Source of the DNA: Bacillota bacterium
GTDB taxonomy: Bacteria; Bacillota; Sulfobacillia; Sulfobacillales; Sulfobacillaceae
Direction of reading: 5' to 3'
DNA: 39,010 nt
Assembly: GCA_021797675.1 (NCBI GenBank)
Contig: JAJZZH010000090.1
Location: forward strand, 1-39,010
The notes under the pieces were generated by a model. The model was not told the DNA's origin, did no database searches, and worked only from the letters and a program-made list of their open reading frames with translations. Positions within the stretch are counted from its first letter, which is position 1, and each line of letters starts with the position of its first letter. The position numbers and the translations under genes were made by a program. Below are positions 1 to 39,010 of the stretch, piece by piece.

Positions 1-99
1 GAAGGAGAGCGGGCCGTCCCGCCGATTCTCTTTCAATGGTGCGAGAGCAGCCCTCCAGCGGACGAATCCTGTGAGATCCGCGCTGTCGTCAGGCAGTGA
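1..99 (+). CDS. 3' end of an unrecognised gene (partial)
   Basis: The first frame is open from the window edge to a TGA at 97-99 and gives a 32-residue C-terminal fragment. I do not recognise the fragment; it has two cysteines (Trp-Cys-Glu and Ser-Cys-Glu contexts) and no membrane segment. The main reason to call it real is that a hairpin followed by a T-run starts directly at the stop codon, as expected at the end of a transcribed gene. The rest of the gene lies outside the window. It could be a chance open frame. Confidence 0.4.
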   Translation, partial: EGERAVPPILFQWCESSPPADESCEIRAVVRQ

Positions 100-127
100 C
101 CTCGAACGACGGTTTACGAGGTTTTTT
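99..127 (+). terminator. Intrinsic terminator before the DsrE-like gene
   Basis: ACCTCG (99-104) pairs with CGAGGT (117-122). Inside it AAC (105-107) pairs with GTT (111-113 region), closing a short loop. A run of six T residues follows (122-127). It begins at the stop codon of the partial gene 1-99 and ends only about 15 bases before the next gene, so that gene is either read through this element or needs a promoter overlapping it. Confidence 0.65.
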
Positions 128-141
128 AACCAGGAATTGGC

Positions 142-486
142 ATCGCAAGGATTGCGTTTTGGATTACGGCCGGGCCGGAGATGCGCGTCAAGGTGCTTTC
201 TGGCCTTCGTCTCGCAGCCCGACTGGTCGAACTCAAAGATCAGGAGGTTCGGATCTTTCTCTATGGCCCGGGCGTGCGCCCGGCCGAGTCGGACGATCGG
301 GAGCTCCAAAAGGCGCTAGCAGATTGCGCTGCCGCGCTCATTCCGGTCGGTGCCTGCCCGGTGAACGCGGAGCGGATCGGGGTCGATATGGCCCCGATCG
401 CGGATCGGGGCGCACAATTGGACCAGCGCGCCGTCGATGCCATGGTGCAACTCATCGAGGACGGCTATCAGGTCATTGGAGTCTGA
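142..486 (+). CDS. DsrE/DsrF-like small protein, possible ATC start
   Basis: The predicted 114-residue protein has the layout of DsrE-like proteins (PF02635 fold), which in sulfur-oxidising microbes take part in sulfur-atom relay. A hydrophobic first strand (ARIAFWITAGPE) is followed by a helix (GLRLAARL) and a second strand ending in YGPGV. The C-terminal half has the family's long helix and a final strand, and two cysteines sit near residues 60-70. The only ATG in frame, at 181, would remove the first strand and has no ribosome binding site. In frame upstream, an ATC at 142 is preceded six bases earlier by AGGA and restores the full fold, so I place the start there. ATC is a rare initiator. 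A decayed start codon, and therefore a poorly expressed gene, is the alternative. The gene converges on the ABC permease, with 28 bases between stops. Confidence 0.65.
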   Translation: MARIAFWITAGPEMRVKVLSGLRLAARLVELKDQEVRIFLYGPGVRPAESDDRELQKALADCAAALIPVGACPVNAERIGVDMAPIADRGAQLDQRAVDAMVQLIEDGYQVIGV

Positions 487-514
487 CCGCCGGGCAGGTG
501 GGGAGGGGACCATC

Positions 515-1321
515 CTACGCGTCGATCCCTTCCGCGGCGCGGGCGGCAGGGGAACGACGCCGAGGCCCCGTCCGTTGTCCCCGTTCTAGCGGCCTTAGGA
601 CCAACCCGTCGAAGAGGAGACTCAGGGCCCCGATCACCAGGATGCCGAAGACCACCGCGCTCATGTTGCCCACCTGGCCGGCCGTCTGAATGCTGAAGCC
701 GATGCCGTTGTTTCCGCCGACCATCTCGGAGGCGACCAGGGACCGCCAAGCGATGCCGAAACCGACGCGAAGACCGCCGGCCAGGCTCGGTTGGAGGGCG
801 GGCAGGTAAAACCGCACCACGATGGGCCATCCCCGGGCCCCGAGAGCCCGCGCGGCGAGCGTTTGGCTCTTGGGGATGGCCCGCATGCCCCCCTCAACCG
901 CGATGATCACGGGAAAGAGACTAGCCATGGTCACCACGCTCATGATGGGAAGGTTGCCGATGCCGAGAACCATCACGAACAGCGGCACCCAGGTGATCGG
1001 GGGAACCGCCTGAAAGAAAGATACGAAGGGCCCCAGCGCCTCGTCAATTCCCCGAAACCGTCCTGCCGCGATCCCGAGCGCCGAGCCGAGCACTCCGCCG
1101 GCCCCGAACCCGACCAGCAGTCGAAAGAGGCTTGCTCCGAGCCCTTCGTAAAAGGTCCGGGTAGAGAGGCTGGCCAGGGCCGTCTGGAGGACGTCCAGCG
1201 GCCCTGGAAAGATAAACGCGGGAACGCCCCGGGTGGCCCCATACCAGATCAGAACGGCCGCGGGGACCGAGACGTACCCCCAGTGCCAGCGGCGCCGGCG
1301 TCCGCTTACGGTCGGATCCAT
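515..1321 (-). CDS. ABC transporter permease, NitT/TauT (SsuC/TauC) type
   Basis: The 268-residue integral membrane protein has about six hydrophobic segments and is the channel of an importer whose other two genes lie just upstream. The EAA loop that contacts the ATPase is visible near residues 160-185 (AARALGARGWPIVVRF, then LPALQPSLAGG). This is the form typical of permeases for nitrate, sulfonate, taurine or hydroxymethylpyrimidine-like substrates. The start overlaps the end of the binding-protein gene by 16 bases and has no good ribosome binding site, so translation is probably coupled. The C-terminus is basic and rich in Arg. The substrate cannot be told from sequence alone, and no sulfonate monooxygenase, nitrate reductase or thiamine gene is adjacent. 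Confidence 0.9.
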   Translation of the reverse strand: MDPTVSGRRRRWHWGYVSVPAAVLIWYGATRGVPAFIFPGPLDVLQTALASLSTRTFYEGLGASLFRLLVGFGAGGVLGSALGIAAGRFRGIDEALGPFVSFFQAVPPITWVPLFVMVLGIGNLPIMSVVTMASLFPVIIAVEGGMRAIPKSQTLAARALGARGWPIVVRFYLPALQPSLAGGLRVGFGIAWRSLVASEMVGGNNGIGFSIQTAGQVGNMSAVVFGILVIGALSLLFDGLVLRPLERGQRTGPRRRSPAARAAEGIDA

Positions 1322-2283
1322 CGGAAGTCGAAGAAGGGGCGGATGTTCACCGGGTGCGAAATCAGACCGAGGCGGGCGAGCCGTTGGTCCATCGTCCGAT
1401 AGAGCTTAAAGTCCTGGGCGGTAAACAGGGCGCTGAAGCGCAGGCCCTTGAGACCGCGCTGGACGATGGCTGTAGGGCTTATGAGGCCGTGCGCGGTCCG
1501 CACCGCGGGCACCTTGAGATCTCGGGCCAGGATGGCCGCCGCCTGGACTGGATGACGGTGGATATATGCGATCGCGAGGCGATGGGCTCGAATCATTTCG
1601 CCGACGATTTTGGGGTCCTGCTTAATGAAGCTCGAACGAGCCAGCAGGACGAACCCCGGGTCGCGCGTCCAGGCGACCACCCGGTCTCCCTCAAGTTCGC
1701 CCATGGTGGTCAGCGGTGCCCCCAACAGGGCCATGTCGATCTGGCGTCCGGCGAGGGCGGAAAGCATATCGGACTGTGGTAGGTAGCGGACCTTGACCGA
1801 GCTCGGGGCGAGACGGCGATGCGGCAGGAGAAAGCCCCGGAGCATCACGTCCTGGCCGCTCCCCTGGCCGGCGTCGCCGATCGTGGCCCCTCGAATCGTG
1901 CCATGATAGCCTTTGGCCGCCAACAAGGAAAAGGTGCCGTCTTCCACCTTGGCCACGGCCTGCACCGGAAGGCCCCGGCTCGCCCACTCGATGAGGGCGG
2001 GGACTCCGGCGTACGCCATCTGGACACGGCCCCCCGCCATCGCCTGGTAGAGGGTGGGGCCGGAGGGAAAGGAAACCAGGCGAACGTTCAGCTGCTCCTT
2101 TTGGTAAATGCCAAGTGACTTGGCGAGAAGCGCCGGCGAAAGCCCCAGTACCGGCACGTAACCGACGGTGAGGGACGGTTGGGCGGCATGAGCCGCGAGC
2201 GGTCCGGCAAAGCCGCCGATGCCGACTCCGGCGGTGAGCACAAGGGCCGCCAGGCGGCGGATTCCGAGAAACGGTAGTGTCAT
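1306..2283 (-). CDS. ABC transporter substrate-binding protein, SsuA/NMT1-like
   Basis: This 325-residue protein would capture the substrate outside the membrane and deliver it to the permease. It starts with a Sec signal peptide: two Arg residues near position 9, a hydrophobic core, and a likely cut after AHA near residue 33. No lipobox cysteine is seen, so membrane attachment is not explained. The mature start (LTVGYVPV, then LAKSLGIYQKEQLNV) is the classic opening of the NMT1/SsuA fold, and a helix with VQMAYAGVPAL follows. I chose the ATG at 2283 because GAGGAGG lies seven bases upstream; an in-frame start 11 codons earlier lacks one. The gene sits between the ATPase and the permease with 25 bases to the ATPase stop. 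The ligand is unknown. Confidence 0.88.
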   Translation of the reverse strand: MTLPFLGIRRLAALVLTAGVGIGGFAGPLAAHAAQPSLTVGYVPVLGLSPALLAKSLGIYQKEQLNVRLVSFPSGPTLYQAMAGGRVQMAYAGVPALIEWASRGLPVQAVAKVEDGTFSLLAAKGYHGTIRGATIGDAGQGSGQDVMLRGFLLPHRRLAPSSVKVRYLPQSDMLSALAGRQIDMALLGAPLTTMGELEGDRVVAWTRDPGFVLLARSSFIKQDPKIVGEMIRAHRLAIAYIHRHPVQAAAILARDLKVPAVRTAHGLISPTAIVQRGLKGLRFSALFTAQDFKLYRTMDQRLARLGLISHPVNIRPFFDFRWIRP

Positions 2284-2308
2284 GGGGACTCCTCCTCGGA
2301 CGTCGTTT

Positions 2309-3028
2309 TTAGGCAATCCAGGTCATGATGAGGTCGTGTAGCTCGGCATGGGTTGCGGCTTCCGCGCGATTCGCCGCCGGCGCCAGTGGGAGGTCACCGC
2401 GGATTTCGGCCGGGTGGCCGTTTAAGGCGATCACCCGGTCGCTCACGGCCAGTGCCTCGTCAATCGAATGGGTGACCAGGACGGTGGTGAGGCCCGTCTC
2501 ATTGTGAATCCGGCGCAAGTCTCGAGCCAGATTCTGCCGGGTGTTGGCGTCGAGGGCGCTTAGGGCTTCGTCCAGGAGCAACGCATCCGGCGCCATGACC
2601 AGGGTCCGGGCGAGCGCGACCCGCTGGCGCATTCCCCCGGACAGGGCATCGACCGGCTCCTCGGCGTGTTCCCGCAGCCGGACCAGATCGAGGGCGGCCT
2701 CGGCCCGGGAGCGGACCGTATGCGGAGGAAGTCCCCGCAGGTGAAGGCCAAAACTGACGTTTTCGAGGACCGAGAGCCATGGGAAGAGTCCAAGATCCTG
2801 AAGCACGACCCCGCGCGTCGGATCCGGACCCGTGACCGGTCTTCCCCGAAACCATACCTCACCGTGAGTCGGCTTGAGAAATCCGGCCAACAGGAACAGC
2901 AGCGTGCTTTTGCCAATGCCGCTGGGCCCGACAACGCTGACCCAAGTCCCGGGATCTATCGTGAGCTCGAGGGGCTTTAGCACCCGTCGATGACCGTAAT
3001 AGAAGGCGACCTGGCGAATTTCGAACAT
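2309..3028 (-). CDS. ABC transporter ATP-binding protein, SsuB/TauB type
   Basis: This 239-residue ATPase powers the importer. All nucleotide-binding motifs are intact: Walker A GPSGIGKST at residues 34-42, Q-loop Gln77, signature LSGGM at 129-133, Walker B LLLDE at 150-154, D-loop SALD and switch His187. Size and motif spacing match single-domain ATPases of the nitrate/sulfonate/taurine importers. The start at 3028 is chosen over TTG and GTG codons up to 21 bases earlier because AGGAG stands eight bases before this ATG. It is the first gene of the three-gene minus-strand operon and lies directly behind the promoter at 3063-3092. Confidence 0.92.
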   Translation of the reverse strand: MFEIRQVAFYYGHRRVLKPLELTIDPGTWVSVVGPSGIGKSTLLFLLAGFLKPTHGEVWFRGRPVTGPDPTRGVVLQDLGLFPWLSVLENVSFGLHLRGLPPHTVRSRAEAALDLVRLREHAEEPVDALSGGMRQRVALARTLVMAPDALLLDEALSALDANTRQNLARDLRRIHNETGLTTVLVTHSIDEALAVSDRVIALNGHPAEIRGDLPLAPAANRAEAATHAELHDLIMTWIA

Positions 3029-3062
3029 ATCGACGCTCCTAATCACCAAATAAACTATAGGA

Positions 3063-3092
3063 ATTATAAGGCTATGGTGATCGTTCCGTCAA
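3063..3092 (-). promoter_or_regulatory. Sigma-A-type promoter of the ABC importer operon
   Basis: On the minus strand TTGACG (3092-3087) and a perfect TATAAT (3068-3063) are separated by 18 bases. This places the transcription start about 20-25 bases before the ribosome binding site of the ATPase gene. A short palindrome, CTATAG, lies just downstream and might bind a regulator, but it is too short to assert an operator. Confidence 0.75.
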
Positions 3093-4202
3093 GACGGGCG
3101 ATTGTCCAAAAAATGGCCATTCTGTGCTGATAGAAAAGGGGCGGGCGGTGGCGATGCTTTTTGCGATCGCGCGGCCTTCGCGCATTACCTCCCACCTCGG
3201 CGTTCGCCATCCTACCTGGGTACCCGGCCGCGGACGGACCGCCAAGGTCGATTCTGCCTCGAGGGCGTCCACCGGGATTGGTCGGCGCCGGAGCAACTGG
3301 TGCTGGTGCGCATTGGGTCTATACGGTGGAACCGCCGCCGCCGGCCGCCCGCTGGCCACCCAGCACTGTGTCGCGTCGTTTCCAGCGATAGTAGAGCTTG
3401 TCCGATGACGCTGCAAAAATCCGGTCGATTAGGATCCAGAGCGGATGAAAATCTTGGTCTCCCGGTTCCGAAAGAACTGTAAAGAGTCGGGAAAACCTCT
3501 CACTTCGCTCCGTCGCGAAAAATTTAGTGCATGAGCCTCTCGGTCAACGACAAAATTGAGTAATCCTCGCTTCATTGCGGGGCGAGGTCTCCACCGCGAA
3601 AACCTAGCGGGGGTCGGGGCGGGGGAATTGGGAGATCTCGGCGTTAGCTACCCTCTCGACAGGCGAGAAGGTCGCGGGATCGAAAGCCCTTGCGGTGGCC
3701 TTGCAACCGCTTCGCTGGTGATCCCAGCAGTTCAGCCGACAGATGGAAGCGGCGCCGGGGGCGCGGCAAGCTCGACCGCCACAGCCAACGGCAGCTTCCG
3801 GCGAAGACCATCTTTCTCTACTCCTTAGACCGCTAGACCGCCGGTTTCGCGAGATCACCACGGCCCCCTAAGAGGGTGAACGTCGGTTACCCAATATGGG
3901 CACGCGGTCAGATAGCGGCATCAGCACACGAGGGCGCCCCGGAACCAGGGGCTCAACCTGCCGTTTCATCTTCGCCGAAGCCCTCCGGACGTCGGCCTGG
4001 CGGGGCCCGGGATGACGCCTGGACCACGCCCAAATGCCTATCCGATTTCATTTCGGGCCACAGGGTATGGTAGTATCACAGAGAGAGTTCGAGAACCCTC
4101 GGTCCTCGGCCAACCGTGGTCGATCCCCAGTGGGGCAAACCGGAGTGGCGTAACGTGAAGATGCCGATGGCTGACAGGGGCTGCGAGGAGGTCTGCAACG
4201 CG
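3093..4202. other. About 1.1 kb without a convincing gene
   Basis: Open frames occur on both strands but all have poor starts and compositions unlike their neighbours. None gives a protein I recognise. On the minus strand near 3410-3330 a short frame reads LYYRWKRRD, faintly like the helix-turn-helix of a transposase subunit, but it stops after about 28 codons. On the minus strand near 3860-3600 another Cys- and Arg-rich frame has no ribosome binding site. The stretch could be the remains of a decayed insertion or gene. The last 100 bases must carry the promoter of the Fe-S carrier gene; the best candidate (TTCATT at 4047, TAGTAT at 4071) is weak. Confidence 0.5.
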
Positions 4203-4520
4203 ATGGTGTCGATTAGCGAAGATGCGCTCAACGCATTGGACCAGATGGCTCCGGCCCAAAGCGGCCGGGTGGTCCGCCTGAGCGCAAGTCCGGTGTGTGA
4301 TTGCGGCAAAATTGGGTTCGTTATGGATTGGGACCCAGGGGAGCGGGCAGGCGACGTTCGCCAGCGATACGGATCGTTGACGGTGGCTTATGATGAAAAA
4401 AGCCAGCCCTATTTGGACGGCTTGGAGATCGGCTACCGGTCTGAGCTGATGGGCAAGAGTTTTACCTTTTACAATCCAAAGCTTAAAAACGGCGGAGGAT
4501 GCGGCGGCGGCCGGGAGTAG
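4203..4520 (+). CDS. HesB/IscA-family A-type Fe-S carrier-like protein
   Basis: The 105-residue protein matches A-type carriers, which accept Fe-S clusters from a scaffold and pass them to target enzymes. Visible are the short N-terminal helix (VSISEDALNAL), the central DWDPGE region, the LDGLEIGYRSE strand and the near-terminal FTFYNPK motif. Family members use one central cysteine and a C-terminal Cys-Gly-Cys. Here the centre has Cys32 and Cys34 in VCDCGK, and the tail is GGGCGGG with only Cys100. The ligand set is therefore altered. The ATG at 4203 follows AGGAGG by 11 bases and matches the family start, so the longer upstream frame is not used. The gene stands alone, 162 bases before the next one. 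Confidence 0.82.
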   Translation: MVSISEDALNALDQMAPAQSGRVVRLSASPVCDCGKIGFVMDWDPGERAGDVRQRYGSLTVAYDEKSQPYLDGLEIGYRSELMGKSFTFYNPKLKNGGGCGGGRE

Positions 4521-4682
4521 CCACGCAGAGGGGTCTCGCGACCGCGGCGGGTGCCCATCGGGATGGCCGGCAACTTGACGCCGCCCCAACCAGACGGTCA
4601 GGTTGGGACCCCCTTCGGCGACCGAGCGGTCTCGGCTCTTGAGGCAGGGAGTATTATTCACCGCGACGGTAGAGGGTTAAGT

Positions 4683-5450
4683 ATGGGGGAGCAGGAGGGG
4701 GTCGGCACGCATTTTAGAGATCCATGGCCTTCTTCCCGTTCGGGGACGGAGCGGGCCTCCGGACCAGGGTTTCTTTGGCACTGGGTCTGGGGGACGTTCG
4801 CGGTCTTGGCAATGGTGGCGTTGGTGTGGTGGGGAGCCGGGCATTATCTGATTCATTTCCATTTGGAACGCTGGTTGGAAGGCGTTGCGCTCAGGATTCG
4901 CCGAGGCGCCGACCAAATGGGTGCGTGGGGTCCGATTTTGCTCATTGCGCTCTTGGCCGCGCATAGCGTGGCCTTTTTCTTTCCCATGGAGATTCCCACG
5001 TTTGCCGCCTTTAGTCTCTATGGGCCCATTTTAGGCGTCGTGATCGTGTGGGTGGGTTCGATGGTGGCGGCTGCCGTTTCCTATGGGCTGGGACGCGTGA
5101 TTGGCCCGCCGATTCTTCGTCACTGGGCACGGCACCCGCGGGTGATGGCGACTCAGCACGTGATCGCCACTCTGGAATCGTCGGAGCTCATCCTTCTGCG
5201 GTGGATCTCCCTCATTCCCTACGATGCACTCAACCTAATTTTCGGCACCTGCGAGATTCCCCTGTGGCGCTTTGCGTGGACCACTGGCCTTGGCGTGGGT
5301 GTGACCAACATCGCCATGATGTTCCTTTACGACCGCGCTCTCCATGCGGCCTGGGGTCAGTTCATCCTGATTGGCCTGATTGTCGCGTTGGCCGCGATCG
5401 TGGCGGTCCATCGTGGCAAATCCCTGAGGGACCGGCTGCGTATCAAATAA
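4683..5450 (+). CDS. TVP38/TMEM64 (VTT-domain) membrane protein
   Basis: The 255-residue protein has an N-terminal soluble stretch, a membrane segment near residues 33-55, and then the VTT domain. That domain is recognised by the re-entrant motif FFFPMEIPTF followed by a Gly-rich helix ending SYGLGRVIG. Further hydrophobic helices follow around residues 165-245. Members of this DedA-related superfamily are thought to move or scramble lipids or to support envelope homeostasis; the bacterial substrate is usually unknown. The chosen ATG lies after a modest AGAGG. The frame is open 44 codons further upstream, but that part is low in hydrophobicity and has no start signal. The gene is probably its own transcription unit, ending just before the MarR promoter. 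Confidence 0.82.
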   Translation: MGEQEGVGTHFRDPWPSSRSGTERASGPGFLWHWVWGTFAVLAMVALVWWGAGHYLIHFHLERWLEGVALRIRRGADQMGAWGPILLIALLAAHSVAFFFPMEIPTFAAFSLYGPILGVVIVWVGSMVAAAVSYGLGRVIGPPILRHWARHPRVMATQHVIATLESSELILLRWISLIPYDALNLIFGTCEIPLWRFAWTTGLGVGVTNIAMMFLYDRALHAAWGQFILIGLIVALAAIVAVHRGKSLRDRLRIK

Positions 5451-5465
5451 TCCGCGGCGTGCCGA

Positions 5466-5494
5466 TTGAAAATTTCTCAATGATTGCGTATAAT
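5466..5494 (+). promoter_or_regulatory. Sigma-A promoter of the marR-exporter operon
   Basis: TTGAAA (5466-5471) and a perfect TATAAT (5489-5494) are separated by 17 bases, the strongest-looking promoter in the accessory part of the window. Predicted transcription start is near 5501, inside the palindrome at 5490-5512. Confidence 0.85.
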
Positions 5495-5512
5495 TGTCTC
5501 GAAGACAATTAT
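5490..5512. promoter_or_regulatory. Palindromic operator over the -10 box, likely MarR site
   Basis: ATAATTGTCT (5490-5499) and AGACAATTAT (5503-5512) form a perfect 10-base inverted repeat around the centre CGA. It covers five of six -10 bases and the start point, so a bound dimer would block RNA polymerase. Size and centre spacing fit MarR-family operators, and the next gene downstream is a MarR protein. Confidence 0.8.
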
Positions 5513-5559
5513 TAACCGTCGTTTAGGGACTCGAAACGGCCCCGATGAAGGAGTGAGGC

Positions 5560-6018
5560 ATGACGCGACCGACCCAAGAGTCTGAGAGCGATCCCTCGGT
5601 GCTTCGGGCGACGGTGGCATTCTTTCGTTTGTTGGCCGTGGCCGAACCTATTTCGTTTGAATTATGGAAGACGCACGGGTTAACCTTGGGGCAGGTTCGC
5701 TTATTGCAACGCATTCGATCGCAACCCGTGGTGGCGGGCGACCTGGCCAAGGAGTTAGGAGTCCGGTCTGCGTCGCTAACCCGGATGATGGAACGGCTGG
5801 AAGCCGGTGGGTTGGTGGAGCGCACCCTTGACCGCGAGGACCGGCGGAGAATTTTAGTCTCGATTACCGCTCGCGGTGTGGAAACGCTCGGCGGCCTCGA
5901 TTTTTGGCGCAAAGGGGCGGTGGCCCAGGCCTTGCAGGCCATGAGCGAAGCCGAACGGGACCACCTGAGCCAAACCCTGGAAGACTTGACCGAACGGCTC
6001 CGGGCTCAAGAGCCCTAG
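5560..6018 (+). CDS. MarR-family transcriptional regulator
   Basis: This 152-residue protein has a winged helix-turn-helix typical of MarR. The recognition region is VVAGDLAKELGVRSASLTRM (about residues 57-76), followed by the LEAGGLVER turn and the wing DREDRRRILV (91-100). Flanking helices form the dimer interface. It has no cysteine, so it is not a thiol-based sensor of the OhrR kind; a small-molecule ligand is more likely. GGAG precedes the ATG by about eight bases. It lies 44 bases before the exporter gene and behind a promoter covered by a palindrome, so autorepression together with control of the exporter is the simplest reading. Confidence 0.93.
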   Translation: MTRPTQESESDPSVLRATVAFFRLLAVAEPISFELWKTHGLTLGQVRLLQRIRSQPVVAGDLAKELGVRSASLTRMMERLEAGGLVERTLDREDRRRILVSITARGVETLGGLDFWRKGAVAQALQAMSEAERDHLSQTLEDLTERLRAQEP

Positions 6019-6062
6019 CGAACCTCCATCACCGCGTTGTGCAGAAGGGAGCCAACGTTTCG

Positions 6063-7952
6063 ATGCCAACCGCGCGATCGCGTAGGCCTGTGCACCGGCA
6101 GCAGGGAATTGACTACAAATGGATAGCCCTGTCCAACACGACGCTCGGCATTTTGATGGCAGCGATTAATACGACCAGCCTGATCATTGCCCTGCCTGCC
6201 ATCTTTCGCGGTATCCACGTCGACCCCCTGGCCAAAGGCGCCACCGGCCTATTGCTGTGGGTTTTACTAGGCTTCAACGTGGCGACCACCATCCTGTTGG
6301 TGGCGTTTGGCCGCATTTCCGACAGCTACGGCCGAGTCCGCCTGTATAATGCCGGCTTTGCCGTCTTTACGTTGGGCTCTTTGCTGCTGTCGGTGATGCC
6401 TGGCCAGGGCGTCACCGGGGAATGGGAACTCATCATCTTTCGTTTGGTGCAAGGCATTGGCGGAGCGTTTCTATTTGCCAACTCGGCGGCCATTCTGACC
6501 GATGCCTTTCCCGCCAATGAGCGCGGGCTGGCCCTGGGGCTCAATCAGGTGGCCGGAATTGGGGGAGCCGTGCTCGGTCTCGTCTTAGGGGGCCTCTTAG
6601 CGGCGATTCATTGGCGGGCGGTGTTCTTGATTAACGTGCCGTTTGGGCTTGCCGGTACGGTGTGGGCGTATGTGGCGCTGCGCGAAAGTCGGAATCGGCG
6701 GCCGCCGCTGGCCATGGACTGGCTCGGCAATCTGACTTTTGGTGGCGGCCTCTTAGGGGTGCTGCTGGGGCTCACCTATAGTATTCAGCCTTACGGCGGC
6801 CATGCGGTAGGGTGGACCAATCCCTTCGTCATCGGTTCCTTGGCGGTTGGCGTGGCCTTGCTGATGGCCTTTGTCGTCGCCGAGCATCACGCACAGGATC
6901 CGATGTTCGATCTCCGCCTGTTTAAGCGCCAGGCCTTTACGGCCGGCAACGTGGCTGGCTTATTGGCAGCCATAGCTCGGGGCGGCCTAGCCTTCATGCT
7001 GATTATCTGGCTGCAGGGAATTTGGCTCCCCGTGCATGGGGTCTCCTTCGCCAATACCCCACTGAGAGCAGGAATCGACACCCTCCCGCAAATGGCAGGA
7101 TTTTTGGTCGCCGGTCCCGTCAGTGGCCGCCTGTCCGATCGTTTCGGCGCCACCTGGTTCGGCATGGCAGGCATGCTGGTGGCAGGAGTAGGCTTTTTCC
7201 TGCTGACCACCTTGCCGCCCCTGTTCCACTATTGGACGTTTGCCTGGTATATCTTCCTGGTGGGAGCGGGGATGGGCCTCTTTGCCTCGCCTAACTCGGC
7301 CGCCATCATGAACAGCGTGCCCGAGCGCTATCGCGGGGTCGCCTCCGGCATGCGGGCCACGTTTATGAATGCCGGCCAGATGTTATCGATGGGAATATTT
7401 TTTTCTATTGTGATTAGCGTGTTGTCTCAGCGGTTGCCGCCGGTCATGTTCCACGGACTCGTGGCCTATCACGTGCCCGCGACGGCGGCGCATCGGGTGT
7501 CACATCTCCCCCCCATCGCTGCGCTGTTTGCTGCCCTGTTGGGGTACAATCCGATGAAGATCATGCTCAAGCCCGCCTTGCTGGCCGCGGTACCGCCAGC
7601 GTTCCGCGCCTCCCTGGTGGGCAGAACCTTCTTTCCGCGCCTCATTGCCCATCCATTTATGGATGCGCTGAGGGTGGTGTTCTGGTTTTCCGTGGTCATG
7701 TCGCTGATTGCGGCGGTGGCATCGTTGTTACGGGGAAAGCGAGCGGTCTATGACGAGACCGAGAACCGCCCGCAGCCGGGTCTACGCTCGCTGGAGGTGC
7801 TGGCGTGGGTAGCCGTTTACTGGGCGCGCGGGGGGGCCAAACCGGGGGCGGACGGTGAGGCCCAGCAACGGCTTCTCCGCGCCCTCAGCTTTTTAAAAAT
7901 GGTGGAAAGCGGGAAGAGGCCGGGGCGCAGAGCTGGCGTCGGCGGGAGTTGA
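6063..7952 (+). CDS. DHA2-type MFS exporter (EmrB/QacA-like)
   Basis: This 629-residue protein is a proton-driven multidrug or metabolite exporter of the 14-helix MFS family. The first helix (residues 20-48) contains MAAINTTSLIIALP. Motif A is GRISDSYGRVR (83-93). The antiporter motif C region reads GGAVLGLVLGGLL in helix 5. An unusually long loop rich in His, Pro and Ala lies between the last two helices, and a soluble tail of about 60 residues follows the final helix. The start at ATG 6063 is preceded by AAGGGAG; the frame runs further upstream only inside the marR gene. The substrate is unknown. It is the likely target of the MarR protein and is followed after 30 bases by two small membrane-protein genes. 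Confidence 0.92.
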   Translation: MPTARSRRPVHRQQGIDYKWIALSNTTLGILMAAINTTSLIIALPAIFRGIHVDPLAKGATGLLLWVLLGFNVATTILLVAFGRISDSYGRVRLYNAGFAVFTLGSLLLSVMPGQGVTGEWELIIFRLVQGIGGAFLFANSAAILTDAFPANERGLALGLNQVAGIGGAVLGLVLGGLLAAIHWRAVFLINVPFGLAGTVWAYVALRESRNRRPPLAMDWLGNLTFGGGLLGVLLGLTYSIQPYGGHAVGWTNPFVIGSLAVGVALLMAFVVAEHHAQDPMFDLRLFKRQAFTAGNVAGLLAAIARGGLAFMLIIWLQGIWLPVHGVSFANTPLRAGIDTLPQMAGFLVAGPVSGRLSDRFGATWFGMAGMLVAGVGFFLLTTLPPLFHYWTFAWYIFLVGAGMGLFASPNSAAIMNSVPERYRGVASGMRATFMNAGQMLSMGIFFSIVISVLSQRLPPVMFHGLVAYHVPATAAHRVSHLPPIAALFAALLGYNPMKIMLKPALLAAVPPAFRASLVGRTFFPRLIAHPFMDALRVVFWFSVVMSLIAAVASLLRGKRAVYDETENRPQPGLRSLEVLAWVAVYWARGGAKPGADGEAQQRLLRALSFLKMVESGKRPGRRAGVGGS

Positions 7953-7982
7953 CGGCAAGGCCGAGGCGAAGGAGGGGGAAGG

Positions 7983-8465
7983 GTGCAGAAATACTTGTGG
8001 CCGATCAGCGCAATGATGGCTGCCGTGTTGGCCGGAGTGGCCCTGATGGTGAGCCCGTTTGCCATGCATCTCAATCGTGCGGGAGGCGCCTGGAGCCATG
8101 CCACCGAGGCGATGTTTTGGTCCGGGCTTTTCATGGTGGTGCTGGGGATGGCGAGCGGAGGGTTGTGGCAACGGGATTTGGCGAACCAGGTGCGCACCGC
8201 CGAGGCGCGGATCCATCCGGTTCCGGAGAGACCGGAACCGACCGCGGACGATACCACGGCCGAGACCGCAGTTGAGGACAATTGGGATCGGGAACTGGCA
8301 AAATTGGCCGAAGCGGTCTTGGAAGACTTGCGGGCGGAGACGGTCCGAACCGGCGGGAATTATCGGGCCGAGGAGCTTGAGAAGGTGGCTTCGGCCCTCC
8401 TCCGCGACTTGCCGGAGCAGAAATCCAGCCGCACGGAAAGCGGACGAGGGGGGGGATTCGCGTGA
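7983..8465 (+). CDS. Small two-helix membrane protein, SPW-repeat-like (copy 1)
   Basis: A 160-residue protein of unknown function starts at GTG behind GGAGGGG. Two hydrophobic helices occupy about residues 7-29 and 42-62. The first holds VALMVSPFAMH, like the SPW repeat found in small bacterial membrane proteins. The remaining 95 residues are soluble: a Pro/Glu-rich linker followed by two amphipathic helices (LAKLAEAVLEDLRAE and LEKVASALLRDL). The next gene encodes a protein of the same design and overlaps this one by four bases. Cotranscription with the exporter suggests a partner or envelope-stress role, which is inference only. Confidence 0.7.
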   Translation: MQKYLWPISAMMAAVLAGVALMVSPFAMHLNRAGGAWSHATEAMFWSGLFMVVLGMASGGLWQRDLANQVRTAEARIHPVPERPEPTADDTTAETAVEDNWDRELAKLAEAVLEDLRAETVRTGGNYRAEELEKVASALLRDLPEQKSSRTESGRGGGFA

Positions 8466-8899
8466 AAGCGGCCGGAGGTCTTTCGGTAGCGGTGGTGCTG
8501 ACCGGCGTGTGGGTCGGGGTGGCGCCGTTTGTGATCGGCTATGCCCCGGCTAGCGGATCGCCTTGGACGGGCCCGGTCAGCATGTCGGTAGGGATAGGGG
8601 TGGCGGCGGCGTGTTTCGGATTGATCGGCTTGGTCGGATATAGCGGGGGACGCCTCGGGGAGTTGCAACGGATGATGAAGGACATTGCGGAGCGCGAGCA
8701 GGCCGAGGATGGCGCCCTGGCGCCCGACGTCGAGGCCAAGGCGTTGGCCCCTTCGGCACGGACGTCTACCCCCTTGGAACCGGAGCCTGGAGCCAGGGCG
8801 GGCGAGTCCTCCGTCTCCGACCCTGAGGCCAAGTTGCAGGAGCTGGTGCAGCGCGTCCTGCAGGACTATCATACCGGAACCGAAAAAGGTCGGGGCTGA
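8462..8899 (+). CDS. Small two-helix membrane protein, SPW-repeat-like (copy 2)
   Basis: This 145-residue protein starts at a GTG that overlaps the previous stop (GTGA), so translation is coupled. Helix 1 (about residues 5-27) contains GVWVGVAPFVIGYAP, a good match to the SPW-repeat style. Helix 2 spans about residues 40-62. A Glu/Ala/Pro-rich linker follows, and the protein ends with an amphipathic helix, KLQELVQRVLQDY. That helix resembles the C-terminal helices of the preceding protein, so the two genes look like an old duplication. Function unknown. It is the last gene before the ribosomal region. Confidence 0.7.
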   Translation: MKAAGGLSVAVVLTGVWVGVAPFVIGYAPASGSPWTGPVSMSVGIGVAAACFGLIGLVGYSGGRLGELQRMMKDIAEREQAEDGALAPDVEAKALAPSARTSTPLEPEPGARAGESSVSDPEAKLQELVQRVLQDYHTGTEKGRG

Positions 8900-8936
8900 C
8901 ACCGCAACCCTGCGGGCCCTGGGCGGCGCATTGGGC

Positions 8937-8965
8937 TTGCGCCGCGCGCCAAAACCTGGTACACT
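8937..8965 (+). promoter_or_regulatory. Probable promoter of the rplJ-rplL unit
   Basis: TTGCGC (8937-8942) and TACACT (8960-8965) are spaced by 17 bases, with TG shortly before the -10 box. The -35 box overlaps the 3' arm of a GC-rich hairpin (8923-8945) that follows the upstream operon. The predicted transcript starts near 8972, just before the L10-binding element. Confidence 0.55.
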
Positions 8966-8984
8966 ACCGCCGAAGCCCAAAGAC

Positions 8985-9091
8985 GACAGGGGCCAGCATG
9001 GCTTAATGATCCTGTCCAGGTGCAGGTGGACGGCGGATGGGTTTCCGTGCTCCTCACCCTAAAAGCAGCGATAGGGTGAGGAGATTTTTTT
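8985..9091 (+). promoter_or_regulatory. L10-type ribosomal protein leader with attenuator
   Basis: GACAGG (8985-8990) pairs with CCTGTC (9011-9016) around an internal stretch reading ATGGCTTAAT, the hallmark of the kink-turn where the L10(L12) complex binds its own leader. Downstream, CTCCTCACCCT (9050-9060) and AGGGTGAGGAG (9073-9083) form a perfect 11-base-pair hairpin followed by seven T residues, a textbook intrinsic terminator placed before the rplJ ribosome binding site. In Firmicutes such leaders repress rplJL when free L10 accumulates. The two parts seen here match that scheme. Confidence 0.85.
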
Positions 9092-9110
9092 CGTGGAAGG
9101 AGGTGACGCC

Positions 9111-9635
9111 ATGGCCACGGCGAAAAAGGCCGAAGTCATTGCCGAGACCCGCGGCGATCTTGAACGAGCGCAGTCCGTCGTGCTCGCAGATTACCGGGGC
9201 CTTACTGTGCAGCAGATGGGCCAGTTGCGGAAAAAGCTCGCCGAGCGCGAGGTGGTGATCAAGGTTATCAAGAATACCCTGATCAAACGCGCGGCGGACG
9301 AGGTGGGAATTGAGGGGCTGGATGCCGTGCTGACCGGCCCCACGGCCGTAGCTTTTGCCTACGCGGATCCGGTGAGCGCAGCCAAGGTGATGACCGAGGC
9401 GGTGCGCGAATTTCGGCGGATCGAAATTAAAGGCGGCATCCTAGGTCGCGTTGCGGTGACCGCTGAAGGGGTGCGCAGCTTGGCCGAATTGCCGAGTCGA
9501 GAGGTGCTGTTGGGAAAGCTGGCCGGCACCTTGATGGCACCCATCCAGCAATTGGCCTGGGTATTGAACGCCCCCATCGGGAACCTTGCGCGGGCGCTGG
9601 ACCAGGTCCGGCAGCAAAAGGCGCAGGAAGCCTAG
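9111..9635 (+). CDS. rplJ: 50S ribosomal protein L10 (uL10)
   Basis: The 174-residue protein forms the base of the L7/L12 stalk and anchors L12 dimers for recruiting translation factors. Recognisable are the VVLADYRGLT motif near residue 25, the VIKNTLIKRA segment that contacts 23S rRNA, and the C-terminal helix (VLNAPIGNLARALDQVRQQ) that binds L12. AAGGAGGTGA, fully complementary to the 16S rRNA end, precedes the ATG. Rather than the usual rplK-rplA, the upstream neighbour here is the exporter operon, so the unit has its own promoter and attenuated leader. Confidence 0.97.
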   Translation: MATAKKAEVIAETRGDLERAQSVVLADYRGLTVQQMGQLRKKLAEREVVIKVIKNTLIKRAADEVGIEGLDAVLTGPTAVAFAYADPVSAAKVMTEAVREFRRIEIKGGILGRVAVTAEGVRSLAELPSREVLLGKLAGTLMAPIQQLAWVLNAPIGNLARALDQVRQQKAQEA

Positions 9636-9673
9636 CGCCCAGACGCCAAGCAAAGATTGATTGCGTTCCATGC

Positions 9674-9773
9674 AGGCGAGCCAACGAAAAGGCGAGCCAA
9701 CGAAAAGGCGAGCTAACGAAAGGGCGAGCCGCCAAAACAGGCGAGCCGCCAAAACAGGCGAGCCAGCGAAAAA
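9674..9773 (+). repeat. Tandem 16/17-base repeats in the rplJ-rplL spacer
   Basis: Three units of a 16-base sequence beginning AGGCGAGCC (9674-9721; the third differs by one base) are followed by two units of a 17-base variant containing GCCAAAAC (9722-9755) and a last partial unit (9756-9773). This last unit runs straight into the GGAGG of rplL. Unit length is not a multiple of three and no gene uses it. The array fills about two thirds of the spacer between two normally tightly linked genes. Confidence 0.9.
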
Positions 9774-9786
9774 AGGAGGAAATACG

Positions 9787-10170
9787 GTGGCGAAGGTCGA
9801 AGAGATCATCGAATCGGTGAAGGGGATGAACGTCCTCGAGTTGTCGCAATTGGTCAAGGCGATCGAGGAGGAATTTGGGGTCACCGCGCAGGCACCGGTC
9901 GCCGTGGCCGCTGCGCCGGCCGCCGGGCCGGCCGCGGCCCCCGCCGAAGAGGTCGAGCAGACCGAGTTTGATGTGGTGCTAACGGCCGCCGGCGACAAGA
10001 AAGTCCAGGTCATTAAGGCGGTGCGTGAATTGACCGGATTGTCCCTGACCGAAGCGAAGGCGCTGGTCGACGGAGCGCCCAAGCCGGTGAAACAGAAGGT
10101 GGCCAAGGCGGATGCCGACGAAGCCAAGGCCAAACTCGAAGAGGCAGGCGGCGTGGTCGAAATCAAATAG
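9787..10170 (+). CDS. rplL: 50S ribosomal protein L7/L12 (bL12)
   Basis: The 127-residue stalk protein contacts EF-G, EF-Tu and initiation factor 2 and stimulates their GTPase activity. The N-terminal dimerisation helices ([20 protein letters not shown]) are followed by an Ala/Pro hinge at about residues 35-55. The conserved factor-binding domain then contains [13 protein letters not shown]-like and [16 protein letters not shown] segments. The start is GTG at 9787, behind AAAGGAGG; longer readings enter the repeat array and are not credible. A large hairpin follows the stop, so expression over rpoBC can be set separately. Confidence 0.97.
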
Positions 10171-10198
10171 GAAAGCCAGAGACTAAAGGCGGTCGCAT

Positions 10199-10244
10199 AA
10201 GCCCACCTCCGGGTCAATTTGTCTCTTGACCTAGGGGTGGGCTT
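10199..10244 (+). promoter_or_regulatory. Large hairpin between rplL and rpoB
   Basis: AAGCCCACC (10199-10207) pairs with GGTGGGCTT (10236-10244), and GGTCAA (10212-10217) with TTGACC (10226-10231), leaving an eight-base loop. The stem is about 19 pairs with one mismatch and two wobble pairs. No T-run follows, so it is not a plain terminator. The position equals that of the attenuator and RNase III site known between these genes in enteric bacteria; a partial stop or a cleavage site that lowers rpoBC relative to rplJL is likely. Confidence 0.75.
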
Positions 10245-10254
10245 GTGATACTAT
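10226..10254 (+). promoter_or_regulatory. Promoter upstream of rpoB, inside the hairpin arm
   Basis: TTGACC (10226-10231), 17 bases, then TACTAT (10249-10254) form a good sigma-A promoter. The -35 box is the inner part of the 3' arm of the hairpin 10199-10244. Transcripts would carry a leader of about 120 bases before rpoB, containing a second small hairpin (CCGT 10318-10321 with ACGG 10336-10339, and CGGC with GCCG inside). Confidence 0.65.
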
Positions 10255-10383
10255 CATTACTTGCGATATTTTATAAGCCATTTCATTCCAGAGCCGGAAC
10301 AAAGCTGTGAGCTAACGCCGTCGGCGTGCGCCGATACGGTAGGGCGGTAGGAAACCTTGGATATTTAAGGAGCTGACGGTGAA

Positions 10384-14034
<3,651 letters not shown>

Positions 14035-14055
14035 ATCGAGAGGGGTCGATGAACG

Positions 14056-17000
14056 ATGTTAGACGTCAATGACTTCGATTCCATGCGGATCGCGCTAGCC
14101 TCGCCCGAACAAATTCGGGAATGGTCGAAGGGAGAGGTGAAAAAACCGGAGACCATCAATTACCGGACGCTGAAGCCAGAACGGGAAGGCCTCTTTTGCG
14201 AAAAGATTTTTGGACCGACCAAAGATTGGGAATGCCACTGCGGCAAGTATAAGCGGGTTCGCTACAAAGGCGTCGTCTGCGACCGTTGCGGCGTCGAAGT
14301 GACGCGGTCGAAAGTCCGCCGCGAACGCATGGGGCATATTGAACTCGCGGCCCCCGTCTCCCACATCTGGTATTTTAAGGGCATTCCTTCCCGGATGGGT
14401 TTGTTATTGGACATTTCCCCCCGGGCCCTAGAGAAAGTCCTGTATTTTGCAGCCTATGTCGTCATCGAGCCAGGGATGACGCCGCTGATGAAAAATCAGC
14501 TGCTGGTTGAATCCGAATACCGGGAGTACCGAGAAAAGTACGGCACGGATTTTCGCGCCATGATGGGTGCGGAGGCCATCAAGGAACTCCTGCTCGAACT
14601 GGACCTGGATCAGATGGCCCACGACCTGCGCGAGGAGCTGACCAGTTCTAGCGGACAGCGACGACTGCGAGCGATTCGCCGCTTGGAAGTGGTGGAGGCG
14701 TTCCGCAGCTCGGGCAACCACCCGGAATGGATGATTCTGGACGTGGTGCCGGTCATCCCGCCCGACTTGCGGCCGATGGTCCAGCTCGACGGCGGACGGT
14801 TCGCCACCTCGGACCTCAACGACCTCTATCGCCGCGTGATTAACCGGAACAACCGCTTGAAGCGGCTGCTTGATCTGGGAGCGCCGGACATTATCGTGCG
14901 CAACGAAAAGCGTATGCTGCAAGAAGCGGTGGATGCGCTGATTGACAATGGGCGCCGTGGCCGACCGGTGACGGGTCCGGGCAACCGGCCGCTCAAGTCC
15001 TTGTCCGACATGCTCAAGGGCAAGCAAGGCCGCTTTCGCCAAAACCTCCTGGGTAAGCGGGTAGACTATTCGGGCCGTTCGGTCATCGTGGTGGGCCCGA
15101 AGCTGAAGATGCACCAATGTGGATTGCCCAAGGAAATGGCGCTCGAGCTCTTTAAGCCGTTTGTGATGAAACGGCTGGTCAACGAAGGCTACGCCCACAA
15201 CATTAAATCGGCCAAACGCATGGTGGAGCGCGTGCGACCGGAAGTCTGGGATGTGTTGGAGGATGTGATTCGTGAGCACCCGGTGCTGCTTAACCGGGCA
15301 CCCACCCTGCACCGCCTCGGCATTCAAGCCTTTGAGCCGGTGCTCGTCGAGGGGCGCGCGATACAGATTCATCCGCTCGTGTGCACCGCCTACAACGCCG
15401 ACTTCGATGGCGACCAGATGGCCGTCCATGTGCCGCTGTCGGCCGAGGCGCAAGCCGAAGCGCGGGTGTTGATGCTCTCCTCGCAAAACATCTTGAATCC
15501 CAAGGATGGGCGCCCGGTGGTCACCCCAACCCAAGACATGGTGTTGGGATCGTATTATCTCACCATGGAAAAACCGGGAGCCAAGGGCGAGGGATCGCTC
15601 TTCGCCGACCTCGACGAGGGCGAGATGGCGTACCAAGTTGGCGACGTCGACCTGCACGCGCGCGTGCATATGGTTTTTGACGGACAGCGGCGCACCTCGA
15701 CGCTGGGGCGTTTCCTATTTAATGCGGCGCTGCCGGCGGAACTGCGCTTCATCGACCAAGTGGTCGATCGGAGCATCTTGGCGGAAATCGTGGCAACCGC
15801 GTTTCGTCTCTATGGGACGGCAGGCACCGCCAACGTCTTGGACCACATCAAGGAGCTGGGATTCACCTTCGCGACCCGGGCCGGGGTGACGATTGCGGTC
15901 AGCGACATCCAGATTCCGAAGAAGAAGCGCGAAATCGTGGAGGCCGCCGAGGCGGAAGTCACCCAGGTGGCGCGTCAGTTCCGGCGGGGGTTGATCACGG
16001 CCGACGAACGCTACGAGCGGGTCATCGAAATCTGGCGGCTGGCTCGCGAACACGTGACGCAGGCGCTGATGGATACCATCGACCGCCAGAATTCGGTCTA
16101 TATGATGGCGACCTCGGGGGCACGGGGCAATGTGCAACAGCTCTCACAGTTGGCCGGCATGCGCGGCCTGATGGTCGATCCGTCGGGACGGATTATCGAA
16201 TTGCCGGTGCGCGCCAACTTCCGCGAAGGCTTGACCGTGCTCGAGTATTTCACCTCGACCCACGGCGCGCGCAAGGGATTAGCCGACACCGCGCTCAGAA
16301 CGGCCGATTCCGGGTATTTGACCCGGCGGCTGGTCGATGTGGCCCAGGACGTGATCGTACGCGAGGCCGACTGCGGAACCTCCGAGGGGGCGGTGGTCGC
16401 CGAGATTCGTGACGGCGGGACGGTCATCGAGAACCTCTATGACCGACTGGTGGGCCGATATGTCGCGGAAGACGTGGTTCACCCGGAAACGGGCAAGATC
16501 CTCGCCGCGGCGCAGCAGATGATCCTCGAGGATGATGCGGCGCGGATTGTGGATGCGGGCGTGCAGCAGGTAAGCGTGCGCTCGGTCCTCACCTGTCAGG
16601 CGCGCTATGGGGTGTGCGTCGCCTGCTACGGGCGCAATCTGGCCACCGGAGGGCTGGTCGAGGTCGGCGAAGCCGTCGGCATCATTGCCGCCCAAAGCAT
16701 CGGGGAGCCGGGCACGCAGCTCACCATGCGCACGTTTCATATGGGCGGGGTGGCCGGTGACGACATTACCCAAGGTCTGCCTCGGGTCGAAGAACTCTTT
16801 GAGGCCCGCAAACCCAAGGGCCAGGCGGTGATTGCCGAGATCCGAGGCACCGTGCGTCTGGGCGAGGCCAAGGGCCGGCGGGAGATTACGATTGCCAGTT
16901 CCGCCGAGGTCGCGGAAGCAGCTAGCTACATGATCCCCTTTGGCTCCCGGCTGAAGGTGCAGGACGGCGAAGAAGTCGTCGAGGGCCAGGAATTGACCGA

Positions 17001-17550
17001 AGGATCGGTAAATCCGCACGATCTGCTGAAGGTGAAGGGCCCGCGCGGGATCCAGGAATACCTGCTGCACGAGGTGCAGCGCGTCTACCGGGCGCAGGGG
17101 GTGGACATCAACGACAAGCACGTGGAGGTCATGGTACGCCAGATGATGCGCAAGCTCAAGGTCGAGGAAGCGGGCGACACCACGCTGTTGCCCGGCGCCC
17201 TGGTGGACCGTTTCGACTTTGAGGACGCCAACGCCGACGTCTTGGCGGTCGGCGGCATCCCGGCGGTGGCCAATCCGGTGGTCCTGGGGATTACCAAAGC
17301 GTCACTGGCCACCGACTCCTTCCTCTCCGCCGCCTCGTTCCAGGAAACGACGCGCGTGTTGACCGAGGCTTCGATCAAGGGCAAGCGCGATCCGCTCTTG
17401 GGGCTCAAGGAAAACGTCATCATTGGCAAGCTCGTGCCCGCCGGCACCGGGATGTCGCGCTACCGAAACGTTGAAGTCTTGCCGGGCGACGCGGCCAACG
17501 CATTGGAGGCGCCTCAGCCGGGTTCCGTGGCCAACCCGGTCGTCGGCTGA
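14056..17550 (+). CDS. rpoC: RNA polymerase beta' subunit
   Basis: The 1164-residue beta' subunit holds the active-site magnesium through [12 protein letters not shown] (residues 447-458). The N-terminal zinc site is Cys60, Cys62, Cys75 and Cys78. The second zinc site is Cys773 with the cluster [11 protein letters not shown] near residue 850. The trigger-loop and bridge-helix regions ([15 protein letters not shown], then [25 protein letters not shown] in two parts) are conserved. Size is that of Gram-positive beta', with no large lineage insertion. It follows rpoB after 21 bases, with AGAGGGG before the ATG. No terminator is seen after it; the next gene has its own promoter. Confidence 0.98.
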
Positions 17551-17577
17551 CGGTGCGATCCGGGCTCACACCGCGAA

Positions 17578-17607
17578 TTGACACCGGCTTGCCCACGGTG
17601 ATAGAAT
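17578..17607 (+). promoter_or_regulatory. Sigma-A promoter of the str cluster
   Basis: A perfect TTGACA (17578-17583) and TAGAAT (17602-17607) are separated by 18 bases, 28 bases after the rpoC stop. The resulting transcript would cover the L7Ae-like gene, rpsL, rpsG, fusA and probably tuf. Confidence 0.8.
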
Positions 17608-17650
17608 TACCAAGTGTGTCTAAGCCAGGAAGCCGAGGAGATCGACAACG

Positions 17651-17914
17651 GTGTCGGCAGCAGACCTGAAAAATCCCCGGCGGCGCGTGGTTGGAGCCAA
17701 GGCAAGCTTGAAGCAGGTAACCGCGGGCCGGGCGCAAGCCGTGTTTGTGGCGCGCGATACGAACGCGAAACTCGTCGCGGCGCTGGTGGAAGAGTGTGGC
17801 CGGCGGGGAGTTCCCGTCCATTACGAGGAGAGCATGGCGCGCCTGGGCGTGCTGTGCGGAATCGAGGTGGGCGCAGCGGCCGCGGCGGTGCTCCGCCGGG
17901 AGGCGGAAGCCTGA
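17651..17914 (+). CDS. L7Ae-family RNA-binding protein (YbxF/RplGB-like)
   Basis: The 87-residue protein has the single alpha-beta-alpha domain of the L7Ae family, whose members bind kink-turn RNA. The core is [20 protein letters not shown], followed by the short strand GVPVHY and the loop [16 protein letters not shown]. Bacillus carries the equivalent gene at the same place, before rpsL, where the protein binds kink-turns without being a regular ribosomal component. The start is GTG with GAGGAG about ten bases upstream. It is the first gene behind the str promoter. Confidence 0.88.
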
Positions 17915-17990
17915 CGCGGTCGCCCGGGACGGATGGGACGCTGGCTTAGCCAAAGGCAGCAATCTGAAGGCAGAGGAAAGGAGGGCCGAA

Positions 17991-18374
17991 ATGCCGACCA
18001 TTAACCAGTTAGTGCGCCATGGGCGCAGCCGCAGCAAGAAGAAGTCGTCGGCGCCGGCGTTGCAAAAGAGTCCGCAGCGGCGGGGCGTGTGCGTTAGCGT
18101 CAAGACGATTACCCCCAAGAAGCCGAATTCGGCCTTGCGCAAGGTGGCCCGGGTACGGCTGACCAATGGCCAGGAAGTGACCGCCTACATTCCTGGCATC
18201 GGACACAACCTGCAGGAACACTCGGTGGTGCTCGTCCGCGGAGGCCGTGTACGCGACCTGCCGGGAGTGCGTTACCATATTATTCGCGGCACCTTGGACA
18301 CGGCGGGTGTGCAAAAGCGAGAGCAGGGCCGGTCCAAATACGGCGCCAAAAGGGCGCAGGCCGGCAAGAAGTAA
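17991..18374 (+). CDS. rpsL: 30S ribosomal protein S12 (uS12), Arg at position 88
   Basis: The 127-residue protein lines the decoding centre and controls accuracy. The motif [11 protein letters not shown] (residues 41-51) is normal, including Lys43. The second conserved loop reads [13 protein letters not shown], with Arg (CGC, 18252-18254) at residue 88 where most bacteria have Lys. Lys-to-Arg at this position is a classic streptomycin-resistance change. The ATG follows GGAAAGGAGGG. The open frame extends far upstream, but that part overlaps the L7Ae-like gene in another frame. Confidence 0.98.
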
Positions 18375-18392
18375 CCAAACGAGGGGGTTATT

Positions 18393-18863
18393 ATGCCGAG
18401 GCGTGGACAAGTGGCGGTACGCGAAGTGGTACCCGATCCGGTGTACCACAGCCCGCTCGTGCAGAGCTTGATCAATAAGGTGATGATGAGCGGTAAGAAA
18501 AGCCTGGCCCAGGGCATTGTCTATCGTGCTTTGGAGCGTGTGCAGGAAAAGACGGGCCGCGATGCGTTGGAAATGTTTGAGCAGGCGGTGAAGAATGCGA
18601 CTCCGCTTCTCGAGGTGCGACCTCGGCGGGTTGGCGGCGCCACCTACCAGGTTCCGATGGAGGTGCGTCCGAGTCGTCGGCAGTCGCTGGCGCTGCGGTG
18701 GCTGGTTCGGTTTGCACGCCAGCGGGGTGAACGCTCCATGGAAGAAAAGCTGGCCGGCGAACTGATCGACGCGGCGCAAAGCGCGGGCGGCGCTGTGCGG
18801 CGGCGCGAGGAAACGCACCGTATGGCCGAGGCTAACCGAGCGTTCGCCCATTACCGGTGGTAA
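18393..18863 (+). CDS. rpsG: 30S ribosomal protein S7 (uS7)
   Basis: This 156-residue protein nucleates assembly of the 30S head and contacts the E-site tRNA. Family segments are clear: [22 protein letters not shown], here shortened in its first part, then [16 protein letters not shown], and the C-terminal [20 protein letters not shown]-like end. The length equals that of the 156-residue Bacillus protein, not the longer enteric form. It follows rpsL by 18 bases and precedes fusA by 18 bases, within one transcript. Confidence 0.97.
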
Positions 18864-18881
18864 ACGGAGAAGGGAGTTCGC

Positions 18882-20975
18882 ATGTCTCGCGACGTTAGTT
18901 TGGATAGAACGCGCAACATCGGCATCATGGCACATATCGATGCGGGCAAGACAACCACCACCGAGCGCATCCTGTTCTACACCAAGGTGACCTACAAAAT
19001 CGGGGAAGTGCATGAGGGAACGGCCACCATGGACTGGATGGCGCAGGAGCAGGAGCGGGGCATTACCATTACCTCGGCGGCAACGACGTGTCATTGGCGT
19101 GACCATCGGATTAACATTATCGACACGCCCGGCCACGTGGACTTTACCGTCGAAGTAGAACGCTCCTTACGCGTTCTAGATGGCGCAATCGCCGTTTTTG
19201 ACGCCAAGGGTGGGGTCGAACCGCAATCCGAGACGGTGTGGCGCCAGGCTGACAAATACCACGTGCCTCGGATTGCCTATATCAATAAAATGGACGTCGT
19301 AGGTGCCGATTTTGCCATGTGTGTCGACCAAATCCATTCTCGGCTGGGGTCCAACCCGGTGGCCGTACAGTGGCCGATCGGTGCCGAGGACGCGTTCCGA
19401 GGGCTTATCGATTTGGTCCGCATGCAAGCCTATCATTATTTAGACGATCTGGGCACCAAAGGCGAATACGAGCCGATTCCCGACGAATTTCGGGAGATCG
19501 CACAATTGCGCCGCCAGATGCTCTTGGAAGCCGTCGCCGATGTCGATGACGGGCTGATGGAAAAGTATCTCGACGGTGAACCGATCAGTGAGGAGGAAAT
19601 CCGCGCTGCACTGCGGCGAGGAACCATTAACGCCCAGTTGGTGCCGGTGCTCTGCGGATCCTCATATCGCAACAAGGGTGTGCAACCGCTGCTGGATGCC
19701 GTGGTGGACTACTTGCCGTCGCCGCTCGACGTCGGGGCAGTCAAGGGACACACGCCCGACGGTACCGGCGAGCTCGAGCGCCAGCCTGCGGACGACGAAC
19801 CGTTCTCAGCGTTGGCCTTTAAGATCATGACCGACACCTTTGTGGGCAAGCTCGCCTTCTTTCGGGTGTATTCCGGCACGTTGAAGTCGGGGTCTTACGT
19901 CTATAACGTGAGCAAGGGGCGGCGGGAGCGGATAGGGCGCATCGTGCGGATGCACGCCAACAAGCGGGACGAAATCGATACGGTGTACGCTGGGGACATC
20001 GCGGCGGCGGTGGGTCTCAAGGACACCGCCACCGGGGATACGCTCGCCGACGAGATCCATCCGATTCTGCTGGAGTCGATGCAGTTTCCCGAGCCCGTCA
20101 TTCACGTGGCGATTGAACCCAAGACCAAAGCCGACCAGGACAAGATGGGCCTCGCCTTGGGCAAGCTGGCTGAAGAAGACCCGACGTTTCGGATGCACAC
20201 CGATACCGAAACCACGCAGACCATCATTTCCGGAATGGGCGAGTTGCACCTGGAAATCATCGTCGACCGCCTCTTGCGGGAATTTAACGTGCAGGCGAAC
20301 GTCGGCAAGCCCCAGGTGGCCTACAAAGAAACCATCCGCCAAATGGCCGAGGCGGAAGGCAAGTTCATTCGGCAGACCGGCGGCCGCGGGCAATACGGGC
20401 ACGTTTGGGTCCGCGTGGAGCCGCTGGAGCCGGGGAGCGGGTACGAGTTCGTCAACAAAATTGTGGGCGGCGTGGTTCCCAAAGAATACATTCCGGCCGT
20501 GGACGCGGGAATTCGGGAGGCGTTGGAGACGGGGGTGCTCGCGGGCTACCCGACGCTCGACTTCCGGGTCACCCTGTACGACGGTTCCTACCACGAAGTC
20601 GACTCCAGCGAGATGGCCTTCAAAATCGCCGGTTCGATGGCGTTTAAGGCAGCGGCGCACAAGGCGCATCCTGTGCTGCTGGAACCGGTCATGGCGGTCG
20701 AGGTGGTCGTTCCCGAGGACTATATGGGCGACGTGATTGGAGACCTCAACGCGCGCCGGGGCCGGATTGAGGGCATGGAGCCCCGGTCCGGCAAGCTGCA
20801 GGTGATCCGCGGTCTGGTGCCGTTGGCCGAAATGTTCGGCTACGCGACCGACCTGCGTTCGAAGACGCAAGGCCGGGGCACCTACACGATGCAGTTCGCC
20901 CATTATGAAGAAGCGCCCCGGCACGTCACCGAGCAAATCATCAAGACGCGCCGAGGGGCCGCCCAGGCGCAGTGA
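18882..20975 (+). CDS. fusA: Elongation factor G
   Basis: The 697-residue GTPase drives tRNA-mRNA translocation and, with RRF, ribosome recycling. The GTP site is complete: AHIDAGKTT (residues 17-25), the switch I motif [18 protein letters not shown] and NKMD. Domain II onward is standard, and domain IV begins with the [12 protein letters not shown] stretch and contains the [11 protein letters not shown] segment near residue 575. No fusidic-acid-type anomaly was noted by eye. AGAAGGGAG precedes the ATG. It lies in the usual place between rpsG and tuf. Confidence 0.98.
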
Positions 20976-20992
20976 CGCCTGCGGTAGCCCCG

Positions 20993-21036
20993 GGAACCAA
21001 CGGAACCAAGATTAAGGTTAAACCAGGTTAAGGTTA
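20993..21036 (+). repeat. Short direct repeats in the fusA-tuf spacer
   Basis: GGAACCAA occurs at 20993-21000 and 21002-21009 (period 9). TTAAGGTTA occurs at 21012-21020 and 21028-21036 (period 16). The second copy touches the GGGAGGAG ribosome binding site of tuf. Confidence 0.75.
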
Positions 21037-21054
21037 GGGAGGAGAGCATTTCCG

Positions 21055-22257
<1,203 letters not shown>

Positions 22258-22274
22258 ACCCGGGAGGAAAAGTG

Positions 22275-22583
22275 GTGGCCCAACAGAAAATACGGATACG
22301 GTTAAAAGCATACGATCACGAGATCCTGGACCAGTCTGCGGTGCGAATTGTCGAGACCGCACGGCGCAACGGGGCCAGTGTGTCGGGGCCGGTGCCACTG
22401 CCGACCGAGAAAAAGATCTACACGATTCTCACGGCGCCCAATGGCGAAAAGGATATTCGCGAACAATTTGAGCGTCGGGTGCACAAACGCTTGATCGATA
22501 TCATGGACCCGAGCCAAAAGACGGTGAACGCGCTGATGCGTCTTGACCTCCCGGCCGGCGTCGATATTGAGATTAAGCTGTAG
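22275..22583 (+). CDS. rpsJ: 30S ribosomal protein S10 (uS10, NusE)
   Basis: The 102-residue protein belongs to the 30S head and also serves as NusE in antitermination complexes. It shows [16 protein letters not shown] at the start, and GPVPLPTEK and [12 protein letters not shown] further on. Two GTG codons lie side by side; the second (22275) is seven bases after GGAGG and gives the family's standard length, so I prefer it. It opens the S10 cluster 17 bases after tuf with no terminator, so the str and S10 units can be read as one transcript. Confidence 0.97.
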
Positions 22584-22595
22584 GCGGGGGGACGT

Positions 22596-23246
22596 ATGAA
22601 AGGGATTATCGGAACCAAGGTGGGGATGACGCAGATATTTGACGACAGCGGTCAGGCCGTGCCGGTGACGGTGATTCACGCCGAGCCCAATGTCGTAGTG
22701 GGCCATCGTAGCGCCGCCAAAGAGGGATACGATGCGGTCCAGCTGGGCGTCGAGGAAGTACCGGCCCGCAAACTCCGACAGCCCCAGCGCAAGGATTTTC
22801 AGCAGCGCAGGCTGCCGTTTGTGCGGCGGATCCGAGAATTCCGGCTGCCGGGCGCGCTCGAACTGCCGGCCGGGAGTCTTCATCGGGTGGAAGCCGCCTT
22901 TGAACCGGGCGACCGGGTGGACGTCACCGGCACCAGCAAAGGGAAGGGATTTGCGGGAGCGATTAAGCGCTGGGGATTTCACCGGGGGCCGATGAGCCAC
23001 GGATCGAAATATCACCGGCGGGTCGGCTCGCTGGCCCCGCGGACGTCGGGGGGCGGCGGCCGGGTACACCCGGGCCGGAAGCTGCCCGGGCACCTCGGTC
23101 ACCGGCGGGTCACCGTGCTCAACCTGAAAGTGGTGCGCGTGGATGCCGACCGCAGTCTGCTGCTGGTGCGCGGAGCCGTGCCGGGCCCCAACGGCTCGCT
23201 GGTTATGGTCCGGACAAGTGTGCGGGCGAAAAGGGGGGCGGAGTGA
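22596..23246 (+). CDS. rplC: 50S ribosomal protein L3 (uL3), altered PTC loop
   Basis: This 216-residue protein starts assembly of the 50S subunit and sends a loop toward the peptidyl-transferase centre. MKGIIGTKVGMTQIF opens it and the KGKGFAGAIKRWGF segment is conserved. The loop after residue 144 reads GSLAPRTSGGGGRVH where common sequences have GSIG followed by a shorter Pro-Gly turn. It is about two residues longer and has four consecutive glycines at 152-155. The end (RVDADRSLLLVRGAVPG) is standard. The stop overlaps the rplD start. Confidence 0.97.
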   Translation: MKGIIGTKVGMTQIFDDSGQAVPVTVIHAEPNVVVGHRSAAKEGYDAVQLGVEEVPARKLRQPQRKDFQQRRLPFVRRIREFRLPGALELPAGSLHRVEAAFEPGDRVDVTGTSKGKGFAGAIKRWGFHRGPMSHGSKYHRRVGSLAPRTSGGGGRVHPGRKLPGHLGHRRVTVLNLKVVRVDADRSLLLVRGAVPGPNGSLVMVRTSVRAKRGAE

Positions 23247-23872
23247 TGCCAAGCGTGACCGTCAGGGACGTTGCCGGCAATGCGGTCGGGGAACTGGAAC
23301 TCTCTGAACGGGTCTTCAACGCGCCCGTCTCGATTCCGTTGCTGCATCGCGTGGTTACCGCCTACTTGGCTAACCAGCGGTCGGGAACGGCAGACACCAA
23401 GACCCGGGCGCAGGTGCGCGGCGGTGGTCGTAAGCCTTGGCGCCAGAAGGGGCTCGGCCGGGCTCGCGCGGGGACGATCCGGGCGCCGCAGTGGCGCCAC
23501 GGGGGGGTCGTGTTCGGGCCGCACCCGCGCGATTATTCTCAGCGTGTTCCGCAAAAAATGCGGCAGGCGGCGATTCGGCAAGCCCTGACCGCCAAATTGC
23601 GCGACGGCGAATTGGTGGTGGTTGACCGCTTGGCGCTCGGGACTCCCAAGACGGCCGGCGCGGTGCAGATGCTGAAGGATGTCGGCGCCACCCTGAACGC
23701 GCTCATCGTAACCGGCGAGCGCGTGGACAACGTGGCCCTCGGTTGCCGGAATATCGGGAGCGCAGAAGTCACCACCGCACGATCGCTGAACGCCTACGTG
23801 CTGTTGAAATACGAGCGCGTGGTCCTGGATCGCCAGGCCATCGCCGTGGTGGAGGAGGTGTTTGGGCAGTGA
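23246..23872 (+). CDS. rplD: 50S ribosomal protein L4 (uL4)
   Basis: The 208-residue protein has a globular part and a long loop in the exit tunnel. The tunnel loop is seen as TRAQVRGGGRKPWRQKGLGRARAG, written here as one motif in two halves: TRAQVRGGGRKPW and RQKGLGRARAG. The ATG overlaps the rplC stop (TGATG), and GGGGGGCGGAG supplies the ribosome binding site. A GTG one codon earlier is also possible. In many bacteria L4 represses its own operon; no such leader structure was recognised here. Confidence 0.97.
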   Translation: MPSVTVRDVAGNAVGELELSERVFNAPVSIPLLHRVVTAYLANQRSGTADTKTRAQVRGGGRKPWRQKGLGRARAGTIRAPQWRHGGVVFGPHPRDYSQRVPQKMRQAAIRQALTAKLRDGELVVVDRLALGTPKTAGAVQMLKDVGATLNALIVTGERVDNVALGCRNIGSAEVTTARSLNAYVLLKYERVVLDRQAIAVVEEVFGQ

Positions 23873-24159
23873 GCAAGTCGGCCTATGATATTATCCTGCG
23901 GCCGATCATCACCGAAGCCAGCACCGACGCGGTAACCCTGAATAAGTACACGTTTGAGGTAGACCGGCGGGCCAACAAGGTGGAGATTCGGGAAGCGGTG
24001 GAAACCATCTTTAACGTGCGCGTGGTCAAGGTGAATACGCTCTGGCGCCGGGGCAAACCGCGGCGCCGAGGCCGTTCGACGGGCCGCACGCCGGATCGCA
24101 AGAAGGCCATTGTGACGCTGATTGCCGGCGACAGGATTGAGGTCTTCAACAACCCGTAG
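23869..24159 (+). CDS. rplW: 50S ribosomal protein L23 (uL23)
   Basis: A 96-residue protein at the tunnel exit that docks trigger factor and signal recognition particle. The family opening YDIILRPIITEAS and the central NKYTFEVDRRANKVEI and VVKVNTLWRRGKPRR segments are present. The GTG start overlaps the rplD stop by four bases, with GGAGGAGG upstream inside rplD. The frame continues upstream only within rplD and is not used. Confidence 0.97.
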   Translation: MSKSAYDIILRPIITEASTDAVTLNKYTFEVDRRANKVEIREAVETIFNVRVVKVNTLWRRGKPRRRGRSTGRTPDRKKAIVTLIAGDRIEVFNNP

Positions 24160-24177
24160 GGAGGAGGAAGGAAGGTC

Positions 24178-25008
24178 ATGGCGGTACGCAAAATGAAGCC
24201 CACCTCGCCCGGGGTTCGCCAGATGACGGTCGCGAGTTTTGATGAGATCACCAAAACGACGCCTGAGAAGTCCCTGACCCAGGGATGGCGGCGCAAAGCC
24301 GGCCGCAATCATTACGGACGCATTACCACCCGGCATCGGGGCGGAGGGACCAAGCGCCGGTATCGGACGGTGGATTTTCGCCGCGACAAGGATCGAGTGG
24401 GGGCCACGGTGGGGTCCATCGAGTACGACCCATTTCGCACGGCGAGAATTGCGCTCTTGCAGTACGATGATGGCGAGAAGCGGTATATTTTGGCCCCCGC
24501 CGGGCTTAAGGTGGGAGACCGGGTCCAGTCGGGACCCGGAGCGGAAATCCGGCCGGGTAACGCGCTGGCCCTGTCCGACATCCCCGTGGGAACGATCGTG
24601 CACGCGGTCGAATTGCTGCCCGGACGCGGGGCTCAGCTCGCCCGCTCTGCCGGGGTGCAGGTGCAGGTGGCCGCCAAAGAGGGGCGCTATGCCTTACTGC
24701 GGCTCCCGTCGAGTGAACTCCGGCGCGTGCCCATCACCTGTCGGGCAACCATTGGGCAGGTGGGCAACGCGGAGCACGAGAACATTACGATAGGCAAGGC
24801 GGGCCGCAACCGCTGGCTGGGGCGCCGACCGACCGTGCGCGGCGTGGCGATGAATCCCGTCGACCACCCTCATGGTGGTGGCGAAGGGAAGTCCCCGATT
24901 GGCCGCAAGCATCCGGTGACGCCGTGGGGAAAGCCGGCGCTCGGCGTGAAGACGCGTACCAAGCACAAGCGTTCGGATCGCTTGATCGTGCGCCGGCGGA
25001 CGAAGTAG
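24178..25008 (+). CDS. rplB: 50S ribosomal protein L2 (uL2)
   Basis: The 276-residue protein is essential for subunit joining and lies near the peptidyl-transferase centre. The conserved end has [17 protein letters not shown] with the near-universal His, followed by [15 protein letters not shown]. The N-terminal half contains [17 protein letters not shown]-like rRNA-binding residues. GGAGGAAGG precedes the ATG. It sits 18 bases after rplW. Confidence 0.98.
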
Positions 25009-25074
25009 GGCGTAGGGGCGAATTGGGCACCGGGGCTTACCGGCTTGGGGGCAAGCAGGAAAGGGAGGAAAAGC

Positions 25075-25371
25075 GTGGGACGGTCGGTCAAGAAGGGACC
25101 TTATGTCGACGCCAAGCTGTTGAAAAAGGTCGAGGAGCAGAACACCCGGAAACAAAAACGGGTGATCCGCACCTGGGCGCGGGCGTCGACGATTATTCCC
25201 GAAATGGTGGGGCACACCATCGCCGTCCACGACGGGCGGCGCCACGTGCCGATTTATATTAGCGAAGAGATGGTCGGCCACAAGCTGGGGGAGTTTGCCC
25301 CGACGCGTACCTTTCGCGGCCACGGCGACCGCAGCGAGCGGTCGACGGCGCTGAAGGGCGGCCGGACTTGA
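25075..25371 (+). CDS. rpsS: 30S ribosomal protein S19 (uS19)
   Basis: A 98-residue protein of the 30S head that contacts the A-site finger and S13. Clear features are [37 protein letters not shown] and the [11 protein letters not shown] end. GTG at 25075 follows GGGAGG and gives the family length; a GTG ten codons earlier would add a basic tail without a ribosome binding site. Confidence 0.97.
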
Positions 25372-25414
25372 GTAGGGGACGGGGCCAACAAATTGCGGGC
25401 AAAGGGTGAGGCAG

Positions 25415-25780
25415 ATGGCAATCAAGGAACCAGAGGTGTTGGAGGCCAGGGCTCATAGCCGCCATGTGCGTATTGCACCGCAAAAGGCCAGAGTGGTGGT
25501 GGACCTGGTGCGGGGCCGCGACCTCCGCGACGCAGAGGCCGTCCTGCGCCATACGCCCAAACGGGCCTCGGAGGTGGTGGCCAAATTGCTGAAGAGCGCC
25601 GCCGCCAACGCCTACCATAACTTCGAAATGGACCCGCGTGATTTGTATGTCCACGCGATTTGGGTCGACGGGGGACCCACGCTGAAGCGGATTCATCCCC
25701 GCAGCCGGGGTCAGGCGTTCGCCATTCTAAAGCGTTCGTGCCACATCTCGGTCGTCTTGCGGGAACGGCATGGGAGTTAA
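25415..25780 (+). CDS. rplV: 50S ribosomal protein L22 (uL22)
   Basis: The 121-residue protein has a globular domain and a beta hairpin narrowing the exit tunnel, where macrolide-resistance changes occur. The domain reads RHVRIAPQKARVVVDLVRG, and the hairpin is GPTLKRIHPRSRGQAFAI, without insertions or deletions by eye. I use the ATG at 25415 behind AAAGGGTGAGG; a GTG three codons before it has poorer spacing. Confidence 0.96.
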   Translation: MAIKEPEVLEARAHSRHVRIAPQKARVVVDLVRGRDLRDAEAVLRHTPKRASEVVAKLLKSAAANAYHNFEMDPRDLYVHAIWVDGGPTLKRIHPRSRGQAFAILKRSCHISVVLRERHGS

Positions 25781-25813
25781 CCGAGCGACCGCGACCACGA
25801 AAGGAGGGACATG

Positions 25814-26488
25814 ATGGGCCAAAAGGTGCATCCTAAGGGGTTTCGCTTGGGTGTGGTGCGGGATTGGGATTCGCGGTGGTACGGAACCCGCGCGACCACC
25901 CCGGGCTTGCTGGCGGAGGATTATCGGATTCGCCGATTTATTAAAGAGCGCCACTATGCCGCCGGAATTTCTCGGGTGGAGATTGAACGGGGGACGGCCA
26001 ACAAGTTGCGCATTAGCGTCCACACGGGCAAGCCGGGAATGGTTATTGGCAAGGGCGGCGTGGGCGTGGAAGCGCTGCGCAAGCAGTTGGAGACGCTTTC
26101 CGGCCGGCCCGTGAACCTCAATATCCTGGAGGTGCGCGGCCCGGAGACCGATGCGCAATTGGTTGCCGAGTCGATTGCCAGTCAGTTGGAAAAGCGGATT
26201 GCGTTTAAGCGGGCAATGAAACAGGCGGTGCAACGCGCCATGCGCCAAGGGGCCAAAGGCATTAAAGTGATGGTCAGCGGAAGGCTGGGCGGCGCCGAAA
26301 TCGCGCGCCGGGAATGGACCTGGGAGGGTTCGATTCCGTTGCATACGCTGCGCGCGGACATCGACTACGGATTTGCTGAGGCGCACACCACGTACGGAGT
26401 CATCGGCGTGAAGGTCTGGGTGTATAAGGGACAGATTCTTCCCGGGCAAAAACGAAGGTCGGCGACGGTGAACGAGGGAGGGCGTTAG
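25814..26488 (+). CDS. rpsC: 30S ribosomal protein S3 (uS3)
   Basis: The 224-residue protein borders the mRNA entry channel and helps unwind m[17 protein letters not shown] opens it. The KH domain has its GKGG loop near residue 76 ([14 protein letters not shown]), and the C-terminal part holds [20 protein letters not shown]. Two ATG codons are adjacent; the second matches the family start and the GGAGG spacing. It precedes rplP with three bases between stop and start. Confidence 0.97.
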
Positions 26489-26490
26489 CG

Positions 26491-26952
26491 ATGTTGGCAC
26501 CCAAGCGCACGAAGTTTCGCAAGCAGCATCGGGGGCGAATGAAGGGGCGGGCGCACCGGGGGAATCGGGTCGTCTTTGGCGAATACGGTTTGCAGGCCTT
26601 GGAACCGGGGTGGGTGACCGACCGCCAGATTGAGGCCGCCCGGGTGGCGCTCACGCGCTACATCCGGCGCGGTGGACAGGTCTGGATTACCATTTTTCCC
26701 GATAAACCGGTCACCAAAAAACCGGCGGAAACGCGCATGGGAAGCGGCAAGGGGAACCCTGAGTATTGGGTTGCGGTGGTAAAGCCCGATCGCGTCATGT
26801 TTGAGTTGGCCGGGGTGCCGGAGGATGTGGCACGGGCGGCGATGCGCTTGGCCGGCCACAAACTGCCGATCCGCACGCGATTCATTAAGCGGGAAGCTCC
26901 GACCGCCGGTGAGGGCAGCGAGAGCAGGGAGGTTTTAGCGGATGAAGGCTAA
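26491..26952 (+). CDS. rplP: 50S ribosomal protein L16 (uL16)
   Basis: A 153-residue protein near the A-site tRNA elbow. It shows [17 protein letters not shown] and the [16 protein letters not shown] loop. The last ten or so residues (acidic, ending ADEG) exceed the usual 140-145 length and arise because the frame runs 11 bases into rpmC, so the two genes are translationally coupled. Confidence 0.97.
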
Positions 26953-27148
26953 GGACATTCGCGAACTCGATGCCGGCGAATTGCAGGCCAAGTTGAAGAG
27001 TTTGAAAGAGGAGCTGTTTCGGCTCCGGTTTCAGTTGGCGACGTCGACGCTGGAGAATCCGATGCGCATCCGCCAGGTAAAAAAGGACATCGCCCGGGTC
27101 CATACGATTATGTTTGAAAAGCAGCAGGGTAAGGCGGAGAACGGTTAG
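26942..27148 (+). CDS. rpmC: 50S ribosomal protein L29 (uL29)
   Basis: A 68-residue two-helix protein beside the tunnel exit. The family pattern [18 protein letters not shown], then [20 protein letters not shown], then [14 protein letters not shown] is complete. The start lies inside the end of rplP, with GGGAGG just upstream. Confidence 0.97.
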
Positions 27149-27167
27149 GCGAAAGGGGGGCAGGGCG

Positions 27168-27422
27168 ATGGACCGACCAAGACGCAAGGTGCGCGAAGGC
27201 AAGGTGGTCAGCGACAAGATGAATAAGACGGTCGTGGTGGCGGTCGAGTCCCTGGTGCAGCACCCGATTTACGGGCGGCGCATCCGGCGGACCAAAAGAT
27301 ATAAGGCCCACGACGAAGACAATCGCTGCCGCGAAGGGGACTATGTTCGGATCACGGAAACCCGCCCGCTATCGAAGGAAAAGCGGTGGCGAGTGGTTGA
27401 GGTGGTGCGCCGGGCCGAGTAG
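27168..27422 (+). CDS. rpsQ: 30S ribosomal protein S17 (uS17)
   Basis: An 84-residue OB-fold protein and primary 16S rRNA binder. [19 protein letters not shown] and the [17 protein letters not shown], then [16 protein letters not shown] motifs identify it. The ATG follows AAAGGGGGG; 19 codons further upstream in frame overlap rpmC and are not used. Confidence 0.97.
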
Positions 27423-27471
27423 GCTCGGCGACGTACGCCTTGAGGTACCGGGAAAGGAGGTCAGGCGGTCG

Positions 27472-27843
27472 ATGATTCAGACCCAGACCCGTTTAAACGT
27501 GGCTGACAATACGGGCGCCAAAGAATTGATGTGCATTCGGGTTTTAGGCGGTTCATTTCGGCGCTACGGCAATATCGGCGACGTGATTGTGGCGTCGGTG
27601 AAACAGGCTGCGCCGGGCGGTATGGTGAAAAAAGGCGATGTGGTCAAGGCGGTGATTGTGCGAACGCGGAGCGGCAAGCGGCGTTCAGACGGGTCGTATA
27701 TACGGTTTGACGAAAACGCGGCCGTGATCCTGCGGGGCGAGGAGCGCGAGCCGCGCGGCACGCGCATCTTCGGGCCGGTGGCCCGCGAACTGCGTGAGCG
27801 CGACTTTATGAAGATCGTCTCCCTGGCGCCGGAAGTGCTTTAG
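27472..27843 (+). CDS. rplN: 50S ribosomal protein L14 (uL14)
   Basis: A 123-residue beta-barrel protein at the subunit interface. [18 protein letters not shown] begins it, and [11 protein letters not shown] then [15 protein letters not shown] finish the family pattern. AAAGGAGGT lies about ten bases before the ATG. The upstream extension of the frame overlaps rpsQ. Confidence 0.98.
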
Positions 27844-27887
27844 CGCGGCCGGCATGCAATGGAAAGGGACGAGAAAGGAGGCCGGCA

Positions 27888-28199
27888 ATGCACGTGAAAA
27901 AGGGGGACACCGTCGAGCTGCTGGCGGGGCGGGACCGTGGCAAGCGAGGACAGATTATTTTGGCGGAGCCCAAGCGGGAGCGCGTGGTGGTGGAGAGGCT
28001 GAACTTGGTCAAGCGGCACCGGCGGCCGTCGCCCCAGTATCCCGACGGCGGAATTGTGCCGACCGAGGCACCCATTCATGTCAGCAACGTGATGCTCGTG
28101 TGTAAATCGTGCGACAAGCCGACGCGGACGGGCAAGAAGATTTCGGACAACGGCAAGAAGGTTCGGTATTGTAAGCGCTGTGGGGCCGAACAGGACTAA
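27888..28199 (+). CDS. rplX: 50S ribosomal protein L24 (uL24) with zinc ribbon
   Basis: The 103-residue protein starts 50S assembly. A KOW motif (KKGDTVELLAGRDRGKRG) begins it. The C-terminal part carries Cys72, Cys75, Cys95 and Cys98 in the pattern CKSC and CKRC, a zinc ribbon present in many but not all bacterial L24 proteins. GAAAGGAGG precedes the ATG, 44 bases after rplN. Confidence 0.97.
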   Translation: MHVKKGDTVELLAGRDRGKRGQIILAEPKRERVVVERLNLVKRHRRPSPQYPDGGIVPTEAPIHVSNVMLVCKSCDKPTRTGKKISDNGKKVRYCKRCGAEQD

Positions 28200-28229
28200 G
28201 GCGCCGAGGGACGAGGAAGAGGGGCGAAG

Positions 28230-28784
28230 ATGGCGATCGAGTCAGCACTGAAAACCCGCTACGAACACGACGTTGTCCCCGCGTTGACCGAACGCTTCCA
28301 TTACCAAAGTCGGATGGAAGTTCCTAAGATGGTCAAGGTGGTCGTCAACATGGGCGTGGGCGAGGCGGTGAGCAACGCTAAGGCGATGGACGCCGCCGTC
28401 GGTGAGCTAGCGCAAATTACGGGCCAACGTCCTTTGGTGACCCGGGCCAAACGGTCGATTGCATCGTTTAAGGTCCGCCAGGGCATGCCGATTGGGGCTA
28501 AGGTCACCCTGCGCGGGCAGCGGATGTACGACTTTGTGGAAAAATTGTTCTACATCGCGCTGCCGCGTGTGCGCGACTTCCGCGGGTTGTCGTCGCGAGG
28601 GTTCGACGGGCGGGGGAGCTATACCCTGGGCATTCGGGAACAGATTATCTTTCCGGAAGTGGATTACGACAAGGTGGAAAAACTGCGGGGAATGGACGTG
28701 ACCTTGGTTACCAGCGCGGAAACCGATGAAGAAGCGAAGGCGCTGTTGACCATGCTCGGTCTGCCCCTGGTTGAGGGCCGTTGA
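28230..28784 (+). CDS. rplE: 50S ribosomal protein L5 (uL5)
   Basis: The 184-residue protein binds 5S rRNA and the P-site tRNA elbow. The conserved segments [38 protein letters not shown] (here in two parts) and [20 protein letters not shown] are intact. GAAGAGGGG comes before the ATG. It is followed by rpsN after 26 bases. Confidence 0.97.
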
Positions 28785-28810
28785 AAAAACCGTGAGCGAG
28801 GAGGTAGATT

Positions 28811-28996
28811 GTGGCCAAAAAGTCGATGATTGCCAAGGCCAAGCGCACGCCGAAGTATAAGGTTCGGAAGTACCACCGTTGTCAGTTGTGCGGACGTCCC
28901 CATGGATATATCCGGGACTTTGGTTTGTGCCGCCTGTGTTTTCGGGCCATGGCGCACCGTGGGGAAATTCCCGGAGTCAAAAAGGCCAGCTGGTAG
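28811..28996 (+). CDS. rpsZ: 30S ribosomal protein S14, zinc-binding type Z
   Basis: The 61-residue short form of S14 is found in Gram-positive bacteria. The zinc site is Cys24, Cys27, Cys40 and Cys43 (CQLC and CRLC). The family end [13 protein letters not shown] is exact. The start is GTG behind GAGGAGG. Presence of only the zinc form here gives no hint of a zinc-free spare copy. Confidence 0.97.
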
Positions 28997-29021
28997 ATGG
29001 GGCAGCGGAAAGGAGGATCCT

Positions 29022-29414
29022 GTGACGGACCCGATTGCAGATATGCTGACGCGGATTCGCAACGCCAATGTGGTCTATCGTGAACACGTCGATGTTCCGG
29101 CGTCGAAAATGAAGCGGGAAATGGCGCGGATTTTGCGGGAAGAGGGATTTATTCGCGATGTGGAGCTGATTGAAGATACGCACCGAGGAACCCTGCGCCT
29201 GTATCTGAAATACGGCGCGAACCGGGAGAAAGTGATTAATGGGCTGCGCCGGATTAGCCGGCCGGGGCTCAGGGTGTATGCTGGACTGGATGAACTGCCC
29301 CGAGTCTTGGGCGGTCTCGGGATTGCGATCCTGTCGACGTCGCGCGGCGTGATGACGGAAAAGCAGGCGCGCGAAGAACGTGTGGGTGGCGAAGTGCTCT
29401 GCTACGTGTGGTAG
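29022..29414 (+). CDS. rpsH: 30S ribosomal protein S8 (uS8)
   Basis: The 130-residue central-domain protein shows [14 protein letters not shown] at the start and [20 protein letters not shown] near the end. GTG at 29022 follows AAAGGAGG by seven bases; the frame upstream of it runs through rpsZ and is a shadow. In other bacteria S8 represses the spc operon; no matching mRNA target was identified. Confidence 0.97.
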
Positions 29415-29463
29415 CAGGAAAAGGCAGACGCAACCGAGCGCAAGCGAAAAGAAGGAGGGCACC

Positions 29464-30009
29464 ATGTCTCGAATCGGCAAGATGCCCGTGCCCATTCCCC
29501 AGGGCGTCGACGTTGTGATTGAAGGGGAAGGGCGCCGGGTAGAGGTGAAAGGCAGCAAGGGCCGGTTGACGCGTGAATTGCGGCCAGAGGTGCGCGTGCA
29601 GCGAGAGGGTGACGTTTTGCGGGTCATCGCGGTGGATGACAGCGGATTCGCGCGGGCCCAGTGGGGACTGTCGCGCACCTTAGTCGCCAACATGGTCCAA
29701 GGGGTATCGGCAGGATTTCACAAGGATCTCGAACTCTCCGGGGTCGGCTACCGGGCGGCTCGGCAGGGCGGCAAATTGGTGCTGACGGTAGGGTTCTCTC
29801 ATCCGGTCGAGATTGTGGCGCCGGAAGGGATCGAGTTTGAGGTGCCCAATCCCACCCATGTGTCCGTCAAGGGCTACGACCGTGAACTGGTGGGGGCGAT
29901 CGCGGCGAAGATTCGCGGTGTGCGGCCGCCAGAGCCTTATAAGGGCAAGGGCATCCGGTATGCTGGAGAAAGAGTGCGCCGTAAGGTGGGCAAGACCGGG
30001 AAGAAATAG
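29464..30009 (+). CDS. rplF: 50S ribosomal protein L6 (uL6)
   Basis: The 181-residue protein lies near the factor-binding site. [17 protein letters not shown] opens it, and the C-terminal repeat ends with the family motif [13 protein letters not shown] then [19 protein letters not shown] precedes the ATG, 49 bases after rpsH. Confidence 0.97.
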
Positions 30010-30044
30010 CAGGACCATCTTGTGGTGAAAGAGGAGGATGAGCG

Positions 30045-30410
30045 GTGTACAAGCGATTTGACCGCAACGCGGCACGGAAAAAGCGGCACCTGCGAATTCG
30101 GGCGCGCGTGGGGGGCACGGCGGCGAGACCGCGACTCAATGTCTTTCGTTCCAACGACCACATTTATGCGCAAGTCATTGACGACGAAAAGGGCCACACC
30201 CTGGCGGCGGCGTCGACCATGGAAGCCAGTTTGCGGAGCGAACCGGGTCGCCTGACGGTGGCCAAGGCGCGGAAAGTGGGGGCGTTGGTCGCAGAGCGGG
30301 CCTTGGCCAAGGGGGTTAGCCGGGTGGTGTTTGATCGTGGCGGCTACCGCTATCATGGCCGCGTGCAGGCGTTGGCCGAAGCCGCGCGAGAAGCGGGGCT
30401 GGAATTCTAA
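30045..30410 (+). CDS. rplR: 50S ribosomal protein L18 (uL18)
   Basis: The 121-residue protein binds 5S rRNA together with L5. Typical parts are [40 protein letters not shown] and the end [23 protein letters not shown] in two segments. GTG start behind GAGGAGG. Confidence 0.97.
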
Positions 30411-30446
30411 CCATCGACCGTCGACGATTTGACGAAGGGGGAACGT

Positions 30447-30974
30447 ATGGCAAGAGGCGGACATTCGGAGGCCCAAAGCGGGCCCGAACTGAAGGAGCGG
30501 GTAGTGGCCATCAACCGGGTGGCCAAGGTGGTGAAGGGAGGGCGCCGGTTTAGCTTTAGCGCCTTGGTGGTCGTGGGTGACGAAGCGGGCCGGGTAGGGA
30601 GCGGGATGGGGAAAGCCGCCGAAATCCCCGAAGCCATCCGCAAGGGCGTGGAAGATGCCAAAAAACACATGATCACGGTGTCGCGTTTGGGCACCACGGT
30701 TCCCCACGAAGTCGTGGGGATCTTCGGGGCGGGTCGGGTGCTCATTAAGCCGGCCGGGGAAGGAACCGGGGTGATCGCGGGCGGGCCGGTGCGCGCCGTA
30801 TTGGAGGTTGCAGGAATCAAAGACGTGTTGACCAAATCCCTGGGCACAGCCAATCCGAACAATGTGGTGGCGGCCACCATGAAAGCATTGAGGCAGATGC
30901 GCGACGTCGGCCAGGTGGCCAAATTGCGGGGGCGGACGGTTCAGCAGATATTAAAAGGGGGCCACCATGGCTAG
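30447..30974 (+). CDS. rpsE: 30S ribosomal protein S5 (uS5)
   Basis: The 175-residue protein at the mRNA entry contributes to accuracy and spectinomycin sensitivity. The N-terminal domain has [19 protein letters not shown], here with KERV, and [20 protein letters not shown]. The C-terminal domain has [13 protein letters not shown]. The spectinomycin loop ([10 protein letters not shown]) looks wild type. ATG 30447 follows GAAGGGGG; a start six codons earlier is less well placed. Its end overlaps rpmD by eight bases. Confidence 0.97.
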
Positions 30975-31191
30975 GCTCAGAATTACCTTGGTCAAGAGTC
31001 CGATTGGTTATGCGCAGGACCAAAAAGACACGGTTAGGATGTTGGGACTGCGAAAAATGTGGGCCACCGTGGAGCATGCGGATAATCCAGGGATACGGGG
31101 GATGGTCCACAAGGTGCGCCATTTGGTCCGGATGGAAACCCTGGCTGATGGGAGTGCCGAAGGCGTCGAAGAAGGGGGAAATAACCCATGA
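30967..31191 (+). CDS. rpmD: 50S ribosomal protein L30 (uL30), extended tail
   Basis: The 74-residue protein has the family core [20 protein letters not shown], then [21 protein letters not shown]30 is normally close to 60 residues; here about 14 extra residues rich in Glu and Gly follow the core. Both ends overlap neighbours (rpsE by eight bases, rplO by four), showing tight coupling. Confidence 0.96.
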
Positions 31192-31625
31192 GGTTGCATG
31201 ATTTGTTCCCGGCCCCGGGTTCCCACAAGGCCAAGACTCGGCGCGGTCGGGGATTGGGCTCTGGACTGGGCAAGACGGCGGGACGCGGGCACAAGGGGCA
31301 AAAGGCCCGCGCCGGGGGCTCGATTCGGCGGGGATTTGAAGGCGGCCAGATGCCCTTGCAACGCCGGCTGCCTAAGCGGGGGTTTACCAATCCCTTTCGG
31401 GTTGAGTATGAGGTCGTGAATCTCAGGGATTTGAATCGCTTTGATGCCGGCACCGAGGTCACTCCGGAGTTGCTGAAATCCATGCGCTTGGTGCGCCGCC
31501 GGCTGCCGGTGAAGATTTTGGGTGAAGGAGAGGTCGATCGGCCGTTGATCGTGAAAGCGCACGCCTTTTCGAAGTCCGCGGTGGCCAAGATCGAGGCGGC
31601 CGACGGGCGTACCGAGGTGATTTAA
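31188..31625 (+). CDS. rplO: 50S ribosomal protein L15 (uL15)
   Basis: The 145-residue protein begins with a Gly/Arg/Lys-rich extension that penetrates rRNA ([20 protein letters not shown], then QKARAG) and ends in a globular domain. The motif [18 protein letters not shown] is diagnostic. The ATG overlaps the rpmD stop; secY starts one base after its own stop. Confidence 0.97.
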
Positions 31626-31626
31626 C

Positions 31627-32919
31627 GTGGCTCAAAACATGGTAAACGCTTTCCGAGCGTCCAATTTGGGCCGGAAACTGGGGTTTACCGTCTTAATGCT
31701 GGTGATCTTTCGGCTCGGGTCTCATATCCCCATCCCCGGGGTGAACGCCAGCGTGATTCAGTCGCTGTTCAATAGTCAAGCGAGCATTTTTGCGCTGCTG
31801 AACCTGTTCTCCGGCGGTGCCACGGCCACCCTCTCCATTTTTGCCCTGAGCATCATCCCGTACATTGACGCGAGCATCATTATGCAGCTGTTGACGGTGG
31901 TGGTGCCCCAGTTTGAGGAATGGAGCAAGGAGGGAGAGGAGGGCCAGCGCAAGATCAACACGTGGACGCGATGGGGCAGCGTCGGCCTCGGTGCCTTGCA
32001 ATCGCTCGGGGTGGCGTTCTACCTGTACCGCTATTCGTCGGGCGGCCAGTACGTGTTTCTCACCCATACCGTGGGAGAGATGTTTTTTGTAGCCGCCATG
32101 CTGTTGGTAGGCACGGTGATCCTGATGTGGATCGGGGAGCAAATTACCGACAAGGGCATCGGCAATGGCATCTCGCTGCTGGTGCTCTTTGGCATCGTTT
32201 CGCGGATACCTTTTGGCATCAACCGCCTCGTCCAGTATGTGACCGCGGGCGTCTTGTCATGGCCGAAAATCGTGATATTCTTGGTAGTCGCGCTGATTAT
32301 CATCGCCGGCGTCGTCTTCGTCAACGAGGGCCAGCGCAACATTCCCGTCCAATATCCCAAGCGCGTGGTCGGGCGGCGCATCTATCAGGGCCACTCGACC
32401 CACTTGCCTATCCGGGTCAACCAGGCGGGCGTCATTCCAGTGATTTTTGCCATCTCCTTGTTGGTTCTGCCCTATACGGTGGCCAACTTTGCCAAAGGGC
32501 CGTGGACGATTGTTATGCAGCGGTACTTTGGCTTTACGTCGCCGCTGTATATCGGCATGGAATTCCTTCTGGTCGTGCTGTTTACGTTCTTTTACACCCA
32601 GGTCATCTTTAAGGTGGATGATGTCGCCGACAACCTGAAAAAGGCGGGGGGGTATATTCCCGGAATTCGACCCGGCAAACCGACCGCCGATTACCTTGCG
32701 CGGGTCAGCGCCCGGCTCACCTTGATTGGAGCGATCTTCTTGGGGCTGGTGTCGATCATCCCCAGCTTTATCACGATGGGCATGGGAATTCCCGGGCTCT
32801 ATTTTGGAGGGACCTCGCTCCTCATCGTGGTCGGGGTGGGATTGGACACGCTCAAACAGATGCAGTCGCACCTCTTGATGCGCCAGTATGAGGGATTCAT
32901 GAAGCGGGTGCCACAATAG
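31627..32919 (+). CDS. secY: Sec translocon channel subunit SecY
   Basis: The 430-residue membrane protein with ten helices is the protein-conducting channel. N-terminal ASNLGRKLGFTVLMLVIFRLG, the plug-region ALNLFSGGATATLSIFAL and cytoplasmic loop QRNIPVQYPKR identify it, and the loop GIRPGKPTADYL lies before the last helices. The start is GTG, using the GAGGTGA at the end of rplO. SecE is not in this window. Confidence 0.98.
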   Translation: MAQNMVNAFRASNLGRKLGFTVLMLVIFRLGSHIPIPGVNASVIQSLFNSQASIFALLNLFSGGATATLSIFALSIIPYIDASIIMQLLTVVVPQFEEWSKEGEEGQRKINTWTRWGSVGLGALQSLGVAFYLYRYSSGGQYVFLTHTVGEMFFVAAMLLVGTVILMWIGEQITDKGIGNGISLLVLFGIVSRIPFGINRLVQYVTAGVLSWPKIVIFLVVALIIIAGVVFVNEGQRNIPVQYPKRVVGRRIYQGHSTHLPIRVNQAGVIPVIFAISLLVLPYTVANFAKGPWTIVMQRYFGFTSPLYIGMEFLLVVLFTFFYTQVIFKVDDVADNLKKAGGYIPGIRPGKPTADYLARVSARLTLIGAIFLGLVSIIPSFITMGMGIPGLYFGGTSLLIVVGVGLDTLKQMQSHLLMRQYEGFMKRVPQ

Positions 32920-32960
32920 GCGGGTTGGCGACGACCTGGAGGGCATGAAGGGATGGAAGC

Positions 32961-33611
32961 ATGCGGCTTATCATGATTGGACCGCCAGGAGCGGGCAAGG
33001 GCACGCAGGCGGAGCGTTTGGCAGCCCGCATGGGTATGCCGCACATCTCCACCGGAGACCTGTTTCGGATCCACCTCAAGGCGAGCACTGAACTCGGACG
33101 TCAGGCCAAGCGCTATGTCGAAAGCGGCGGCCTGGTGCCCGACGCACTGACCGAGGCCATGGTTTGGGAGCGGCTGAGTCAGGAGGATGCTCGGGAGGGC
33201 TACGTGCTCGATGGGTTTCCGCGCAATCTCGCTCAGGCCGAGGAGTTTCAGCGCCGCTTGGAGGCCGCCCGGATGGGGCTGGACCGGGCGGTGTATCTGC
33301 GGGTGGCCGAAAATGAGTTGATGCGGCGCCTAACCGGGCGCTGGTGGTGCCCGGAGTGTCAGGCGACCTATCAGCGGACGGCGGCCTCCCCGGGCGGCGC
33401 GTGCGAGGCGTGCGGAGTGGTGCTGATTCAGCGCGAAGACGACCGGCCAGCAACGGTAAGGCGTCGCCTGCGCGTGTATTTCGAGGAGACCGCCCCCCTG
33501 GTCGGCTACTATCGCGACCGAGGGATCTTGCTGGAAATCGATGGCAATGCGCCGGTGGACGCGGTCGCGCGGTCCATTGGGGAGCGACTCGCGGAGGACG
33601 AGAGCCGATGA
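32961..33611 (+). CDS. adk: Adenylate kinase, zinc-LID type
   Basis: The 216-residue enzyme interconverts ATP plus AMP and two ADP in the cytosol. The P-loop is GPPGAGKGT (residues 7-15); the AMP site has STGDLFR and DGFPRNLAQAE. The LID carries Cys130, Cys133, Cys148 and Cys151 (CPEC and CEAC), a structural zinc site common in Gram-positive enzymes. Its stop overlaps the map start (ATGA). Confidence 0.98.
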   Translation: MRLIMIGPPGAGKGTQAERLAARMGMPHISTGDLFRIHLKASTELGRQAKRYVESGGLVPDALTEAMVWERLSQEDAREGYVLDGFPRNLAQAEEFQRRLEAARMGLDRAVYLRVAENELMRRLTGRWWCPECQATYQRTAASPGGACEACGVVLIQREDDRPATVRRRLRVYFEETAPLVGYYRDRGILLEIDGNAPVDAVARSIGERLAEDESR

Positions 33612-34372
33612 TTGAGTTGAAAAGCGCACAGCAGCGGGAAAAGATGCGTCGGGCAGGGCGGATCGTGGCCGAGGTGCTGGAAATCCTCAAGACCCGGGTC
33701 CAGGCGGGGGTGCGCACCAGAGACCTCGACGAGGTGGCCGAAGCCGAGATTCGTGCCCGGGGGGGCATTCCCGCCTTCAAGGGCTATCGCGGATACCCTG
33801 CCAGCGTGTGTGTGTCGGTGAATGAGCAAGTGGTCCACGGCATTCCGGGATCGCGTGTCTTGCGCCGTAACGACTTGGTGAGCCTGGACTTGGGCGCGGT
33901 CGTCGACGGATTCGTCGGCGACGCAGCGATCAGCGTTTTCGTAGATGGGCCGCCGAATCACGCTGCGGCGACGCTTATGCGGGTGACCGAGGCTGCCCTA
34001 TGGGCGGGAATCGCGGCGGCGAAGGTGGGGGCACGGGTGGGCGACGTGTCGGCCGCGGTCCAAGAAGAGGTGGAGGCGCATGGATTTTCGGTGGTGCGGG
34101 ACTTTGTCGGCCATGGCGTAGGTCGCGCCATGCATGAGGATCCCCAGGTTCCGAACTACGGCGTCCGCGGACGGGGCGCCCTCTTGCGGCCGGGGTTGGC
34201 CATCGCGATTGAGCCGATGGTGAACCAGGGCGGCCACGAGGTCGACGTGCTGGAGGACGGGTGGACGGTGGTGACTCGGGACGGGAGTCTCTCGTGTCAC
34301 TTTGAGCACACCATTTTCGTGGATCCTCAGGGCCCCGAAATTCTTACCCAAAATGCGAAAGATCTCGTATAA
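33608..34372 (+). CDS. map: Methionine aminopeptidase, type I
   Basis: The 254-residue enzyme removes the initiator methionine from new proteins. Metal ligands are visible: two Asp in SLDLGAVVDGFVGDAA, His in HGVGRAMHEDPQVPNYG, Glu in IAIEPMVN and Glu in HFEHTIFV. Cys precedes the last block (SCHFEH). The four-base overlap with adk shows coupling, and the gene ends where promoters for infA begin. Confidence 0.97.
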   Translation: MIELKSAQQREKMRRAGRIVAEVLEILKTRVQAGVRTRDLDEVAEAEIRARGGIPAFKGYRGYPASVCVSVNEQVVHGIPGSRVLRRNDLVSLDLGAVVDGFVGDAAISVFVDGPPNHAAATLMRVTEAALWAGIAAAKVGARVGDVSAAVQEEVEAHGFSVVRDFVGHGVGRAMHEDPQVPNYGVRGRGALLRPGLAIAIEPMVNQGGHEVDVLEDGWTVVTRDGSLSCHFEHTIFVDPQGPEILTQNAKDLV

Positions 34373-34410
34373 TAAGGGGTTGGATACCAGAATGCGGGGT
34401 CGGGTATACT
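34368..34410 (+). promoter_or_regulatory. Candidate promoter region before infA
   Basis: TTGGAT (34380-34385) and TATACT (34405-34410) are 19 bases apart, a slightly long spacer. A second, perfect TATAAT (34368-34373) overlaps the map stop codon with TTACCC 18 bases upstream of it. Either could boost infA to rplQ expression independently of the long upstream transcript. Confidence 0.45.
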
Positions 34411-34453
34411 AAAGCGTTGGGGATGTCGGCGGATGCGAGGGGAGGTGAAAAAT

Positions 34454-34672
34454 GTGGCCAAGGAAGATTCGATTGAGGTGGAGGGTACCGTTATCGAACC
34501 TTTACCAAACGCGATGTTTCGCGTAGAATTAGCAAATGGCCATCGCGTGCTGGCCCATGTCTCGGGAAAGATCCGGATGCACTTTATCAAAATTCTGGCC
34601 GGGGATAAGGTGACGGTGCAGTTATCGCCTTACGATCTAACACGCGGCCGGATTACGTATCGTTTCAAATAG
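34454..34672 (+). CDS. infA: Translation initiation factor IF-1
   Basis: The 72-residue OB-fold protein blocks the A site during initiation. [40 protein letters not shown] and [13 protein letters not shown] are the full family pattern. The start is GTG, preceded by GGGGAGGTGA; seven codons of open frame upstream contain this site and are not used. There is no KOW-domain gene between map and infA as in many Firmicutes. Confidence 0.98.
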
Positions 34673-34735
34673 GTCAGCCTGTCGGCGAGAAGGGCGCGGC
34701 TGCATTCTTGAGCGAACTAAAGGAGGTCTGGGGCG

Positions 34736-34849
34736 ATGAAAGTGCGCGCCTCGGTTAAGCCGATTTGTGAGAAGTGCAAGGTAATTAAGCGCCATGGTCG
34801 CGTGATGGTGATTTGCGAAAATCCCAAGCACAAACAGGCGCAAGGCTAG
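34736..34849 (+). CDS. rpmJ: 50S ribosomal protein L36 (bL36), zinc type
   Basis: This 37-residue protein begins [14 protein letters not shown] and has the zinc ligands Cys11, Cys14, Cys27 and His32. AAAGGAGGT stands 11 bases before the ATG. It lies between infA and rpsM as usual. Confidence 0.97.
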
Positions 34850-34861
34850 GGAGGCGACACA

Positions 34862-35233
34862 GTGGCTCGAATTGCGGGAATTGACCTGCCGCGCGACAAG
34901 CGGATTGAGGCGGCATTGCCCTATATCTACGGTATCGGATTCCCGGCAGCGGCGCGAATCTTGGCGCAAAGCCAGGTGGATCCGGATATTCGGGTGCGCG
35001 ATCTGTCGGAGGAACAAGCGACCCGAATTCGCGAGGTTATCGAGCGCGACTATCGGGTGGAAGGCGACCTGCGACGAGAGGTGCAGACCAATATCAAACG
35101 GTTGGTTGATATTGGAAGTTATCGCGGTCAGCGGCACCGTCGGGGAATGCCGGTGCGTGGGCAGCGGACCAAAACCAACGCGCGTACGCGCAAGGGTCCG
35201 CGGCGAACGGTCGGCGTGCGGCGCAAGAAATAG
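34862..35233 (+). CDS. rpsM: 30S ribosomal protein S13 (uS13)
   Basis: The 123-residue protein of the 30S head bridges to the 50S subunit and P-site t[21 protein letters not shown] starts it, and the basic tail [20 protein letters not shown] ends it, with RRGMPVRGQ before that. The start is GTG with GGGAGGCGAC upstream, 12 bases after rpmJ. Confidence 0.97.
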
Positions 35234-35274
35234 GCTGAGCATCGACGGACTACGAAAGAGGAGGGATGGTTGGA

Positions 35275-35667
35275 GTGCCGGCTAGGCGAACGGCTAAACC
35301 CAAACGGAGAGATCGGCGGCGTATTGATCGGGGCATTGCTCATGTCCGCTCGACGTTCAACAACACGATTGTAACGATAACCGACCCGCAGGGCAATGCG
35401 TTGTCGTGGGCGTCGGCGGGTCAGTCGGGATTCAAGGGATCCCGTAAGAGCACTCCGTTCGCGGCGCAACTGGCGGCGGAGACGGCTGCCCGGGGAGCCA
35501 TGGACTATGGCGTCAAAGAAGTGGAAGTGCTGGTCAAGGGTCCGGGTTCGGGCCGGGAGGCCGCCATTCGCTCGTTACAGGCGGCGGGGCTCGAAGTCAG
35601 CATGATTAAAGACGTGACCCCCATTCCCCACAACGGTTGCCGGCCGCCAAAACGGCGGCGCGTGTGA
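35275..35667 (+). CDS. rpsK: 30S ribosomal protein S11 (uS11)
   Basis: The 130-residue platform protein shows [37 protein letters not shown] and [18 protein letters not shown]. An ATG at 35266 is only one base from GGAGG, so the GTG at 35275, ten bases away, is the better start and gives the family length. Confidence 0.97.
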
Positions 35668-35707
35668 TGGTCGAAGCGGACCGAAAAAAAGACCAACGCG
35701 ATCCAAA

Positions 35708-35775
35708 AAGAACGTGGACGCACCAAGAACGTGGAGTCAACAAGAACGTGGAGTCAACAAGAACGTGGAGTCAAC
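35708..35775 (+). repeat. 17-base tandem repeats in the rpsK-rpsD spacer
   Basis: Three identical units beginning AAGAACGTGGAG (35725-35741, 35742-35758, 35759-35775) follow one diverged unit (35708-35724). The last is continued by AAGAAAGGAAGGAGG, the ribosome binding site of rpsD. The unit length is not a multiple of three, and no gene lies here. Confidence 0.95.
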
Positions 35776-35799
35776 AAGAAAGGAAGGAGGCGCTAAAGC

Positions 35800-36423
35800 A
35801 TGGCACGGTATACTGGGCCCGTGTGCCGACTTTGTCGGCGTGAAGGGGTCAAGCTGTATTTGAAGGGTGAGAAGTGCTTTTCGGAAAAGTGTCCCGTGGC
35901 GCGTCGGGCATATCCGCCGGGCCAGCATGGACAAGGGCGCCGTAAACTTTCTGAGTACGGAGTACAACTCCGGGAAAAGCAAAAAGCCCGCCGCACGTAC
36001 GGCGTGATGGAGGGGCAGTTTGCGCGATACTTCGGCAAGGCGGCCCAGAGAAAAGGGGTCACCGGCGAGCTTTTGCTTCAGCTTTTAGAACGCCGGCTGG
36101 ACAATGTCGTCTATCGCATGGGGCTCGCATCATCCCGGCCTGAGGCGCGCCAGTTGGTGCGCCACGGTCATTTTAGCGTGAACGGACACAAGGTGAATAT
36201 TCCCTCGTATTCGGTCAAGCCCGGCGATGTGATTCGCGTCCGCGACGCCAGCCGAACCAAGACGCGTTTCAAGGAAATGGCGCAGCCCGAGGCCCGCGGC
36301 ATCCCTGAGTGGCTCGAGGTGCATGCCGAGAAGATGGAAGGGACGGTGTTGCGGTTGCCGAACCGCGATGAGATTGACGCCCCGGTCCAGGAGCAGTTGA
36401 TTGTCGAATGGTACTCGCGGTAA
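35800..36423 (+). CDS. rpsD: 30S ribosomal protein S4 (uS4), zinc type
   Basis: The 207-residue primary 16S binder also acts as an autogenous repressor in several bacteria. Cys9, Cys12, Cys26 and Cys31 form the N-terminal zinc knuckle. The S4 domain reads [21 protein letters not shown] in two parts, then [28 protein letters not shown] precedes the ATG. It directly precedes rpoA, whose start region carries a hairpin. Confidence 0.98.
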
Positions 36424-36476
36424 TTCGGAACGGGTACGAGCTGTTGAGCCGAGAGGCGTTCGCGAAAGGGGGCGAG

Positions 36477-36495
36477 GGCCTGGTGACACCAGGCC
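36477..36495 (+). promoter_or_regulatory. Hairpin between ribosome binding site and rpoA start
   Basis: GGCCTGGT (36477-36484) and ACCAGGCC (36488-36495) form a perfect eight-pair stem with loop GAC. The purine-rich AAAGGGGG lies at 36465-36472 and the ATG at 36501. With the stem folded, four plus five unpaired bases separate the two, a normal spacing; unfolded, the gap is 28 bases. The loop also contains a GTG in frame (36483). Confidence 0.7.
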
Positions 36496-36500
36496 AATCC

Positions 36501-37448
36501 ATGACCGAAATCGAGAAACCGGAAGTGCGCCGGGTTGACGATGAAAGCGAGGCTAACTACGGGAGGTTCGTCATTGAACCGCTGGACCGCGGTTACGGCA
36601 TTACGTTGGGAAATGCGCTCCGGCGGGTGCTGTTGTCATCGTTACCGGGGACAGCCGTCACCTCGGTGAGGGTCGAGGGCGTACTGCACGAATTTTCGGT
36701 GATTCCCGGCGTGGTGGAGGATACCGCGGACATTATCCTTAACGTCAAACATTTGGCGCTTCGCCTGTGGTCTGATGAGCCGCACACCGTCCGCATCGAT
36801 AAGGTGGGCCCCTGCCGGGTGACGGCCGGAGACATTCAGGCGGACGCCGATATCGACATTCTCGACGCCGACCAGTACCTGGCCGAGGTCGACGAGGGCG
36901 GCCGGTTGGCGATGGACCTAACCGTCGAACGCGGTCGCGGCTATGTCTCGGCGGAAAAGAACAAGCGGCCCGATCAGGCGGTCGGTGTCATCCCGGTGGC
37001 GTCGATTTTCAGCCCGGTCCGCAAGGTGAACTGGTCGGTGGCCGATACGCGGGTCGGCCAAATCACGGATTACGATCAGCTTACGCTGGAAGTCTGGACG
37101 GACGGCTCGCTCAGCCCGGAAGAGGCGATTTCGATGGGAGCGAAAATTCTATCCGACCACCTCAGACTATTCATGGAACTGACCGACGGGGTGCAAGGCG
37201 TGGAAATCGGGGTCGAGCGCGACGAGGACCGGCGAGACCGGCTGTTGGAGATGCCCATTGAGGAGCTGGATCTGTCGGTGCGTTCGTTCAACTGCTTGAA
37301 GCGAGCGGGGATCAACACGGTGGGCGAGTTGACCAATAAAACCGATGAAGACATGATGAAAGTACGCAACTTGGGCAAGAAGTCACTGGAAGAGGTCAAG
37401 GAAAAATTGGTGGCTTTGGGGCTATATCTTAAGGCTTCCCCAGAGTAA
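36501..37448 (+). CDS. rpoA: RNA polymerase alpha subunit
   Basis: The 315-residue subunit dimerises to start polymerase assembly. The N-terminal domain has [20 protein letters not shown] and [16 protein letters not shown]. After the linker, the C-terminal domain ([20 protein letters not shown], then GEL) carries the DNA- and activator-contacting [11 protein letters not shown] motif. ATG 36501 gives the family start (MTEIEKPEV) and the Bacillus-like length. GTG 36483 would add six residues and has the better linear spacing to AAAGGGGG, so it remains possible. Confidence 0.96.
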
Positions 37449-37480
37449 GTGGCGGCCAGCATGGTCGCATGCCAAGCGTA

Positions 37481-37500
37481 GAGCAACGAGCAACGAGCAG
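37481..37500 (+). repeat. 7-base tandem repeat before rplQ
   Basis: GAGCAAC occurs twice in tandem (37481-37494) and a third partial copy follows (37495-37500), in the 81-base rpoA-rplQ spacer. The AAAGGAGGG ribosome binding site starts 14 bases later. Confidence 0.75.
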
Positions 37501-37529
37501 AAAGCGGAGTGTAAAAGGAGGGATGGCGC

Positions 37530-37874
37530 GTGCCGAAAGCGCACCGGAAATTGGGACGACCGGGTGATCAGCGGCGGGCGCTCTTACGCAACCAGGTGAC
37601 GGCGCTGCTGAAGGAAGACCGCATCACAACGACGGTAGCCCGGGCCCATGAGGTGAACCGGGTAGCCGAACACATGGTGGCACTGGGCAAGCGGGGAGAC
37701 TTGGCGGCCCGCCGGCTGGCGTTGGCGTATGTTTTGGAAGAAGAGGTGGTGGCCAAGTTGTTCTCCACGATTGCGCCGCGCTATGCCGACCGGGAAGGCG
37801 GGTACACGCGCATTATGCGCATCGGCTTTCGTCGAGGGGACGCGGCGCCGATGGCAATCTTGGAATTAGTGTAG
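37530..37874 (+). CDS. rplQ: 50S ribosomal protein L17 (bL17)
   Basis: The 114-residue protein near the tunnel exit shows [20 protein letters not shown], then [10 protein letters not shown] and [21 protein letters not shown]. The start is GTG behind AAAGGAGGG. It ends the alpha cluster and is followed by a terminator. Confidence 0.97.
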
Positions 37875-37892
37875 GGCGTTTGATCGTTGGCA

Positions 37893-37928
37893 ATGGGGCG
37901 CGGTCGCTTGGCGACGGCGCCCATTTTT
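37893..37928 (+). terminator. Terminator of the rpsJ-rplQ supercluster
   Basis: GGGCGC (37896-37901) pairs with GCGCCC (37917-37922) and GTCGC (37903-37907) with GCGAC (37911-37915) around the loop TTG. A five-T run follows (37924-37928). It lies 18 bases after the rplQ stop. Confidence 0.85.
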
Positions 37929-37973
37929 CATCTTCGGCCGACGCCGGCCAGCGAACGGAAAAGGAGTACCATC

Positions 37974-38807
37974 TTGGCCATTCGTTTTCGTTGCCTGTAC
38001 GACGGTACGGACTTTTATGGATTTCAGCGGCAGGAGGGCCGCCCCACCATTCAAGGAGTGCTGGAGTCCACCCTCTCGCGGCACCTGGGGCACGGGGCAA
38101 TTGTAGGCGCGGGCAGAACCGACCGGGGGGTGCATGCGCAAGGGCAGGTGATCGTGTGGAAAGGGCCGTGTGCGATCCCGCTGGACAAGGTAGCGTGGGT
38201 CTTGAACCAAAAGTTACCGGAAAGCATTCGCCTGCGCGATCCGCGCGTCGTGGCCGACGACTGGGATCCGATCCGCTCGCCCAACTGGAAGCGGTACCGC
38301 TATCGGATTTGGCGGGAACCGGCGGTCTGTCTGCCCTGGGTGCGTTATACGACGCCTGTCCCAAGACCGCTGGATTGGGACGTCTTGTGTCAGGATGCGT
38401 CGCGGTTTCTAGGACAGCACGATTTTCGCGCCTTTCGCGGGGAGGGTTCGACCGCCAAGACGACAGTGCGAACGGTGAGCGTCAGCCGTTGGCTTCAGGA
38501 GGCGGGGGGACGCATATGGTGTTATGAGGTCGAGGCGGACGGCTTTTTATATCATATGGTTCGCATGATGGTAGCGGCGATGCTGCAAGACGCTATGGAG
38601 TCCGGATGTCGTCGGGTGGAGGACGGACTCCTGGATCCGACCGGGGGCAAAGTGGCGGCTCCCGCAGCGGCCAAGGGATTAACCCTGGAATCGGTGCATT
38701 ACGTCGGTGAAGCCGAGAACGGGGAAACGCCAGGGGTTTCGGGAGATCATGGTGGGTCTCGGCCGCAATCCCGCTGCGGCACTGCTTTGACGAGACGTAG
38801 CCCCTAA
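37974..38807 (+). CDS. truA: tRNA pseudouridine synthase A
   Basis: The 277-residue enzyme makes pseudouridine at positions 38-40 of the tRNA anticodon arm. Catalytic Asp50 lies in GAGRTDRGVHA; RFRCLYDGTDFYGFQRQ and the C-terminal DGFLYHMVRMMV motif confirm the family. TTG 37974 is seven bases after AAGGAG and gives the usual start; the frame upstream passes through the terminator. About 30 tail residues rich in Gly, Ser and Arg exceed the fold. No promoter was firmly identified. Confidence 0.96.
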   Translation: MAIRFRCLYDGTDFYGFQRQEGRPTIQGVLESTLSRHLGHGAIVGAGRTDRGVHAQGQVIVWKGPCAIPLDKVAWVLNQKLPESIRLRDPRVVADDWDPIRSPNWKRYRYRIWREPAVCLPWVRYTTPVPRPLDWDVLCQDASRFLGQHDFRAFRGEGSTAKTTVRTVSVSRWLQEAGGRIWCYEVEADGFLYHMVRMMVAAMLQDAMESGCRRVEDGLLDPTGGKVAAPAAAKGLTLESVHYVGEAENGETPGVSGDHGGSRPQSRCGTALTRRSP

Positions 38808-38888
38808 GCTTTCCTGACGCCTGATCGCAGTGCGTTGGAGGTTTGCCGCGGAGGCTGGGGATGGCGGGGTCATCCCGCGATATCCCCC

Positions 38889-39010
38889 TGTCCCCATGCT
38901 TTGGGGTCAAGCTGGGGATTCCTTCCTACCGTCAGTTGTCCCCATGCTTTGGGGTCAAGCTGGGGATTCCTTCCTACCGTCAGTTGTCCCCATGCTTTGG
39001 GGTCAAGCTG
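38889..39010. repeat. 48-base perfect tandem repeat array at the right edge
   Basis: Two identical 48-base units (38889-38936 and 38937-38984) and the first 26 bases of a third (38985-39010) reach the window end, so the array probably continues. Each unit begins TGTCCCCATGCTTTGGGG, in which CCCCA pairs with TGGGG around TGCTT, and contains a second GGGG run (AAGCTGGGGATT). The preceding bases (38860-38888) hold related GCTGGGGAT and ATCCCCC words, perhaps a decayed unit. No open frame spans it convincingly. Confidence 0.9.

Follow-up and report, generated by a model that had tools for sequence, protein, structure and literature searches.

Two small SPW-like membrane proteins encoded beside a DHA2-type exporter with a C-terminal tail domain: candidate accessory subunits in the Sulfobacillaceae

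MFS exporters are usually regarded as single proteins. In the DNA analysed here (the window, 39,010 nucleotides of a Sulfobacillaceae genome), the gene of a putative MFS exporter is preceded by the gene of a MarR-family regulator and followed by two genes for small membrane proteins, A and B, which come last in the order marR, exporter, A, B (Table 1). The question raised by this locus is what A and B do beside the exporter. A reading made from the sequence alone (the sequence-only reading) had proposed a membrane complex that modulates it. Our answer, to which we give an even chance of being right, is that A and B may be dedicated accessory subunits docked on the tail of the DHA2-type exporter. 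The contact suggested by the sequences is between a short helix in the tail of each protein and a small additional domain on the exporter.

Table 1. Genes, protein segments and candidate regulatory sites in the window.
Feature	Position	Strand	Description
Sigma-70-type promoter-like site TTGAAA-17-TATAAT	5466-5494	+	upstream of marR; 11/12 consensus positions
Inverted repeat ATAATTGTC-N5-GACAATTAT	5490-5512	.	perfect palindrome overlapping -10 box; candidate MarR operator
MarR-family regulator	5560-6018	+	PF12802 45.8 bits vs cut-off 27
Putative MFS exporter, DHA2/EmrB-QacA-EfpA type, class 1	6063-7952	+	629 aa; PF07690 142.5 bits
Exporter C-terminal tail domain	7782-7910	+	residues 574-616; two predicted helices after low-confidence linker
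Protein A gene	7983-8465	+	160 aa, GTG start; two-helix SPW-like membrane protein with predicted cytoplasmic tail
A tail motif 1, LAKLAEAVLEDL	8295-8330	+	residues 105-116; 24.9 bits (matrix trained on host family, hence circular)
A tail motif 2, LEKVASALLRDL	8376-8411	+	residues 132-143; 19.9 bits (circular)
Protein B gene	8462-8899	+	145 aa, GTG start; second two-helix SPW-like membrane protein
B tail motif, LQELVQRVLQDY	8834-8869	+	residues 125-136; 21.1 bits (circular)

Both reading frames were found at these positions, and the two genes overlap as the sequence-only reading had it, the stop of A and the start of B sharing 4 nt (GTGA). Gene order also bears out its placing of the pair within the MarR operon. 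Among the 26 loci (window included) in which both genes were called, with start codons picked by script, the A/B junction was a 4-nt overlap in 16 and a 1-nt overlap in 4, and in 5 the genes stood 1-2 nt apart. A wide gap was seen only in L068, where the frame of A looks broken; the gene seems to go out of frame ahead of its tail (L068, 6001-6397). Downstream of the pair in the window lie open reading frames that read like rplJ, rplL and rpoB. Directly upstream of marR is a gene that reads like a DedA-like membrane protein (4551-5450), and tblastn with its product placed such a gene upstream in L040, L041, L042 and L044 as well. No Rfam match at gathering score was obtained in 7900-10600.

The arrangement of an MFS exporter followed by two such proteins is conserved in the acid-loving host family. 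Matches to A were obtained in 25 of the 34 genomes of the family; the 42 matches were 41 loci and one B, and the loci comprised 29 of the window's type (A-type) and 12 with a related protein, C (C-type), which has a longer tail in 9 of the 12. In 36 of the 41 loci, the gene immediately before the pair encodes an exporter; this holds for 24 of the 29 A-type loci (class-1 exporters) and for all 12 C-type loci (class-2 exporters, with 26-29% identity to that of the window). Where the contig permits, A-type loci also have the pair's second gene (27/27; the contigs of L043 and L044 end early). A second gene with an SPW-like sequence, whose profile scores are low (E 7e-4 to 2e-8), is present in 14/14 class-2 loci, including two (L202 and L203) brought in from the exporter search. 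With tblastn, 21 of the 29 A-type loci showed a marR gene resembling the window's. In L051, an exporter remnant lies between marR and A (4673-5926).

Outside the 34 genomes, A/B-type genes linked to an exporter were found in L122, L127, L130, L133, L139 and L161. In an even phylum sample of 398 genomes, the A profile matched three: the window's genome, one family member and G392, where the match was weak and ran across a stop codon. A search of genome contigs with A alone gave no matches. A class-1 exporter in a genome of another genus (L043 in G027) is identical to L038 on contig C127 of the window's genome, and the A proteins of the two loci differ by one residue over the available part. This is probably a cross-binned contig or a very recent transfer, and one of the 24 paired exporter copies may consequently be cross-binned.

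Five of the 41 family loci (L049, L051, L060, L061 and L062, all A-type) have a pair but no intact exporter next to it. They speak for a different reading, in which A and B are co-regulated by MarR but act independently of the exporter, for instance in the membrane's reaction to the same substance, with their tails binding each other instead of the exporter. In four of these five genomes a tailed exporter is encoded elsewhere, which argues against it; the fifth genome is 63% complete. We consider independent action unlikely, though by no means negligible.

The regulatory region points to joint control of the operon. A promoter scan of 5400-9300 found one site, with 1.0 expected in shuffles. 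The palindrome overlapping it was used as a template in the other class-1 loci (L043, L054 and L060 left out), and it is kept upstream of marR in 17/17 loci tested, at 13-16 of 18 arm positions; the fraction of shuffles as good was ≤0.007 in 15 loci and 0.03-0.04 in L061 and L062. A shared operator in class-2 loci was above shuffles in none of the nine tested (of 12). The window's genome (4.06 Mb) contains two copies of the palindrome (≤3 mismatches), each before a MarR-MFS-A-B operon, so the regulator looks local to such operons; a reversed control pattern had no occurrence. Judged from sequence, the palindrome is probably the MarR operator.

A and B are built alike. Profile comparison by hhalign confirmed that the two proteins resemble each other over helices and tail (97.9%, E 3.4e-13), and both are related to C (E 3.1e-25 for A, 8.6e-10 for B). 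With the tails of A and B alone, the comparison gave E 1e-3 and a probability of 22%, and 0/20 column shuffles were as good; this likeness of the tails favours independent action, with the tails binding each other. The two N-terminal helices that had been claimed for each protein were recovered by hydropathy of relatives (window excluded), by AlphaFold for A, and by reading and alignment for the window's B. AlphaFold (16 rows) placed helices of A at residues 5-31, 39-77, 94-122 and 128-150 with a mean pLDDT of 73; since the pTM was 0.36, their overall arrangement is uncertain. Lys/Arg counts indicate a cytoplasmic location of both termini for 29/29 A, 26/26 B and 11/11 C proteins, and on these charge counts the tails of A and B would lie in the cytoplasm.

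The SPW-like words noted by the sequence-only reading stand in part: the family position is occupied by SPF in A and APF in B, but the literal SPW of B is in a loop. The Pro of the helix-1 motif is invariant (Pro 25 in 27/27 rows of A, Pro 22 in 25/25 rows of B). Literal SPW is invariant in 12/12 C-type relatives; it is absent from helix 1 of A and B. The Pfam SPW model (PF03779, gathering score 31.5) gave 14.1 bits for A and 18.9 for B. B matched no other Pfam model, and A scored higher only with DUF4149 (15.1 bits), all of these scores being below cut-off, and no domain other than that of the SPW family was found in A and B by Pfam. At E ≤0.01, the model matched 23/25 rows of B, 10/12 of C and 5/27 of A. 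Because their scores are below the Pfam cut-off, A and B are termed SPW-like relatives here, not SPW family members. They share with PF03779 a two-helix unit with a Pro-containing motif, and they differ in having one unit per gene, paired genes and cytoplasmic tails with the motif LAExVLxDL. According to one account, SPW proteins have one or two units per chain, the second often degenerate (PMC8078820). As a chain with two units is common among known SPW proteins, A and B probably form an equivalent four-helix SPW-type unit, as a heteromer.

The window's genome also encodes a canonical tandem SPW protein (L101, contig C49; 46.5 bits, over the Pfam cut-off). Like A and B it has SPW units, and unlike them it holds both in one chain (by reading). 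The frame adjoining its gene resembles, on reading, 2-oxoglutarate dehydrogenase E1, and no exporter was recognised beside it in the 3.3 kb read. A phage or holin-like membrane protein was considered for A and B and rejected: PHROGs gave no match for either, and a weak holin match appeared in only 2/25 B members. No solved structure was found for the A profile.

The exporter is a DHA2-type protein with an addition. It scored 166.1 bits with TIGR00711, under the cut-off of 230.2, and was above the cut-off of 33.4 with the general MFS model PF07690 (142.5 bits). Its nearest solved structures are 7y58 (antiseptic resistance protein) and EfpA. In sequence and fold it is like EmrB, QacA and EfpA; what sets it apart from these DHA2-type exporters is an additional two-helix domain at its cytoplasmic C-terminus, together with two partners in the membrane. 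AlphaFold (21 rows) placed the tail helices at residues 574-587 and 598-616, with block pLDDT of 85-89 over 581-610, and the tail is predicted to be a helical hairpin. Neither of these helices showed a clear amphipathic character (p 0.11 and 0.39). A C-terminal extension of similar plan is present in class-2 exporters; the tail profiles of the two classes are weakly alike at best (E 0.033; 0/20 shuffles as good).

The tail goes with the pair. Among the 41 class-1 copies in the 34 genomes (E ≤1e-100), the extension is present in 24/24 copies beside a pair (71-109 residues). The 17 copies without an adjoining pair comprise 10 tailed (70-127 residues) and 7 tailless ones (12-40 residues), giving p 8.7e-4 for the association of tail and pair with relatedness ignored. 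The ten tailed copies with no pair alongside weigh against docking. In all ten cases of a tailed solo exporter, the genome carries a pair elsewhere, consistent with solo exporters using partners encoded elsewhere. At the genome level, with both exporter classes considered, a tailed exporter is found in 24/25 pair-bearing and 0/9 pairless genomes; the sole pair-bearing genome without one is G032, which is 63% complete.

We then come to the tails of A and B, in which the sequence-only reading had seen C-terminal amphipathic helices. The A tail has two copies of the pattern, LAKLAEAVLEDL and LEKVASALLRDL, and the B tail has one, LQELVQRVLQDY; helical-moment shuffles upheld the amphipathic character of all three (p 0.048, 0.009 and 0.038 respectively). 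The conserved tail helix has the consensus LAExVLxDL. In motif 1 of A, residues 108, 109, 112, 113 and 115 are invariant in 27/27 rows. The second copy is present in 6/27 A rows, and a tail with the motif in 9/25 B rows, the other 16 stopping soon after helix 2. Many C-type (class-2) partners carry three copies, TDEALLALAASVVKD, SEEELVRLASALLTEIQ and SEAELVKMATSLLEEIQ, on Pro-rich linkers (e.g. L072, 3275-3928). Compared by profile with the tails of A, B and C, the class-1 exporter tail gave E 0.29, 0.91 and 0.21 (equalled by 1, 17 and 1 of 20 column-shuffled controls), and the class-2 tail E 0.16-0.17 (3, 0 and 0 of 20); on these values we make no claim that exporter and partner tails share one repeat.

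The motif was searched for with a matrix of 12 residues, trained on the 34 host-family genomes and circular inside these, at a threshold of 13 bits that was set after the training scores were known. An exporter-alignment scan of genome contigs confirmed at least 517 relatives, of which 80 loci were kept; these plus L195, minus 26 duplicates, gave 55 copies from other genomes among the matches listed, which may include members of the host family. The tail model, built on the 34 genomes, found the tail in L122, L127, L140, L149 and L195 among the matches listed, and L195 was excluded from the test of association, having been found via its partner. A motif of at least 13 bits within 2.5 kb downstream was present in 4/4 tailed exporters (L122, L127, L140 and L149) and in 1/50 tailless ones, four of which had fewer than 500 bases available downstream (p 1.6e-5 among the matches listed, relatedness ignored). 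The single tailless case, L179 at 13.9 bits, is likely a chance match.

Over all 96 rows among the matches listed, the motif was downstream of 27/39 tailed exporters (a count that is partly circular) and 1/57 tailless ones. Control searches among the same matches gave 1/39 and 0/57 for downstream antisense, 0/39 and 2/57 for upstream sense, and 0 and 0 for upstream antisense. With all evidence on partners included, the matches listed contained 29 tailed exporters with a partner (L195 included) and 10 without; among tailless exporters, 4 had a partner, 50 had none and 3 were not assessable. The four (L130, L133, L139 and L161) have SPW-like neighbours. L130, L133 and L139 combine a tailless exporter with genes that resemble A and B and encode a motif-like helix, which again favours independent action of A and B. 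The exporter of L161 has a long tail of its own, of a different kind. Against independent action, tail and motif partner occur together in the other-genome copies among the matches listed and in class 2: 14/14 close copies (≥64% identity to the exporter of L069) have both tail and partner and 0/4 of the next nearest have either, with L208 (cut by a contig end) and L209 (39% identical) left out.

Many of these rows are close kin, and tail and downstream genes could have been co-transmitted in a few lineages with no joint function. On an exporter tree built without the tail, among the matches listed and with partner labels set by hand for L130, L133, L139, L140, L149, L161 and L195, the tail changes about seven times, and at least five. 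Five independent pairs could be drawn; on average, tail and partner changed in the same direction in 4.1 of them and in opposite directions in 0.2 (median p 0.125). The sign test falls short of significance because the independent pairs are too few, and this shortfall speaks for inherited linkage. Against such linkage, tail and partner occur together in L122 and L127 and the tail occurs with a different partner in Alicyclobacillus, both are missing in L091-L093, L082-L083 and L084, amid tailed rows of the tree, and the distant class 2 repeats the pattern. We consider linkage with no joint function highly improbable.

The different partner is found in three Alicyclobacillus loci, L140 (strain ALC3), L149 (A. 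montanus) and L195 (strain SP_1), in which a non-SPW gene follows the tailed exporter. By reading, its product has several motif-like helices followed by a conserved domain, and no membrane helix. The domain had no match to a Pfam family, and no solved structure was found for the protein; presumably it may hold a Roadblock/LC7 domain. The motif matrix gave one match of 21.2 bits in the L149 partner, matches of 16.6 and 8.7 bits in that of L140, and matches of 12.0 and 10.6 bits, both below the threshold of 13, in that of L195. Relatives of the L149 partner were found in 6 of the 16 genomes searched. Six relatives of the domain (L196-L201) belong to operons that read like the ABC-2/HlyD type, in Alicyclobacillus-type genomes; they share the domain core GW....ASDR.Y and have an N-terminal membrane helix instead of the motif-like helices. 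Five of the six were without a motif match at 8 bits, and one matched at 8.1. This contrast between the exporter-linked partner and its ABC-2-type relatives is the best evidence that the motif is tied to the exporter tail rather than to the SPW fold. Its recurrence in a different protein after tailed exporters also argues against independent action of A and B.

The same partner, with several such helices and no membrane helix (by reading), would suit another arrangement, in which the exporter tail, like the motifs of the A, B and C tails, serves as a docking site for a further protein of the cytosol; this would cluster or modulate them, and they would have no mutual contact. The C proteins, which bear up to three motifs on long flexible linkers, are likewise as expected of a multivalent recruiter. 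A third conserved gene was not evident in the neighbourhoods (by reading only), and the covariation of exporter tail and motif partner is simpler to explain with these two alone. A shared third protein seems improbable to us.

We return to A and B as subunits of the exporter. Both checks proposed with the sequence-only reading came out in its favour: the pair recurs next to exporters, and A and B resemble each other by profile. Weighing against docking are the tailed exporters that lack a pair alongside, the pairs that lack an exporter, the three loci that combine a pair with a tailless exporter, the 16 of 25 B proteins devoid of the tail motif, the window's exporter tail helices with their unclear amphipathic character, the weak likeness of class-1 and class-2 tails, the sparse or sub-threshold motif matches of L149 and L195, the low pTM of the A model and the small number of independent contrasts. 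The claim of a complex modulating the exporter has stood as regards a functional tie, which is supported by the operator, the exporter tail and the tail motif, but the heteromer of A, B and exporter is our inference. In the proposed mechanism, MarR would bind the palindrome over the promoter, and the regulator, the exporter and the subunits would be switched on together, presumably when the exported compound appears. The LAExVLxDL helix would dock on the cytoplasmic two-helix domain of the exporter, as co-occurrence and partner swapping suggest, and docking may stabilise, localise or gate the exporter. An exporter or a pair that stands alone might be matched with a partner from another locus of the genome.

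Small transporter modulators and separate MFS partners are known, such as AcrZ on AcrB, EmrA with EmrB and LprG with Rv1410c. They resemble the proposal made here in that a small or separate protein is encoded with, or acts on, an exporter. To our knowledge, none of them is an SPW-type pair with a docking motif in its tail. The pair had been called undescribed, and in keeping with this we found no published account of such a pair in a literature search that most subscription journals lay outside. The components are of known kinds; their combination is apparently not in print within the literature searched.

More tentatively, with somewhat less than an even chance, the exporter tail may be one half of a modular plug-and-socket system, in which a two-helix C-terminal socket takes LAExVLxDL helices from interchangeable partners. 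If so, the partners would be a paired SPW-like membrane unit of the Sulfobacillus type and a multi-helix non-membrane protein in Alicyclobacillus, and single-chain MFS exporters would gain regulatory subunits, as ABC transporters have. The operon, with its own operator, is a ready genetic system. The SPW-like branch, for which no function was found in the literature searched, would gain a context and a testable role, and the tail domain with its matching motifs would be a general means of attaching regulatory or structural subunits to MFS exporters.
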